DNA from: Isoptericola halalbus
GTDB lineage: Bacteria; Actinomycetota; Actinomycetes; Actinomycetales; Cellulomonadaceae
NCBI GenBank assembly: GCA_009663185.1
Contig: VJZX01000002.1
Location: 62,001 to 126,000, forward strand
DNA length: 64,000 nt
Reading direction: 5' to 3'
The translations under genes and the position numbers were made by a program. Shown here piece by piece: positions 1 through 64,000 of this stretch. The notes below the pieces were generated by a model. That model worked only from the letters and a program-made list of their open reading frames with translations. It had not been told where the DNA came from and did not search any database. Numbering within the stretch: the stretch's first letter is position 1; every line of letters starts with the position of its first letter.

Positions 1-1965
1 CTGTGGCACTACTACAACGAGCTGAGCAAGGTCGTGAAGCAGTCCACCTACCCGGTCTGGACGCGCGCCAACGATTCACGTCGGGGCTACTCCGCGGTCG
101 AGTACAACCAGAGGGTCCGCGCTGCCGGCGGCACCTCGTACCTCGACTTCGTCGGCATCGACCCGTATGGCGCCAGCCGCGACCAGCAGTACAGGTTCGG
201 CCACTCGAAGATCTGGAACGACGTGGACTACTCCTACGGCAACAACCTGCCGATGATCATGGAGATCGGCGCCGAGGACGGCCAGTACGCGGTCTCCTAC
301 GGGCTGCTCTCCACCCTGTCCGGCGGTGGCTACTACAACATCTATGAGCTGTGCGGAGCCGACGAGCACGGCATCTTCAACTCGCCGGCCTCCAAGTACG
401 GCGTGGGCGACTGCACCTACGACGGGCCCTTCTTCGACGCGTCGGGATCGACGGACACCTCCGCGGCGAACCGGGTCAAGATCGACTACCTCACGGGCGT
501 CAACACGATGCTCAAGTCGATCGGGCACGATCTGGCGACGAAGAAGCCGAACGGGCTGGGCGGAGGCCGCCTCGTCTTCCTCAACGAGCGCCATGGCGCC
601 GGCTCCGGGCACGACGTGACAACCACTCTGCGCTCGATGGATGTGACGTTCCGTTCCCAGCCTCTGACCATCGGGTCCTGGAGCGCCGAGACGGCGGGCG
701 TCGCGATCGAGCGCGGCCCGACCGAGTTCGCCTTTGCGAACGCCGGTGCCACGGCGACCACCTTCACGCTCTCAGGCGTTGCCGGCAACATCGCGTCGGC
801 CCAGGTCGGGTCCTACGACGACCCGGCGACCGACGCCACCGAGAACGCCTGGATCCGCGAGACGGACGCCACGGTCACGACGAGCGGGAGCGACGCGACG
901 GTGACCGTTCCCCCGTTCGGCGTGGTTCGCGTCGTCACCTGGGACCCGATCCCGTTGGGCGAGCAGCTCGTCGAGACGGAGGACATCACCGACTACACGC
1001 TTCCGTCCGGTGCTGTCCGGCAGGTCTGGGACGACGGTGCCTCCGGCGGCGGATGGGTCAAGGTGGGCGCCGAGGGAATGACGGCGCTCCCGGCCGGTGC
1101 CGAGGTCACCTTCCGGGTCTACAGTGCGCAGGCACGGAAGACCAGAATCGTGACCGCGTACAAGGCGACGACCGGTCGGGCCACCGCTCAGCTGAGCGTG
1201 AACGGCCAGGCGTACTCCACGCCGGTCGACATGAGTGTCGGCTCCGAATTCGTCGAGACCGATCCGGCCGAGACGGTGACCCTCCAGCCAGGGACCAACG
1301 ACCTCACCTTTACGGTGACAGAGCCCGGTGTCCTGTCATTCGACTACTTCAGGCTCGACGGTTCGGACGACCTCGTGAACGAGCAGTTCGACTCCGATGC
1401 TCCCGCACCCGCGTTCGGCTTCAGCCAGGATGCGACGATCTCGGGCGGCGCTCTTCGTCTGACCAACGGCATGTCCAACTACACGACGGCGATCAAGCAG
1501 TTCCCGTCGGACATCTCCGGCCAGCTGGTGACCGACGTGAGCTTCGACTGGACCTACGGCGGCGACCGGAACTCCAAGGGCGGCATCGAGTTCCGTGACC
1601 CCGACGGCAAGCTCGTGTTCGCGATCCAAGGGTCGACCAAGACCAGCGGCCCCGACGAGCTGAGGTACTCGACGGTCGGGCCGGACTCGGACTCCAGTAC
1701 CGCCGAGTTCGCCCTCGAGCCCGAGTGGAGCTCGGTGCCGATCGATCAGACCAAGACCTACACGGTCAGGTTCCGTGCCGACTACGCGAACCAGACGGTC
1801 AGCTTCCGGATTCTCGACGGCAGCGCCGTTCTGGTGGAGGAGGTCGACGTGCCCATCACGGCAACCGGCCTGGATCGGATGGTGGCCACCAGCGCCTACC
1901 GGGAGAACAGCAACGCTCAATCGGTCGACAACCTGGTCATGACCGGAAGCGGCGATGCCCCGTAG
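1..1965 (+). CDS. Secreted DUF4978/GH-A-like glycosidase with two C-terminal modules (5' end outside window)
   Basis: The frame is open from the first base, so the N-terminus lies upstream. The first ~310 codons resemble the TIM-barrel part of DUF4978 / clan GH-A proteins, with DFVGIDPYGA followed by MIMEIGAEDG, where the Glu sits like a GH-A nucleophile. A beta-rich region ends near WDPIPLGEQ. From about base 961 comes a CBM6/35-like module (VETEDITDY, VWDDGASGGGW, FDYFRLDG). From about base 1369 comes a jelly-roll-like module that starts with FDSDAPAPAFGF and ends with SVDNLVMTG. Both modules recur in the secreted SGNH hydrolase at 40162-41985, in the opposite order. The TAG at 1963 follows a CCCC run; dropping one C would extend the frame into a FIVAR domain ending at 2194. 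The protein is presumably secreted and acts on plant or algal polysaccharide; the substrate is unknown. The family call is from memory; the module sharing is visible directly. Confidence 0.6.
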   Translation: MWHYYNELSKVVKQSTYPVWTRANDSRRGYSAVEYNQRVRAAGGTSYLDFVGIDPYGASRDQQYRFGHSKIWNDVDYSYGNNLPMIMEIGAEDGQYAVSYGLLSTLSGGGYYNIYELCGADEHGIFNSPASKYGVGDCTYDGPFFDASGSTDTSAANRVKIDYLTGVNTMLKSIGHDLATKKPNGLGGGRLVFLNERHGAGSGHDVTTTLRSMDVTFRSQPLTIGSWSAETAGVAIERGPTEFAFANAGATATTFTLSGVAGNIASAQVGSYDDPATDATENAWIRETDATVTTSGSDATVTVPPFGVVRVVTWDPIPLGEQLVETEDITDYTLPSGAVRQVWDDGASGGGWVKVGAEGMTALPAGAEVTFRVYSAQARKTRIVTAYKATTGRATAQLSVNGQAYSTPVDMSVGSEFVETDPAETVTLQPGTNDLTFTVTEPGVLSFDYFRLDGSDDLVNEQFDSDAPAPAFGFSQDATISGGALRLTNGMSNYTTAIKQFPSDISGQLVTDVSFDWTYGGDRNSKGGIEFRDPDGKLVFAIQGSTKTSGPDELRYSTVGPDSDSSTAEFALEPEWSSVPIDQTKTYTVRFRADYANQTVSFRILDGSAVLVEEVDVPITATGLDRMVATSAYRENSNAQSVDNLVMTGSGDAP

Positions 1966-2194
1966 CCCGTCCTCGGAGCTTCGCCCTGCTCGTGAGGAGC
2001 TGGGCGTGCTCGCCGACGACATTCTCGCGGGGCTCACGGCGAGCGACTACACGCCCGAGTCCCGGGCGGTGCTGACGGACGCCGTCGAGGCGGCCCGGTT
2101 CCTCTCGGGCGCGTCCAGCGCCACGAGCCAGCAGCTCGTCGACGCGACCACCGCGCTGCAGACGGCACGAGCGAGCCTCGTTCCCACCTCGTAG
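1955..2194 (+). pseudogene. FIVAR domain, out-of-frame C-terminal tail of the preceding glycosidase
   Basis: A 79-codon frame opens with an ATG at 1955, overlapping the glycosidase stop. It encodes LGVLADDILAGL, SDYTPESRAVLTDAV and a terminal ALQTARASLV, the pattern of FIVAR three-helix modules found at the ends of secreted actinobacterial carbohydrate enzymes. The frame has no signal peptide, so it makes little sense as a separate gene. Removing one C from the run at 1958-1961 joins it to the upstream frame. I read it as the original tail, cut off by a +1 frameshift or by a sequencing error. A GGAAG lies 5 bases before the ATG, so separate translation cannot be excluded. Confidence 0.6.
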
Positions 2195-2220
2195 GCGGCG
2201 TCACGAGGAGCAGCGTGTGA

Positions 2221-2262
2221 ACAGGTCAGCCCCGCCGCGGGGTCGCGGCGGGGCTGACCTGT
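2221..2262 (+). terminator. Strong hairpin, terminator after the glycosidase
   Basis: A perfect 18-bp inverted repeat (2221-2238 with 2245-2262) closes a 6-base loop. It starts 26 bases after the FIVAR stop. There is no clear T-run, as is usual in high-GC actinobacteria. Its position after the + strand gene supports a terminator role. Confidence 0.75.
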
Positions 2263-2380
2263 GTGCGCAAGTCGTGTCAGCGGGTCCACTCGCCTACGGG
2301 GCGGGGGCTTCCTCGATCGGGACGAAGCCCCGGCGTCGGATGGCCGCATCACCTGGCCCCGCCGTGTTGGCCCCGGAACC

Positions 2381-2590
2381 TCACACCGAGAAGTACTTCG
2401 TTCCCTCAAACCCAGCCGGGGTTCTGCGGGGGCAGCTGTGCGGGCTCGAGCTGCGGTCGTGCAGACCAGCCTCGCCCTCGGCAGCGAACCGGTCCAGCCA
2501 GTACCTGACGAGAATGCGCGAGATGCGCATCGCCGCCGCGATGTGCGCCTGCTTCCACCCTTGGCAGTGACGTTCTTGCGGGCCGCTACG
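2381..2590 (-). mobile_element. IS481-type transposase N-terminal (helix-turn-helix) remnant
   Basis: On the minus strand an open stretch of about 65 codons with no start reads GWKQAHIAAAMRISR, then YWLDRFAAEGEAGLHDRSS, then PHSCPRRTP. This matches the N-terminal HTH of IS481-family transposases (typically GWPVAHVAxxMGVSRxxxxxWVxRFxAEGEAGLxDRSSRPHRSPxRT). After PRRTP it changes to a short unrelated tail ending in KYFSV and a stop at 2381-2383. No integrase core (DDE) follows and no terminal inverted repeats were found. It abuts the 3' end of the GH65 gene, overlapping its last codons. It is a dead fragment. Confidence 0.7.
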
Positions 2591-5063
2591 ACCCGTCCGG
2601 CGGGGACGTCGTGACCGGGAGCGGGAACCTCACTCTCGACCCTGGCTTCAGCTCGGAGGTCTCTCCCCGACACGCGATGTGGATCGGATTCTGCATCCCG
2701 GGACCAGCGGTCACCTCGGCGCGGTCTCCACAGATTCGCACAGTGAGTGGCTGCGCCCGGTAGCGGATCGAGAGCTCCATCACACCGAGCGACTCGGGCC
2801 AGTAGGGGTCGAGCCGCAGCTGGTCCTCGCGCGTCTCGAGACCGCCGAAGCAGCGCTGGAACAGATCGACGCTCCCAGCCATGGCCCCCAGGTGGATGCC
2901 TTCCCGCGTAGTGCCTCCCTGGACGTCGGCAACGTCGGCGGCCAGGGCGTGGGCGACGAACTCGAAAGCCTGCCCGCGCCGGGACCTGGCGAGGACCCAG
3001 GCGTGGACCACGGCCGACAGTGTGGAACCGTGCGAGCTGCGCTCAAGGTAGTAGTGGATCGTCCGGGGGATCATCTCGGGGTCGAGGTCGTAGCCGAGGT
3101 GCTCGAACACGTCGTGCAGCTCGTCCGGCGAAAGAAGGTAGAACAGCATGACGGTGTCGGCCTGCTTGGAGGCCTTGTAGCGGTTGACCGTGTCGTCCTC
3201 CGCCTCGAGGATGCGGTCGAGGCGCTGGATGTTCCCGTACCGGGTCCGGTACGCCGTCCAGTCCAGCTCCTCAAGGTGCTCATACCCCTCGAACTGGCTG
3301 ATGACTCCGTTGTGGAAGGGGACGAAGAGCCGCCGTGCGACCTCGCGCCAACGCGAGAGCTCCTCGCGGCCCAGGTCCAGCCGGTCCAGGAGCTCGGAGC
3401 ACGTCGGAGCCGGCAGCAGGTCCAGGGTGTCCAGGGCGCGCCGGAGCACCCAGGAGGTCATGACGTTGGTGTAGGCGTTGTTGTCGATCCCCTCCAGCTC
3501 TCGTCCGGGATAGCCGGAGTGGAACTCGTCCGGTCCCATCACACCGCGGATGACGTAACGGTCCCGGTCCGGGTCGTACTGCGCGACGCTGCTCCAGAAG
3601 CGCGCGATCTCCACGAGCATCTCGGCCCCCTCCTGGGCGAGAAACTCTTGATCACCGGTGGCCTGGTAGTACTGCCAGACGTTGTAGGCGATGGCGATGC
3701 CCACGTGGCGTTGCCGCAGCGTCGGGTCGGGGATCCAGCGCCCGGAGCTGGGGTTGAGGTGCAGATGCTGGCTCTCCTCCTGGCCGTTGCTCCCGGACTG
3801 CCACGGATACATCGCCCCCGTCCAGCCGGCCTCACGGGCCGCGGCCCGGGCCTCCGGCAGCCGGCGGTAGCGGTACCGCAGCAGCGACCGGGTCAGCACG
3901 GGGAGCCTCAGATTCAGCACGGGGAAGATGAAGAGCTCGTCCCAGAAGATGTGGCCACGGTAGGCCTCGCCGTGCAGTCCCCGAGCGGGTACCCCCACGT
4001 CGAGGTCGACGGAGTTGACGGAGACTGACTGGAGCAGATGGAAGATGTGCAGGCGCACGATGTGCAGCTTGTTCCCGTCCCCCTCCATGTCGACGTGGAA
4101 GATGTCCCAAAGGCGTGCCCAGGCCAGGACATGCCGGCGGAGCAGGTCGTCGAACCGTCCCAGGCGCGCCAGCCAGCGGGAGGCCTCGGTGGCCGGCTCG
4201 GTGATCGCCTGGTCCCTGCCGGTGAACACTGTGACGGTCTTCTCCAACGTAACCGGCTCCGCCTGCTGTGCCTCGAGCGAGAGGTGATGGCCGACCACGG
4301 TGCCGTCGTCCACGAGCCGTCGGCCGGCCTGGACGATCCTGCCGCCTCGCACGACGACTGTGCGGGCCGCCATCGCCACCCGGATCGCCGATTGGCAGGT
4401 CACGACCTCCAGCAGCACCGAGTCGTCGGCCAGCGCGTCGGTGCGCACCACGTCGAGGTGTTTGCCGGAGAGCGCGCGGTAGCGGGGTACCAGCGCATTC
4501 TCGATCCTGCCGTCGAGGAGGGAGGAGATCTCGAGCCGTCCCGACCAGTCTTCGGGCAAGTACGTCAGCTCCAGGGCGCAGACATGCGCGAAGTCCATAC
4601 TCACTAGCCGGCGCTCGGTGACCGTGGTCGTGCGGCCGGCGTCGTCCCGGACCCGGAGACGGCGGGTCAGCAGCCCGCGACGCATGTCGAGCTCCTGCTC
4701 GTTGTGGAGGATCTCCGCCTGGTCGATGTCGAACCACCGGCCGCCATCGACCCGGAACCGTGTCGCCAGCCAGTTGGGCAGGTTGACCAGGCTTTCGTTC
4801 TCGACCATCCGCCCGTCGATCCGGTCCCGCAGCCGGTTGTACACACCAGCGGCGTAGGTTCCGGGGTAGTGGACCCTGTTGGCGGTGGACTCGAGCGCCG
4901 CGCCACGGGTGGCGAGATACCCATTACCCACCGTGCACAGGGCCTCACGGCGCCCCTCGTCGTCTGGGTCGTAGCTGGTGAAACGGATCACCCAGGGATC
5001 GACCGCACGCTCGTGACCCGCATCCGATGGCCCGTGCTCGTCGCCCGTCCGGGGAATGCTCAT
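2586..5063 (-). CDS. Glycoside hydrolase family 65 disaccharide phosphorylase
   Basis: A protein of about 825 residues spanning the whole GH65 fold. The N-terminal beta-sandwich begins at DPWVIRFTSYDPDDEGRREA with GNGYLATRG. The (alpha/alpha)6 barrel contains HIFWDELFIFP and MYPWQSGSNGQEESQ. The general acid is the Glu of GVMGPDEFH. SSHGSTLS is the phosphate-binding loop expected of phosphorylases rather than hydrolases. C-terminal motifs are GTTREGIHLGAMAGSVDL and LDPYWPESL. The family phosphorolyses trehalose, kojibiose, nigerose or maltose to beta-glucose 1-phosphate; the substrate cannot be read from sequence. I use the ATG at 5063 (MSIPRTGDEHG), because the 58 codons upstream are Arg-rich and unlike the family. 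There is no signal peptide, so it is cytoplasmic. No beta-phosphoglucomutase gene lies in the window. The gene is flanked by accessory DNA. Confidence 0.88.
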   Translation of the reverse strand: MSIPRTGDEHGPSDAGHERAVDPWVIRFTSYDPDDEGRREALCTVGNGYLATRGAALESTANRVHYPGTYAAGVYNRLRDRIDGRMVENESLVNLPNWLATRFRVDGGRWFDIDQAEILHNEQELDMRRGLLTRRLRVRDDAGRTTTVTERRLVSMDFAHVCALELTYLPEDWSGRLEISSLLDGRIENALVPRYRALSGKHLDVVRTDALADDSVLLEVVTCQSAIRVAMAARTVVVRGGRIVQAGRRLVDDGTVVGHHLSLEAQQAEPVTLEKTVTVFTGRDQAITEPATEASRWLARLGRFDDLLRRHVLAWARLWDIFHVDMEGDGNKLHIVRLHIFHLLQSVSVNSVDLDVGVPARGLHGEAYRGHIFWDELFIFPVLNLRLPVLTRSLLRYRYRRLPEARAAAREAGWTGAMYPWQSGSNGQEESQHLHLNPSSGRWIPDPTLRQRHVGIAIAYNVWQYYQATGDQEFLAQEGAEMLVEIARFWSSVAQYDPDRDRYVIRGVMGPDEFHSGYPGRELEGIDNNAYTNVMTSWVLRRALDTLDLLPAPTCSELLDRLDLGREELSRWREVARRLFVPFHNGVISQFEGYEHLEELDWTAYRTRYGNIQRLDRILEAEDDTVNRYKASKQADTVMLFYLLSPDELHDVFEHLGYDLDPEMIPRTIHYYLERSSHGSTLSAVVHAWVLARSRRGQAFEFVAHALAADVADVQGGTTREGIHLGAMAGSVDLFQRCFGGLETREDQLRLDPYWPESLGVMELSIRYRAQPLTVRICGDRAEVTAGPGMQNPIHIACRGETSELKPGSRVRFPLPVTTSPPDGS

Positions 5064-5838
5064 CGCGATCGCCGCCCCTCGGATTGCTCGTCCTCGCCTA
5101 GTGGAGTCGTGTGGTCGACATGTCAGCGCCCTGAGAGGGTCTAGCCGCCGTTGCCTCTGCGGGCATCCCGCGCCAAGTCTCCTCGCCGGTCGCAGCTTTG
5201 ATCCCAGCCTCGTTCCTGCCACGGCTCCGCTCCCCACGCGTCGGCGCGCGCACGTCGGTAAGCACGCGTCTCAGGTCGGGGGCGAGCGAGCGGTGAGGCT
5301 CGGGAACCAGGGGGACCGTCATGGTCGGCGCCTTCCAGCGGTACGTACTCGTGGAACCCAGCCTTCTGCGCCGCCAAGTTGCGGTCAACTTGTGGCCGAG
5401 CCCGAACGCCCCGCCCCCGCGACGAACGCATCAAAGTCGTTCACGCTGGCCGAGGTCGACTTCCCGGATCATCCCTGGCGCGCGCTCGTGCTCGCCGGGG
5501 CGGTCGTTCTGCTTTCCACGGGCCGGCACGCGATCCTCGACCTCGTACTCGCTCCACCGCTGAGTGCGGTGCCTCGCGGCGTACGCGAGCCTGGTGAAAC
5601 CGACGGCCGTCGGACGTGGATCCGGCCGCCTGCACCGCGCGGTCAACCACGCCGCAGGAGTCCGGTACCCCCTGGACCGCCAGCCCGGTCACGGCCCTCG
5701 CAGGCGGACGTTCGTGCTCGCCACCGGTGAGTACGCGATCTCCTCACAGAACATGGACCTTGCCGACGGGTCATGCCTGGTCGGGAAAAGGGGGGACAGG
5801 GAGGGCTCTCAGCCCCGACCGGACGCACCGCCACCCGG
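5064..5838. other. Intergenic stretch, no supported gene
   Basis: About 775 bases separate the GH65 start from the metH stop. Short frames exist on both strands (for example 5056-5730 + and 5141-5434 -), but none matches a family I know, and codon use differs from the neighbouring genes. A small hairpin with a 5-bp stem at 5813-5825, followed on the minus strand by a C/T-rich run, could terminate metH. This may be decayed accessory DNA and the GH65 promoter region. Confidence 0.5.
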
Positions 5839-8800
5839 TCACACGGAGAAGTACTTCGCCTCCGGGTGGTGGAACACGAACGCGTCGGTCGACTGCTCGG
5901 GGTGCAGCTGCAGCTCGTCGGACAGCGTCACGCCGACGCGCTCGGGCCGCAGCAGCTCGACGACCTTGTGCCGGTCTTCCATGTCCGGGCAGGCGGGATA
6001 CCCGAGCGAGAACCGGGCACCGCGGTAGTCGAGCTTGAACATGCCCTCGACGTCGGGCGGGTCCTCTGCTGAGAAGCCCAGCTCGTCGCGCACGCGCGCG
6101 TGCCAGAACTCGGCCAGTGCCTCGGTGAGCTGCACCGACAGCCCGTGCAGCTCCATGTACTCGCGGTACCGGTTCGCCTCGAACAGCCGCGCCGTGTGCG
6201 CCGACACCAAGTCGCCCACGGTCACGAGCTGGACGGGCAGCACGTCGAGGCGCCCCGTCTCCTCCACCCAGGCGCGCGGCTTGACGAAGTCCGCCAGGCA
6301 CAGGTGCCGGTCGCGCCGCTGCCGGGGGAAGTGGAAGCGCAGCCGCTCGGTGCCCGGCTCGCCGCCGGAGCCGCCGTCGGGACCCTCGTGGTGCGCGACG
6401 ACGACGTCGTCGCCCTCCGACCACACCGGGAAGTACCCGTAGATGACCGTCGGGTCGAGGATGTGCTCGGTGTGGATGCGCTCGAGCCACTCCGCCAGAC
6501 GCGGCCGCCCCTCGGTCTCGACCAGCTCCTCGTACGACGCGCCGTCGTCACCGCGGCCGGGCTTGAGGCCCCACTGGCCCATGAACGTCGCGCGCTCGTC
6601 GAGGAACGCCGCGTAGTCCGCGAGCTGCACGCCCTTGACGACGCGCGTCCCCCAGAACGGCGGGGTCGGGACGGGGTTGTCCGCGGCGACGTCGGAGCGT
6701 GCGGGCAGGTCCTCGGCGGCGGTCTCGGTGACCTTGACGACGTTGTGCCGGCGCTTGCGGAGCGCCGGGAGCCCGACCTCGTCAGGGGAGGCGCCACGGG
6801 CGACCGCGACGAGCGGCTCCATGAGCCGCAGCCCTTCGAAGGCGTCGCGCGCATACCGGACGGTGCCGGGGAACATCGAGGCGAGGTCGTCCTCGACGTA
6901 CGTCCTGGTCAGGGCCGCGCCGCCGAGCAGGATCGGCCACTTCTTCTCGAGCCCGCGCGACACGAGCTCCTGGAGATTCTCCTTCATGACCACGGTCGAC
7001 TTCACGAGCAGGCCCGACATGCCGATGACGTCGGCGTCGTGCTCCTCGGCCGCCTCGATCATCGCCGAGACCGGCTGCTTTATGCCAATGTTGACGACCT
7101 TGTAGCCGTTGTTCGTCAGGATGATGTCGACGAGGTTCTTGCCGATGTCGTGCACGTCGCCGCGCACCGTAGCGAGAACGATCGTGCCCTTCGTCTGGTC
7201 CTCGTCGCCCGCCACCCGTTCCATGTGCGGCTCGAGCAGCGCGACCGCGGCCTTCATGACCTCGGCCGACTGCAGCACGAACGGCAGCTGCATCTGGCCC
7301 GACCCGAACAGCTCGCCCACGACCTTCATGCCGCCCAGCAGGTGCTCGTTGACGATGTCGAGCGCCTTCATCCCACCGGAGAGGGCCTCCTCGATGTCGC
7401 CCTCGAGGCCCTTGCGCGCGCCGTCGATGATGCGCCGTGCGAGCCGCTCGCCGACGGGCAGCGCGGCGAGCTCAGCCGCGCGCTGATCGCGCAGCGCGGC
7501 GGAGTCGACGCCGCTGAACAGCTCGAGCAGGTGCGAGAGCGGGTCGTGGACGAGGTTGCCCTCGTCGTCGTACCGGCGACGGTCCCACACGAGGTCCTCG
7601 GCAGCCTCCCACTGCTCGTCGGGGATCGCCGTGCGCGGCAGGATCTTGGCCGCGTGAACGATGGCGGAGTCCAGGCCGGCCTGCACCGCCTCGTGCAGGA
7701 ACACCGAGTTGAGCACCGTGCGCGCGGCGGGGTTGAGACCGAACGAGACGTTCGAGACGCCGAGCGTCGTGTGGACGCCCGGGTAGCGGGCCGTGATCTG
7801 ACGGATCGCCTCGATCGTCTCGATCGCGTCGCGGCGGGTCTCCTCCTGACCCGTCGCGATGGGGAACGTGAGCGCATCGACGATGATGTCGTCGACGCGC
7901 ATGCCCCACTGCTGCGTCAGCGTGTCGATGAGCCGCGAGGCGATCTCGACCTTTGTGGCCGCCGTGCGCGCCTGGCCCTCCTCGTTGATCGTGAGGGCGA
8001 CGACGGCGGCCCCGTGCTCCTGGACGGCCGGCATGATCCGCGCGAACCGCGACGTCGGCCCGTCCCCGTCCTCGAAGTTGACCGAGTTCACCACCGCGCG
8101 GCCGCCGACGAGCTCGAGTCCGGCCCGGATGACCTCGGGCTCCGTCGAGTCGATGACGAGCGGCAGGGTCGAGGCGCTCGCGAGCCGCGAGACGACCTCG
8201 CGCACGTCGGCGACGCCGTCGCGTCCCACGTAGTCGACGCACACGTCGTGCAGGTGGGCGCCGTCGCGGGTCTGGGCACGGGCGATGTCGACGACGTCGT
8301 CCCACCGGCCCTCGAGCATGGCCTCGCGGAAGGCCTTCGAGCCGTTGGCGTTCGTCCGCTCGCCGATCGCCAGGTAGGAGGCGTCCTGGTGCAGGTCGGT
8401 GTGCGAGTAGAGGGACGCGACGCCGTTCTCGCGCTCGACCGGGCGCGCGCCGAGCGCGCGGGCGCGCACGGCCTCGGCCACCTGGCGCATGTGCTCCGGC
8501 GTCGTGCCGCAGCAGCCGCCCACGAGGCCGAGGGAGAACTCCTCGACGAACTGCGCGTGCGCCGTCGCGAGCTCGCCCGCCGTGAGCGGGTAGACGGCCC
8601 CGTGGGGGCCGAGCTCGGGCAGGCCCGCGTTGGGCATGCACGTCACGGGGACCTCGCTGTGGCGGGCCAGGTGACGCAGGTGCTCGCTCATCTGGTCGGG
8701 GCCGGTGGCGCAGTTGAGGCCGATCGCGTCGACCCCGAGCGCCTGGAGCGTCGTGAGCGCGGCGCCGATCTCCGAACCCATGAGCATGGTGCCCGTCGTC

Positions 8801-9414
8801 TCGACCGTGACCGAGACGATGACCGGCACGCGCCGGCCGACGGCGTCCATCGCCTCGCGCGCGCCCGTCACGGCGGCCTTGGCCTGAAGCAGGTCCTGGC
8901 TCGTCTCGACCAGGAACGCGTCCGCGCCACCCTCGAGCAGGCCTGCCGCCTGCTCGGCGAACGTGGCGCGCAGGTGGGAGTACGTCGTGTGACCGAGCGA
9001 GGGCAGCTTGGTGCCCGGACCCATCGACCCGAGCACCCAGCGGGGATGCTCGGGCGTGGCGAACGCGTCGGCGCGCTCGCGCGCGAGCTCGGCGCCGGCA
9101 CGCGCCAGCTCGCGGATGCGGTCCTCGATGCCGTAGTCGGAGAGGTTGGACCAGTTCGCGCCGAACGTGTTGGTCTCGATCGCGTCGACGCCAACCTCGA
9201 GATAGGCGTCGTGGACCGAACGGATGATGTCCGGCCGCGAGACGTTGAGCACCTCGTTGCAGCCCTCGTGACCCTCGTAGTCGTCGAGTGTCGGGTCCGC
9301 CTCCTGGATCATCGTGCCCATCGCGCCGTCGGCCACGACCACGCGGGTGCGCATGGCTTCCAGCAGGGCGGCGGCGCGGGCGTCGGCGGCGGCAAGGTCG
9401 AGCGTCGAGGTCAC
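5839..9414 (-). CDS. metH: Cobalamin-dependent methionine synthase
   Basis: Full-length 1,191-residue MetH that transfers a methyl group from 5-methyl-THF to homocysteine through cobalamin. Domains in order: homocysteine-binding barrel (VVADGAMGTMIQ near residue 30; zinc ligand GGCCGTTPEHM near 300); pterin-binding barrel (about 340-620, AIGERTNANGSKAF); helical cap and B12 domain (about 650-880) with the axial His of DVHDIGKN near 756; and the reactivation domain (about 900-1191, EAKYFSV terminus) for SAM-dependent recovery with flavodoxin. The start is the GTG/ATG-region Met of MTSTLDLAAA at 9414. Only about 90 bases separate it from the divergent GNAT gene, too short for a classical B12 riboswitch, and none is seen. 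Confidence 0.97.
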   Translation of the reverse strand: MTSTLDLAAADARAAALLEAMRTRVVVADGAMGTMIQEADPTLDDYEGHEGCNEVLNVSRPDIIRSVHDAYLEVGVDAIETNTFGANWSNLSDYGIEDRIRELARAGAELARERADAFATPEHPRWVLGSMGPGTKLPSLGHTTYSHLRATFAEQAAGLLEGGADAFLVETSQDLLQAKAAVTGAREAMDAVGRRVPVIVSVTVETTGTMLMGSEIGAALTTLQALGVDAIGLNCATGPDQMSEHLRHLARHSEVPVTCMPNAGLPELGPHGAVYPLTAGELATAHAQFVEEFSLGLVGGCCGTTPEHMRQVAEAVRARALGARPVERENGVASLYSHTDLHQDASYLAIGERTNANGSKAFREAMLEGRWDDVVDIARAQTRDGAHLHDVCVDYVGRDGVADVREVVSRLASASTLPLVIDSTEPEVIRAGLELVGGRAVVNSVNFEDGDGPTSRFARIMPAVQEHGAAVVALTINEEGQARTAATKVEIASRLIDTLTQQWGMRVDDIIVDALTFPIATGQEETRRDAIETIEAIRQITARYPGVHTTLGVSNVSFGLNPAARTVLNSVFLHEAVQAGLDSAIVHAAKILPRTAIPDEQWEAAEDLVWDRRRYDDEGNLVHDPLSHLLELFSGVDSAALRDQRAAELAALPVGERLARRIIDGARKGLEGDIEEALSGGMKALDIVNEHLLGGMKVVGELFGSGQMQLPFVLQSAEVMKAAVALLEPHMERVAGDEDQTKGTIVLATVRGDVHDIGKNLVDIILTNNGYKVVNIGIKQPVSAMIEAAEEHDADVIGMSGLLVKSTVVMKENLQELVSRGLEKKWPILLGGAALTRTYVEDDLASMFPGTVRYARDAFEGLRLMEPLVAVARGASPDEVGLPALRKRRHNVVKVTETAAEDLPARSDVAADNPVPTPPFWGTRVVKGVQLADYAAFLDERATFMGQWGLKPGRGDDGASYEELVETEGRPRLAEWLERIHTEHILDPTVIYGYFPVWSEGDDVVVAHHEGPDGGSGGEPGTERLRFHFPRQRRDRHLCLADFVKPRAWVEETGRLDVLPVQLVTVGDLVSAHTARLFEANRYREYMELHGLSVQLTEALAEFWHARVRDELGFSAEDPPDVEGMFKLDYRGARFSLGYPACPDMEDRHKVVELLRPERVGVTLSDELQLHPEQSTDAFVFHHPEAKYFSV

Positions 9415-9507
9415 CTGTGCAGCCTAACCGCGCAGCCGCGGCGCAGGCCCGGGCGTCCAGCCACAATTACGGTGCGCGAGGCGGCCGCGCGGCCTACCGT
9501 CGGGATC

Positions 9508-10641
9508 ATGACCGCCACGGACACCGCCGACACCGCGGCCGGCATCGGGCCGATCGCCCAGCGCGCCGCCGCGCCGTCGACGCTGCCGACCATCACCGCC
9601 GGCTACCTCGCCTGGCGGCCCGCGACGCGCGACGACGCACCCGCGCTCCTCGAGCTGCGCAACACCATCGCCGAGGTCGACCGCGAGCCCTACCGCGAGG
9701 TGCTCGACGAGCTGCTCGAGCTGTTCGACGCCCCCTGGCGCCGTTTCGAGACCGACTCGCTGCTCGGCTTCGACGCCGACGGCGTCCTGCGCGCCTACGG
9801 CATGGTCGAGTCGATGCCGGGCGACATCACCACCGTGCGGGCGTACCTCTTCGGCGGCGTGCACCCAGAGCGCCGCGGCGAGGGCATCGGGCGGGAGCTG
9901 TTCGCGTGGCAGGTCGCGCGCGGCCGGCAGGTGCTCGCGGCGTCGGGCAAGGACGTGCCGGCCAGGCTCGCGGTCTTCGCCGAGGACGACGGGCCGGTGT
10001 CGAAGAACCACCTCTACGAGCGGGCCGGGTTCGCCGCACGCCGGTTCTACGCCGAGCTCATGCGCGACCTGCGCGACCTCGACGCCGCACCGCTGCCCGA
10101 CGTCGCGCTCGACGGGTCGCTGCGCCTCGTGCGGTTCGCCCCGGAGTATGACGGGGCCACCCGCCTGGCCCACAACGACGCCTTCCGGGACCACTGGGGC
10201 AGCGAGCCGCAGACGCCTGAGCAGTGGTCAGGCGACCGTGCTGGCTTCGCGCCGCAGTGGTCGTTCCTCGTGGTCGACGACGGGCCCGACGTCCCCGCGC
10301 TGCTCGCCGACCCCCGTACCGACGCCGACACGGCCACGGCCCTGCGGGCCGGAGAGCCGCTCGTCGTGGGTTACCAGCTCGCGTCACGGTTCGAGGAGGA
10401 CTGGGCCGTCCGCGGTTTCCCGTTCGGATATACCCACCTCCTCGGCGTCCGGCGCGCGTACCGGGGCCGCAAGGCCGCGATCGTGGCGCTCGCGGCCGGG
10501 ATGCGGGCGTTCGCCGACGACGGCATGCACTTCGCGGCGCTCGACGTCGACACGGCCAACCCGTCCGGCGCCGACGGCCTGTACGCGAGCCTCGGGTACG
10601 TCAAGACGCACGGGTCTCGGATGTACTCCGTGGAGCTGTGA
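9508..10641 (+). CDS. Tandem-GNAT N-acetyltransferase
   Basis: A 377-residue protein with two GNAT folds. The first (about 30-190) has the acetyl-CoA loop in HPERRGEGIGREL and the late motif NHLYERAGF. The second (about 195-377) has GVRRAYRGRKAAIVAL and the terminal LYASLGYVKTHGSRMY. Two-domain GNATs of this kind occur in antibiotic or aminoglycoside acetylation and in mycothiol synthase (MshD). The length and double domain resemble MshD-type proteins, but I cannot assign the acceptor substrate. The start is the ATG at 9508 (MTATDTADTAAG). It diverges from metH and converges on the single-domain GNAT at 10655-11101. Confidence 0.8.
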   Translation: MTATDTADTAAGIGPIAQRAAAPSTLPTITAGYLAWRPATRDDAPALLELRNTIAEVDREPYREVLDELLELFDAPWRRFETDSLLGFDADGVLRAYGMVESMPGDITTVRAYLFGGVHPERRGEGIGRELFAWQVARGRQVLAASGKDVPARLAVFAEDDGPVSKNHLYERAGFAARRFYAELMRDLRDLDAAPLPDVALDGSLRLVRFAPEYDGATRLAHNDAFRDHWGSEPQTPEQWSGDRAGFAPQWSFLVVDDGPDVPALLADPRTDADTATALRAGEPLVVGYQLASRFEEDWAVRGFPFGYTHLLGVRRAYRGRKAAIVALAAGMRAFADDGMHFAALDVDTANPSGADGLYASLGYVKTHGSRMYSVEL

Positions 10642-10654
10642 GGATCCGTGTTCC

Positions 10655-11101
10655 TCAGAGCGTGCCCGGACGGACCATCCACCGCTCCGGGTCGCCGAGC
10701 TCGGCGAACCCCACCTTGCGGTATAGCTCGTGCGCGTCCTCGGTGACGAGCATGATCCGCTTGAGCCGCAGCGGCTCGAGGTCGGCGACGACGCCCTCGA
10801 CGAGCCGGACGCCGACCCCGTTGCCGCGTGCCTCGGGATCGACGATCACGTCGCACAGCCACGCGAACGTCGCGCCGTCGGTCACGACGCGCGCGCAGGC
10901 GACCTGCTCGCCCGTCACGGCGTCGTACACCCCGTAGCTGCGCGACCCCGCGAGCGCGGCGTCCTGCACCTCGCGGGTTCGTCCCAGCGCCCAGTAGGCG
11001 TGCTGCGACAGCAGGCGGTGCACGCGGTCGGCGTCGATGCGGTCGGGGTCGGCGGAGAAGACGTAGCGGGTGGTCTCGGTCGCCTGGCTCATGGAGTCCA
11101 T
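10655..11101 (-). CDS. Single-domain GNAT acetyltransferase
   Basis: A 148-residue GNAT protein. The acetyl-CoA pyrophosphate loop is DPEARGNGVGVRLVEG (about 87-102) and the C-terminal motif is AHELYRKVGFAEL. The N-terminal part (HRLLSQHAYWALGRT, then GSRSYGVYDAVTGEQVACARVVTDGATFAWLCDVIV, split here only for reading) matches the small GNAT group of unknown acceptor that is common in bacteria. ATG codons at 11101 and 11092 are both possible; the second (MSQATE) would shorten it by three residues. It is transcribed towards the tandem GNAT gene, with 13 bases between the two stops. Confidence 0.85.
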   Translation of the reverse strand: MDSMSQATETTRYVFSADPDRIDADRVHRLLSQHAYWALGRTREVQDAALAGSRSYGVYDAVTGEQVACARVVTDGATFAWLCDVIVDPEARGNGVGVRLVEGVVADLEPLRLKRIMLVTEDAHELYRKVGFAELGDPERWMVRPGTL

Positions 11102-11142
11102 CCAACCAACCGGGTGTCGGTGGCCACACCTAGGGTCACACC

Positions 11143-11865
11143 ATGGACATCATCCTGGTTCCCGGATTCTGGCTGAACGCGTCCGCCTGGGACGCCGTCA
11201 TCCCGCCGATCGTCGGCGCCGGACACACGGTTCACCCGGTCACGCTGCCCGGAATGGAGTCGGTCGACGCGGACCGCTCCGGCATCACGCTCGAGGATCA
11301 TGTCGCGGCCGTGGTCGACGCCGTCGACGCGCTCGGCCCGGACGCGACCGTCGTGCTCGTGGGTCACTCCGGAGGCGGTGCCCTCATCCACGCAGCGGCC
11401 GACCGCCTGCCAGGCCGAGTGGCGCGCAACGTCTATGTCGACGCCGTCCCGCTGGGAGACGGTGGCGTGATCAACGACGAGCTGCCGGTCGTCGACGGCG
11501 AGGTCCCGCTGCCGGACTGGTCGGTGTTCGACGACGCCGATCTCGTCGACCTCGACGACGAGCTGCGCGGCACGTTCCGTACGACGGCGGTGCCCACGCC
11601 CGCGCGCGTCGCCTCCGACCCGATCACGCTGGTCGACGAGCGCCGCTACGACGTGCCGAGCACGATCATCGCGTGCGAGTTCTTCGAGGGGTTCGAGGGC
11701 CCGAGCCAGATGTACCGGCACTTCATCGGCGCCGACCACGCGTACACGCGCGAGCTCTCGCGGCTGCGCGACTACGAGATCGTCGACCTGCCCACCGGGC
11801 ACTGGCCGATGTTCACCCGGCCGGACGACCTCGGTCGCGCGATCGCCGACGCCGTGGCGCGCTGA
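11143..11865 (+). CDS. Alpha/beta hydrolase
   Basis: A 240-residue alpha/beta hydrolase fold protein with no signal peptide. The oxyanion region is LVPGFWLNASAWD (about 5-17), the nucleophile elbow GHSGGG carries the Ser near residue 71, and the catalytic His is in LPTGHWPMFT near 223. The lid is short. Similar proteins are annotated as esterases or salicylate-esterase-like; the substrate is unknown. The start is the ATG at 11143, about 40 bases from the divergent GNAT start, so the promoters must overlap. It ends 4 bases before the convergent topoisomerase gene. Confidence 0.85.
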   Translation: MDIILVPGFWLNASAWDAVIPPIVGAGHTVHPVTLPGMESVDADRSGITLEDHVAAVVDAVDALGPDATVVLVGHSGGGALIHAAADRLPGRVARNVYVDAVPLGDGGVINDELPVVDGEVPLPDWSVFDDADLVDLDDELRGTFRTTAVPTPARVASDPITLVDERRYDVPSTIIACEFFEGFEGPSQMYRHFIGADHAYTRELSRLRDYEIVDLPTGHWPMFTRPDDLGRAIADAVAR

Positions 11866-11869
11866 ACGG

Positions 11870-14359
11870 TCAGCCGATCGCCGCGACCGGGCCCGGGAGC
11901 GGCGTGCCGGAGCCGTCGCGCCGCTCGACCGGGGCAGGCAGCTCGACCGGCTGACCGCCCGTGCCGACGGCGCGCGGCGGCCCCTCGCCGACCCAGGCCA
12001 GGACGAGGGAGTCCTCGCCCTTGAGGAACCGGTGCGCGCGGACGCCGCCGGTACCGCGGCCCTTGCCGGGGTAGAGCTCGTACGGCGTCACCTTGACCGA
12101 GCCCCCGCCCGTGCCGGGCAGGGCGTCCGACGCTCCGGCCACGGTGACGACCTGGTGCAGGTCGCGCGTCCCGGCACGCACCACGCCGAAGAACACCACG
12201 CGCTGACGCGCGGCGAGCCGGATGCCGGCCATGCCTCCGGCGGCGCGACCCTGCGGACGCACGGCCGAGGCGTCGAAGTGCAGCAGGCTCGCGTCGGAGG
12301 AGACGAGGACGAGCTCGTCCTCGTCGCCCACGGGCGCAGCGCCGACGACGGCGTCTCCGTCCTTGAGCGCGATGACGTCCCACTCGTCCCTGTTGCTCGG
12401 CGCGTCACCCGCGATCACGCGCTTGACCACACCGTTCGCCGTGCCGAGGCCGAGCGTCGGCGCGTCGGACGTGAGCGGGACCACGGCGAGCGCCTGCTCG
12501 CCCGGCCGCAGCGCGACGAGCTCGCTCACGGGAACGCCGCCGGACAGCGACGGCGGACCGTCGGTGGGCGGCAGCGACGGCAGATCGAGCACGGAGATGC
12601 GCAGGAGGCGCCCCGCGGTCGTGACGAGCCCGACGTCGCCCCGCGTCGTCGCGGCGGTGTCGCCGCGCAGCGCGTCGTGCGCGTGCCGGCGTCCCGCGCG
12701 CTCCGGCGCCGCGTCGGCGCCCTCGCCCGACGTCCGCGCGAGCAGACCGGTCGCCGACAGCAGCACGCGCGTCGGGGAGTCCGCGATCTCGAGGCTGAGC
12801 GCGGGCACGTCCTTCTTGCTGCGGCCGTTCGTCGCGGCCGAGGCCGGCGTCACGCCGCCCGCGGAGTCGAGCAGCACGGTGCGGCGCGGGGTCCCGTAGG
12901 CCTTGGCGACCTCGCCCATCTCCCCGGACACGACGCCGCGCAGACGGGCGTCGTCGGAAAGGATCTCGGTCAGCTCGGCGATCTCGCGCTCGAGGTCGCT
13001 CTGCTCCTTCTCGAGCTCGATGCGCGAGAACTTCGTCAGGCGCCGCAGCTGCAGGTCGAGGATGTAGGTCGCCTGCGCCTCGGAAAGGTCGAACACGCTC
13101 ATGAGGCGCTCGCGCGCGGCGGCGGCGTCGTCGGAGGAGCGGATGACCTGGATGATCTCGTCGATGTCGACGATCGCGAGCAGGAGGCCCTCGACGAGGT
13201 GCAGGCGTTCCTTGCGCTTGCCGAGCCGGTACGCCGAGCGGCGGCGCACGACGTCGATCCGGTGGTCGACCCACACGCGCAGCAGCTCGAGCAGGCCCAG
13301 CGTGCGAGGCTGGCCGTCGACGAGCGCGACGTTGTTGATGCCGAACGAGTCCTCGAGCGGCGTCGTCCGGTAGAGCTGCTCGAGCACGGCCTCGGGGTCG
13401 AAGCCGGTCTTGACCTCGACCACGAGGCGCAGGCCGTGCATCCGGTCGGTGAGGTCCTGGACGTTGGTGACGCCCTGGATCTTCTTGGCCTTGACGCCCT
13501 CGGCGATCTTCTCGATCACCTTCTCGGGACCGACCGTGTAGGGCAGCTGGGTGACGACGATGCCCTTGCGGCGCGCCGTGACGTTCTCGACGCGCGCGGT
13601 CGCGCGGGTACGGAACGAGCCGCGGCCGGTGCGGTACGCGTCGCGCACGCCGTCGAGCCCGACGATCTTGCCGCCCGACGGCAGGTCGGGCCCGGGCACG
13701 AACCGCATGACGTCCTCGAGCGTCGCCTCGGGGTGCTTGAGCAGGTGCTGGCCGGCGGCGACGACCTCCACGAGGTTGTGCGGGGGCATGTTCGTGGCCA
13801 TGCCGACCGCGATGCCGGACGCCCCGTTGACGAGCAGGTTCGGGATCGCCGAGGGCAGCACCTCGGGCTGGGTGAGCTTGTTGTCGTAGTTCGGGACGAA
13901 GTCGACGACGTCCTCGTCCAGGCCGGCCGTCATGGACATCGACGGGGGAGCGAGGCGCGCCTCGGTGTACCGGGCGGCCGCGGGGCCGTCGTCGAGCGAG
14001 CCGAAGTTCCCATGGCCGTCGACCAGGGGCAGGCGCAGGGAAAAGTCCTGCGCGAGACGCACGAGCGCGTCGTAGATCGCCGCATCGCCGTGCGGGTGCA
14101 GCTTGCCCATGACCTCGCCCACGACGCGCGACGACTTCACGTGCGCTCGGTCGGGGCGCAGGCCCATGTCGGCCATCATGTAGAGGATGCGGCGCTGGAC
14201 CGGCTTGAGGCCGTCGCGCGCGTCGGGCAGGGCGCGGCTGTAGATGACGGAGTACGCGTATTCGAGGAACGACGTCTCCATCTCGGACGCGACGTCGATG
14301 TCGACGATCTTCTCGTCGAACGGCTCGTCGGTGGCGGGTGCGCTGGACTTGCGCGCCAT
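11870..14359 (-). CDS. parC: Type IIA topoisomerase subunit A (ParC/topoisomerase IV-like)
   Basis: 829 residues with the GyrA/ParC breakage-reunion domain: [15 protein letters not shown]-type start ([19 protein letters not shown]), the winged helix, and the catalytic Tyr in AARYTEARL. This is followed by a coiled coil and a C-terminal beta-pinwheel with degenerate repeats (for example [13 protein letters not shown] and [12 protein letters not shown]). No intact QRRGGKG GyrA box is visible, so I favour the ParC-like actinobacterial paralogue over gyrase. In the quinolone region [10 protein letters not shown] the position equal to GyrA Ser83 is Ala, while the later Asp is kept. The start is ATG 14359 (MARKSSAPA), because codons upstream are not family-like. 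The subunit B partner is outside the window. Confidence 0.9.
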
Positions 14360-14549
14360 GCGGTGCGGCTCCCTGGGTCTGCTCGTGCATCGGGCTTGCG
14401 TGGCGCCCGACGGCGGACCGAGCCACCGTACGGACGTTCGAGAGAACCTTAGCCGCCGGCGCCGCCCCCGCCGCGAAGGCGGGCCGCGGAAGCCGGGAAC
14501 CACGCCCGCGGCGGTCCGGGGAGGACGACGGACCGCCGCGGGAGGCTTG

Positions 14550-15251
14550 TCAGACGCCGAAGGATGTCTGGTCGGCCGAGCTCGAGTCGGAGCCGGAGTC
14601 GGAGGACTCCGACCCGGACGACGGGCCGCTCCAGCCGCGTCCGGGCCGGTCGCCGTGCGGACCCGCGCCGAGCTCGGACTCGATCGCGTCGGCGACCTTC
14701 TCGGGCAGCTCGGCCGCGAGCTCGTCGGCCTGGTCCTGCGTCAGGCGCCCGTCCTCGACGGCCGCGGCGAGCCGATCGGTCGCCGCCGCGACGAGCGCGT
14801 CGGTCAGCGTGGACGTCTCGACGCCCTGAGCCTCGGCGACGGAGGCGAGCGTGGCACCGTCGGCGGACAGCGCCTCGCGCAGCTCGTCGGTCGACAGGCC
14901 GAGCGTCTCCGCCGCGACCCCGAGGTCGATCGCGTGCCCGAAGCCGCCGTGCCCCCCGTGTCCGCCGTGCCCGTGGCCGGGCCGCAGCGCGTCGGACTCC
15001 CCGAGCGCGTCCACGACGGCGTCGCGCTGCTCGGCCGTGATGGTGCCGTCGTCGACCAGTCCCTGCAGGGCCTCGCTCAGCAGCTCCGAGCGGTCGGGCC
15101 GGGACGTGCTCGAGTCGTCCGACGTGCTCTCGTCCGCCGTCTGCACGGCGCTCGTCACGTCCTGCGACGCCGCTCCTGCGGCGGTGACGCCGACGCCGAG
15201 CGCCGCGAGCCCGATCGCGCCCGCGATGGTGGCTTTCTGGATGGTGCTCAT
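14550..15251 (-). CDS. Secreted protein with a His/Gly-rich stretch and helical repeats
   Basis: A 233-residue protein. An N-terminal signal-like segment ([21 protein letters not shown], about 9-29, written here only as a segment) is followed by a Ser/Asp-rich linker. Then come two helical hairpins of the kind [19 protein letters not shown] / [10 protein letters not shown] / [34 protein letters not shown] stretch lies near residues 99-113. The tail is Gly/Ser/Asp-rich. Such helical-repeat secreted proteins are common in Actinobacteria and have no known function. The His cluster could bind metal, which is inference. The start is the ATG at 15251, preceded by an AGGAG-like sequence. It is divergent from the GNAT/acyl-CoA-synthetase gene. 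Confidence 0.75.
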
Positions 15252-15417
15252 GGTGGCTCTCCTGGGTCCTGCCCGGGCCTGTGCCCCGGGTTCGGACCCA
15301 CCGTTGCCCACGGGCCTGACGCGCCTCCGGAGCGCGGCTGTGAGGATCCTGTGCTCCCTGGGAGGACCCTGGGCGCGTGGCGAGACCCTCGTCGCACCCA
15401 CCGGTTAGCCTTCGACG

Positions 15418-18156
15418 GTGGACGCACCCCCTCACGCGCCGGGCGACGAGGCACCCGAGTACCCGCTCGAGTGGGAGGCCGACGTCGTGCTGCGCGACGG
15501 GACGACCACGCACGTGCGCCCCATCCGCACCGCCGACGCCGCGGCGCTCCAGCGCTTCCAGGAGTCGCAGTCGGAGCGCTCCTCCTACTTCCGGTTCTTC
15601 GCGCCTGTGCACAGCCTCACCGCGCGCGAGCTCACCCGCCTGACCCACGTCGACCACGACGAGCGCGTCGCGCTCGTCGCCGTCCGCCCGGGGACGCACG
15701 ACGACGGCGCCGAGCGGGAGGACATCATCGGCGTCGCCCGGTACGACAAGGTGGGCGACGGCGAGGCCGAGGTCGCGTTCAACATCGCCGACTCGATGCA
15801 GGGCAAGGGGCTGGGTTCGGTCCTGCTCGAGCACATCGCCGCGGCGGCGCGCGAGCGCGACATCCGCCGCTTCGTCGCCGACGTGCTGCCGCAGAACTCC
15901 TCGATGCTCAAGGTCTTCCGCGACGCCGGCTTCGAGGTCATGCAGCACCTCGACGACGGCGTGGTCTCGGTCGGGTTCGACATCGACCCGACCGAGCGCT
16001 CGCGTGAGGTCATGGCCGACCGCGAGCACCGCGCCGAGGCCCGCTCGATGCAGGGTCTGCTCTCGGCGCGGCGGGTGCTGCTCGTGGGTCCCGGGCCGGA
16101 CGGTCTCACCACCGAGGCGCACCTGGCCCGGCGTGTGGTCGAGGCGGCCGTCGCGGACCCGGGCGACACCGAGCTCGTCGTCCTCGGCGCGCCCGACCCC
16201 GTCCCCGAGGCGCGGCAGGTCACGGCCGCTGCCTCCTGGGACGAGGTGGGCGAGGTCGACCTCGCGCTGCTCGCCGTCGCGCCCGACGCCGCAGTCGACG
16301 CCGTCCGCCGGCTGGCCACCCGCGGCGCGCGCGGCGTCGTCGTGCTCGCGGCCGGCTACGCCGAGACGGGGGAGGCCGGCCTGGCGCGCCAGCGCGAGCT
16401 CGTGCGCACCGCGCACGCGGCCGGCATGCGCGTGGTCGGACCGGCGTCGTACGGCATCGTGACCACGACGCCGGGCGCGCGGCTGCACGCCGGCCTTGCC
16501 GAGCGTCCGCCCGCGCCGGGCGTCGTCGGCCTCTTCTGCCAGTCGGCCGCGGCGGCGGTCACCCTCACCGCGACGCTCGAGCGCCGCGGCCTGGGCGTGT
16601 CGTCCCTCGTGTCGGCGGGGCACCGCGCCGACGTCTCCGGCAACGACCTCATGCAGTACTGGGAGGACGACCCGGCCACCGAGGTCGTCTGCCTCTACCT
16701 CGAGTCGATCGGCAACCCGCGCAAGTTCTCGCGCATCGCGCGGCGGCTCGCCGCGGTCAAGCCCGTGGTCGTTGTCGTCGCGGGCCGCTCGGGCCAGGTC
16801 GTGCCGCCCGGCCACGCGGTGCGGGCCACGCACGCGCCCCGGCGCCTGCTCGACGAGATGCTGCGCCAGGCCGGCGTGATCCGCGCCGCCAACACGCACC
16901 AGCTCATGGACGTAGCCCAGGTGCTGGCGCACCAGCCGCTGCCGGCGGGCAACCGGGTCGGCATCCTCGCGTCCTCGGCCGCGCTCGCGGCCCTGGTCGC
17001 CGAGGCGGCCGCCGCGGTCGGGCTCGTGGTCGCCGCGTCGTCCGACTTCGTGCCGCCCGACGCGTCCGACGAGGACATCGCCCGCACGGTCGACGCGCTC
17101 TACGCGCCCGGGGCGTGCGACGTCGTCGTCGCGGTCGACGTGCCGGTCGTGCTGCCGCGCACCGGCGCGGTCGCGCGCGCCGTCGCTCAGGCCGCCGCGC
17201 GCACGGGGCGCACGACGGCCGCCTCCATGCTCGGTCTGCACGGCATGCCCGACGAGCTCGCCGCCCTCGCGCCCGACGGGCGCGAGGTGCGCATCCCGGC
17301 CTTCTCGACGCCCGAGGATGCCGTCACCGCGCTCGGCAAGGTCGTCGAGCACGCCCACCGGCGCACCGAGGACCAGGGCACGCACGTGCGGCCCGACGGC
17401 GTGCAGACGCGCCGTGCACGCCGTCTCGTCGAGGGCTGGCTCGCCGCGGGTGAGGGCGACGCCACCCGGGCGCTCACGCAGGACGAGGCCGCCGAGCTGC
17501 TCGCCTGCTACGGGCTCGACCTGTGGCGGTCGCGGCAGGTGCGCACCCCGGACGAGGCCGTGGCTGCGGCGGACGACCTCGGCTGGCCCGCCGTCCTCAA
17601 GAGCGCCTCTGCGGCCCTGCGGCACCGCGCTGACCTGGGCGGTGTGCGCCTGGACATCGCTGACGCGACCGAGCTGCGCGACGACGTCGAGCGGATGCGC
17701 GACGTCGCCGCGTCGGTGCTGGGCGAGACCGACGCCGTCTTCGAGGTGCAGCGCATGGCTCCCGTCGGCGTCGCGTGCGTGGTGCGCTCGGCTGAGGACC
17801 TGCTGTTCGGCCCGATGGTGTCCTTCGGTCTCGCCGGTGACGCGACCGAGCTGCTCGACGACGTCGCGCACGGCGTGCCGCCCTTGACGGACGTCGACGT
17901 GGCGGACATGGTGCGCACGGTGCGCGCGGCGCCGCGCCTGTTCGGCTACGGCGGCACGCCGGAGGTCGACGTCGACGCGCTCGAGGACGTCCTGGCACGC
18001 GTGTCGGTCATGGCCGACGACCTGCCCGAGCTCGCGTCGCTCGAGCTCTACCCGGTCGTCGTGGCGGAGTCGGGCGTGTCCGTGCTGCACGCCTCCGCGC
18101 GGCTGCGGCCCGCGGCCCGCCGCGCCGACGCGCTCCGGCGCGCGCTGCCGGGCTGA
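15418..18156 (+). CDS. GNAT / NDP-forming acyl-CoA synthetase fusion (type II Pat-like protein acetyltransferase)
   Basis: 912 residues. The N-terminal GNAT domain (about 20-200) has VRPIRTADAAALQRFQESQS and the CoA loop in MQGKGLGSVLLEHI. It is followed by a CoA-binding Rossmann domain (about 210-340), succinyl-CoA-ligase-like domains (SAGHRADVSGNDLMQYWEDD near 400) and an ATP-grasp-type domain (about 680-900, GWPAVLKSASAALRHRADLG). Lysine acetyltransferases of the Pat group combine these modules to acetylate acyl-CoA synthetases. This gene has the GNAT-first order reported for Streptomyces PatA-type proteins. Whether the synthetase part is catalytic is unclear, because the usual QSGA motif reads QSAA. 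The start is GTG 15418. The next gene begins 58 bases downstream in the same direction. Confidence 0.85.
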   Translation: MDAPPHAPGDEAPEYPLEWEADVVLRDGTTTHVRPIRTADAAALQRFQESQSERSSYFRFFAPVHSLTARELTRLTHVDHDERVALVAVRPGTHDDGAEREDIIGVARYDKVGDGEAEVAFNIADSMQGKGLGSVLLEHIAAAARERDIRRFVADVLPQNSSMLKVFRDAGFEVMQHLDDGVVSVGFDIDPTERSREVMADREHRAEARSMQGLLSARRVLLVGPGPDGLTTEAHLARRVVEAAVADPGDTELVVLGAPDPVPEARQVTAAASWDEVGEVDLALLAVAPDAAVDAVRRLATRGARGVVVLAAGYAETGEAGLARQRELVRTAHAAGMRVVGPASYGIVTTTPGARLHAGLAERPPAPGVVGLFCQSAAAAVTLTATLERRGLGVSSLVSAGHRADVSGNDLMQYWEDDPATEVVCLYLESIGNPRKFSRIARRLAAVKPVVVVVAGRSGQVVPPGHAVRATHAPRRLLDEMLRQAGVIRAANTHQLMDVAQVLAHQPLPAGNRVGILASSAALAALVAEAAAAVGLVVAASSDFVPPDASDEDIARTVDALYAPGACDVVVAVDVPVVLPRTGAVARAVAQAAARTGRTTAASMLGLHGMPDELAALAPDGREVRIPAFSTPEDAVTALGKVVEHAHRRTEDQGTHVRPDGVQTRRARRLVEGWLAAGEGDATRALTQDEAAELLACYGLDLWRSRQVRTPDEAVAAADDLGWPAVLKSASAALRHRADLGGVRLDIADATELRDDVERMRDVAASVLGETDAVFEVQRMAPVGVACVVRSAEDLLFGPMVSFGLAGDATELLDDVAHGVPPLTDVDVADMVRTVRAAPRLFGYGGTPEVDVDALEDVLARVSVMADDLPELASLELYPVVVAESGVSVLHASARLRPAARRADALRRALPG

Positions 18157-18214
18157 CGGAACGGGCGACAGCGGCAGGTGGCCGCGTGACCCAGGAGGGT
18201 GGGAGAATGCCCAG

Positions 18215-18805
18215 GTGCCCAACGCCACCACGCGCAAGAACCTCCGCGACGACCTGACCGCCCACGTCTACCGCGCGGGCTACTACCCCGAGCTCGTGGA
18301 CGACGTCCTCGACGTCGCGATCTCCGACGAGGCCGTCGTCGCGCACCTGGTGCAGGCCGAGACCACGTTCGACAGCGAGGTGCGGCGCCACCTGACCGTC
18401 CTGGCTCTCACGCCCACGCGGCTCGTGACCGCGCACGTCGACGACCACGAGGGCGACGCCGCCCACCCGTCGTCGGCCGCCGCGACGACCGAGGCCGTGC
18501 CGCTGACCGAGATCCGCTCGGTCGCCCTGACCCACATCGTCAACGAGCCGGCCCAGCACCGGCCCGGTGACAGCGCCTCCGAGCTCACGCTCGCCATCGG
18601 CTGGGGCGCGGTCTCACGCATCGACCTCGAGCCCGCCCAGTGCCCGGACCCGAGCTGCGAGGCCGACCACGGCCTGACGGGCCAGCTCACGCCCGACGAC
18701 GTCGTCGTGCGCGTCAGCGGCGCGGCCGAGGGACGCGACGCCGTGCGGCGCGCGGTCGCCTTCGCCCGCACGCTGTCGGCGGCGACCGGCGCCAGGGCTC
18801 GATGA
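18215..18805 (+). CDS. DUF5998 family protein
   Basis: A 196-residue soluble protein that I recognise as the actinobacterial DUF5998 family: TRKNLRDDLTAHVYRAGYYP at the N-terminus, then HLVQAETTFDSEVRRHLTVL and GWGAVSRIDLEPAQCPDPSC. No catalytic motif is evident and the function is unknown. The start is a GTG at 18215. The stop overlaps the ATG of the phosphodiesterase gene by 4 bases (ATGA), so the two are translationally coupled and probably functionally linked. Confidence 0.8.
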   Translation: MPNATTRKNLRDDLTAHVYRAGYYPELVDDVLDVAISDEAVVAHLVQAETTFDSEVRRHLTVLALTPTRLVTAHVDDHEGDAAHPSSAAATTEAVPLTEIRSVALTHIVNEPAQHRPGDSASELTLAIGWGAVSRIDLEPAQCPDPSCEADHGLTGQLTPDDVVVRVSGAAEGRDAVRRAVAFARTLSAATGARAR

Positions 18806-20016
18806 CGGCTCCCGACCTCGTGGCGGGGTTCGTCGCCCCGTCCTACGGCACCGAGTCGCTCGCCGCGGTGCTTCCCGCGGCGGCCGGCGCTCTCGGCCTC
18901 GAGCTCACGACCGCGACCGGCCTGCGGTCGGGCGAGTGCGCCGCGGCGCTCGGCGCCCCCGCGACCGAGCGCGTCGTCGTCGTGCTCGTCGACGGTCTCG
19001 GCCTGCACAACCTCGTCGAGCGCGGCGGCCACGCGCCGTTCCTGCGCTCGCTGCTGGGCGACGCGCGCTCGCTCACGTCGAGCTTCCCGTCGACGACGGC
19101 GGCCGCGCTCGCCACGCTCGGCACCGGCACGTCGCCCGGCCGCGCGGGCCTGGTCGGATACACGCAGCGCAACCCTGCCACGGGCGGCCTGGCGACGATG
19201 GTGTCCTGGACCGAGCAGTCCGACCCGTACCGGCCGGGCACCAAGCTGTCCCGGCCGATGCCCGTCACGCCCGAGGACCTGCAGCGCGAGCCCACGGTGC
19301 TTCAGGCGCTCGCGGCCGCCGGCGTGCGCGTCGTCGCGCCCGGCCCGCGCAAGTTCGATGGCTCGGGAATGACACGCGCCGTGCTGCGCGGCCCGGCCTA
19401 CGTCGTCGCCGAGACGTTCGGTCACCGCGTCGACGTGGCGGTGCGCACGCTGCGGGAGCCGGGGCTGGTGTACCTCTACCACGGGGACGTCGACAAGACG
19501 GGCCACCAGCACGGCCCCGACTCGTGGCAGTGGGGCGACGCGCTCGAGGCCGCCGACGCCGATCTGCGCCGGCTGGTGCGCTCGCTTCCGCCCGGCACAC
19601 TGGTGCTCATCACGGCCGACCACGGGCAGGTCGCCTCGGACCCCGACCTGCAGCACGACGTCACGACGTCGCCCGAGCTGGCGCGCGACGTCGCGCTGCT
19701 CGGCGGCGAGCCGCGTGCCACGCACGTGTACGTCGAACCCGGCGCCGACCCCGACGCGGTCGCCGCCCGGTGGCGCGAGGTGCTGGGCGAGGACGCCGTC
19801 GTCGTGCGGCGCGAGGAGGCCGTCGGTGCGGGCTGGTTCGGCCCGGTCGCGGACCATGTGCGCGAGGCGATCGGCGACCTCGTCGTGGCGGCGACCGGCC
19901 GGGCGACCGTCGTCGACTCCCGTCTCCATACCGCGGAGGCGCGGGCGATGCCGGGCGTGCACGGGTCGCTCACCGAGACCGAGATGTACGTTCCGCTGCT
20001 CGCCGTCGTCGTCTGA
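18802..20016 (+). CDS. Alkaline phosphatase-superfamily nucleotide pyrophosphatase/phosphodiesterase
   Basis: A 404-residue member of the type I phosphodiesterase / nucleotide pyrophosphatase group. The metal site Asp is in VVVVLVDGLGLHNL. The nucleophile Thr/Ser lies in SSFPSTTAAALATLGTG. Further metal ligands are in YLYHGDVDKTGHQHGPDS and LITADHGQVASDP. A final His is in AMPGVHGSLTETEMYVPL. No signal peptide or transmembrane segment is seen, so it appears cytoplasmic. It is coupled to the DUF5998 gene upstream by a 4-base overlap and followed 29 bases later by thymidine kinase, which suggests a role in nucleotide or phosphodiester turnover (inference). Confidence 0.85.
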   Translation: MTAPDLVAGFVAPSYGTESLAAVLPAAAGALGLELTTATGLRSGECAAALGAPATERVVVVLVDGLGLHNLVERGGHAPFLRSLLGDARSLTSSFPSTTAAALATLGTGTSPGRAGLVGYTQRNPATGGLATMVSWTEQSDPYRPGTKLSRPMPVTPEDLQREPTVLQALAAAGVRVVAPGPRKFDGSGMTRAVLRGPAYVVAETFGHRVDVAVRTLREPGLVYLYHGDVDKTGHQHGPDSWQWGDALEAADADLRRLVRSLPPGTLVLITADHGQVASDPDLQHDVTTSPELARDVALLGGEPRATHVYVEPGADPDAVAARWREVLGEDAVVVRREEAVGAGWFGPVADHVREAIGDLVVAATGRATVVDSRLHTAEARAMPGVHGSLTETEMYVPLLAVVV

Positions 20017-20045
20017 CACGGTCGGGGTCTGACAGGATCGGGCGC

Positions 20046-20687
20046 ATGGCCGAGCTCGTCTTCTTCTGCGGGACCATGGACAGCGGCAAGTCCACGCTAG
20101 CGCTGCAGATGGACCACAACCACGCGGCGCGCGGCCGCACGGGGCTGATCTTCACGCGCGACGACCGGGCGGGCGTCGCACGCCTGTCCTCCCGGCTCGG
20201 GCTCGAGGTCGACGCGCGGGAGGTGGCCGACGACACCGACTTCTGGGAGATCGTCACGGCGGAGCGGCAGGCCGGCCGGCTCGTCGACTACCTGGTGTGC
20301 GACGAGGCACAGTTCTTCTCGCCCGCGCAGGTCGAGCAGCTCGCGCGGCTCGTCGACGAGGTCGAGATCGACGTCTTCGCGTTCGGCATCACGACGGACT
20401 TCCGCACCCGCCTGTTCCCGGCCGCCGCCCGCCTCATCGAGCTCGCCGACCGCATCGAGGTGCTCCAGGTCCAGACGCTGTGCTGGTGCGGGGCGCGTGC
20501 CACGCACAACGCGCGGACCGTCGACGGCCTCATGGTCGTCGAGGGCGACCAGGTGGTCGTGGGCGACGTCGGCGACGGCGCGGGCCAGATCGCGTACGAG
20601 GTGCTGTGCCGGCGCCACCACATGCGCCGCATGACGGCCGCCGTCGCGCGGCGGCTCTCGTCCGGAGACGCGTTGCTCGACCTCTGA
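20046..20687 (+). CDS. tdk: Thymidine kinase
   Basis: A 213-residue type II thymidine kinase that phosphorylates thymidine for salvage. The P-loop GTMDSGKST lies at about 9-17, the Walker B/catalytic DEAQFF at about 87-92, and the lasso and structural-zinc region includes LCWCGARATHNAR and VLCRRHH. The start is ATG 20046 (MAELVFFCG). It follows the phosphodiesterase gene by 29 bases and converges on sepH. The downstream gap to sepH is only 22 bases, so termination must occur inside the neighbouring gene or by overlapping signals. Confidence 0.95.
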   Translation: MAELVFFCGTMDSGKSTLALQMDHNHAARGRTGLIFTRDDRAGVARLSSRLGLEVDAREVADDTDFWEIVTAERQAGRLVDYLVCDEAQFFSPAQVEQLARLVDEVEIDVFAFGITTDFRTRLFPAAARLIELADRIEVLQVQTLCWCGARATHNARTVDGLMVVEGDQVVVGDVGDGAGQIAYEVLCRRHHMRRMTAAVARRLSSGDALLDL

Positions 20688-20709
20688 CCGTCCGCTCGAC
20701 GGAGGGGAC

Positions 20710-21960
20710 CTACTTCTGCGGGCGTGCCCCGCCGAAGACGATCTCGTCCCAGCTCGGGACCTGCGCACGGCCCTTCCGGGCGGGCCGCCGCGCCGGGCCG
20801 GCGCGGCGCGGCTCGCCGGCCCGGGCCGCCCCCTGCGCGGGCGCAGGGGGCGCAGCCGTGGCGGGCTCGCGTGGAGCGCCGACGGGCGCCGGCTCGGGCT
20901 CGAGGCCCACTGGGCTCTCGGCCGACTCCGCTCGGGGTGCCGGGTCGGGCGTCCCGGGCTCCGGCCCGGGCGGAGACGGGGGCCGGTGGCGTCGCGAGCC
21001 GAGGTCGACGACCGAGGCGCCGATGTCGCCAGCAGGTCCGGCGCTCCCGGCGTCGTCGGAGGAACCTGCGTCGGCGCGGGCGTCGTGCGCCCACGGCGCG
21101 GCGACGCGCGCGACGGGCTGGGGGCCGGTCTCGGGCGTGCGCGGCACGTGGGGGAGTGCCCCGGTCGCCGGACGTGGCGCCGGGTCGAGGTCTCCGAGCG
21201 GCAGCTCGTCGGCCTGGTAGGCGTCGTCGGCCCGGCGTGCGGGGCGTCCACCGGGGCGCTGGCCCCGCCGGCCCGCGAGATCGTCGAGCAGCACCGCGGT
21301 CGCATCGGCGGCCGGGTCGCCGGCCGAGCGGCGGGATTCGCCCCGGGGGAGCGAGCGTCCCGCGATCGACGGCACGCCGACCATCTCGGGGGACAGGGGG
21401 TCGTCGGGCTGGCCCAGCCAGCGGGCCTCGTCGTCGAGCGGGGTGACCACGCGGCCGCGCGGGTCGAACGTCCAGCGTGCGCTGCGCTCGCGATCGCCCG
21501 CCGAGAACCGGACCTCCACGACCCACGGCGCCGTACCGTCGCGACGCGCCGACCAGGACGCCTCCTCCGGCGCCACGCCGCGCGCCGCGAGGCGCGAGTC
21601 CGCGGCCTCGCCGAGCGTGGTGTCCGCGTCACCGTCGATGCGGTGCGCCCGCACCTGCCCGATGACGTGCCCTCGCTCGGCGACGACCGGCCACTCGTAA
21701 CGCTGCACGTGCGCGACGGGAAGTCCCGACTCCATGGCCAGCTCCTCGGCCGTCGCGCCCGCGCGGAGGCGGGCCTGCAGCTCGCGCGGCCGCAGCGGCG
21801 CCTGCGCCTGGGCCTGCAGCGCCTCCGTCCGCGGGCGGTCGCGGCGCACCGCGGCACGCAGCGCCTCCGTGATCGGCAGGGCGTGTTCGGTGCCGTCGGG
21901 TATGCGCAGGACGAGATGCTCACCGTCCTCGTGCAGCCTCACGAGCTCGAGCTCGGCCAT
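20710..21960 (-). CDS. sepH: Septation protein SepH
   Basis: A 416-residue SepH (formerly DUF3071), the actinobacterial protein that binds FtsZ and stimulates its assembly. The conserved N-terminal domain is clear: MAELELVRLHEDGEHLVL, LRPRELQARLRAGATAEELA with the HTH-like MESGLPVAHVQRYEWPV, and WTFDPRGRVVTPLDDEARWL at about 165-184. The C-terminal half is Pro/Ala/Arg-rich and probably disordered, ending in the short conserved motif VPSWDEIVFG. The start is ATG 21960. Confidence 0.93.
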   Translation of the reverse strand: MAELELVRLHEDGEHLVLRIPDGTEHALPITEALRAAVRRDRPRTEALQAQAQAPLRPRELQARLRAGATAEELAMESGLPVAHVQRYEWPVVAERGHVIGQVRAHRIDGDADTTLGEAADSRLAARGVAPEEASWSARRDGTAPWVVEVRFSAGDRERSARWTFDPRGRVVTPLDDEARWLGQPDDPLSPEMVGVPSIAGRSLPRGESRRSAGDPAADATAVLLDDLAGRRGQRPGGRPARRADDAYQADELPLGDLDPAPRPATGALPHVPRTPETGPQPVARVAAPWAHDARADAGSSDDAGSAGPAGDIGASVVDLGSRRHRPPSPPGPEPGTPDPAPRAESAESPVGLEPEPAPVGAPREPATAAPPAPAQGAARAGEPRRAGPARRPARKGRAQVPSWDEIVFGGARPQK

Positions 21961-22143
21961 GCTTCCTCCTCAGCCTTGCGACCCCTCGTCGCTGGGTCCG
22001 CCGGAACTCCCGCGCGGGTCCGCCGGCTTCGAGCGTGCCATCCGGCCACGCCCGCGCCGTGCAGGTACGCCGGTGTGCCGCCGATTGGCCGCGTGAGGCA
22101 GTCGACGACGTCAGCGAGGATCCCGGCTGCGAGGATGACGCCC

Positions 22144-22806
22144 GTGGACACGCTCGCCTCCGGTTCGGTCACCTTGCTCGAGGTCCTTGCCGTGTTCGTC
22201 GCCGCAGTCTCGGGCGGGCTCGCCGCGGTGCGCAAGCGGTTCGACGTGTTCGGCGTGCTCGTGCTCGCGTGGATCACGGGCCTGGGCGGCGGGATCCTGC
22301 GGGACGTCCTCATCGGGGACCTCCCGCCCGTCGGCATCTCGAGCTGGCGGCTCGTGGCCACGGCGCTCGCGGCCGGCGTCGTCATCTTCGTCCTGCATCC
22401 GCGGCTCGAGCGCATGCGTCGCGCGATCGTCGTGCTCGACGCCGGGGCGCTCGCCCTGTTCGTGCTCCAGGGCACGTCCAAGGCGCTCGACCTCGACGCC
22501 GGGCCGCTCGCCTCCGTCGTCGTCGGCGTCCTGACCGCGGTGGGCGGCGGCATCCTGCGCGACATGCTGGTCGGCGAGGTGCCGTTCATCTTCGCCGACC
22601 GGCAGCTCTACGCGATCCCGGCGCTCGTCGGGGCGGTGCTCACCGCGGTGCTGTGGCAGGCGGACCTGCTCGCGGGCTGGTCACAGGTCCTCGTCGTCGC
22701 GGGTGTCTTCGGTCTCCGCCTCCTGTCCCTGGTCCTCGGCTGGGTCGTGCCGGGGGCCGGACCTGGATGGACCGGACGCTGGGGTCGCGGCTCGGGCAGG
22801 ATGTGA
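22144..22806 (+). CDS. Trimeric intracellular cation (TRIC)-type channel, UPF0126
   Basis: An integral membrane protein of about 220 residues with seven predicted helices, made of two inverted repeats. Each repeat carries the family signature: GLGGGILRDVLIGDLPP in the first and AVGGGILRDMLVGEVPF in the second. Bacterial TRIC homologues form homotrimeric K+/Na+-conducting channels; physiological substrates here are unknown. I prefer the GTG at 22144, because a GAGG lies 9 bases ahead of it. The in-frame ATG at 22135 touches that GAGG and would add three residues. The suhB gene begins 3 bases after the stop. Confidence 0.88.
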   Translation: MDTLASGSVTLLEVLAVFVAAVSGGLAAVRKRFDVFGVLVLAWITGLGGGILRDVLIGDLPPVGISSWRLVATALAAGVVIFVLHPRLERMRRAIVVLDAGALALFVLQGTSKALDLDAGPLASVVVGVLTAVGGGILRDMLVGEVPFIFADRQLYAIPALVGAVLTAVLWQADLLAGWSQVLVVAGVFGLRLLSLVLGWVVPGAGPGWTGRWGRGSGRM

Positions 22807-22809
22807 GGC

Positions 22810-23685
22810 GTGAGCACCGTTCCCGCCCCCGAGCCCGCGCCGTCCACCACCCTGCCCGACGACGCCACGATCGCCGCGCTGCGCGCGCTGGCCACCGAGC
22901 TCGCGACCGAGGCCGGGCGCCTCGTCCGCGAGGGGCGGCCCGACCGCGTCGAGGTCGCGGCGACGAAGTCGAGCGCCGTCGACCCCGTGACCGCGATGGA
23001 CCGCGCGTCCGAGGAGCTGCTCCGCGAGCGGATCGCGGCCGCGCGTCCCCACGACGCCATCCTGGGCGAGGAGGGTTCGGACGTGCCGGGCACGAGCGGC
23101 CTGACGTGGATCGTCGACCCGATCGACGGCACCGTCAACTACCTCTACGGCGTCGCCTCCTACGCGGTGTCGGTCGCGGTCGTGGCCGGACCGCCGGACC
23201 CGTCCCGCTGGACCGCGCTCGCCGGTGCCGTCCACTCGGTCGTCGACGGCCGGACGTGGAGCGCTGCGCGTGCGCAGGGGGCGACGTGCGACGGGCGGCC
23301 GCTGCGGGTCAACGAGCCCGCCACGCTGTCGGCGTGCCTTGTGGGCACGGGCTTCGGCTACGCGGCACGAGTCCGGGCGCACCAGGCGCAGGTGCTCACG
23401 CACGTGCTGCCGCAGGTGCGGGACATCCGCCGGCTGGGCTCGGCCGCGATCGACCTGTGCCTGCTGGCCGAGGGGCGGCTCGACCTCTACTACGAGCGGG
23501 GCCTCAATCCGTGGGACCTCGCCGCCGGGGCGCTCGTCGCGGCGGAGGCCGGCGCGACCGTCACCGGGCTGCGAGGTGAGCCCGCAGGGACCACCATGGC
23601 CGTTGCGGGTGCCGCGCCACGTGTCGCGGAGCTCGCTCGGCTGCTCGAGGAAGCGGGCGCCGACGGCCCCGAAGGCGACCTGTAG
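22810..23685 (+). CDS. suhB: Inositol monophosphatase family protein
   Basis: A 291-residue IMPase/SuhB-type Mg2+-dependent phosphatase. Motifs in order: SAVDPVTAMDRASEELLRER, GEEGSDV, the metal-binding WIVDPIDGTVNYLYG (about 98-112), and NPWDLAAGALVAAEAG near 235. In Actinobacteria these enzymes supply inositol for phosphatidylinositol and mycothiol, although some members act on other phosphates. The start is GTG 22810, just after the TRIC gene, so the two are probably cotranscribed. Its position near DUF4193 and dut matches the conserved actinobacterial order. Confidence 0.9.
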   Translation: MSTVPAPEPAPSTTLPDDATIAALRALATELATEAGRLVREGRPDRVEVAATKSSAVDPVTAMDRASEELLRERIAAARPHDAILGEEGSDVPGTSGLTWIVDPIDGTVNYLYGVASYAVSVAVVAGPPDPSRWTALAGAVHSVVDGRTWSAARAQGATCDGRPLRVNEPATLSACLVGTGFGYAARVRAHQAQVLTHVLPQVRDIRRLGSAAIDLCLLAEGRLDLYYERGLNPWDLAAGALVAAEAGATVTGLRGEPAGTTMAVAGAAPRVAELARLLEEAGADGPEGDL

Positions 23686-23854
23686 AGACCACCGTCGCCG
23701 CAGGTCGGCGACCGTCTTGTGGGACGCGCTCGGTCCCTGCTCGCGTACCTCGTGGAAATGGTGCACAATCCGGTGGCCGATCCGGGAACAAAACCCGGTC
23801 CCGATGCATTATCAGCGCGTACCGATCCCGACACCACGGAGCGTGACCCCACAG

Positions 23855-24154
23855 ATGGCAACCGACTACGACGCCCCCCGCAAGACCGACGAGGACGTGG
23901 AGCAGGACTCGATCCAGGAGCTCCAGGCCCGTCGTTCTGACAAGAGCTCGGGTGTCGTCGACGAGGACGAGACGGAGGCCGCGGAAGGCTTCGAGCTTCC
24001 CGGCGCCGACCTGTCCGGCGAGGAGCTCTCGGTGCGCGTGCTCCCTCGTCAGGCCGACGAGTTCACCTGCACCAACTGCTTCCTGGTCCACCACCGCAGC
24101 CAGCTGGCCTACGAGAAGAACGGCCAGATGATCTGCACGGAGTGCGCCGCCTGA
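23855..24154 (+). CDS. DUF4193 zinc-ribbon-like protein
   Basis: A 99-residue acidic protein recognised as DUF4193, which is nearly universal in Actinobacteria. The N-terminus is MATDYDAPRKTDEDVEQDS. The C-terminus has a four-Cys metal-site pattern, CTNCFLVHHRSQLAYE followed by MICTECAA, like a small zinc ribbon. The function is unknown, and a regulatory or RNA-polymerase-associated role is only a guess. The start is ATG 23855, with GGAG about 12 bases upstream. An A/T-rich patch at about 23758-23817 (CACAAT, GCATTAT) in otherwise GC-rich DNA probably holds its own promoter. Confidence 0.88.
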   Translation: MATDYDAPRKTDEDVEQDSIQELQARRSDKSSGVVDEDETEAAEGFELPGADLSGEELSVRVLPRQADEFTCTNCFLVHHRSQLAYEKNGQMICTECAA

Positions 24155-24276
24155 GGCGGAGACGAGGCGCGCGCTCGGGCGGCATCAGATCCCGCCTGAG
24201 CCGCCTCGGCAGCACCGGGGACGACACCGACGGGCCGCCACGTCACGGACGAGGCGGCCTTCGTCGTACCCGGAGA

Positions 24277-24765
24277 TCAGTCCGCCGGACCGGCCGCGCG
24301 CGCCCGTTCGACGGCGGCGACGAGCTCGGCCGGACGGCGCGTCGACACGAGCCAGTAGGGGGTCGGGTCGGCGGGGTCCCGCAGCACCGCCTTGACACCG
24401 GTCCGCGCCCAGGCGCGAAGACAGACGTACGCGCGCGCGTCGAGCCGCGGACCGAGCTCGGCCCGCATCGCCTCGGCGTCGGACACCGCAGTGACCTCAC
24501 CGAGCAGCCGCGCCGGGACGTGCGCGCGACCGGCCCGCAGCTCGCCGTCGACCACCTCGATCACCGGTGCGGTGACCACGAGCGCCACGGCGGCGCCGAC
24601 CGCGGCGAGCACGCCCACGACGACGCCGACCGTCGGTGCGAGCGGGTACAGCGCGATCCCGGCGATCAGCCCGAGCCCGACGGTGGCCAGCCACCCGGAC
24701 GGCCCCGGCAGGAGGCGCTCGCGGAAGGGGGGGCCGGTTCCTGGCCTGGTGGGGCTGTCGCTCAT
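24277..24765 (-). CDS. DUF3093 membrane protein
   Basis: A 162-residue protein of the DUF3093 family. Two adjacent hydrophobic segments (about 24-45 and 47-65, [18 protein letters not shown] and [17 protein letters not shown]) precede a soluble domain with [14 protein letters not shown], the conserved [16 protein letters not shown] and a final [16 protein letters not shown]. It is probably anchored in the membrane with a cytoplasmic PH-like domain. The function is unknown. The start is ATG 24765; an in-frame GTG lies two codons upstream. It diverges from dut with about 43 bases between starts. Confidence 0.85.
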
Positions 24766-24808
24766 GGGCACATCATCGCAGGCCGGGCCGGTCGGCTACG
24801 CTGCCGGG

Positions 24809-25300
24809 GTGCCCGACTCCGCGAACCTGTCCGTGACCACTGACGGCGGCACGGTGGACGTGCTGGTGCGCCTGCTCGACGACGGTGTTCCCGCGCCGTC
24901 GTACGCCCACCCGGGCGACGCGGGCGCCGATCTCGTGACGACCGTCGACGTCGAGCTCGCGCCGCAGCAGCGCGCCGTCGTGCCGACGGGCGTGGCGATC
25001 GCCCTGCCTGACGGGTATGCCGCGTTCGTCCACCCACGCTCGGGCCTGGCGGCCAAGCACGGCGTCACCGTGGTCAACGCCCCGGGCACGATCGACGCCG
25101 GCTACCGCGGCGAGATCAAGGTGATCCTGCTCAACACCGACCCGGCCGAGCCCGTGCGCCTGCGGCGCGGCGACCGCATCGCCCAGCTCGTGGTCCAGCG
25201 CGTCGAGAAGGCGCGGTTCCTGCAGGCCGAGGTGCTGCCGGGCTCGCACCGCGGCGACGGCGGCTTCGGGTCGAGCGGGGGCTGGTCCGCGGCGCGGTAG
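24809..25300 (+). CDS. dut: dUTP diphosphatase
   Basis: A 163-residue trimeric dUTPase that converts dUTP to dUMP, supplying dTMP synthesis and keeping uracil out of DNA. The five motifs are visible: [48 protein letters not shown], and the C-terminal Phe-containing arm [10 protein letters not shown]. The start is GTG 24809. It is divergent from DUF3093 and followed 70 bases later by the DUF3710 gene, as in other actinobacterial genomes. Confidence 0.96.
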
Positions 25301-25370
25301 CGGAGCAGTACTGTGGAAGAAGAACGGTCCCGGTTTCCGGCCGGGCTGGATCGAGTGAAGGAGATCCCTG

Positions 25371-26111
25371 GTGGGTCTGTTCCGGCGCAACGCGTCGAAG
25401 AGGGCGCCTGAGGCGTCCGAGCCTGCGAGCCTGCCGTCCGACCCGCCGGTCGCACCGGCGCCCGCGGCCGCGCCCGCCACGCCCGAGCGGGGCCCGTTCG
25501 ACGCGGCCCAGGTGACGGTCAAGGGACCGCGGGTCGACCTGGGCGCCATCTGGCTGCCCGTGCTTCCCGGTCTCGAGCTGCGCATGGAGATCGACAAGAA
25601 GACGCAGAAGGTGACCGGCGTGTCGGCCCAGCTCGGCGGGTCGGGCCTGCAGGTGCAGGCGTTCGCCGCGCCCAAGACCGCGGGCATCTGGGACGAGGTA
25701 CGCACCGAGATCGCCGCGTCCGTCACGAAGCAGGGCGGCACGGTCGACGACGTGCCCGGGCCGTTCGGCCGCGAGCTGCTCGCGCGCATCCCAGCCACGG
25801 GCCCGGGCGGACAGGCCGCCGTGCGTCCCGCCCGGTTCGTCGGCGTCGACGGCCCGCGCTGGTTCCTGCGCGGGGTGCTGACCGGCCGCGCCGCCGTCGA
25901 CGAGGAGGCCGCGAAGCCGCTCGAGTCGGTGTTCGCGAACGTCGTCGTCGTGCGTGACGGCAACCCGCGGCCGCCGCGCGACCTGCTCACGCTCACGCTG
26001 CCCGACAAGGGCCGCGCGGGCGAAGGCCCGGAGGGCCCGCAGGGAGCCGCGCCGCAGGAGCCGAGCTTCGACCCGCTCAGGCGCGGGCCGGAGATCACCG
26101 AGATCCGCTGA
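25371..26111 (+). CDS. DUF3710 family protein
   Basis: A 246-residue soluble protein of the DUF3710 family. The charged N-terminus MGLFRRNASKR is typical. The core contains RVDLGAIWLPVLPGLELRME, WDEVRTEIAASVTKQGG, and GPRWFLRGVLTGRAA. The function is not known. The start is GTG 25371, with AAGGAG 7 bases upstream. The stop is followed 13 bases later by the OB-fold gene, so DUF3710, the OB-fold gene and DUF3159 look like one operon. Confidence 0.85.
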   Translation: MGLFRRNASKRAPEASEPASLPSDPPVAPAPAAAPATPERGPFDAAQVTVKGPRVDLGAIWLPVLPGLELRMEIDKKTQKVTGVSAQLGGSGLQVQAFAAPKTAGIWDEVRTEIAASVTKQGGTVDDVPGPFGRELLARIPATGPGGQAAVRPARFVGVDGPRWFLRGVLTGRAAVDEEAAKPLESVFANVVVVRDGNPRPPRDLLTLTLPDKGRAGEGPEGPQGAAPQEPSFDPLRRGPEITEIR

Positions 26112-26124
26112 GGGGGCGAGGACC

Positions 26125-26493
26125 ATGTCGCTGCGTAGCACCGTCCGCCACGCGCTCGCCTCGGCCGACGAGGTCGCCGCGGAGCAGGAACGACACGAGG
26201 CCGCCCTGGTGAGCGGCTGCTCGGCGGTGGCCGATCTCGAGACCCGGCACCGGGGGTGCGCCACCGGCGTGCTCCGCTCCGTGGTGCTCCGCCCGCGCGA
26301 GACCGTCCCCACGGTCGAGGCCGAGCTCTACGACGGCTCGGGGGCGCTCGACCTCGTGTGGCTCGGCCGCCGCACGATCCCGGGCATCGAGCCGGGCCGG
26401 CGCATCCGCGTCGAGGGCATGGTGTGCGAGGTCGACGGGCGCCGCACCGTCTACAACCCGCGCTACGAGCTGCGTCCGAAGGCCGGCGAGTGA
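26125..26493 (+). CDS. OB-fold nucleic acid-binding protein
   Basis: A 122-residue single-domain OB-fold protein: CATGVLRSVVLRPRETVPTV, ELYDGSGALDLVWLGRRTIP, and GRRIRVEGMVCEVDGRRTVY. This resembles the RecG/RecQ-mediator-like wedge OB fold annotated as nucleic acid-binding in Actinobacteria. A role in DNA or RNA binding is inferred from the fold only. The start is ATG 26125, with GGGGGCGAGG just upstream. Its stop overlaps the GTG of DUF3159 by 4 bases. Confidence 0.85.
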   Translation: MSLRSTVRHALASADEVAAEQERHEAALVSGCSAVADLETRHRGCATGVLRSVVLRPRETVPTVEAELYDGSGALDLVWLGRRTIPGIEPGRRIRVEGMVCEVDGRRTVYNPRYELRPKAGE

Positions 26494-27239
26494 CCACGCC
26501 CGGCAGTCGTGGTCCCACAGACCGCCGTGGCGCACGCGCCGTCACCGCCGAGAGCTTCTCGTTCGCCGAGGCCGTCGGCGGCATGCGCGGGGTCGTCGAG
26601 GCCATCGTTCCCGGCCTGCGGTTCGTCGTCGTGTTCGTCGCGACGACGGACCTGCGCGCCGCGCTGATCGCGTCCGTCGCGGCGGCGCTCGTCGCGGTCG
26701 CGGCGCGACTCGTCCAGCGCACGCCCGTCACGCAGGCCCTCGGCGGCCTCCTGGGCATCGCCGTCGGCGTCTTCTGGGCATGGCGCTCAGGCGAGGCCGA
26801 GAACTTCTACGCGGTCGGCCTGTGGACCAACGCGGTCTACCTGGTCGTCATCCTCGCCTCGATCCTCGCGCGCTGGCCCGTCGTCGGGCTCGTGGTCGAG
26901 GCGGTCCGCTCCGGGCTCGTCGACCAGACGCGCGAGCGCGCCGCGTCCCCGTCGGCCGGCGAGGCGGAGGACGCCGACGCGCCGAGCCCGTTCGCCCCGC
27001 TCGTCGCGTGGCGCACGGACCCCGTGCTCGTGCGGCGCTACACGATCGCCACCTGGTTCTGGGTCGGCCTGTTCGCGCTGCGCCTGATCGTCAAGGTGCC
27101 GCTCTACTTCTCCGGCGACGTCGCGTGGCTGGGCACCGCGCACCTGGTCATGGGTGTGCCCCTGTGGGGGCTCGTGCTCTGGCTCACGTGGGCGGTGATC
27201 CGGCGGCCGCACCCGGCGCAGTCCGCCGCCACCGCCTGA
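26490..27239 (+). CDS. DUF3159 membrane protein
   Basis: A 249-residue polytopic membrane protein of the DUF3159 family. After a soluble N-terminus with ESFSFAEAVGGMRGVVEAIV come five to six hydrophobic helices (for example RFVVVFVATTD, IASVAAALVAVAARLV, GGLLGIAVGVFWAW, YLVVILASILARWP, WFWVGLFALRLIVKVP and MGVPLWGLVLWLTW). The function is unknown; a transport or envelope role is a guess. It is coupled by a GTGA overlap to the OB-fold gene and converges on the trkA pair 15 bases away. Confidence 0.85.
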   Translation: MTTPGSRGPTDRRGARAVTAESFSFAEAVGGMRGVVEAIVPGLRFVVVFVATTDLRAALIASVAAALVAVAARLVQRTPVTQALGGLLGIAVGVFWAWRSGEAENFYAVGLWTNAVYLVVILASILARWPVVGLVVEAVRSGLVDQTRERAASPSAGEAEDADAPSPFAPLVAWRTDPVLVRRYTIATWFWVGLFALRLIVKVPLYFSGDVAWLGTAHLVMGVPLWGLVLWLTWAVIRRPHPAQSAATA

Positions 27240-27253
27240 GTCAGGCCGCTGAG

Positions 27254-27988
27254 TCAGGCCTCGGGGGCCTCGACGGGCTCCGACACCGCCTCGGGGACCT
27301 CGGTGTGCTCGGCCTCCGGCTCCGGCCGGGCGCCGTGGACGACCGCCTGCAGCTGCACCTCCTCGGCCTCGCGGCCCGTCACGATGAGCAGCTCGTCGCC
27401 CGCCTCGAGAGTGTCGTCGGGGCTCGGTGCGATCGGTGTGGCGGAGCGCACGATGGCCGCGAGCACCGTGTCGTGCGGCCAGTCCACCGCGCCCACGCGC
27501 GTCCCGACGAGCGGCGAGTCCGCGGGCAGCGTCACCTCGAGGATGTCCGCGCCCGACTGGTGGAACGTGAAGATGCGGACGAGGTCGCCCACCGCCACGG
27601 CCTCCTCGACCATGGCCGTCATGATGCGCGGGGTCGAGACGGCGACGTCCACGCCCCACGACTCGTCGAACATCCACTCGTTCTTCGGGTTGTTCACGCG
27701 CGCCACCGTGCGCGGCACGCCGAACTCGGTCTTGCACAGCAGCGTGAAGACGAGGTTCACCTTGTCGTCGCCCGTGGCGCCCACGACGACGTCGGCGCTC
27801 GCGACGTCGGCGCTCGCGAGGGACGACAACTCGCACGCGTCCGCGAGCAGCCAGTCGGCGTCGGGCACCTGCGCCACGCGCATGGCTGCGGGGGTCTTGT
27901 CGATGATCACGACCTCGTGGTCGTGTGCGAGCAGCTCCCGGGCGATCGACCGGCCCACCGAGCCGGCGCCTGCGACGACGACGCGCAT
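27254..27988 (-). CDS. TrkA-type potassium uptake regulatory subunit (second of pair)
   Basis: A 244-residue RCK protein. The N-terminal Rossmann NAD-binding domain has VVVAGAGSVGRSIARELLAH with the acidic end VVIIDKTP. A TrkA_C domain follows at about 130-215 (GADILEVTLPADSPLVGT, DELLIVTGREAEEV). A Glu/Pro-rich tail covers the last 25 residues. Such subunits gate K+ uptake channels in response to NAD(H) or nucleotides. Its ATG overlaps the stop of the upstream trkA gene by one base (TGATG), so they are translationally coupled. From memory the pair corresponds to ceoC/ceoB of M. tuberculosis. Confidence 0.9.
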   Translation of the reverse strand: MRVVVAGAGSVGRSIARELLAHDHEVVIIDKTPAAMRVAQVPDADWLLADACELSSLASADVASADVVVGATGDDKVNLVFTLLCKTEFGVPRTVARVNNPKNEWMFDESWGVDVAVSTPRIMTAMVEEAVAVGDLVRIFTFHQSGADILEVTLPADSPLVGTRVGAVDWPHDTVLAAIVRSATPIAPSPDDTLEAGDELLIVTGREAEEVQLQAVVHGARPEPEAEHTEVPEAVSEPVEAPEA

Positions 27989-28659
27989 CAGTCCTCCTCC
28001 TCGCCCTTGGGCGCGTGCGTGAGCGTCCGCTCGACCGCTGCCGCGTCGTCGGAGGCCATGAGCACGTGCAGGACGTCGTTCTCCTGCAGCACGGTGTCGG
28101 CGGCGACGAGGACGCCCTCGGTGTAGCGGGAAAGGAACGCGACCCGCGCGCCGGTGGCCGCCTCGATGCGGTGCACCGACAGGCCCGTCCAGCCGGGGTG
28201 GTAATCGACCTGCGCGAGGCGCACCTCGCCCGAGGGGTCGCGGTACTCGTCCGTCGCACCGAGCGGGAGCATGCGCCGCAGCACCTGGTCGGCGGTCCAG
28301 CGCACCGTCGCGACCGTGGGGATGCCGAGCCGCTGGTAGATCTCGGCCCGCTGGGGGTCGTAGATCCGCGCGACCACCTTCTCGACGCCGTAGGTCTCGC
28401 GCGCGACGCGGGCGGCGAGCACGTTCGAGTTGTCGCCGTCGGAGACCGCCGCGAAGGCATAGGCGTCCTGGATGCTGGCCTGAGCGAGCGTGTCGCGGTC
28501 GAAGCCGACGCCGGTGACCTTCTGCCCTGTGAAGTCGGTGGGGAGCCGGCGGAACGCGTCGGGGTTCTGGTCGATGACGGCTACCGAGTGCCCGCGGGAC
28601 TCGATCGTCTGCGCGAGCGTGGCCCCCACGCGGCCGCAGCCCATGATCACGAAGTGCAC
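27988..28659 (-). CDS. TrkA-type potassium uptake regulatory subunit (first of pair)
   Basis: A 223-residue RCK protein. The Rossmann motif is VIMGCGRVGATLAQTIESRG with VAVIDQNP (about 4-35). The middle has SDGDNSNVLAARVARETYGV and VVARIYDPQRAEIYQRLG. The C-terminal TrkA_C domain is at about 140-215 (NDVLHVLMASDDA). The start is GTG 28659, because family members begin right at the HFVIMGCGR strand. A TATAGC hexamer lies 9 bases upstream of the GTG on the minus strand, so the transcript may be leaderless. It is divergent from the KimA-like transporter. Confidence 0.9.
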   Translation of the reverse strand: MHFVIMGCGRVGATLAQTIESRGHSVAVIDQNPDAFRRLPTDFTGQKVTGVGFDRDTLAQASIQDAYAFAAVSDGDNSNVLAARVARETYGVEKVVARIYDPQRAEIYQRLGIPTVATVRWTADQVLRRMLPLGATDEYRDPSGEVRLAQVDYHPGWTGLSVHRIEAATGARVAFLSRYTEGVLVAADTVLQENDVLHVLMASDDAAAVERTLTHAPKGEEED

Positions 28660-28749
28660 GACCAGAACGCTATACCTCCCCGCGGGCACGTGCCGTCGTG
28701 CGACGCGGCGCAGCGCCACTCCAGACATACGGGCATAGCATTGGTCGAC
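28660..28749. promoter_or_regulatory. Divergent promoter region between trkA pair and KimA-like transporter
   Basis: A 90-base divergent spacer. On the minus strand TATAGC lies 9 bases before the trkA GTG. On the plus strand TAGCAT (28736-28741) lies 8 bases before the transporter GTG at 28750. Both are -10-like and so close to the start codons that leaderless transcripts are likely. No good -35 boxes or Shine-Dalgarno sequences are visible. I saw no c-di-AMP (ydaO-type) riboswitch here; the spacer is too short to hold one. Confidence 0.35.
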
Positions 28750-30741
28750 GTGTCGGACATCGCGGATGCCGCCAAGCGCCTGCTGCTGGGTCGCCCCATG
28801 CGCAGCGGGAGCGAGGGCCGCAGACTCCTGCCGAAGCGGATCGCTCTGCCGGTCTTCGCCTCGGACGCCCTCTCTTCCATGGCGTACGCCCCGGACGAGA
28901 TCCTGCTCATGCTTGCGGTGGCAGGCCTCGCGGCCACCACGGTCTCCCCGTGGGTCGGTCTCGTCGTCGTCGTCGTGCTGCTCGTCGTCGTCGCGTCGTA
29001 CCGCCAGAACGTGCGCGCGTACCCGTCGGGCGGCGGCGACTACGAGGTCGCGACGAGGAACCTCGGTCCGACGGCGGGAGTCGGCGTCGCGTCCGCCCTC
29101 CTGCTCGACTACGTGCTCACCGTCGCGGTGTCGCTCTCCTCGGCGTCGCAGTTCGCGGCGACCATCATCCCCGCGGCGCGGGGTCGCGAGGCGGGTCTCG
29201 CCGTCGTCCTCGTCGTGTTCCTGACGATCCTCAACCTGCGTGGTGTGCGTGAGTCTGCGCGCGCCTTCGCGGTCTCGGTCTACCTCTTCATGCTGCTCAT
29301 GGGCGCGATCGCCGTGACGGGCGCCGTCCGGCACCTCTCCGGCACGCTGCCGCAGGCCGAGAGCGCGCAGTACGACGTCGTCGCTGCCGCCGGGTTCGAG
29401 CAGGGGCTCGTCGGGATCGCCGGCGCCTTCCTCGTGGCGCGCGCGTTCGCGTCCGGCGCGGTCGCGCTGACGGGCGTCGAGGCGATCAGCACGGGCGTGC
29501 CCGCGTTCCGCAAGCCCAAGGCGCGCAACGCCGCGCACACGCTCGCCCTGCTCGGTCTCATCTCGGCCGCGACGCTCATGATCGTGCTGCTGCTGGCCCA
29601 GGCGACCCGCATCCGGTTCGTCGAGGACCCTGAATCGCAGCTGTCGCTCGACGGGGGCCCCATCCCGGAGGACTACGACCAGCACCCGGTGCTCGGTCAG
29701 CTCGCGGAGACGGTGTTCGCAGGGTTCCCGGTCATGGCGGGTGCAGTCGTCCTCGTGACGTTCGTGATCCTGCTCATCGCGGCCAACACGGCGTTCAGCG
29801 GCTTCCCGGTGCTGGGCTCGATCCTCGCCAAGGACGGCTACCTGCCGCGGCAGCTGCACACGCGGGGCGACCGCCTCGCCTTCTCCAACGGCATCGTGAC
29901 GCTCGCGGTGGCCGCGATCGTGCTGATCCTCGCGTTCGACGCCTCGGTCACGCGCCTGATCCAGCTCTACATCGTGGGCGTGTTCGTCGCGTTCACCATG
30001 TCGCAGCTGGGCATGCTGCGGCACTGGACCCGTGAGCTGCGCACCGAGCCGCACCCGCGCGAGCGGACCCGCATGAAGCGTTCGCGGGTCGTCAACGGCG
30101 TCGGGTTCGCCATGACCGCGGCCGTGCTACTGATCGTGCTGCTCACGAAGTTCACGCACGGCGCCTGGATCACGATCGTCGCGATGGGCGCGCTGTTCGC
30201 GATCATGATGGCGATCCGCAAGCACTACGCGCGGGTGAGCCGGGAGCTGGCGCTCGACGACGTCGCCGAGGCGCGCGCCTTGCCGAGCCGCGTGCACGCC
30301 ATCGTGCTGGTCTCCAAGATCCACAAGCCGACGATGCGCGCGCTCGCCTACGCGCGGGTGTCCCGGCCCTCGGTGCTCGAGGCCGTCACCGTGGGCGTCG
30401 ACCAGGAGGACATCGAGGACCTCATGCGACAGTGGGAGGCGCTCGACCTCCCCGTGCCGTTGCGCGTCCTCGACTCGCCGTACCGCGAGATCACCCGGCC
30501 CGTGCTGAAGTACGTCCGCTCGGTGCGGCGGGAGTCACCGCGCGACCTCGTCGTCGTGTACATCCCCGAGTACGTCGTCGGCCACTGGTGGGAGCAGCTC
30601 CTGCACAACCAGTCGGCGCTGCGGCTCAAGGGCCGCCTGCTGTTCACGCCGGGCGTCGTCGTGGCGTCGGTGCCCTGGCAGCTCTCGTCCTCCGCGGGCC
30701 AGACGGGCCTCGAGGACGTGACGACGTACCGCCCCTTCTGA
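28750..30741 (+). CDS. KimA-like APC-superfamily potassium transporter
   Basis: About 663 residues. The N-terminal signature LLPKRIALPVFASDALSSMAYAPDE, followed by about 12 hydrophobic helices and a soluble C-terminal domain of about 170 residues (RALPSRVHAIVLVSKIHKPT, then VDQEDIEDLMRQWEALDLP, ending WQLSSSAGQTGLEDVTTYRPF), matches the KimA/YdaO group of APC transporters. In Bacillus, KimA is a high-affinity K+ importer controlled by c-di-AMP. The divergent trkA pair supports a potassium role. Databases often call such proteins amino acid permeases. I chose GTG 28750; TTG 28741 is the alternative. The segments quoted are shortened motifs. Confidence 0.8.
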   Translation: MSDIADAAKRLLLGRPMRSGSEGRRLLPKRIALPVFASDALSSMAYAPDEILLMLAVAGLAATTVSPWVGLVVVVVLLVVVASYRQNVRAYPSGGGDYEVATRNLGPTAGVGVASALLLDYVLTVAVSLSSASQFAATIIPAARGREAGLAVVLVVFLTILNLRGVRESARAFAVSVYLFMLLMGAIAVTGAVRHLSGTLPQAESAQYDVVAAAGFEQGLVGIAGAFLVARAFASGAVALTGVEAISTGVPAFRKPKARNAAHTLALLGLISAATLMIVLLLAQATRIRFVEDPESQLSLDGGPIPEDYDQHPVLGQLAETVFAGFPVMAGAVVLVTFVILLIAANTAFSGFPVLGSILAKDGYLPRQLHTRGDRLAFSNGIVTLAVAAIVLILAFDASVTRLIQLYIVGVFVAFTMSQLGMLRHWTRELRTEPHPRERTRMKRSRVVNGVGFAMTAAVLLIVLLTKFTHGAWITIVAMGALFAIMMAIRKHYARVSRELALDDVAEARALPSRVHAIVLVSKIHKPTMRALAYARVSRPSVLEAVTVGVDQEDIEDLMRQWEALDLPVPLRVLDSPYREITRPVLKYVRSVRRESPRDLVVVYIPEYVVGHWWEQLLHNQSALRLKGRLLFTPGVVVASVPWQLSSSAGQTGLEDVTTYRPF

Positions 30742-30800
30742 GCCGCACGTCACGTCCGCCACGACGGGCGAGGCACCCCCGGCAGGGGAGAATGGCACCC

Positions 30801-32105
30801 ATGCCCCGACCCCGTCGTTCCTCGCCGCGCCCACGTCCCACCGTCGCCGACCGGGAGGCCGGTCGCGACGTCGAGCTCGTGGTCGGCCCTGTCGCGCACG
30901 GCGGTCACTGCGTCGCGCGCCTCGACGGGCGCGTCGTGTTCGTCCGACACGCCCTGCCGGGCGAGCGTGTGCGGGCCCGCATCACCGAGGGCGGGTCGCG
31001 CTTCTGGCGCGCCGACGCAATCGAGGTGCTCGAGGCATCGCCGGACCGCGTCCCCTCCGCCTGGCCCGAGGCCGGGCCGGGCGGCGTCGGGGGCGGCGAG
31101 CTCGCGCACGCCGCGCTGCCCGCGCAGCGCCGCTGGAAGGCCGACGTCATCGCCGACCAGCTGCGGCGCATCGCCCGGCTCGAGCGCGAGGTCGAGGTCG
31201 AGGCCGCTCCCGGCGACGACGCGCGCGGCGGTCTCGCGTACCGCACGCGCGTCGAGCTCGTCGCCGACCCCGAGGGGCGGGCGGGGATGCGCCGGTTCCG
31301 GTCGCACGACGTCGTCCCGCTCGAACGCATGCCGCTCGGCACCGAGGCGGTCGCGGCGCTCGCCGACGACGAGGGCGTGTGGGTGCGTCGCTGGCAGCCC
31401 GGCGCACGGCTCGAGCTCGTCGCGCCCGCGGACGGCTCGTCGCCGGTGCTGCTGGTGGACGGCACGCCGTGGCGCCGCGGCAGGCCGGACACGCGGCCCA
31501 ACGCGCGCCGCGCCGTGTCCGAGGTCGTCCAGGTGCGTGGCACCGAGCACGGGTTCCGCGTCGCCGCGGACGGCTTCTGGCAGGTCCACCGCGAGGCACC
31601 GTCCGTGCTCGCCGCCGCCGTCCTCGACGCCGTGGGTGACGTCCCGGGCGCGACCGTGCACGACCTGTACTCCGGGGCGGGGCTGTTCACGCTGCCGCTG
31701 GCCGACGCGGTCGGGCCCGACGGCCGGGTGATCGCCGCCGAGAGCGACGCCCGGGCCGTCAAGGACGCGCGGCGCAACGTGCACCATCTGCCGCAGGTCG
31801 AGCTGCACCTCGGTGCCGTGGACCGCGTCCTGACCGAGGGCGACGCCGGGGGTGCCGGTGTCGGTCGCGCCGACGTCGTGGTGCTCGACCCGCCGCGCGC
31901 CGGTGCGGGCCGCACCGTCGTCGACGCGATCGCGGACCGCGAGGCGTCGCGCGTCGTCTATGTCGCGTGCGACCCCGCCGCCCTGGCCCGCGACGTCGGC
32001 TACCTCGGTGAGCGCGGCTACGAGCTGGCGTCCCTGCGTGCGTTCGACCTCTTCCCGATGACGCACCACGTGGAGGCCGTCGCAGTGCTCCGCAGGGAGT
32101 CATAG
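30801..32105 (+). CDS. TRAM-domain class I SAM-dependent RNA methyltransferase (TrmA/RumA family)
   Basis: A 434-residue m5U-type RNA methyltransferase. The N-terminal TRAM domain is at about 20-75 (VGPVAHGGHCVARLDGRVVF, VRHALPGERVRARITEG). The SAM-binding fold has VHDLYSGAGLFTLPLADAVG (about 283-302). The DPPRAGAG motif and the catalytic-Cys region YVACDPAALARDV follow. The C-terminus is FDLFPMTHHVEAVAVL. It is expected to methylate a uridine in rRNA or tRNA; the site is unknown. The start is ATG 30801, with GGGGAG about 10 bases upstream. A 16-bp perfect palindrome at 32106-32121, directly after the stop, may act as a terminator. Confidence 0.92.
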   Translation: MPRPRRSSPRPRPTVADREAGRDVELVVGPVAHGGHCVARLDGRVVFVRHALPGERVRARITEGGSRFWRADAIEVLEASPDRVPSAWPEAGPGGVGGGELAHAALPAQRRWKADVIADQLRRIARLEREVEVEAAPGDDARGGLAYRTRVELVADPEGRAGMRRFRSHDVVPLERMPLGTEAVAALADDEGVWVRRWQPGARLELVAPADGSSPVLLVDGTPWRRGRPDTRPNARRAVSEVVQVRGTEHGFRVAADGFWQVHREAPSVLAAAVLDAVGDVPGATVHDLYSGAGLFTLPLADAVGPDGRVIAAESDARAVKDARRNVHHLPQVELHLGAVDRVLTEGDAGGAGVGRADVVVLDPPRAGAGRTVVDAIADREASRVVYVACDPAALARDVGYLGERGYELASLRAFDLFPMTHHVEAVAVLRRES

Positions 32106-32284
32106 AGGACCGGCCGGTCCTGCCGCCGACGTCGGGCGCACCGGTCGTGCGGGTTCGTGAGCGTAGCTCCCGTGTGCCGTCGCGTTCGAACGCATGTTTT
32201 CATCCGCTCTTGCCGTTCGCGCCGACCAGCTTCCGCGAGTAACGTCCCTGGTATTGCGACGCGTAGGGGGGCGGGCGTCATGAT

Positions 32285-32515
32285 GTGGCCAGGTCGAGTG
32301 CGTGGGGGCCAGTGTTGACGGGGCGGGACAGGTTCGACCTGATTCGCCTGGAGCCGATCGACTCGGGCGACGACGTCGCGCCGGAGTGGGTCGAGTGGAT
32401 CATGGTGCCCGTGCGGGAGCGCGAGGGTGTGTCGGCCGCGCTGCGCGACGCCGCCGACGCCTGGGATGCCGCGCTCGAAGGTGCCCGTCGTCACCTGGAA
32501 GAGTCGTCGTCGTAG
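32285..32515 (+). CDS. Small hypothetical protein
   Basis: A 76-codon frame with GC-rich third positions and an acidic, amphipathic composition: DRFDLIRLEPIDSGDDVA, VEWIMVPVREREGVSAALRD, and WDAALEGARRHLEE. No family is recognised. Possible starts are GTG 32285 (an AGGGGGGCGGG run lies about 10 bases upstream), GTG 32312 or TTG 32315. The last two would begin just before LTGRDRFDL, where the sequence starts to look protein-like. It lies alone between the methyltransferase and a membrane-anchored protein gene. Confidence 0.5.
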   Translation: MARSSAWGPVLTGRDRFDLIRLEPIDSGDDVAPEWVEWIMVPVREREGVSAALRDAADAWDAALEGARRHLEESSS

Positions 32516-32615
32516 GGCTGGCTCCCCGCGGACACCGGACCGACCGTTGCACGGTGTGTCTCGAGCGCCGACCTTCGCACGTGCCCGAGCAGGGGTCGAC
32601 GGATACGGTCGGGGC

Positions 32616-33032
32616 GTGGACGAGGCGCAGGAACGCTCCGTGCGGCGTTGGCTGCCGGCACGGCTCGCGGTGGTCGCGGTGGTGGTCGCCGTCGCGCTCG
32701 TGGTCGCGCTCCTCGCGCGCCCGACGGCGCCGGTCGCGATCGAGACTCACGCAGGGCTGCCACCCGGCGTCGAGGTGCCTGCCGACAGCTTCGAGCCCGG
32801 CTGGGTCCTCGACGCTCCCGCTCGCCGCATCGCCGTGTATGCCGCCGGCAGCTCGGCATGCCCGCTCGTCCCGCGCGACGTCCGGGCCGACGGCGACCTC
32901 GTGACCATCACGCTGGCTCCTGCGGAGCGGGGCGCGTGCACGGACGACCTGGCCTGGACCACGAGCGTCGTGGCCGTCCCGGACGAGGTCGACGTCCAGC
33001 GGCTCGGCGTCGACCTCGTCCTCGAGCAGTAG
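32616..33032 (+). CDS. Membrane-anchored hypothetical protein
   Basis: A 138-residue protein with a short cytoplasmic N-terminus (MDEAQERSVRRWLP), one transmembrane segment at about 18-34 (AVVAVVVAVALVVALLA) and an extracytoplasmic beta-rich domain. That domain contains ACPLVPRDVRADGDLVTITL and ACTDDLAWTTSVVAVPDEVD, with a Cys pair that could form a disulfide. No family is recognised; small exported proteins of this pattern are common in Micrococcales. The start is GTG 32616. A gap of about 320 bases to acnA follows. Confidence 0.65.
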   Translation: MDEAQERSVRRWLPARLAVVAVVVAVALVVALLARPTAPVAIETHAGLPPGVEVPADSFEPGWVLDAPARRIAVYAAGSSACPLVPRDVRADGDLVTITLAPAERGACTDDLAWTTSVVAVPDEVDVQRLGVDLVLEQ

Positions 33033-33202
33033 CTCAGGCCTCCGCGCGGTCCGCCGCCGAGGCGAGACCCGGCCAACGTGAAGGTCGTGGTGGCGTCGAG
33101 CTGCTGCGTCCTGGGGCGTCCTCGCGGTCCGGCGGCAACGGGCCCGGACTGGAACGCCGCGACCTGCGGGATTAGTTCCGGTGCGCGTGAGGCGAGCCTA
33201 AG

Positions 33203-33233
33203 TATCTTGACGTCAAGATAAATGGTCTATGCT
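33203..33233 (+). promoter_or_regulatory. acnA promoter with 18-bp palindromic operator
   Basis: A perfect 18-bp palindrome TATCTTGACGTCAAGATA lies at 33203-33220. Its TTGACG (33207-33212) can serve as -35, with TATGCT (33228-33233) as -10 and a spacer of 15 bases. The start codon of acnA is 120 bases further on, leaving a long 5' leader. A repressor bound to the palindrome would block the promoter. The likely regulator is not encoded next to it. The rest of the 33033-33353 gap holds no gene that I can support. Confidence 0.6.
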
Positions 33234-33353
33234 GGGGCATGCCCGGCCTTCCGTGCGTAGGCTGGGCGGAGCCCCAAGACCCTGCACGGGCTCCCGGCTG
33301 CCGCTGACGGCGCCGGGACGTCGTGCCCGTGAGCCCCCGCAGAAGGAGCCGTA

Positions 33354-36197
<2,844 letters not shown>

Positions 36198-36222
36198 CGC
36201 CGTCCGGCGGGTGCACCGCCGG

Positions 36223-36278
36223 CGACATGACGGACGCCCCGTCGCTCCGCGAGGAGCGGCGGGGCGTCCGTCATGTCG
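36223..36278 (+). terminator. acnA terminator hairpin
   Basis: A 26-bp inverted repeat (36223-36248 with 36253-36278) with one G-T-type mismatch and a GCGA tetraloop starts 25 bases after the acnA stop. This is the strongest hairpin in the window. A 10-G run lies further on at 36328-36337. Confidence 0.85.
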
Positions 36279-36395
36279 GCAAGCCGGCGGCGTGCCCGCG
36301 GTCGCGCCGGGAGCGCGTGGTGGAGCCGGGGGGGGGGTATCGATATCCCCCGCAGTCCTGGCGAGGTTTCGCATGCCATCAGGTCTTGTCATGGG

Positions 36396-36971
36396 ATGAC
36401 GGCGGGCTCCGCGTCCTGGGACGGCTCGCGGTACGCGACGGCCGACGGCTGGGCCATGTCCGACGGCGACCCTTCCGCCTTCACCGACACGAAGACGGCG
36501 GAGGACTGGGTGCGGGTTCTTCCGGATGACGGGCGCACGCTGACGGTCGAGACCGTGAGGTTCCAGCCCCGGCCCGGGCGTGTGAACCGCGCCAACGGGT
36601 TCCAGGTCCAGGGCTCGAACGACGGGGGCGCGACCTGGGAGACATTCGTGACGATCTCGACCCCTGCCTCCAGCGGGTGGACCGAGCTCCTCCTTCCGGA
36701 GGCGGTCAGCTAGGCGGCGCTGCGGTTGTGCTGGCCGAACGGCTGCACGAACCTGGCAGAGCTCCAGTTCGTCCGCATCCCCGTGGACGTCACCCGGCTC
36801 GATCTTCTCCTGGAGGAGACCGGCCGTCTGTCCGAGGCCGACTGGACGGCCGGGTCCTGGGCCGAGCTGACCGAGGCCCGTGAGGCGGGGCCGGCCCTGC
36901 GCGAGCCCGGCGCCAACCCGGCCCAGCCCGAGGTGGACGCGGCGACCGACGCCGTCGCTCAGTACGCGTAG
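36396..36971 (+). pseudogene. Remnant: discoidin-like (F5/8) domain plus FIVAR tail with internal stop
   Basis: One reading frame is interrupted by a single TAG at 36711-36713. Before the stop: SASWDGSRYATADGWAMSD, DWVRVLPDDGRTLTVETVRF, and NGFQVQGSNDGGATWETFV, the pattern of F5/8-type carbohydrate-binding domains. After it, the same domain finishes (CWPNGCTNLAELQFVRI) and a FIVAR module follows (LDLLLEETGRLSEADWTAGSW to DAVAQYA). There is no signal peptide and no catalytic domain. It is therefore the decayed 3' end of a secreted carbohydrate-active enzyme gene. Its stop overlaps the 3' end of the convergent hydrolase gene. Confidence 0.75.
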
Positions 36972-37819
36972 GCCGTGGTCGTCACGTGCCGCACGACCGC
37001 GGAGGCGACGTCGTGGTCGTCGAGCACCCGGTTGTGCCCGAGACCGGCCGTGACCAGGAGCTCGCTCCCGGGATGCGCGGCCTGCAGCCGGCGCGCCTCG
37101 CCGGGTCCCTGCAGGGTGTCGTCGACGTCATGGACGAAGAGGGCGGGAATCGCGGCCGGGACCGGCCGTCGCAGGAGGTCCAGCCGGTCGCGTGCCTCGG
37201 CCGCGTCGGGGAAGAGCCCGCGTGCCACGCGCTCGCACAACGGCTCGTGCAGCCGCTCCGGCAGCCCGGCCTGGCGCCGGAACGCGCGCACGACCGAGTC
37301 GAAGCCGGTCGGTGCTGCGATCGCGACGTACCGGTCGGCCGCGAGCCCGTCGCGGAGCGCGAGACCGGCCGCCAGCGCGCCGAGCGAGTGCCCGACCACC
37401 GCCGCCAGAGGCCCGGTCGCCTCCTGCACGGCGCGCGTCGCCGCCGCATGCTCGAGGACCGTCGTGCGCCTGCCGCTCGACGCGCCGTGCGCCGGCCCGT
37501 CGAAGGCGACGGGGCGAAGGTCGGCGGCCTCGAGCGCCTCGACGAGAACCGCGAACCGCGAGGCGCGCAGCTGCCAGCCGTGGGCGAGCAGCACCGGGGG
37601 AGCGGCGGGGTCGCCCCAGGAGTAGGCGACGACGTCGTTGCCGTGCACGTGCACCCGGCCGCGCCGCGCCCGGTCGTGCACCGCGCGGTCGACGGCCCGG
37701 ACGGGCGCCGGTGCTCCGACATGGCGGAACATACGGTACGCCGCCTCGACCGCCAGCGGCGGTGCGACGGCGGCCAGCCCGGCGAGTCCGGCACGGGCTG
37801 TCGTGGGAATCCTGGTCAC
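36959..37819 (-). CDS. Alpha/beta hydrolase under divergent TetR control
   Basis: A 286-residue alpha/beta hydrolase. Motifs: VLLAHGWQLRASRFAVLVEA (oxyanion region), FDGPAHGASSGRRTT, nucleophile elbow VVGHSLGALAAG (Ser near 165), an acidic site in LFVHDVDDTLQGPGEARRL, and the catalytic His in TAGLGHNRVLDD. The start is GTG 37819 with a perfect GGAGG 5 bases upstream; the longer frame to 37882 would run through the operator. The N-terminus is hydrophobic (AGLAGLAAVAPPLAVEAAYRM), possibly a membrane anchor. It is divergent from a TetR gene with operator-like palindromes between them, so it is probably repressed by that regulator. Confidence 0.85.
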   Translation of the reverse strand: MTRIPTTARAGLAGLAAVAPPLAVEAAYRMFRHVGAPAPVRAVDRAVHDRARRGRVHVHGNDVVAYSWGDPAAPPVLLAHGWQLRASRFAVLVEALEAADLRPVAFDGPAHGASSGRRTTVLEHAAATRAVQEATGPLAAVVGHSLGALAAGLALRDGLAADRYVAIAAPTGFDSVVRAFRRQAGLPERLHEPLCERVARGLFPDAAEARDRLDLLRRPVPAAIPALFVHDVDDTLQGPGEARRLQAAHPGSELLVTAGLGHNRVLDDHDVASAVVRHVTTTAYAY

Positions 37820-37839
37820 GACGACCTCCAAAAGAAGAT

Positions 37840-37884
37840 GAACGATCGTTCGCACACTAACACTGAACGAACGGTCGTACAATC
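37840..37884. promoter_or_regulatory. TetR-type operators in divergent promoter
   Basis: A perfect 12-bp palindrome GAACGATCGTTC lies at 37840-37851. A second, imperfect copy, ACGAACGGTCGT, lies at about 37867-37878, matching its own reverse complement at 10 of 12 positions. TACAAT (37879-37884) ends 5 bases before the tetR ATG at 37890, so the tetR transcript is probably leaderless. The sites lie between both start codons, so one regulator could repress both genes. Confidence 0.6.
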
Positions 37885-37889
37885 ACTTT

Positions 37890-38522
37890 ATGGAGATCAC
37901 GACCGACGGCCGGCGCGCCCGCGGCGACCGGTCCCGCACCGCGGTGCTCGAGCACGCCGTCCAGGAGGCCTCGCTCCGCGGGCTGGACGCGTTGACCCTG
38001 GGCGGCCTGGCGAGCCACGTGCCGCTCAACAAGAGCGGCATCGCGGGCCTCTTCGGCAACAAGGAAGGGCTTCAGCTCGCCGCCGTCGAGCATGCGCGCG
38101 GCATGTTCGTCGACGCCGTGGTCGTCCCCGCGCGCCAGGCGGAGCCTGGCCTGGCGCGACTGTGGGCGCTCGTCGGGCGGTGGATCGACTACTCGCGACG
38201 ACGGACCTTCGCCGGCGGCTGCTTCTTCCGCGCGGTCGAGATCGAGTTCGACGGGCGCGAGGGGCCCGTGCGTGACGCCGTCGTCGCCGCCCGCCGAGAC
38301 TGGGACGGCTACCTGCGCCACCACGCCGAGATCGGCGTCGCTGCCGGCCAGCTCGCCGCGAGCACCGACCCTGTCCAGCTCGTCTTCGAGATCACGGCGC
38401 TGCTCGGCGCTGCCAACGACCGGTCGGTGCTGCTCGACGACGACACGGTCTACGCACGGGCGGAGTCGGCACTGCGAGCGGTGCTTGTGGCGCGGGGCGC
38501 CGACCCGGACGTCCTCACCTAG
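37890..38522 (+). CDS. TetR family transcriptional regulator
   Basis: A 210-residue TetR regulator. The N-terminal HTH (about 15-60) reads RTAVLEHAVQEASLRGLDAL, TLGGLASHVPLNKSGIAGLF, and GNKEGLQLAAVEHAR. The C-terminal ligand and dimer domain has RRRTFAGGCFFRAVEIEFDG, matching the TetR_C subgroup with a GGC(F/L) motif. It presumably represses itself and the divergent alpha/beta hydrolase through the palindromes upstream of its ATG. The inducer is unknown. Confidence 0.9.
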   Translation: MEITTDGRRARGDRSRTAVLEHAVQEASLRGLDALTLGGLASHVPLNKSGIAGLFGNKEGLQLAAVEHARGMFVDAVVVPARQAEPGLARLWALVGRWIDYSRRRTFAGGCFFRAVEIEFDGREGPVRDAVVAARRDWDGYLRHHAEIGVAAGQLAASTDPVQLVFEITALLGAANDRSVLLDDDTVYARAESALRAVLVARGADPDVLT

Positions 38523-38525
38523 TCG

Positions 38526-38761
38526 AACGCCCGACCGAACGAGACTGACGGCCGCGGCCTCATGGCCGTACTCACCGACACCGGGCTGCGCCGACTCGAA
38601 GAGGCCTTCCCGTGCGCTCTGGCAAGCGTCCGCAGCAACGTCATTTGGACCACCTCGCCGGCCTCGACGTGGCCGCGTTCACCCGCGCGGTCAGCAGCTC
38701 CGCCGCGGACCGGGAGCAGCCGACGGCCCGCGGCCGCCGCCCCACCTACCCGCGAGACTGA
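38526..38761 (+). pseudogene. MarR family regulator, 3' remnant with frameshift
   Basis: Directly after the tetR stop the frame reads RPNETDGRGLMAVLTDTGLR, RLEEAFPCALASVRSNVI. This is the wing and following helix of a MarR protein (typically RRPxxxDxRGxxAVLTDAGRxxLxxAxPxHxxxVR). Near 38646 the match moves to the next frame: DHLAGLDVAAFTRAVSSS, the usual C-terminal helix, ending at TGA 38759-38761. The N-terminal half of the HTH is missing and no start is present. From 38762 to 38945 I see nothing further apart from the ribosome binding site of the next gene. Confidence 0.65.
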
Positions 38762-38945
38762 GGCTCCGTATCCGCCAGCAACTGCTGGTGAAGGCGACCG
38801 CTGGCTGCCGCACCGTGCAATTTCGCTGCGGCCGGCAACTACCACGAACGCGGTATACGCGATACGACCGCAGGGTGAGTTGTTCTCCGCCAGCCTCGGG
38901 CAGACTGCAAGGTGAGACACAACGTCGACCAAGGAGTCATCGCGT

Positions 38946-39562
38946 ATGAAGATCATCGGTGCCGGACTGCCCCGGGCGGGTACGAGCTCGCTCAAGGCGG
39001 CCCTCGACCGCGTCGGCTTCGGGCCGACTTATCACATGTTCGAGCTGATGCAGAATCCCGAGCACGTCGATCGATGGCGCCCGGTGACGAGCGGCGAGTC
39101 CTCCGACTGGGACAGCGTCTTCGCCGGGTACCGCTCCGCCGTGGACCTTCCCGCCTCGATCGACGGGAGGAGCTGGCCGAGGCATGTCCTGACGCCAAGG
39201 TGATTCTCACCGTGCGGGACCCGGGCCGGTGGCACAAGAGCATCGGCAGCATGTTCCCCCAGATGCCGGGCGACGGCGACGTCGACGTGGCGGCCATGAT
39301 GGAGCGCATGCCGGCACAGATGCGGTGGTTCGGCGAGCTGGGGCCGCTGATGGACGAGGCCGCGCAACGGATGCTCGGGGAAGGCTTCGGCCTCGGAAAG
39401 CAGGCTAGTGCCGGTTGGGGGCCGCTGTGCGAGTTCCTCGGTGTCGAGGCTCCTGTCGACGAGCCGTACCCGCACCTGAACGACGCCGCCACGCTCCAGC
39501 GGATGTTCGCGACCATGACGGAGACGAACAAGCTGGTCTCGCCGTTCGAGCCGAGGGCCTAG
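38946..39562 (+). pseudogene. Sulfotransferase family gene, broken by a frameshift
   Basis: Two overlapping frames make one sulfotransferase of about 205 residues. The first (ATG 38946) has the PAPS-binding loop GLPRAGTSSLKAALDRVGFG and YHMFELMQNPEHVDRW, and runs to about SAVDLPAS. The second continues with REELAEACPDAKVILTVRDP, GRWHKSIGSMFP, and a C-terminus ending at 39562. The change of frame falls at about 39145-39180. A good AAGGAG precedes the ATG. The family transfers sulfate from PAPS to a hydroxyl or amine; the acceptor is unknown. The break is either a real mutation or a single-base sequencing error. It lies among other gene fragments, which favours decay. Confidence 0.75.
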
Positions 39563-39564
39563 CT

Positions 39565-39690
39565 CGCTTCGCCCCCGCAGCCGCTCGATGTAGTGCTTCC
39601 TGGTCACCCCGGGATCCGATCTCGTGACCTAGCAGTGCCGCCGCGTCCGCCGCACGCATCCGCCTTGCGACATCGACTTCTACAGCAGGA
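39565..39690 (-). pseudogene. Tyrosine recombinase (integrase) C-terminal remnant
   Basis: On the minus strand RMRAADAAALLGHEIGSR is followed, after a shift of frame, by VTRKHYIERLRGRSE. This is the end of a tyrosine recombinase: LGH carries the catalytic His and HYIE the nucleophilic Tyr, with the usual spacing. The Arg residues and everything upstream are absent. No attachment site or tRNA is visible nearby. It is a dead trace of an integrative element. Confidence 0.5.
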
Positions 39691-39857
39691 CACCGGAAGC
39701 AGGATGGCGGTACGTCAGCCCCGAGCTGCCCGTCGGCCCCAAGCGGATCCGCGTCACGAACCTGGGCGAAGCGCGTGTCTGGTACGACAAGGCGCGCACC
39801 CGGTTCGGCTCCGATGACACCCACGTCACGACGGGCGGGATCCTCGAGCTCGGCTGA
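39669..39857 (+). pseudogene. Secreted-enzyme tail domain remnant (no start)
   Basis: A plus-strand open frame without a start codon reads IDFYSRTPEAGWRYVSPELP, VGPKRIRVTNLGEARVWYDK, then VTTGGILELG and a stop at 39855-39857. The GWRYVSPELPVGPKRIRV pattern resembles terminal beta-sandwich modules of secreted glycosidases. There is no upstream partner in frame, because a stop lies at 39630. It is a fragment. The specific family is not assigned. Confidence 0.45.
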
Positions 39858-39882
39858 CTTCGAAGGCGGACGTCACCTTTGA

Positions 39883-39925
39883 TTGACAAGACGTGATCGA
39901 TCACTATGCTCAGGTGAACGATCAC
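39883..39925 (+). promoter_or_regulatory. Promoter with two palindromic operators, upstream of SGNH hydrolase
   Basis: A near-consensus promoter: TTGACA (39883-39888), 16-base spacer, TATGCT (39905-39910). A perfect palindrome GTGATCGATCAC (39893-39904) fills the spacer, and a near copy GTGAACGATCAC (39914-39925) follows the -10. The ATG of the secreted SGNH hydrolase is 237 bases downstream with no intervening terminator. The pattern suits a GntR- or LacI-type repressor controlling carbohydrate genes; that is inference. Confidence 0.5.
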
Positions 39926-40040
39926 ACTTTGACCGCGGGCCATCACACACTCTCGGTGCTCGCGGACAAGTCAGGACTGCGCATCGATCGCCTCTTCCTC
40001 ACCCCTGGCGAGGCGTTGCCGCCGGTGGACGGGGCATGGC
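39887..40040 (+). pseudogene. Carbohydrate-enzyme C-terminal domain remnant
   Basis: The frame that opens at 39887 (GTG at 39893) reads VNDHTLTAGHHTLSVLADKS, GLRIDRLFLTPGEALPP. This is the LTAGxHTLxVxxxExGxxxDRLxLT pattern that ends many secreted glycosidases and lyases. It runs on as low-information sequence to the stop before the SGNH gene. It has no signal peptide and carries the promoter elements in its first codons. I read it as a remnant that now serves as the leader of the SGNH gene. Confidence 0.5.
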
Positions 40041-40161
40041 GGCCCAGCCCCGGCACCACGAACGCCGCGCCCGCCGTGCCCGACCCGGCGGTGCGCTCGC
40101 TCTGCTCCGACCCGGCCAGCCACCGTCCGACAATCCCCCCACAGAGCGCAAAGGAGCACTC

Positions 40162-41985
40162 ATGAACCGGAACACCTTCCGCCCGCCGGTGATCGCGGCG
40201 GCACTCGCCGCGGCGCTCGCTGTCCCCGTTGCGGTAGCCGCCACGGCGTCCGCCGCCCTGCCCGACCCACCCGCGACCGTGCTGGTCTCCGAGTCGTTCG
40301 AGACGGCGGCCCCCGCGCCGGCCTTCGGCTTCGATCGTGATGCCGCCGTCTCCGGCGGCATGCTGCACCTGACGAACAACCTGCCCAACGAGGGCGTCGC
40401 CGTGAAGAAGTTCGCGCCCGCCGTCGCGCGGGACTCGCTGGTCGACGTCTCGTTCGACTGGTCCTATCACGGCGAGGCGGACTCCAAGGGCGGGCTCGAG
40501 TACCGGGACCGCTACGGCCGCCTGGTCTTTGCGATGCAGGGCGCGACGAAGACGGATGGCACCCGGCAGCTGCGGTACTCGACCACCTCGACCGACTCCG
40601 ACTCCACGAGCGCGAAGTACGCGGTCGAGCCGACCTGGCAGTCGGTGCCGTTGACGGTCGGCCACGCGTATCAGGTGCGCGTGCGGGCCGACTTCACCGC
40701 CGGGACGGTGAGCTACCGGATCGCGGACGGCACGACGACGCTGGTGGAGGCCACCGATGTGCCGACCCGGGCGGCGCAGCTGCACCGTCTGGTCGCCATG
40801 GGCTCCTACCGCACGACGTCGAACGCCCAGCGGATCGACAACCTGGTCATCCGCGGCCGCGGTGACGCGACCCCGGCGACGCTGCGCGGGTCCACGATGT
40901 ACACGTTCGGCGACAGCATCATCGCGGGGCATGTCTACCCGCGTGCCGGGGTCGGCGAGTTCGTCGCCGACCAGGAGCAGATGACCGTCAGCAAGTACGC
41001 CGTCAACGGCGCGAAGGTGATCGACAGTTCCAACGACATCGTGGCTCAGGTCCAGGCGGCGCCGAGCGAGGATCCCGACTTCGTCCTCTTCGACGGCGGC
41101 ACCAACGACGCCTACCCAGCGACGCTGGACAAGCTCGGCACGATCAGCCAGGGCTTCGACGGCCCGTTCGACACCACCACGTTCGCGGGAGCCTTCGAGG
41201 ACCTGATCGCCCAGCTGAAGGCCAAGTACCCGACGGCCGACATCGTCTACCTCGCCGTCGCCAAGCTCGGTGCGCGGGATGTCGCGGTCCAGGAGACGCT
41301 GCGCGGGATCGAGCTGGACATCCTCGCCAAGTGGGACGTTCCCGTGGCCGACGTGTACACGAGCGGCCTGGACACGACCGACGACGGCATGCGCGTGACC
41401 TACTCCTTCGACTCGCTCCAGTCCGACAACGGGCTGCCGGGAACGGCCGAGACCACCGGGTCGTGGGACTCCGGGACCCGTCCCACCGGCACCCACCCCA
41501 ACTTCCCCGCCATCGAGGAGTTCTACGCGCCGATCGTGTCGCAGGCTCTGCTGAGCACACTGGCCGAGTACCGTTTCGAGGCCGAGTCGTCAAGCCCGAC
41601 CGCGGACCGGCCGATCGAGACGTGGAACGACGGCGCGTCGGGCGGTGCCTGGAACAAGCTGCTCGCGACCGCCGTCGGCAACTACATCGAATACACCATC
41701 GACGTGCCCGAGGCGGGGACCTACGACCTGCGCACGGTCTACCGCACGGCGAGCGTGCGCGGTATCGCGCAGGCATCCGTCAACGGCGGCGACGTGGGTC
41801 AGCCCTACGACCTGTACGCCGGGAACTCGTCGTACCCGTCCGTGACGGCCGGCACGATCACAGTGACCGAGCCCGGCCCGGTCACCGTGCGGTACACCGT
41901 GGCCGGCAAGAACCCGGCGAGCAGCGGATACAGCCTGGGCGTCGACGTGATCACACTGAGCGAAGTGGCGTCGGCGGGATCCTAG
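40162..41985 (+). CDS. Secreted modular SGNH/GDSL hydrolase
   Basis: 607 residues. Signal peptide at about 1-33 (PPVIAAALAAALAVPVAVAA, cleavage near ASA-AL). A jelly-roll-like module (about 40-235) starts FETAAPAPAFGF and ends RIDNLVIRGRGD. The catalytic SGNH domain follows (about 245-465): block I YTFGDSIIAG with the Ser, block II Gly in AVNGAKV, block III Asn in FDGGTNDAY, block V His in GTHPNFPAI. A CBM6/35-like module ends the protein (about 470-600: YRFEAESSS, ETWNDGASGGAWNK). The enzyme likely removes acetyl or other ester groups from a polysaccharide outside the cell. Both accessory modules match those of the glycosidase at 1-1965. The start is ATG 40162 with AAGGAG 7 bases upstream. 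Confidence 0.85.
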   Translation: MNRNTFRPPVIAAALAAALAVPVAVAATASAALPDPPATVLVSESFETAAPAPAFGFDRDAAVSGGMLHLTNNLPNEGVAVKKFAPAVARDSLVDVSFDWSYHGEADSKGGLEYRDRYGRLVFAMQGATKTDGTRQLRYSTTSTDSDSTSAKYAVEPTWQSVPLTVGHAYQVRVRADFTAGTVSYRIADGTTTLVEATDVPTRAAQLHRLVAMGSYRTTSNAQRIDNLVIRGRGDATPATLRGSTMYTFGDSIIAGHVYPRAGVGEFVADQEQMTVSKYAVNGAKVIDSSNDIVAQVQAAPSEDPDFVLFDGGTNDAYPATLDKLGTISQGFDGPFDTTTFAGAFEDLIAQLKAKYPTADIVYLAVAKLGARDVAVQETLRGIELDILAKWDVPVADVYTSGLDTTDDGMRVTYSFDSLQSDNGLPGTAETTGSWDSGTRPTGTHPNFPAIEEFYAPIVSQALLSTLAEYRFEAESSSPTADRPIETWNDGASGGAWNKLLATAVGNYIEYTIDVPEAGTYDLRTVYRTASVRGIAQASVNGGDVGQPYDLYAGNSSYPSVTAGTITVTEPGPVTVRYTVAGKNPASSGYSLGVDVITLSEVASAGS

Positions 41986-42007
41986 TCCTCGGTGCATGAC
42001 CAAGAAA

Positions 42008-42049
42008 GAAGCCGGTTGAGCCGCTCGTGCGGGCGGCTCAACCGGCTTC
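42008..42049 (+). terminator. Terminator hairpin after SGNH hydrolase
   Basis: A perfect 17-bp inverted repeat (42008-42024 with 42033-42049) encloses an 8-base loop, 22 bases after the SGNH stop. Confidence 0.8.
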
Positions 42050-42109
42050 GTGCATCCGGTGCGCCGCAGCTGGAACAACACGCCGAATTTCTCGCTCGTC
42101 ACCGGCGTG

Positions 42110-42245
42110 TCGTTTCGGTTCGAGCAAGTGAGAGGACGACCAGGTTGCGGTTCAGTCGGCGAACCCACACCGTCGGGTCCGGGTGGACGCCGGGCACGAC
42201 CGGTCGCGCAGGCAGGGTGCGGGTCGCTTGCGCCTCAGACGTCAT
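42110..42245 (-). pseudogene. GH43-like 5' remnant
   Basis: On the minus strand an ATG at 42245 starts MTSEAQATRTLPARPVVPG, VHPDPTVWV. RPVVPGVHPDPTV fits the N-terminus of GH43 beta-xylosidases/arabinofuranosidases (NPVxPGFHPDPSV, with the catalytic Asp in the DP pair). The match is lost after about 28 codons and the frame stops soon after, so only the 5' end survives. The remaining DNA in 41986-42302 is the SGNH terminator and nothing else that I recognise. Confidence 0.4.
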
Positions 42246-42302
42246 CACGCCACTAGCTGCCACAACGGGCATCGGCGACGGATCGACTCGCCCTGGGCGA
42301 CC

Positions 42303-43199
42303 TCAGCACTCGTCGAGTCTCGCAGCGAGCGTGCCGGCGAGCAGATCCACGACGGCCCGGAGCGTCGCCTCGTCCGCGTGGTCGGGGTTCAGCTCGACGC
42401 AGGTCATCGCGAGCAGGCCGGGACCGGAGCCCAGGACGCGCAGGGCGCGACCGAGGATCGCCGGGTCCAGGCCGTGCCCGTAGGTGGGTATGTCGGCCGC
42501 GGGCAGGGTCAGATAGTCCAGGACGTCGACGTCGAGGTGCAGGACGTACGGCGAGTCCCCGACGGCGGCGAGCGCGCGCCGCGCGGCTTCCTCGGGGGCG
42601 GCGACCACCTCGTCGACGGGTACCCGTGCGGCGGGGACGTGGCCGTGCGGGTACTCCTCGCCCCCGGAGTACCCGAAGAACACGAGCCGGCGGGCGTCGA
42701 GCAGAGGGCGTCGCGGCCCGAGCGCGGCGAGCGGCTCCCAGGCGCCCGGCAGGTCCAGCAGGTGCGCCACCCCCATCGAGTCGAGGATGGGCTCCTCCGG
42801 ATGGTCGCCCAGAAGTTGCAGGTCCTGCCCGCCGTCCACGTAGACGAGCGCCACGTCGGGGTGGTGCTCCACCGCGGCGGCCATCAGGCCGAGGGCCACG
42901 GTGCACTCGCCGCCGAGAACCAGGGGTGCGTCTCCGGCCGCCAGGAGGCCCCCCGTCCGCCGGCGGACATCGCGCACGACGTCGAGCACCCGCTCCGCGT
43001 CGTTCGGCTCACCCGGCCTGAGGTGCGACCTCCAGGGCGCGGCGGGAAGGTCGCCGTCGTCCCGGACGTCGAGGCCGCCCGCGCGCAGCGCGTCCAGCAG
43101 GCCCGCCGACCGGAGCGCGGCCGGTGCCCGTTCGAGGCCGCGCGTGTGTGCGGCGGCGCTGGACGGCACCCCGATCACGGCCCATGCGCGGGACGTCAC
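42303..43199 (-). CDS. Arginase/ureohydrolase-fold protein with altered metal site
   Basis: A 298-residue member of the arginase superfamily. The fold markers are VLGGECTVALGLMAAAVEHH (family GGDH), LVYVDGGQDLQLLG (family DAHxD) and LHLDVDVLDYLTLPA (family DVDxxDP). Compared with manganese arginases, the His of GGDH is Cys and the His of DAHxD is Gly, while both Asp of DVD are kept. It may therefore bind a different or single metal, or not be an arginase at all. The start is GTG 43199, overlapping the phosphotransferase stop by 4 bases. It is the last gene of a three-gene coupled unit. The function is unknown. Confidence 0.8.
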   Translation of the reverse strand: MTSRAWAVIGVPSSAAAHTRGLERAPAALRSAGLLDALRAGGLDVRDDGDLPAAPWRSHLRPGEPNDAERVLDVVRDVRRRTGGLLAAGDAPLVLGGECTVALGLMAAAVEHHPDVALVYVDGGQDLQLLGDHPEEPILDSMGVAHLLDLPGAWEPLAALGPRRPLLDARRLVFFGYSGGEEYPHGHVPAARVPVDEVVAAPEEAARRALAAVGDSPYVLHLDVDVLDYLTLPAADIPTYGHGLDPAILGRALRVLGSGPGLLAMTCVELNPDHADEATLRAVVDLLAGTLAARLDEC

Positions 43200-44140
43200 C
43201 CGTTCGCTCCGCTCTGCCCGATCCTTCTCGGCGTCACGGCTCGATCCTCTCGCAGAACCTCGGCGAGCGCCCGCGTGCCCATGGCGTGCACCCAGGCGTT
43301 CTCCGGACCCGACTCCAGCATCGCGGTCGCGATCGACAACGCCCAGCCGCGGGCCCGGAGCCACACGGGGTCGCCGGCGGGGTAGCGGTCGGCCAGCGCG
43401 TGGCGGAATCGCTCACGCCCTGCGGCGTCGAAGACGAGCCAGGCCGCGGCGAGGTCGGTCGCCGGGTCGCCCGAGGTCATGTCACCGAAGTCGACGACCG
43501 CGGCGAGCGTGCCGTCCTCGGACACGACCAGGTTGCCGGCGTGCGGGTCGCCGTGCAGCCACAGCGGCCTGCCGGTCCAGGCCGGTGCGGTCACGAGCCG
43601 CTCCCAGAGCACGCGCACCCGGTCCACGTCGGGCACGATGCCGCGCTCGACCCGCCCGCGCACCGGGATGTCACGCGTGCACAGCGGCACGCCGCGCACG
43701 GGGTTGTGCGGGGCGTCGGCCGGCGCGGGCGCGTGCAGCGCGAGGTAGAAGGCGGCGAGCGGCTCGGCCAGCGCGCGCCGCTCGGTGACCGGCACGTCCG
43801 ACGCACGCCGGCCCGGGACCCACGGGACCACCGACCACGCCCACGGGTAGCCCAGCGCGACGCTCGGCACGCCGACGCGGACCGGCTCGGGCACGGCGGC
43901 GGGCAGGCGGGGCGCGAGGACGGGCAGCCACTCGATCTCGTGGCGCACCAGCGGTGCGGCGACCTCGCGGCGGGGCAGCCGCACCGCGAGCTGCGAGCCG
44001 TCGGCGCGCGGTCCGAGCCGCACGATCACGTTGTCCCAGCCGTTGGCGACGAGCTCGAGCGGCAGGCCCGCAAGGTCGGGGTGCTGCTCGGCGAGCAGGT
44101 CTCGTGCCAGGTCGACGGTGACGTCCAGGTCGGCCTTCAC
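43196..44140 (-). CDS. Aminoglycoside phosphotransferase-like small-molecule kinase
   Basis: A 314-residue APH/choline-kinase fold protein. The N-lobe has ELVANGWDNVIVRLG and LAVRLPRREVAAPLVRHEIE. The C-lobe has the catalytic loop WLHGDPHAGNLVVSEDG and the metal-binding VVDFGDMTSGDPATDLAAAW. These are the Brenner and DFG-like motifs of the APH family. The substrate is unknown; such genes annotated as phosphotransferases include resistance enzymes and metabolic kinases. The start is GTG 44140, overlapping the Nudix stop by 4 bases. Its stop in turn overlaps the arginase-fold gene. Confidence 0.85.
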   Translation of the reverse strand: MKADLDVTVDLARDLLAEQHPDLAGLPLELVANGWDNVIVRLGPRADGSQLAVRLPRREVAAPLVRHEIEWLPVLAPRLPAAVPEPVRVGVPSVALGYPWAWSVVPWVPGRRASDVPVTERRALAEPLAAFYLALHAPAPADAPHNPVRGVPLCTRDIPVRGRVERGIVPDVDRVRVLWERLVTAPAWTGRPLWLHGDPHAGNLVVSEDGTLAAVVDFGDMTSGDPATDLAAAWLVFDAAGRERFRHALADRYPAGDPVWLRARGWALSIATAMLESGPENAWVHAMGTRALAEVLREDRAVTPRRIGQSGANG

Positions 44141-44847
44141 GGCTGCAGCTCCACCTCGCGGTCGCGGTCCCAGGGCTCGGCCCAGCCGAGGCGGGTGAAC
44201 ATCGTGTCCAGGATCCCCGCCGTGAAGCCCCACACGAGGTGCGTGAGCTCGCCGTCCGTCACCCGGAACGCGGGGCCGCGCCAGACGTGCCCGCCGCGGC
44301 GCACGACGGTCGTCACGCGCCGGTCGGGGTCCACGAGGTCGGCCACGGGCGCCCGGAAGACGTGCGAGGACTCGCCGTGGTCGACGACGCGCACGGGCGT
44401 CGGGCGCGACCACCAGCCGACGACGGGCGTGACGACGTGGTTGCTCACCGGCATGGGCAGCTCGGCGAACGTCCCCAGGACCTCGACGCCGGACGGGTCG
44501 AGCCCGGTCTCCTCCTCGGCCTCGCGGAGCGCCGCCTCGACGACCGACTCGCCCGGGTCGACACGACCGCCCGGGAACGCGACCTGGCCGGCGTGCGAGC
44601 GCAGCGTCGCCGCACGCGCGAGCAGCAGCACGTCGAGGTCGCTCGAGACGGCCAGCGCCTGGGCGTCATGATCGGCGGGCAGGCCGTCGAGCACCCCGAA
44701 CAGCACCAGCACGGCCGCCGGCCGGGTCGCGGCCGGGTCGCCCATCGGGCCGCGCGCGTAGGGCCACGACCGGAGGAAGCCGGCGTCCTCGGCCAGGGCC
44801 GCGAGCTGCGCGCGTGCCGACGTCGTCGCCAGCGGTTCTCCGGTCAC
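44137..44847 (-). CDS. Nudix hydrolase, CoA pyrophosphatase-like
   Basis: A 236-residue Nudix protein. The Nudix box reads [20 protein letters not shown] followed by ETGL. It is preceded by [13 protein letters not shown], as in the NudL/CoAse subgroup (LxxHxGxxxFPGG), which cleaves CoA to 4'-phosphopantetheine and 3',5'-ADP. C-terminal features are [12 protein letters not shown]. The start is the ATG at 44847. It leads an operon with the kinase and the arginase-fold gene through 4-base overlaps. Confidence 0.88.
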
Positions 44848-44893
44848 CGATGCAGGCTATCGTTCCCCGCCGACGAGGCCACGCCGTGCCGCC

Positions 44894-46432
<1,539 letters not shown>

Positions 46433-46534
46433 TCACGTCTTCCCGTCGGCACCTTCGAACCTACCGCCCATCTCCTGCACACGAGTGCCACGGCGAGCGC
46501 ATTAGAGTGGTCCGACGACGTGTGGAGGGAATGC

Positions 46535-48424
46535 ATGGGGCTGCTGAGGGACATCCGTTCGCCCGAGGACGTGCGGCGACTCACCGGTGACCAGACGACG
46601 CAGCTGGCGGCGGAGATCCGGAGGTTCCTCGTGGACCAGGTCTCGCGCACGGGCGGGCACCTCGGCCCGAACCTCGGGGTCGTCGAGCTGACGATCGCGC
46701 TGCACCGGGTCTTCTCCTCGCCCCGGGACACGCTCGTGTTCGACACGGGGCACCAGTCCTACGTGCACAAGCTGCTGACGGGGCGCCAGGACTTCTCGGC
46801 GCTGCGCAAGCGCGGCGGCCTGTCGGGCTACCCGAGCCGGTCCGAGTCGGAGCACGACGTCGTCGAGAACTCGCACGCGTCGACGGCGCTGTCGTGGGCG
46901 GACGGCATCGCGCGGGCAAACCGGGTGCGGGGACGCGACGACCGGCACGTCGTCGCGGTCATCGGCGACGGTGCGCTCACCGGCGGCATGGCGTGGGAGG
47001 CGATCAACAACATCGCCGCGAACGACGGCCGCCGGCTCGTGATCGTCGTCAACGACAACGGCCGCTCGTACTCGCCCACGATCGGCGGCGTCGCCAACCA
47101 CCTCGACACGCTGCGCACGACGCGCGGCTACGAGGCGTTCCTCGACTGGGGCAAGCGCACCCTGTACCGCACGGGCGCGCCCGGGCGCTTCGCGTACGGC
47201 TGGCTGCACGGGCTCAAGAAGGGCCTGAAGGACGTCGTGGCACCCCAGGGGATGTTCGAGGACCTCGGCCTGAAGTACGTGGGCCCGGTCGACGGGCACG
47301 ACGTCGCGGCGCTCGAGCACGCGCTGCGCCGCGCCAAGGCGTACGGCAGGCCCGTCATCGTGCACGCCATCACCGAGAAGGGCCGTGGCTACACGCCCGC
47401 CGAGGAGGACGTCGCCGACAGGTTCCACGCCGTCGGCGCCATCCACCCCGAGACGGGGCTGCCCGTCGCGCCGTCGCGGTTCGGGTGGACCCAGGTCTTC
47501 GCCGACGAGATCGTCGGGATCGGCCGGCGCCGGCCCGACGTCGTGGCGATCACCGCAGCCATGCTGCACCCCGTCGGCCTGGCCCCCTTCGCCGCGGAGT
47601 TCCCCGACCGGACGTTCGACGTCGGCATCGCCGAGCAGCACGCCGCCACGTCCGCCGCGGGCATGGCGTTCGCGGGCCTGCACCCCGTCGTCGCGGTGTA
47701 CGCGACGTTCCTCAACCGGGCGTTCGACCAGGTGCTCATGGACGTCGCGCTGCACAAGGCCGGCGTGACGTTCGTCCTCGACCGCGCCGGCATCACGGGC
47801 GACGACGGCCCGAGCCACAACGGCATGTGGGACCTGGCGATGCTGCGCATCGTGCCGGGTCTGCAGCTCGCCGCGCCGCGCGACGAGGCCACGCTGCGTG
47901 CCGCGCTGCGGCAGGCGGTCGACGTCGACGACGCGCCGACCGTCGTGCGCTACCCGAAGGGGGCGCTCGTCGACCCGATCCCCGCGCTCGAGGAGGTCGA
48001 GGGCGTCGACGTCATCGCCCGCCACACCCCCGGCGCGGGCGCGCCCGCGGGCAAGCGGGTGCTGCTCGTGGGCGTCGGCGCGATGGCCGGCACCGCGCTC
48101 GCGGCCGGTGAGTCGCTCGCCGCGCACGGGCTCGAGGTCTGCGTCGTCTCGCCCACCTGGGTGCTGCCCGTCCCGCCCGCGCTGGTCAAGCTCGCGGGCG
48201 AGCACGACCTCGTCGTGACGATCGAGGACGGGGTGGTCGACGGCGGTGTCGGGGCCACGCTCGCCCAGCGCGCCGCCGAGCAGGGCGTGCGCACGCCGCA
48301 CGTGCACCGTGGCCTGCCGGTCGAGTTCCTCGACCACGCGAGCCGCGACCAGGTCGCCACCGCCCAGAGGCTGCGTGCCGAGGACGCGGTGCGGGACGCG
48401 CTGGCGGCGCTCGCCGTCCTCTGA
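46535..48424 (+). CDS. dxs: 1-deoxy-D-xylulose-5-phosphate synthase
   Basis: A 629-residue thiamine diphosphate enzyme that condenses pyruvate and glyceraldehyde 3-phosphate, the first step of the MEP isoprenoid pathway. Evidence: [35 protein letters not shown], the ThDP/Mg motif [18 protein letters not shown] to [30 protein letters not shown], and [20 protein letters not shown]. The start is ATG 46535 with GGAGGGA just upstream. TAGAGT at 46503-46508 is a possible -10 in the divergent spacer with guaB1. Confidence 0.96.
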
Positions 48425-48549
48425 CCGCACTCGCCGAGACGGTGACCGGCCACCGGGTCCTCCGGATCCCTGACGCCCGTCGTCGCGCCGGCGACGGATC
48501 GTCACGTCGGCGTCACCGTCCGTTCAGGTCCGTCTGGTTCAACTCTGGT

Positions 48550-49377
48550 GTGAGTCGCTCGCGCCCGGCCGTCGTCGTGCTCGTCGCCGCGCTCGGCGGG
48601 GCCGGCGCCGCCGTGGCGGCGACGCGAGAGCTGCTGCGGCGGCAGGCGCGGGTGGCCCGTCGGCGCATCGGCAAGGAGCTCGGCGAGACGGCGCTCGTCG
48701 CCGACCGGGTCTGGAAGAGGGGCTACGGCGACGAGCCCCTCGAGCTGCTCGTCCTCGGCGACTCGATCGCCGCCGGACTCGGGGCCGAACGGCCCAAGGA
48801 CACCCTCGGCGCACGGGTCGCGCGCGGCGTGGCGAAGCGCCTGCGCCGGCCGGTCCGCCTTCGCTGCGCCGCTGTCGTCGGGGCCGAGACGTCCGCGCTG
48901 GCGGAGCAGCTCGGCACCCTCGAGGAGGACTACCGGCCAGACGTGGCGTTGATCGTCGTGGGCGGGAACGACGTCACGCACCGGGTCCCGGTGGCCACGT
49001 CGGTCCGGCACCTCGAGCGGGCCGTCGCCGAGCTCCGCGAGAGGGGGGTCGCCGTCGTCGTCGGAACCTGCCCGGACCTCGGCGCCCTGCGTCCGGTGCC
49101 GCAGCCGCTGCGCGCGCTCGGGGCGCGGATGTCGCGCCAGCTCGCGAGCGCCCAGGCCGCGGTGGCGGCCCGGCACGGCGCGCACACCGTCTCACTGGCT
49201 CGTACCGTCGGTCCCTTCTTCGTCACCGACCCCGACGAGATGTTCAGCCTGGACCGGTTCCACCCCAGCGCGCTGGGCTACAAGCGCACCGCGAGCGCGC
49301 TCGTCCCGGCGCTGCTCGACGCGCTCGGGACGAGCGGCGGGGCCCCGGTCAGCAGTGGCCCAGCCGATCGACCCTGA
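48550..49377 (+). CDS. Membrane-anchored or exported SGNH/GDSL hydrolase
   Basis: A 275-residue SGNH hydrolase. A hydrophobic N-terminus at about 7-24 (AVVVLVAALGGAGAAVAA) is followed by the domain: block I LLVLGDSIAAGLG (Ser near 72), block III Asn in VVGGNDVTH, block V in DRFHPSALGY with catalytic Asp and His. Similar actinobacterial proteins act as esterases or acylhydrolases of lipids or envelope components. The start is GTG 48550. The 3' end overlaps that of the opposite-strand gene at 49349-49729 by 29 bases. Confidence 0.85.
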   Translation: MSRSRPAVVVLVAALGGAGAAVAATRELLRRQARVARRRIGKELGETALVADRVWKRGYGDEPLELLVLGDSIAAGLGAERPKDTLGARVARGVAKRLRRPVRLRCAAVVGAETSALAEQLGTLEEDYRPDVALIVVGGNDVTHRVPVATSVRHLERAVAELRERGVAVVVGTCPDLGALRPVPQPLRALGARMSRQLASAQAAVAARHGAHTVSLARTVGPFFVTDPDEMFSLDRFHPSALGYKRTASALVPALLDALGTSGGAPVSSGPADRP

Positions 49378-49729
49378 CCGGTGAGCAGGGTGCGCGCGGG
49401 TCGCTCGGGACCTCGGGGACGGGCGCGACGGGGAGCCGCGCGAGCACTAGCTCCTGGTTGCGCACCATGTCGGTGATCGCCTCGGTGACCTGCTGAGGCA
49501 GCGCCGCGGTGTCGCGCGCGTCGTCGAGCACCGCGGCGGCGGTGAACCCGCCCGAGGCCAGCGCGGCGCCGACGAGGGCAGCGAGGACCAGCGCGACGGG
49601 GGACGCCGGACCGCGTCGCGGGTCTCTCGGTCCGTGCGCGGACGGCCTGGGTGCGGACGGACTGGCCCGTTCGGCGGCGTCCTCGCTCCAGACCTCGAAC
49701 ACGACATGTGGCGTGGGGGTGGTGCTCAT
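49349..49729 (-). CDS. Hypothetical membrane protein
   Basis: A 126-residue protein. The N-terminal cytoplasmic part is MSTTPTPHVVFEVWSEDAAE. One transmembrane segment lies at about 44-68 (VALVLAALVGAALASGGFT). A short helical outer part (QQVTEAITDMVRNQELVL) follows, then a Pro-rich tail with two Cys. No family is recognised. The ATG at 49729 is used. It converges on and overlaps the SGNH hydrolase gene. Confidence 0.55.
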   Translation of the reverse strand: MSTTPTPHVVFEVWSEDAAERASPSAPRPSAHGPRDPRRGPASPVALVLAALVGAALASGGFTAAAVLDDARDTAALPQQVTEAITDMVRNQELVLARLPVAPVPEVPSDPRAPCSPVRVDRLGHC

Positions 49730-49802
49730 GGTGCTTCGCCGCCTCCGTCGAGCCCGACGTCCGGTCCCCCTCCATCAAGGGTGCACCCGGACGGCCGACC
49801 CG

Positions 49803-49864
49803 GACCGGGTGACTTTCGGTCGTCGCGGGCCGCGACCGGGTGACTTCTGGGTCGCCGCGGGCCG
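49803..49864 (+). repeat. Imperfect direct repeat, two copies of about 31 bp
   Basis: Copy one (49803-49832) and copy two (49834-49864) share GACCGGGTGACTT and GCGGGCCG with a few changes between. They lie in the 160-base gap between a hypothetical gene and the GCS2-type ligase gene. A GC-rich inverted repeat follows at about 49864-49887. Confidence 0.6.
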
Positions 49865-49888
49865 GCCGGTCCCCCCGGCCGGGGAGGC

Positions 49889-50986
49889 TCACACGCCGGC
49901 CGGTCGCGCGAGCGTCGCCGCGGCCGCGAGGAGCGCGACCCGGCGGAGGTCGCCCTTGGCCTCGGCGAACCACTCGCGCTGTCGCTCGGCGCCGTTCCCG
50001 GTCGACCAGAGCGCACCGAGCCCCTCGGTCACCGCGTCCAGGTCGCCGGCGTCGACCAGCGCGTCCCGCACGTGATCCAGGAGCACGCCGACGACATCGT
50101 GCGCCGGTGCCGGCCGGAACGTGCGCGGGTCGAGCAGGTCGCCCGTGATGCCGGACCGGCCGGCGCGCCAGAGCGCGGCGCGCAGAAGCTCGGTCGGCGC
50201 GTCGGGCACGGGCCTGCCGTCGGCGGCCTCGCGCGCCGCGGTCTCGACCAGCGCCCGGACGAGGGCTGCGAGCAGCGCCGCGCTCCGCGCGTCGAGGCAG
50301 ACGTCGGCGACGCGCACCTCCACCGTCGGGTATTTCGACGACAGGCGCACGTCGAAGTAGACCATCGCACTGTCGAGGATCGTGCCCGTCGCGACGAGCG
50401 CGTCGACCGCCGCGTGGTAGGCCTCGGGCGTGCCGAAGGCACGGGTCGGGCCGGCGGTGGGCCAGCGTTGCCACACCTGTGACCGGAAGCTTGCGTACCC
50501 CGTCTCGTGGCCCTGCCAGAACGGTGAGTTGGCCGACAGCGCGAGCAGCGGGGCGAGCCACGGCCGGACCCGGTCGAGCACCGCGACGCCCTCGGTGTCG
50601 TCCTCCACCGACACGTGCACGTGGTAGCCGTTGGTGAGCTGCTCGCGCGCCGTGAGGCCGAACTCGGAGCGGGCCCGCAGGTAGCGCACCTTGGACACGG
50701 TCGTGCCGTCGATCGGCACGGGCGAGGTCGCGACGGCGACGACGTGTGCGCCGTGCTGCCGCGCGGCGGCCTGAACCCCGGCACGGTCGTCGAGGATCGC
50801 CTGGGTGAGGTCGGCGAGCGAGGTCGTCGGCTCGGTCGCCGTCTCGATCTGCTCCTCCATGAACTCGGGCTCGAGCGGCGCTTGCTCGGGGTTCTCGCCG
50901 TCCAGCACCGCCTGGGCCCTGGCGACGGGGGATCCGTCCTCGCCCACCAGCAGCAGCTCTTCCTCGACCCCGAAGGAACGCGTCAC
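49889..50986 (-). CDS. GCS2-type carboxylate-amine ligase (YbdK-like glutamate-cysteine ligase)
   Basis: A 365-residue member of the YbdK/GCS2 family. The opening SFGVEEELLLV is the family signature. Also seen are PEFMEEQIETATEPTTSL, YHVHVSVEDDTEG, LALSANSPFWQG, and KYPTVEVRVADVCLDARSAA. YbdK has weak glutamate-cysteine ligase activity. Actinobacteria normally use mycothiol rather than glutathione, so the true substrates here are uncertain. The start is GTG 50986. It is divergent from the PIG-L deacetylase gene. Confidence 0.88.
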   Translation of the reverse strand: MTRSFGVEEELLLVGEDGSPVARAQAVLDGENPEQAPLEPEFMEEQIETATEPTTSLADLTQAILDDRAGVQAAARQHGAHVVAVATSPVPIDGTTVSKVRYLRARSEFGLTAREQLTNGYHVHVSVEDDTEGVAVLDRVRPWLAPLLALSANSPFWQGHETGYASFRSQVWQRWPTAGPTRAFGTPEAYHAAVDALVATGTILDSAMVYFDVRLSSKYPTVEVRVADVCLDARSAALLAALVRALVETAAREAADGRPVPDAPTELLRAALWRAGRSGITGDLLDPRTFRPAPAHDVVGVLLDHVRDALVDAGDLDAVTEGLGALWSTGNGAERQREWFAEAKGDLRRVALLAAAATLARPAGV

Positions 50987-51124
50987 GCGTGGATGCTTGC
51001 ACGCGGCGGTGATCTTCGCCCGGGGAGTGTCCGGGCAGATGTGACGAACGAGACAGCCGCGCCAGCCGTTCTCGGGCGAGCGTCACAGAGCTCTGAGCCT
51101 GCTCGACCTCGTTATGGTCAGGGC

Positions 51125-51871
51125 ATGGACACAGAGCTCGTGCCGCTGGACGAGAGCTGGTCGACGGCGCTCGTCGTCGTGGCCCATCCCGACGACATGG
51201 AGTTCGGGGGAGCGGCCGCGATCGCACGATGGACCGGGCAGGGCAAGCGGATCACGTACTGCATGGTCACCAGCGGCGAGGCCGGCATCGACGGGATGCA
51301 GCCGGACGAAGCCCGGCCGCTGCGCGAGTCGGAGCAGATCGCGTCCGCGCACGCCGTCGGGGTCGACGACGTGGTGTTCCTCGGGTTCCCCGACGGTGTC
51401 CTGGAGTACGCGCTGCCGCTGCGCCGCGCGATCGCCGCCGAGATCCGCCGCCGACGCCCTGACGTGGTCATCACGATGAACTTCCGCGAGGAGTTCCCTG
51501 GAGGGGTGATCAACCAGGCCGACCACGTCGCCGTCGGACGCGCTGTCGTCGACGCCGTGCGCGATGCCGGCAACCGCTGGGTGTTCGCCGACCAGCTCGA
51601 TCCCGACGCCGGCGGCCTGGAACCGTGGGGAGGCGTGCGGGGCGTCTGGGCCGTCGCCTCGCCACGTGCCACGCACGCCGTCGACGTCACCGACACGTTT
51701 GACGCCGGCGTCGCCTCCCTGCGGGCGCACGCGGCGTACCTCGACGGACTCGGGTGGGACGACTTCGACCCGGCTGCCTTCCTTGCCGGGATGACCCGTC
51801 CCGCGGGTGAGCGGTTCGGCACCGGCCATGCCACCGAGTTCGAGGTGCTGCGGATGGGCTGGGACGACTGA
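51125..51871 (+). CDS. PIG-L/LmbE family deacetylase
   Basis: A 248-residue zinc-dependent N-deacetylase-fold protein. VVVAHPDDMEFGGAAAIARW holds the HPDD metal and catalytic site (about 19-23), and the third metal ligand His is in INQADHVAVGRAVVDAV. The family includes MshB and Mca of mycothiol metabolism, but those are nearer 300 residues and differ in sequence, so I do not assign this to mycothiol. No signal peptide is seen. The start is ATG 51125. It converges on the fadB-like gene. Confidence 0.88.
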   Translation: MDTELVPLDESWSTALVVVAHPDDMEFGGAAAIARWTGQGKRITYCMVTSGEAGIDGMQPDEARPLRESEQIASAHAVGVDDVVFLGFPDGVLEYALPLRRAIAAEIRRRRPDVVITMNFREEFPGGVINQADHVAVGRAVVDAVRDAGNRWVFADQLDPDAGGLEPWGGVRGVWAVASPRATHAVDVTDTFDAGVASLRAHAAYLDGLGWDDFDPAAFLAGMTRPAGERFGTGHATEFEVLRMGWDD

Positions 51872-51892
51872 GGGTCGAGACGCGCGGCGGTG

Positions 51893-54046
51893 TCAGGCGG
51901 CGTTCCCGGGGACGTTCGCGACGCCGTCGGGCAGCAGCCGGCGGCCGAGCACGCGCTCGCCGTAGCCCGCGCGGTCGAGGTACGGCGTGATCCCCCCGGT
52001 GTGGAAGCCCCAGCCGGCGCCGAGGATCATGCACAGGTCGATCTGCTGGGGTGTGGCGACGACGCCCTCGTCGAGCATGTGACCGATCTCGACCGTGAGC
52101 GCGACCAGGACCGAGTCCAGTACCCCCGCGGCGTCGAGCACGCCGGGCTCGCCCCGCCGGGCCGGTCCGAACGCGGCCTGGATCGCCGGGTCGACGGGCT
52201 TGGGCAGGCCTGCGCCGGGGGCGTCGAGCACCACGCGCGTACCGTCGGCCACGAGCTTCTCGAGGCCGGGGGAGCGCGGGAACCTCTCGCCCAGGTCCTC
52301 GCGCAGCGAGGTCAGCACGTGCAGTCCGACGGCGGGTCCGACCAGGTCGAAGAGCTCGAACGTGGGCATGGGGAAGCCGAGCGGCGCGAGCGCGGTGTCG
52401 GCGACCTCGACAGGCGTGCCGTTCTCGACGGCCTCGACGACCTTGCCCATGACGAGCACGAGCAGCCGGTTGACCACGAAGCCAGGCCGGTCGGCCACGA
52501 GCACGGCCGTCTTGCGCAGCTTCTTCGTCACCGCGAACGCCGTGGCGAGCGCCTCGTCGCTCGTGCGCCCGGCCTTGACTACCTCGACGAGCGGCATCTG
52601 GGCGACCGGGTTGAAGAAGTGGATGCCGACGACGCGCTCGGGGTGCCGCAGGCCGGACGCCATCTCGGTGACCGAGAGCGCGGAGGTGTTGGTCGCGAGG
52701 ACGGTGTTCTCCGAGACGATGCCCTCGAGCTCCGCGAAGACCCGCTTCTTGAGGTCCATCACCTCGGTCACGGCCTCGATCACCAGGTCGCAGCCGGCCA
52801 GGTCCGTGGTCTGGGTGGTGCCGTGCACGCTCGCGGTGATGCGCGCGGCGACCTCCGGGGTCATGCGCCCGCGGCCGACGAGCTTCTCGACGGTCGAGCG
52901 GACGAAGCCGAGGCCCTTGTCGACGCGCTCGGTGTCGAGATCGCGCATGACGACCGGGACTCCGAGCCGCTGTGACACGAGCAGCGCGATCTGCGCCGCC
53001 ATGAGCCCCGCCCCGACGATGCCGACGCTCGTGACCGGGCGGGCGAGGTCCGACGTCGGCGCCCCGGCGGGCTTCTTCCCGCCCGAGACGAGCTGGAACG
53101 CGTACACGCTCGCGCGCATCTCGTCGGACATGATGAGGTCGGCCAGCGCCTCGTCCTCGGCCGCGAAGGCCTCGGCGCGCGTCCAGGTGCGGGCGCCGGC
53201 GAGCAGCTCGAGCGCCCGGTAGGGCGCGGGGCGCGAGCCGGCCACGACGGCGTCGAGGCGCCGGCGTGTCGCGGTCACGACGGCGTCCCACACGGGCTCG
53301 GGGTCCGGCTCGCGGCGGGGGACGCTCACCTCGCCGCGCACGACCCGCTCGGCCCAGGCGATCGACTGCTCGAGGAAGTCGGCGGCGTCGAACATCGCGT
53401 CGACGAGACCGGCGTCGAGCGCCTCGGCCGCCTTGTACGGCTTGTTGGCGGCCGGGCGGGTGAGCAGGACGTCGACGGCCTTCTCGATGCCGACCAGGTG
53501 CGGCACGACGTAGGACCCGCCCCAGCCGGGTACGAGGCCGAGGCCGACCTCGGGCAGGCCGAGCGCCCCGGCGTCGGTCGACACCGTGCGGAAGTCGCAG
53601 CTGAGCGCGAGCTCGAGGCCGCCGCCGAGCGCGATGCCGTTGACGAACGCGAACGTGGGCACGCCCATCGTGTGCAGCAGCTCGTAGGCGGCGTGGCCCG
53701 CGCGGCCCAGCTCGAGCGCGTCGGCGCGGCGCGCGACCGCGCCGACGCCGAGCAGGTCGGCGCCCGCGGCCAGGACGTACGGCTTGCCGGTGACGCCCAC
53801 GGCGACGATCTCGCCCGCTGCGGCGCGCCCCTGAAGCCGTCGCAGCGTGGCGGTGAGCTCGGCCAGGCCCTGCGGGCCGAGCGTGTTGGGCTTGGTGTGG
53901 TCGAGCCCGTTGTCGAGCGTGACGAGGGCCATCGTGCCCGTGCCGCCGGGCAGCGCGACGTCGCGCACGAGGGAGTGGGTCACGCGCTCGGCGCGGACCG
54001 GACCGGACGGGGTGGGCGTCTCGGCGGGGATGTTCGTGTCGGTCAT
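51893..54046 (-). CDS. fadB: Fatty acid oxidation multifunctional protein (enoyl-CoA hydratase / 3-hydroxyacyl-CoA dehydrogenase)
   Basis: 717 residues. The N-terminal crotonase domain (about 35-230) has VLAAGADLLG and FVNGIALGGGLELALSCDFR with the catalytic Glu pair region GLPEVGLGLVPGWGGS. The NAD-binding 3-hydroxyacyl-CoA dehydrogenase domain (about 330-515) has VGIVGAGLMAAQIALLVSQR and VIEAVTEVMDLKKRVF, with the catalytic His in VGIHFFNPVAQMPLVEVV. Two C-terminal dehydrogenase domains follow (DRPGFVVNRLL). It carries out hydration and oxidation in beta-oxidation. The ATG at 54046 lies 1 base after the thiolase stop, so the two genes form a coupled fadAB pair. Confidence 0.93.
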   Translation of the reverse strand: MTDTNIPAETPTPSGPVRAERVTHSLVRDVALPGGTGTMALVTLDNGLDHTKPNTLGPQGLAELTATLRRLQGRAAAGEIVAVGVTGKPYVLAAGADLLGVGAVARRADALELGRAGHAAYELLHTMGVPTFAFVNGIALGGGLELALSCDFRTVSTDAGALGLPEVGLGLVPGWGGSYVVPHLVGIEKAVDVLLTRPAANKPYKAAEALDAGLVDAMFDAADFLEQSIAWAERVVRGEVSVPRREPDPEPVWDAVVTATRRRLDAVVAGSRPAPYRALELLAGARTWTRAEAFAAEDEALADLIMSDEMRASVYAFQLVSGGKKPAGAPTSDLARPVTSVGIVGAGLMAAQIALLVSQRLGVPVVMRDLDTERVDKGLGFVRSTVEKLVGRGRMTPEVAARITASVHGTTQTTDLAGCDLVIEAVTEVMDLKKRVFAELEGIVSENTVLATNTSALSVTEMASGLRHPERVVGIHFFNPVAQMPLVEVVKAGRTSDEALATAFAVTKKLRKTAVLVADRPGFVVNRLLVLVMGKVVEAVENGTPVEVADTALAPLGFPMPTFELFDLVGPAVGLHVLTSLREDLGERFPRSPGLEKLVADGTRVVLDAPGAGLPKPVDPAIQAAFGPARRGEPGVLDAAGVLDSVLVALTVEIGHMLDEGVVATPQQIDLCMILGAGWGFHTGGITPYLDRAGYGERVLGRRLLPDGVANVPGNAA

Positions 54047-54047
54047 G

Positions 54048-55334
54048 TCAGCCCTCCGTGCTGGCCGGAACGTGGCCCGAGTAGTCGGCGTGGTGCGGGT
54101 TCTCCCAGATCACGGTGCCGCCCTGGCCCAGGCCCACGCACATCGTGGTCAGCCCGTAGCGCACGTCGGGGTGCTGGGCGAACTGGCGCGCGAGCTGCGT
54201 CATGAGCCGCACGCCCGAGCCCGCGAGGGGGTGGCCGACGGCGATGGCGCCGCCGTACGGGTTGACGCGCTCGTCGTCGTCGGCGATCCCGTAGTGGTCG
54301 AGGAAGCTCAGTACCTGGACGGCGAACGCCTCGTTGATCTCGAAGAGGCCGATGTCGTCGATCGTCAGGCCGGCCCGGGCGAGGGCCTTGTCGGTGGCGG
54401 GGACCGGGCCGTAGCCCATGATCTCGGCCGGCACGCCCGCGAACGCGTACGAGACCATCCGCATCGCCACCGGAAGGCCGAGCTCGGCCGCGACTTCGCC
54501 GGCCGCGACGATCGCCGCCGTCGCGCCGTCGGTCAGCGGCGAGGCGTTGCCCGCGGTGACGCGCCCGCCGGGACGGAACGGCGTCTTGAGGTCGGCGATG
54601 CCCTCTTTCGTGGTGCCGGGGCGGGGGAGCTCGTCGGCGGTGGCCAGGCCCCAGCCCTTCTCGGCGGAGCGGACGGCGACGGGCACCAGCTCGGGGCCGA
54701 TGTCGCCGCCTGCGAGCGCCTTGGCGTACTTCGCCTGGGTGCTCACGGCGTACGCGTCGGCGCGCTCCTTGGTCAGGTGCGGAAACTTGTCGTGGAGGTT
54801 CTCGGCCGTGACACCCATGTTCAGGGCCTCGGCGTCGACGAGCCGCTCGGCGAGAAAGCGAGGGTTGGGTTCGGCGTCGAGCCCCATGGGGTGGCGTCCC
54901 ATGTGCTCGACGCCGCCCGCGATCGCGACGTCGGCCGCGCCGACGGCGATGCTCGCCGCCGTGGTGGTCACGGCGGTCATCGCCCCGGCGCACATCCGGT
55001 CGATGGCGTAGCCGGGCACGGTGTGCGGGAGGCCCGCGAGCAGGCTCACCGTGCGCCCGAGGGTCAGGCCCTGGTCGCCCTGCTGGGTCGTGGCCGCGAT
55101 CGCGACCTCGTCGACGCGCTCGGCCGGCAGCTCGGGGTGGCGCCGCAGCAGCTCGCGCACCGCCTTGACGACGAGGTCGTCCGCGCGGGTCTCGGCGAAC
55201 AGCCCGTCGGGGCGTGCCTTGCCGAAGGGCGTGCGCACGCCCTCGACGAAGACGACGTCGCGGATGGCGCGACGCCCTGCGGTCCGGCTGGTGCCGGGGG
55301 TCGGCCCGGGGGACGACTCGGTGGCCACGGTCAT
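54048..55334 (-). CDS. fadA: Acetyl-CoA C-acyltransferase (thiolase)
   Basis: A 428-residue thiolase that cleaves 3-ketoacyl-CoA. The acylated Cys is in IDRMCAGAMTAVTTTAASIA (near 115), the catalytic His in GGAIAVGHPLAGSG, and the second Cys in TTMCVGLGQGGTVIWEN. FEINEAFAVQVL is also typical. The start is ATG 55334 (MTVATESS), with AGGAG 5 bases upstream; the longer frame to 55394 adds Arg-rich residues. It is the first gene of the fadA-fadB pair. No regulator of fatty acid metabolism lies next to it. Confidence 0.93.
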   Translation of the reverse strand: MTVATESSPGPTPGTSRTAGRRAIRDVVFVEGVRTPFGKARPDGLFAETRADDLVVKAVRELLRRHPELPAERVDEVAIAATTQQGDQGLTLGRTVSLLAGLPHTVPGYAIDRMCAGAMTAVTTTAASIAVGAADVAIAGGVEHMGRHPMGLDAEPNPRFLAERLVDAEALNMGVTAENLHDKFPHLTKERADAYAVSTQAKYAKALAGGDIGPELVPVAVRSAEKGWGLATADELPRPGTTKEGIADLKTPFRPGGRVTAGNASPLTDGATAAIVAAGEVAAELGLPVAMRMVSYAFAGVPAEIMGYGPVPATDKALARAGLTIDDIGLFEINEAFAVQVLSFLDHYGIADDDERVNPYGGAIAVGHPLAGSGVRLMTQLARQFAQHPDVRYGLTTMCVGLGQGGTVIWENPHHADYSGHVPASTEG

Positions 55335-55451
55335 GGCAGCTCCTGGTGTGGGACTTCGGCGTCCGCGAGCGACGCCGCTCTCTCGCCGGTACACGCTACC
55401 GCGAGTACCGGGAAAAAGATAGCAGGAACTGAGACCGGGTATCAGTCCACG

Positions 55452-56678
55452 TCAGACCTGGGCGAAGGCCTTGGCGAGCGGCTCGGCGAGGAGCTCGACC
55501 TGCCACTCGCGGGCGTTGCGCCCGTGCAGGAAGGCCGCGATCTCGGCAGGTCCGGCCGGGTCCGGGGGAGTCCAGCACAGCCGGCGCAGCGCGTCGGGCT
55601 GCAGCAGGTTCTCGACCGGGACCAAGAGCTCCTCGGACAGGCCCGAGACCACGTCGCGGGCCGCCGTGAGCCGCCGCGCTGCGACGGGGTCTCGGTCCCC
55701 CCACGTGCGGGGCTGGGGCGGTCCCTCGGTCCGGGGGCCGCGCAGGCTCGGCAGGGCCTCGGTGGGCAGGGCGAGCGCCTCGTCGATCGCGCGCTGCCAC
55801 GCCGGTGCCCGGCGCCGCGTGGCCTTGCCCGCGAACTCGGGCAGCGCGACGAGCTGGGGCACCGTGCGCGGCAGCGCGCGGGCGGCCGCCACGATCGCAC
55901 GGTCGGGCAGGACCCGGCCGGGGGAGACGTCGCGCGCGCGGGCGCTCGCGTCCCGCGCCTTCCAGAGGCTGCGCACGACGGCGAGCTGGCGCCGGTCGCG
56001 CAGCGTATGGGTCCCCGACGTGCGCCGCCATGCCTCGGGGCGCGGTGCGGGTGGGGCCGCCGTGCGGACCGCCTCGAACTCCTGGGCGGCCCACTCGGTC
56101 TTGCCGGCGGCCTCGAGCCGTTCGCCGAGGCGTTCGCGCAGCTCGAGGAGCACCTCGACGTCGAGAGCCGCGTAGCGCAGCCAGTCGTGCGGGAGCGGCC
56201 GCGTCGACCAGTCGACCGCGGAGTGCTCCTTGGCCAGCCCGAGCCCGAGCACCTCGGCGACGACCGCGGCGAGGCCGACGCGCTCCATGCCGAGCAGGCG
56301 GGCCGCGAGCTCGGTGTCGAACACGCGCGCAGGCTGCAGCCCGTGCTCGGCGAGCCCTGGCAAGTCCTGGGACGCCGCGTGCAGCACCCACTCGGCGTCG
56401 CCGACGGCCTCGCCGAGCGGCGACAGGTCGGGCAGCGCGACCGGGTCGATCAGCGCCGTGCCGGCCCCCGCGCGGCGGACCTGGACCAGGTACGTGGCCT
56501 GCCCGTAGCGGTAGCCCGAGGCGCGCTCGGCGTCGGCGGCGACGGGACCCTCGGCAGCGGCAAAGCGCTCCACCACCCGCGCGAGCTCCGCGGGCGTCGT
56601 GACCACGGGCCCGACGCCGTCGGACGGCTCGGACAGCGGGACGACGTCGGTGGCGTGCGCGGGCGGGGCAGAGCTCAT
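55452..56678 (-). CDS. HRDC-domain ribonuclease D-like 3'-5' exonuclease
   Basis: A 408-residue protein. The DEDDy exonuclease domain (about 30-205) has GPVAADAERASGYRYG (first D and E), WVLHAASQDLPGLAEHG (third acid), VFDTELAARLLGMERVGL, and LRYAALDVEVLLELRERL (Tyr and final Asp). The HRDC domain follows at about 230-310 (RRQLAVVRSLWKARDASARA), with a second helical HRDC-like segment at the C-terminus. This is the conserved actinobacterial RNase D homologue next to DUF3000. It likely trims structured RNA. It is 4 bases downstream of the DUF3000 gene, so probably one operon. Confidence 0.9.
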   Translation of the reverse strand: MSSAPPAHATDVVPLSEPSDGVGPVVTTPAELARVVERFAAAEGPVAADAERASGYRYGQATYLVQVRRAGAGTALIDPVALPDLSPLGEAVGDAEWVLHAASQDLPGLAEHGLQPARVFDTELAARLLGMERVGLAAVVAEVLGLGLAKEHSAVDWSTRPLPHDWLRYAALDVEVLLELRERLGERLEAAGKTEWAAQEFEAVRTAAPPAPRPEAWRRTSGTHTLRDRRQLAVVRSLWKARDASARARDVSPGRVLPDRAIVAAARALPRTVPQLVALPEFAGKATRRRAPAWQRAIDEALALPTEALPSLRGPRTEGPPQPRTWGDRDPVAARRLTAARDVVSGLSEELLVPVENLLQPDALRRLCWTPPDPAGPAEIAAFLHGRNAREWQVELLAEPLAKAFAQV

Positions 56679-56682
56679 GGTC

Positions 56683-57288
56683 CTACGGTAGGCGCCGAGG
56701 CGTCAGGGCCGTGACTCCCTCGGGCAGGGGCGGCAGCCCGCCCGCGGTGCACATGAGGTCGGCCCAGACCGCGAGATGGGTGCCGAGTGCGGTGCCCACC
56801 GGCGTCCAGGACGCCCGCAGCTCGAGGTCGACCGCGTCGGGCGTGCCGGCGAGCGCGCCGAAGCTCTGCGAGAGCACGCGCGTGACGGTGCCGCCGAGCG
56901 CGACGTGCTCGACGCCGGCGCCATCCAGCGTCTCGGTGACCCACGACCACACCACCTCGGCGAAGAGCGGGTCCGCCGCGAGCTCCGGCTCGAGCGTCGC
57001 GCGCACGAGCGTCACGACGCGGAACGTCCCGCGCCACGTCTCCTGGCCGTCGGGGTCGTGGAGAACCACGAAGCGGCCGGTCGCGACCTCGCCGGGCTCA
57101 CCGCCGTGCTCACCGACCTGGTCGTCGCGGCCGGCGAGGACCTCACCCTCGAGGGCCACGCTGAACGGCGCCACGCGCGCCGGGCCGGGGATCTCGGCCA
57201 GGCGCACCTCGGGGCGCAGCCGCTGCGCACGCATCGAGGCGAGCGCGGTCGCGAACGGGGCAGGGACCTCCCGCTGGTCGCCGGTCAC
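56683..57288 (-). CDS. DUF3000 family protein
   Basis: A 201-residue soluble protein of the DUF3000 family. Conserved pieces: FATALASMRAQRLRPEVRLA, GRFVVLHDPDGQETWRGTFR, WSWVTETLDGAGVEHVALGG, and the C-terminal LRASWTPVGTALGTHLAVWA. The function is unknown. Its constant neighbour in Actinobacteria is the RNase D-like gene, here 4 bases downstream. I use the GTG at 57288 (VTGDQREVPAPF); no good Shine-Dalgarno is visible. It is divergent from gnd. Confidence 0.85.
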   Translation of the reverse strand: MTGDQREVPAPFATALASMRAQRLRPEVRLAEIPGPARVAPFSVALEGEVLAGRDDQVGEHGGEPGEVATGRFVVLHDPDGQETWRGTFRVVTLVRATLEPELAADPLFAEVVWSWVTETLDGAGVEHVALGGTVTRVLSQSFGALAGTPDAVDLELRASWTPVGTALGTHLAVWADLMCTAGGLPPLPEGVTALTPRRLP

Positions 57289-57454
57289 CCGGTCACCGTA
57301 CGTCCGCGCGGGCTGCGCCGGCGCACGACGTGCCGTGAGACCCAGGTGTGTCCGTATCGTGATGGTCCGTCCAGCACGTGGGCGGACCCCACTAGGCTTG
57401 TCGAGGCCTCGGCGCGGCTCCGCGCGCGCCCATCGTCTCGAGAGAGCAGGAAGC

Positions 57455-58903
57455 ATGTCAGCTCGTGCACAGATCGGTGTCACCGGACTTGCGGTCATGG
57501 GCCGCAACCTGGCGCGCAACTTCGCCCGGCACGGTTTCACCGTGGCGGTGCACAACCGCAGCTACGCCAAGACGGCCTCGCTGATCACCGAGGCCGGCCA
57601 CGAGGGCGACTTCGTGCCGTCGGAGTCGGTGGCCGACTTCGTCGCCTCGCTCGAGCGGCCGCGCAAGGTCGTCGTCATGGTCAAGGCGGGCGCCGCGACC
57701 GACGCCGTCATCGACGAGCTCGTGCCCCTGCTGTCCGAGGGCGACATCGTCGTGGACGCCGGCAACGCCCACTTCCCGGACACGATCCGCCGGGAGAAGG
57801 CGCTGCGCGAGCGCGGCCTGCATTTCGTCGGCACGGGCGTCTCGGGCGGCGAGGAGGGCGCCCTGCTGGGCCCGTCGATCATGCCCGGCGGCACGCGGGA
57901 GTCCTATGAGTCGCTCGGCCCGATCCTGGAGGCGATCTCGGCCAAGGTCGACGGCACCCCGTGCTGCGCCTACGTCGGTCCGGACGGCGCGGGCCACTTC
58001 GTCAAGATGGTGCACAACGGCATCGAGTACGCCGACATGCAGCTCATCGCCGAGGCCTACGACCTGCTCCGCCAGGGCCTGGGCGCCTCGGCCGCCGAGA
58101 TCGGCAAGATCTTCGAGGAGTGGAACTCAGGCGACCTGGAGTCGTTCCTCATCGAGATCACCGCCAAGGTCCTCGCGCACACCGACGCCGCCACGGGGCA
58201 GGCGTTCGTCGACGTCGTGCTCGACCAGGCCGAGCAGAAGGGCACCGGCCGCTGGACCGTGCAGAACGGCCTGGACCTGGGCGTGCCGATCACCGGCATC
58301 GCCGAGGCGACGTTCGCGCGCGCCCTGTCCGGCTCGGTCCCGCAGCGCGAGGCCGGGCGCGCCGCGCTGCCCGCGGACGCCGCACCGCTGCAGGTGCCCG
58401 CCGACGACGCCGCGCGCGCCGCGTTCGTCCAGGACGTGCGCCAGGCGCTGTACGCCTCCAAGGTCGTGGCCTACTCCCAGGGCTTCGACCAGATCGCGGC
58501 GGCGTCGGCCGAGAACGGCTGGGACATCGACCGCGGCGCGATGGCCCGGATCTGGCGCGGCGGCTGCATCATCCGCGCCCGGTTCCTGAACCGCATCACC
58601 GAGGCGTACGACCGCGACCCAGACCTGCCGCTGCTGCTCGCCGACCCGTACTTCACCCAGGCCGTGTCCACCGGCCTGGCCGCGTGGCGCCGCGTGGTGG
58701 CGCAGGCCGCGGCCGCGGGCATCCCGACCCCGGCGTTCTCGTCCTCGCTGGCGTACTACGACGGCGTGCGCGCCGAGCGCCTGCCGGCCGCGCTCATCCA
58801 GGCCCAGCGCGACTACTTCGGCGCACACACCTACCGGCGCACCGACCGCGAGGGCTCGTTCCACACCCAGTGGTCCGGCGACCGTTCCGAAGTGGAGGCG
58901 TGA
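57455..58903 (+). CDS. gnd: 6-phosphogluconate dehydrogenase (decarboxylating)
   Basis: A 482-residue long-type 6PGDH of the pentose phosphate pathway. The Rossmann loop is GLAVMGRNLARNFARHG, with NRS after the second strand, which favours NADP. The substrate and catalytic motifs are VGTGVSGGEEGALLGPSIMP, GAGHFVKMVHNGIEYADMQL (catalytic Lys) and GGCIIRARFLNRI. The start is ATG 57455, with CAGGAAG upstream. Its stop overlaps the next GTG by 4 bases, so it is translationally coupled to the ATP-grasp ligases, an unusual partner for a metabolic enzyme. Confidence 0.96.
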   Translation: MSARAQIGVTGLAVMGRNLARNFARHGFTVAVHNRSYAKTASLITEAGHEGDFVPSESVADFVASLERPRKVVVMVKAGAATDAVIDELVPLLSEGDIVVDAGNAHFPDTIRREKALRERGLHFVGTGVSGGEEGALLGPSIMPGGTRESYESLGPILEAISAKVDGTPCCAYVGPDGAGHFVKMVHNGIEYADMQLIAEAYDLLRQGLGASAAEIGKIFEEWNSGDLESFLIEITAKVLAHTDAATGQAFVDVVLDQAEQKGTGRWTVQNGLDLGVPITGIAEATFARALSGSVPQREAGRAALPADAAPLQVPADDAARAAFVQDVRQALYASKVVAYSQGFDQIAAASAENGWDIDRGAMARIWRGGCIIRARFLNRITEAYDRDPDLPLLLADPYFTQAVSTGLAAWRRVVAQAAAAGIPTPAFSSSLAYYDGVRAERLPAALIQAQRDYFGAHTYRRTDREGSFHTQWSGDRSEVEA

Positions 58904-60210
58904 GCGCACCCGTGGCCACCGTCGCCTCGACCCCGGGCTTCCGCCCGGTCATCGTCGGCTCCGACATCGGCGTCTACGGCCTCACGCGCTCGTTCCACGA
59001 GCGCTACGGCGTGCGCACGACGGTCGTCGCGTTCGCCGAGCCCGGGCCCATCGCCTACTCGCGCCTCATCGACACCGTCCTCTCGGGCACCGCGCCGCAG
59101 GAGATCGTCGCGACACTCGTGCGGGTCGCGCGCGAGCATGTCGCCGGGTCGCCGGACCGGCTCGTGCTGCTCACGAACATGGACTGGGTCGTGCGAGTGC
59201 TCGTCCACCACCGGGCCGAGCTCGAGGATGCGGGGTACGTCGTCCCGTTGGCCGACGCCGCGCTCATCGACCGCATCAGCGACAAGGCCGAGTTCTCCGC
59301 GATCTGCACCGAGCTCGGCATCCCGACACCGGGCACGGTCATCCAGGACTTCGCCGGAGCCGCCGACCCGGCGTGGGCGCCGCTGCCGGTCGACTTCCCG
59401 TTCCCCGTGATCGCCAAGCCGGCGAGCAGCGCGGACTACCACGACGTGAGGTTCGCCGGGAAGAAGAAGATCTATGAGATCGCCACGCCCGCCGAGCTCG
59501 ACCGGCTCCTGACGAGCCTGCGCGAGGCCGGGTTCCGCGGCCGCTTCCTCGTCCAGGAGATGATCCCGGGCGACGACACGCAGATGCGCTCGGTCACCAC
59601 GTACACCGACACGTCGGGCCGCGTCACCCTGCGCTGCTCGGCGCACGTGCTCCTCGAGGAGCGCACCCCGGCGGCGCGGGGCAACCCGTCGGCGATGATC
59701 GTCGAGCCCATCGAGGATGTCCTCGACGCCGCCCAGCGGATCTGCGAGCACTCCGGCTGGCGCGGGTTCGCGAACTTCGACGTCAAGCTCGACCCGCGCG
59801 ACGGCGTGTTCAAGTTCTTCGAGCAGAACCCGCGCATCGGGCGCAACAACTACTACGTCACCGCGGGCGGGCAGAACCCGACCGAGGTCCTCGTGGACGA
59901 CGTCGTGCACGGCGTGCGCCGCGAGCCGGTCACGGCCACGCGCGAGGTGCTCTACGCCGTCGTGCCGCACCGGCTCCTGCGCCGGTACGTGCTCGACCCG
60001 GCGCTGAACGCGCGCGTCGTCGGCCTCATGAGGTCGGGGCGGACGGTGCACCCGCTGCGGTACCGTGCGGACGCGGCGCCCCGCCGTCGGATCTACGTGC
60101 TCACCGCGCTGGTCAACCACTGGCGCAAGTACCGCACCTACTACCCGATCGAGGCGCTGCGCAAGAACTACGCGGCCAACTCCTCGACGCCCGCCACGGA
60201 GGTCCGGTGA
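58900..60210 (+). CDS. ATP-grasp carboxylate-amine ligase, paralogue 1 (probable peptidoglycan cross-bridge ligase)
   Basis: A 436-residue ATP-grasp enzyme. The N-terminal domain begins PVIVGSDIGVYGLTRSFHER. The ATP-grasp core (about 130-330) has FPVIAKPASSADYHDVRFAG, FLVQEMIPGDDTQMRSVTTY, and the Mg-binding FFEQNPRIGRNNYY. The family adds an amino acid to a carboxylate through an acyl-phosphate. Members next to Asp/Glu racemases include the D-aspartate ligase that builds peptidoglycan side bridges (Aslfm of Enterococcus faecium, from memory). It starts at GTG 58900, overlapping gnd by 4 bases, and overlaps the second ATP-grasp gene by 4 bases. It is soluble and cytoplasmic. Confidence 0.8.
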   Translation: MSAPVATVASTPGFRPVIVGSDIGVYGLTRSFHERYGVRTTVVAFAEPGPIAYSRLIDTVLSGTAPQEIVATLVRVAREHVAGSPDRLVLLTNMDWVVRVLVHHRAELEDAGYVVPLADAALIDRISDKAEFSAICTELGIPTPGTVIQDFAGAADPAWAPLPVDFPFPVIAKPASSADYHDVRFAGKKKIYEIATPAELDRLLTSLREAGFRGRFLVQEMIPGDDTQMRSVTTYTDTSGRVTLRCSAHVLLEERTPAARGNPSAMIVEPIEDVLDAAQRICEHSGWRGFANFDVKLDPRDGVFKFFEQNPRIGRNNYYVTAGGQNPTEVLVDDVVHGVRREPVTATREVLYAVVPHRLLRRYVLDPALNARVVGLMRSGRTVHPLRYRADAAPRRRIYVLTALVNHWRKYRTYYPIEALRKNYAANSSTPATEVR

Positions 60211-61490
60211 CCCGTCGACTGCAGCCCGTCGTCCTCGGCGGCGACATCGGTGCCTACAGCCTCGCCCGGGCGTTCCACGAGGCGTACGGGGTCAAGGCGA
60301 TCGTCGTCTCGGGTGCCTCGACGGGGCTCGTGCGGTACTCGCGGATCCTGACCCACGTGGTCGAGCCGCGCATCGACGACCCGGAGGCGATCGTCGCCCG
60401 CCTGCGCACGATCGCCGACCAGCACGGCGACGCCGAGCTGGTCGCGGTCGGCTCCGCGGACTGGCTCGTGCGCACGCTCGTGCAGAATCGGGACCGGCTG
60501 GAAGACCGCTACACGATCCCGTACGTCCGCGAGGACCTGCTGGCGCGCCTCACGGACAAGGAGGAGTTCGGCGCGCTGTGCGCCGAGCTCGGCATCGCGC
60601 ACCCGACCACGGTCGTGCACGACGTCGCGGCGGGCGGCGAGCCGGACACGAGCGGCCTGACGTTCCCCGTCATCGCGAAGGCCGCGAGCACCGCCGCCTA
60701 TCACGACGTCGAGTTCGCCGGGAAGAAGAAGGTCTTCACCGTCGCGACGCGCACCGAGCTGGTCGACCTGCTCGCCCGCGTGCACGATGCGGGCTACACC
60801 GGGTCGTTCATCATCCAGGACTACATCCCGGGCGACGACTCGGGCATGCGGATCCTCACGTGCTACTCGGACGCGCAGGGCAAGGTGCGCTTCTCGGCGT
60901 TCGGGCACGTGCTGCTCGAGGAGCACACGCCCGGCGCGCTCGGGAACCCGGCCGGCATCATCACCGGGCTGCAGCCCGAGGTCGTCGACCAGGCGCGTCG
61001 GCTGCTCGAGCACGTGGGCTGGACCGGCTTCGCCAACTTCGACCTGAAGTACGACCCGCGTGACGGCCGGTACGTGTTCTTCGAGCTCAACCCCCGCCTG
61101 GGCCGGTCGAACTTCTACATCACCGGCGCGGGTGCGAACCCGGTGCGGTTCTACGTGCACGAGCACCTGCACGGCCTCGACCCGGAGCCGCGGGCGGTGC
61201 TGGGTCCGAAGACGGCGCTGACGCCCGACGGTGAGCTCTCCAACGAGCACCTGTACACCGTGCTGCCGGGGCCGTTGCTGCGCAGGTACGTCGCCGACCG
61301 TGGTCTGCGGTCCCGCACCCGGCGGCTGCAGCTCACCATGCGCGCGACCAACCCGCTCTGGTACCGCCACGAGTGGGACCCGCGCCGCGTCGCGTACCTC
61401 GTCGTCGCGCAGCTCAACCACGTCCGTAAGTACGCGCGGCACTACCCGGTGGCACAGGCCCGCGCGCTCGCGTGGAAGGGCGGGGCGTGA
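60207..61490 (+). CDS. ATP-grasp carboxylate-amine ligase, paralogue 2 (probable peptidoglycan cross-bridge ligase)
   Basis: A 427-residue paralogue of the preceding gene with the same architecture: VVLGGDIGAYSLARAFHEAY, FPVIAKAASTAAYHDVEFAG, FIIQDYIPGDDSGMRILTCY, and FFELNPRLGRSNFYITGAG. The two align along their whole length, so they arose by tandem duplication. Both keep the Mg/ATP residues, so both should be active but may differ in the amino acid added. The conserved C-terminal HVRKYARHYPVAQ matches HWRKYRTYYPIEA of the first copy. It is coupled by 4-base overlaps on both sides. See the racemase entry for the joint role. Confidence 0.8.
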   Translation: MTRRLQPVVLGGDIGAYSLARAFHEAYGVKAIVVSGASTGLVRYSRILTHVVEPRIDDPEAIVARLRTIADQHGDAELVAVGSADWLVRTLVQNRDRLEDRYTIPYVREDLLARLTDKEEFGALCAELGIAHPTTVVHDVAAGGEPDTSGLTFPVIAKAASTAAYHDVEFAGKKKVFTVATRTELVDLLARVHDAGYTGSFIIQDYIPGDDSGMRILTCYSDAQGKVRFSAFGHVLLEEHTPGALGNPAGIITGLQPEVVDQARRLLEHVGWTGFANFDLKYDPRDGRYVFFELNPRLGRSNFYITGAGANPVRFYVHEHLHGLDPEPRAVLGPKTALTPDGELSNEHLYTVLPGPLLRRYVADRGLRSRTRRLQLTMRATNPLWYRHEWDPRRVAYLVVAQLNHVRKYARHYPVAQARALAWKGGA

Positions 61491-62203
61491 GAGGGGCGGA
61501 CCTGCCCGTCGGGGTGATCGGGGGCGTCGGGCCGCTCGCGACCGCCTACTTCCTGCAGCGCGTCGTGCAGCGCACGCACGCCGAGCGCGACCAGGACCAC
61601 GTCGACCTGGTCGTGCTCAACCACGCGACGATCCCGGACCGGACGGACTACGTCCTGGGACGCTCCGACGCCGACCCGGGTCCCGTGCTCGCGCGCGATG
61701 CCAAGCGGCTCGAGGAGTTCGGCGTCAGCTTCCTCGTGATGCCGTGCAACACGGCGCACTACTTCACCCAGCAGGTGCTCGACGCGATCAGCACGCCGTT
61801 CGTGTCGATCGTCGACGTGACGGTCGCGGCGGCGCGCCGGCGGGTGCCCGGGACCCGGACCGTGGGTCTGCTCGCCACGGCCGGTACGGTCGCCTCGCGC
61901 GTGTACGACGACGCGTTCGCCGCGCACGGGATCTCGGTCATCACCCCGGAGCCCGACGACCAGGACGTGGTCAACCGCGTGATCTACGAGCAGGTCAAGG
62001 CCGGGCGCCCGTCCGACCCGGACGCGCTGCGTGCGGTCGCGGGCCGGCTCGTCGACCAGGGCGCCTCGGTCGTGGTGCTGGGCTGCACCGAGCTGTCGGT
62101 GGCCGCCGTCGACCACCACCTGCTCGACGAGCCGCCGTTCCTCGACTCGATGGACGAGCTCGTGCGCGCGACGATCGAGGCCGCAGGCCACGAGGTGCGC
62201 TGA
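61487..62203 (+). CDS. Aspartate/glutamate racemase family protein
   Basis: A 238-residue Asp/Glu racemase. The N-terminal VGVIGGVGPLATAYFLQRVV is characteristic of aspartate racemases. Both catalytic Cys are present, in VMPCNTAHYF (near 86) and VVLGCTELSV (near 200). The second motif, GCTEL rather than GCTHYP of MurI, points to aspartate-type racemases. It would make D-Asp (or D-Glu) for the two ATP-grasp ligases encoded just upstream, with which it overlaps by 4 bases. This gene set suggests D-amino-acid incorporation into the cell wall bridge. The stereo- and substrate specificity is inferred. Confidence 0.85.
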   Translation: MRGADLPVGVIGGVGPLATAYFLQRVVQRTHAERDQDHVDLVVLNHATIPDRTDYVLGRSDADPGPVLARDAKRLEEFGVSFLVMPCNTAHYFTQQVLDAISTPFVSIVDVTVAAARRRVPGTRTVGLLATAGTVASRVYDDAFAAHGISVITPEPDDQDVVNRVIYEQVKAGRPSDPDALRAVAGRLVDQGASVVVLGCTELSVAAVDHHLLDEPPFLDSMDELVRATIEAAGHEVR

Positions 62204-62241
62204 GGTACCTCAGCCGTGCGGTCTGTCGGCCGAGGCTGCGG

Positions 62242-62748
62242 TCAGCCGAGGCGGCTGGTCCCCGAGTACAGGTGCAGCACGGGGACGTGCAGCTCCTCGC
62301 GGGCCCGCGACGCCCAGTCGGCGTGGAACGTGTCCTCGACGGCGTGCGGGTACGTCACGACGACGACCTCGCGCACGCCGTCGTGGCCGTCGGCCCCGCC
62401 GCTGGCGGCGACCGCGGTCCTCAGGGCGGGAAGCGGGTCGTCCTGGGTGACCGCCCCCTCGGCGGCGGCGCCCGCCCGGCGCAGGAGTCTCAGCGAGATC
62501 GCGAGCTGCTCGGCCGCGGTCGCGGTGGCCTCGGCCGGCGTCGGCTCCCGTCGGATGAGCTCCTCCCACGCCTCGCGCAGCTCGCCCAGCCCCAGGTGGT
62601 CGATGATCGAGGCCACGACGTTGCGATCGGTGTCGGCGGGCACGAGCACGCGGTAGTCGACGTCCTCGCCCGCGTGCAGGGACGTGATGTGCTCGACGTC
62701 GGCGGGGTTAAGGGCGTCCTCGGTGAGGATGACAATCGTCTGCGGCAT
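62242..62748 (-). CDS. Hypothetical protein
   Basis: A 168-residue soluble protein. The N-terminus MPQTIVILTEDALNPADVEH has a Rossmann-like first strand. A helical middle part (LREAWEELIRREPTPAEATA) follows, and the C-terminal strand VREVVVVTYPHAVEDTFHAD precedes WASRAREELHVPVLHLYSG. The alternating pattern hints at a universal-stress-like alpha/beta fold, but no family is assigned. It ends just past the racemase and lies 10 bases downstream of the reductase gene, in the same direction, so they may be cotranscribed. Confidence 0.6.
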   Translation of the reverse strand: MPQTIVILTEDALNPADVEHITSLHAGEDVDYRVLVPADTDRNVVASIIDHLGLGELREAWEELIRREPTPAEATATAAEQLAISLRLLRRAGAAAEGAVTQDDPLPALRTAVAASGGADGHDGVREVVVVTYPHAVEDTFHADWASRAREELHVPVLHLYSGTSRLG

Positions 62749-62757
62749 GGCAGCAAA

Positions 62758-63564
62758 CTACGGCAGCAGCGCCGCCGACGCCGCTCGGTCGATCTCCCAG
62801 CGTGCGATGAGGGTCCCGCTGCCGGGCGCGACGAGCAGGTGGCCCAGCCGGGCGGGGACCGGGGGTCCCGACGACGCCCCGAGCGGGCCGTGCCCCGCGA
62901 TGATCCGGCCCGGCCCCGGCCCGACGAGCTCCGGCGTCGTCGTCACGCACAGCTCGTCGACGACCCCCGCGGCGAGCATGGTGCCGAGCAGCCGCGGGCC
63001 ACCCTCCGAGAGCACGCGCGTCATCCCGCGCTCCGCCAGCGCGTCGAGCGCCGCGGCGAGGTCGACGTGACCGTCCCCTTCAGGGCCCGGCACCTCGATG
63101 ACCCGGTCGGCGCCGACGGCCGCGGCCGCGGGTGGCGCCCCGGCCCGGCCTGTGACGACCCACGGCCGGTGCCGGTCACCGAGCACCCTCTCGGGGAGGT
63201 GCCCGTGGCGCGTGACCACCGCGAGCTCGAGCGGTGCCCCGCTGCACAGGTGCTCCAGGCCCCGCGGGCGCTTGAGCGTGGTGTACCGCTCGACCCGCGC
63301 CGTGCCGGCCCCCACGAGCACGACGTCGGCCAGCGCGCGCAGGACGCGGAAGACCCGCAAGTCGGCCGCGTCGTTGATCGAGCCGGACCGGTGGTCCGGC
63401 CCCCACGCCGCGCCGTCGACCGCCGAGACCATGTTGACGCGCAGGTGCCGGGTGCCGGGCGGGCCGGCGTCGTACAGGGCGGCGAGCCGGGTCTCGGCGG
63501 GGTCGGGCGGCAGGAGCTCGGTGCTCGGCGCGACGAGCTCGAGCGGCGGGGTGTCTGGGCTCAC
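62758..63564 (-). CDS. RibD C-terminal-like pyrimidine reductase family protein
   Basis: A 268-residue dihydrofolate-reductase-fold protein of the RibD_C group: HLRVNMVSAVDGAAWGPDHR, DAADLRVFRVLRALADVVLV with GAGTARVERY, and RVLSEGGPRLLGTMLAAGVV. RibD_C reduces the ribosyl group of a riboflavin precursor with NADPH. Stand-alone homologues in Actinobacteria (Rv2671 type, from memory) have weak dihydrofolate reductase activity. No other riboflavin gene is nearby. I use the GTG at 63564. It is divergent from zapE with about 37 bases between starts. Confidence 0.85.
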   Translation of the reverse strand: MSPDTPPLELVAPSTELLPPDPAETRLAALYDAGPPGTRHLRVNMVSAVDGAAWGPDHRSGSINDAADLRVFRVLRALADVVLVGAGTARVERYTTLKRPRGLEHLCSGAPLELAVVTRHGHLPERVLGDRHRPWVVTGRAGAPPAAAAVGADRVIEVPGPEGDGHVDLAAALDALAERGMTRVLSEGGPRLLGTMLAAGVVDELCVTTTPELVGPGPGRIIAGHGPLGASSGPPVPARLGHLLVAPGSGTLIARWEIDRAASAALLP

Positions 63565-63601
63565 AGCGCCCAGGCTACGGCCGCGCGTAGGCTGGGACCT
63601 C

Positions 63602-64000
63602 GTGACCGCCGCCCCGGAGACCTCGTCGGACCCGACGTCGCACGCCCCCCGCACGCTGACAGGCGTCCGCCCGTCGGTTTCCCCGCAGCGGCTGCTCGCC
63701 GATCTCGTGCCACCGCGCCACTTCGCCGACGCGCGGTTCTCGACCTACCGCGCCAACCCGGCCTACCCGAGCCAGGCGAGCACGCTGGCGCGCCTGGAGG
63801 AGGTCGCGCGCCAGATCACCGCCCCGCCTCGGACGGGCCTGCGTGCGCTGCTCGGCCGGCGTCCCGCGCCGCCCGCGGTCTACATGGACGGCGGCTTCGG
63901 CGTCGGCAAGACGCACCTGCTCACGTCGCTCGCGCACGCCGTGCGTGCGGAGCTGGGCGCGGGTGCCGCTGCGTTCGGCACGTTCGTCGAGTACACCAAC
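63602..64000 (+). CDS. zapE: Cell division protein ZapE / AFG1-like ATPase (3' end outside window)
   Basis: The first 133 codons of an AFG1/ZapE ATPase. After a variable N-terminus (GTG 63602) come RPSVSPQRLLADLVPPRHFA, YRANPAYPSQASTLARLEEV, and the Walker A motif MDGGFGVGKTHLLTSLAHAV (about 97-104 for the P-loop). The GFGVGKTHL variant is typical of actinobacterial ZapE. In Escherichia coli ZapE acts at the Z ring. The frame is open to the last base of the window. Confidence 0.88.
   Translation, partial: MTAAPETSSDPTSHAPRTLTGVRPSVSPQRLLADLVPPRHFADARFSTYRANPAYPSQASTLARLEEVARQITAPPRTGLRALLGRRPAPPAVYMDGGFGVGKTHLLTSLAHAVRAELGAGAAAFGTFVEYTN

Follow-up and report, generated by a model that had tools for sequence, protein, structure and literature searches.

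In Isoptericola halalbus, a four-gene locus within the 64,000-nucleotide stretch of DNA that we analyzed (the window) is best explained as a set of cell-wall genes in which a racemase and two ATP-grasp ligases, lig2 and lig1, make the interpeptide bridge for a wall of the A4 type; we put the probability of this reading as a whole at roughly three in four. That the locus serves bridge synthesis at all is very probable, and we consider it highly likely that lig2 and the racemase make D-Asp bridges, while the part played by lig1 is the least sure. Interpeptide bridges have long been used in actinobacterial classification. The original prediction of D-amino-acid cross-bridge synthesis is supported by racemase linkage, by the fit to known wall chemotypes, by an association with FemX-type genes and by a structural match to PylC.

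A four-gene locus with two ATP-grasp ligases and a racemase

As originally described, the four genes overlap by 4 bases each, and all three junctions have the sequence GTGA (Table 1). The order gnd-lig1-lig2-racemase is found in 10/10 genomes of the genus, the window's included, and the grouping is therefore more than chance. Identity to a metagenome-assembled genome of Isoptericola sp. (L279) is 96% for gnd and 93% for lig1.

Table 1. Genes and start/stop overlaps of the locus, in window coordinates
Feature	Position	Strand	Remarks
gnd, decarboxylating NADP-dependent 6-phosphogluconate dehydrogenase	57455..58903	+	ATG start at 57455; first gene
lig1, ATP-grasp carboxylate-amine ligase, clade C2, 436 aa	58900..60210	+	superclade without racemase, tracking Glu walls
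lig2, ATP-grasp carboxylate-amine ligase, clade A (racemase-linked), 427 aa	60207..61490	+	
Asp/Glu-type racemase, 238 aa	61487..62203	+	Cys87 and Cys200; putative source of D-Asp
GTGA, gnd stop / lig1 start overlap	58900..58903	+	
GTGA, lig1 stop / lig2 start overlap	60207..60210	+	
GTGA, lig2 stop / racemase start overlap	61487..61490	+	

The two ligases share 46% identity, and a search of the 4.1 Mb genome with lig2 (E 0.001) returned no match beyond lig1 and lig2 themselves. A 19-row family alignment shows no variation at K118, K158, D279, E293 and N295 of lig2, and lig1 retains the Lys, Asp, Glu and Asn of the motifs in a 25-row alignment. The AlphaFold models of the two ligases (one each; pLDDT 88.8 and 90.8) are confident ATP-grasp folds, bearing out the description of the pair as paralogous ATP-grasp ligases with intact motifs. 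Against curated families, lig2 scored just above the Pfam CPSase_L_D2 cut-off (20.7 vs 19.8 bits); apart from this, neither ligase rose above any curated cut-off, reaching at most 41.8 bits against 218 for the curated ATP-grasp families of the NCBIfam PRK12767 group. Structural comparison assigned an ATP-grasp carboxylate-amine ligase fold with PylC as the best characterized VIA-align match, and the leading fold matches of the lig1 model were those of the lig2 model. PylC joins D-ornithine to the side chain of lysine (lysine-N-epsilon D-ornithine ligase). An L-amino-acid ligase, the top match in Foldseek, was dropped as the nearest relative because VIA-align ranks PylC higher.

The racemase has both catalytic cysteines of the predicted aspartate-type enzyme, Cys87 within MPCNTAH and Cys200 within LGCTELS. 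It scored 206.6 bits in TIGR00035, the aspartate racemase subfamily (cut-off 93.1), and matched the P. horikoshii aspartate racemase 1JFL at 2.3e-53 over 8-233. It also scored 235.5 bits in NF052483, the cysteate racemase CuyB (cut-off 190), and the NCBIfam name of the protein would be cysteate racemase. The context of the gene argues for aspartate as the substrate.

Ligase phylogeny, racemase linkage and FemX-type genes

At least one ligase is present in 117/121 genomes of the window's GTDB family, with two in each of the ten genomes of its own genus; the four ligase-free genomes are three of one genus (g14) and an incomplete one of another (g5). At the order level, 79/178 genomes and 34/67 genera contain a match (E 1e-20). 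All 68 genomes of the genus Cellulomonas (completeness 99 or more) carry at least one ligase, and all 38 Brachybacterium genomes carry two or more matches. The sample of stretches from named organisms numbered at least 118, with L268, L271, L284 and L288 lacking a ligase.

In an 86-row tree, these ligases formed the starred clades A (which includes lig2), B, C and D together, and a distant clade E, with lig1 falling into a subclade, C2, that sits on a long stem branch (0.56). A FastTree tree of 279 rows supported the superclades A+B (91) and C+D (99); its inner splits are weak (support A 35, B 75, D 15), and long branches leave its far parts unsure. The two superclades differ at six alignment positions, the most telling of which, directly after the conserved ExNPRxGR motif, is Ser301 in lig2 (80/81 in A+B) and Asn316 in lig1 (161/169 in C+D); this is a candidate donor residue. 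A racemase gene lies next door on the same strand in 73/81 rows of A+B compared to 0/169 rows of C, C2 and D, with E being mixed. Four clade A rows are without a racemase, and Brachybacterium provides an exception in which a C ligase lies face to face with the racemase of the neighboring A ligase (11 rows). Among 251 of the 279 rows, leaving out 18 opposite-strand and 10 unknown rows, the linkage state changed 4 times on the tree as compared to 63-79 times in 200 shuffles. Racemase linkage thus follows ligase phylogeny, with lig2 being linked and lig1 not.

The association of the ligases with gnd extends beyond the window. This gene is an ordinary gnd (748 bits in NF006765, cut-off 413), and it lies directly upstream of the ligase in 22/66 rows of clade A, 5/15 of B, 41/122 of C, 18/18 of C2, 18/29 of D and 0/26 of E, some of the stretches being cut. 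The coupling to gnd, which had been called unexpected, is a gene order widely kept in the family. It gives no clue to the substrate, and a functional link to gnd was considered and set aside.

FemABX aminoacyl transferases add L-residues to bridges, and many ligases of clades B, D and E have a FemX-like gene no more than a few kb away. As Pfam FemAB was too weak a query (31/121 genomes), a three-row profile from the family was used (62/121). Loci were retrieved and assigned to a clade for 65 of the 121 family genomes (a split ligase of G012 was dropped); among these, a FemX-type gene was found in 28/29 genomes with B, D or E as opposed to 1/36 with only A, C or C2, or 26/27 as opposed to 0/35 after removing the three source genomes of the query. 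The same family-profile search found a FemX-like gene in 0/10 genomes of the window's genus, its own genome included. Since a FemX-type gene would be needed wherever an L-residue precedes the D-residue in the bridge, lig2 should act on lysine directly.

Comparison with wall chemistry

The expectation that ligases track bridge type was upheld in a survey of clade and racemase linkage: 8/10 species with known chemotype and genes fit the rule that a racemase-linked ligase goes with Asp in the wall and any other with Glu. These are C. flavigena, A. bogoriensis, A. subterranea, X. cellulosilytica, J. denitrificans, B. faecium, B. vulturis and B. avium, the genome taken for B. avium being less surely identified. 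Wall data were taken from published descriptions (PMC8878594, PMC3035266, PMC3035249, PMC3035236, PMC3035206, PMC6090031, PMC10581053); wall types are also published for Actinotalea ferrariae, A. fermentans, A. solisilvae, Brachybacterium equifaecis, B. huguangmaarense and Beutenbergia cavernae, which were left out of the test for want of a located locus, and the count excludes C. fimi, Sanguibacter, Oerskovia and others. The case that matters most is Xylanimonas cellulosilytica, which has the gene order of the window and a wall published as L-Lys-D-Asp alone (PMC3035249). J. denitrificans, with L-Lys-L-Ser-D-Glu (PMC3035236), has a FemX-like gene. A. subterranea contains some Asp (0.55) and reported D-Ser (PMC8878594); its 8 kb stretch showed no Fem-like gene, and the genes seen leave the D-Ser unexplained.

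Two species do not fit. Actinotalea carbonis has A and a racemase with a wall tabled as L-Orn-D-Glu (PMC8878594), and the genome taken for Brachybacterium nesterenkovii, whose identity was inferred (120 contigs, 3.0 Mb), has C+C with a wall tabled with Asp (PMC10581053). Within Brachybacterium, loci from 24 genomes were of two kinds, nine having A with racemase plus C, and fifteen having C+C with no racemase in the stretch; judging by the tree, the two kinds share one C ligase, and the second C takes the place of A. Among the C+C species, those securely identified (B. faecium and B. vulturis) have walls without Asp, and B. avium, with A and racemase, has Asp in the wall. This looks like two steps, of which the variable one is set by Glu or Asp.

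Allobranchiibius, which we take to be a member of the Dermacoccaceae, has A with a racemase. Bridges of the Dermacoccaceae end in D-Asp (PMC6113628). Pengzhenrongella walls have L-Orn-D-Glu (PMC11165906), and P. frigida has a clade C ligase without racemase. The L-Lys-L-Glu bridge of Georgenia, shared with Beutenbergia (PMC3035217), and the clade C ligase without racemase of Georgenia satyanarayanai agree as to Glu, but in its L form, and C ligases therefore need not use D-Glu. For Isoptericola itself, we found no wall analysis in the literature surveyed.

Homologues are rarer in genomes with a DAP-type MurE motif than in others, contrary to the condition set for refuting the bridge reading. 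The MurE motif, a blunt but useful proxy for such walls, was surveyed in 60 of the 178 order genomes, picked to cover genera and leaving out families f4 and f18, and a ligase was found in 7/27 genomes with DDNPR as opposed to 23/29 with another motif. The 34 ligase-bearing genomes comprised 30 readable (23 not DDNPR, 7 DDNPR) and 4 unreadable ones, and the 26 ligase-free genomes comprised 20 with DDNPR and 6 without. DENPR was scored as non-DAP, a judgement that draws on its occurrence in a Cellulomonas-genus genome and on the ornithine in the wall of C. flavigena (PMC3035266). Four of the seven ligase-bearing DDNPR genomes belong to the Brachybacterium family, the wall of which is described as A4gamma, and the others include Knoellia. 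Both Knoellia and Quadrisphaera have clade A ligases with racemases, and Knoellia also has a Fem-like gene. The walls of these two genera are of the direct-linked meso-DAP type (A1gamma), which argues against the bridge reading.

Proposed roles of the ligases and comparison with known systems

We infer the following route. The racemase would convert L-Asp to D-Asp, the side-chain carboxylate of which lig2 would activate with ATP and couple to the third residue of the stem, at its side-chain amine, on a cytoplasmic precursor, as AslA does in lactic acid bacteria; by analogy with Xylanimonas, this third residue would be lysine in Isoptericola. lig1 would then most likely add a second residue, perhaps D-Glu, onto the D-Asp, and D-Glu for the racemase-free superclade would come from the ordinary MurI pool. 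A second-residue role is suggested by the finding that C2 is never alone (18/18 rows), occurring with A in 16, with C in 1 and with Fem in 1. In X. cellulosilytica, the wall of L-Lys-D-Asp alone does not call for a second ligase. We regard this role as the best-supported idea for lig1, at a little under even odds.

Alternatively, lig1 and lig2 may act on the same lysine amine, with D-Glu and D-Asp respectively, to give a mixed or condition-dependent bridge of one residue. A and C do occur singly in Cellulomonas and Actinotalea, swapping within each genus, and X. cellulosilytica combines both ligases with a published one-residue bridge; however, C2 forms a separate clade with a branch of its own and is always accompanied by A, C or Fem, and the two or more ligase matches of every Brachybacterium genome look like two steps. 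We consider this alternative unlikely, though the strongest of those weighed. It is less probable still that lig1 adds no bridge residue and has either shifted to a different carboxylate or amine of the wall or become a partner subunit of lig2: its translational overlap with lig2, the pairing of C2 with A and the long C2 stem would suit such a change, but the motif positions kept in lig1, the fold matches shared with lig2 and the C2 ligase of G067, which lies beside Fem genes without A, speak against it. A product outside the wall, such as a small peptide or a compound derived from cysteate, with the racemase acting as CuyB, is very improbable, given that the CuyB equivalog score and the poor fit of the ligases to curated families are set against their near universality in the family, their lower frequency in genomes with the DAP-type MurE motif, the chemotype fit and the Fem association.

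A broader and more tentative proposal is that, across Actinomycetota, clade, racemase and FemX together encode the A4 bridge in readable form. Racemase-linked clades would charge D-Asp and the others Glu; A and C would act on the diamino acid itself, and B, D and E on a residue added by Fem. A second residue would come from C2 and from the constant Brachybacterium ligase, giving Isoptericola an undescribed two-residue D-Asp/D-Glu bridge. Were this code true, bridge type would be predictable from the genome, a Glu-charging class of ligases would be defined besides the D-Asp class, and a laborious chemotaxonomic assay could be tested one gene at a time.

The nearest known counterparts are AslA/Aslfm and RacD of Lactococcus, Enterococcus and lactobacilli, likewise an ATP-grasp carboxylate-amine ligase beside an aspartate racemase; such pairs are described from lactic acid bacteria with D-Asp bridges (PMC4155827). 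lig2 has the same fold and an aspartate-type racemase in its operon, and the annotation of Latilactobacillus curvatus includes a likely AslA-RacD pair. There are also differences. Of the three lactobacillar ligases, one has an adjoining racemase and two do not; the likely AslA rows L330-L332 group with Bifidobacterium and Clostridia rows, outside A-D, whereas lig2 lies in A (FastTree), and the best matches to the clade queries show 30-36% identity. Within 7 kb around the likely AslA L330, no second ligase or gnd is annotated. By analogy, lig2 probably works like AslA, but with this tree grouping we do not file it as AslA. Among titles and abstract openings, mainly of the open literature, we found no paper naming the genes behind the D-Asp or D-Glu bridges of Micrococcales, which is weak evidence of novelty. 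The principle of an ATP-grasp D-Asp ligase with a racemase is known from lactic acid bacteria; new here are the actinobacterial clades A-D, which stand apart from the lactobacillar ligases and include a large class that has no racemase and goes with Glu walls.

Racemase name and downstream genes

The racemase passed the NCBIfam model for CuyB, a cysteate racemase, with 235.5 bits against a cut-off of 190; in its operon setting, this name is probably misleading. An open frame of 168 aa lies directly downstream on the opposite strand and had no match in Pfam and NCBIfam searches at E 0.01.

Racemase and downstream genes in the window
Feature	Position	Strand	Basis
Racemase	61487-62203	+	NCBIfam (CuyB)
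Open frame, 168 aa	62242-62748	-	
Pyrimidine reductase family protein with a RibD C-terminal domain	62758-63654	-	Pfam/NCBIfam

Genomes that depart from the common pattern

Four Knoellia loci (L149, L251, L276 and L283) carry a racemase, a Fem-like (FemX-type) gene and a ligase together. Knoellia walls are described as directly cross-linked; this description may be wrong. At another locus (L045, genome G012), an E-type ligase (3824-5006) adjoining a racemase and a Fem-like gene is split into two frames or interrupted by a stop, possibly reflecting recent loss or an assembly error. The ligase search returned no match in three genomes of a single genus of the family, g14 (G013, G036 and G053), while nearly all of their relatives have one, and the wall type of these genomes would be informative.

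Racemase-free and plasmid-borne ligases

Four clade A ligases from family f12 (L144, L145, L146 and L169) were observed without a racemase. It is possible that they use an L-amino acid as substrate, since L-residues do occur in such bridges, as in the L-Lys-L-Glu bridge of Beutenbergia (PMC3035217). On a Lactobacillus crispatus plasmid (L332), the ligase copy is preceded by an asnB gene, which resembles AsnH, the D-Asp amidation gene of Lactococcus, as outlined in PMC4155827.
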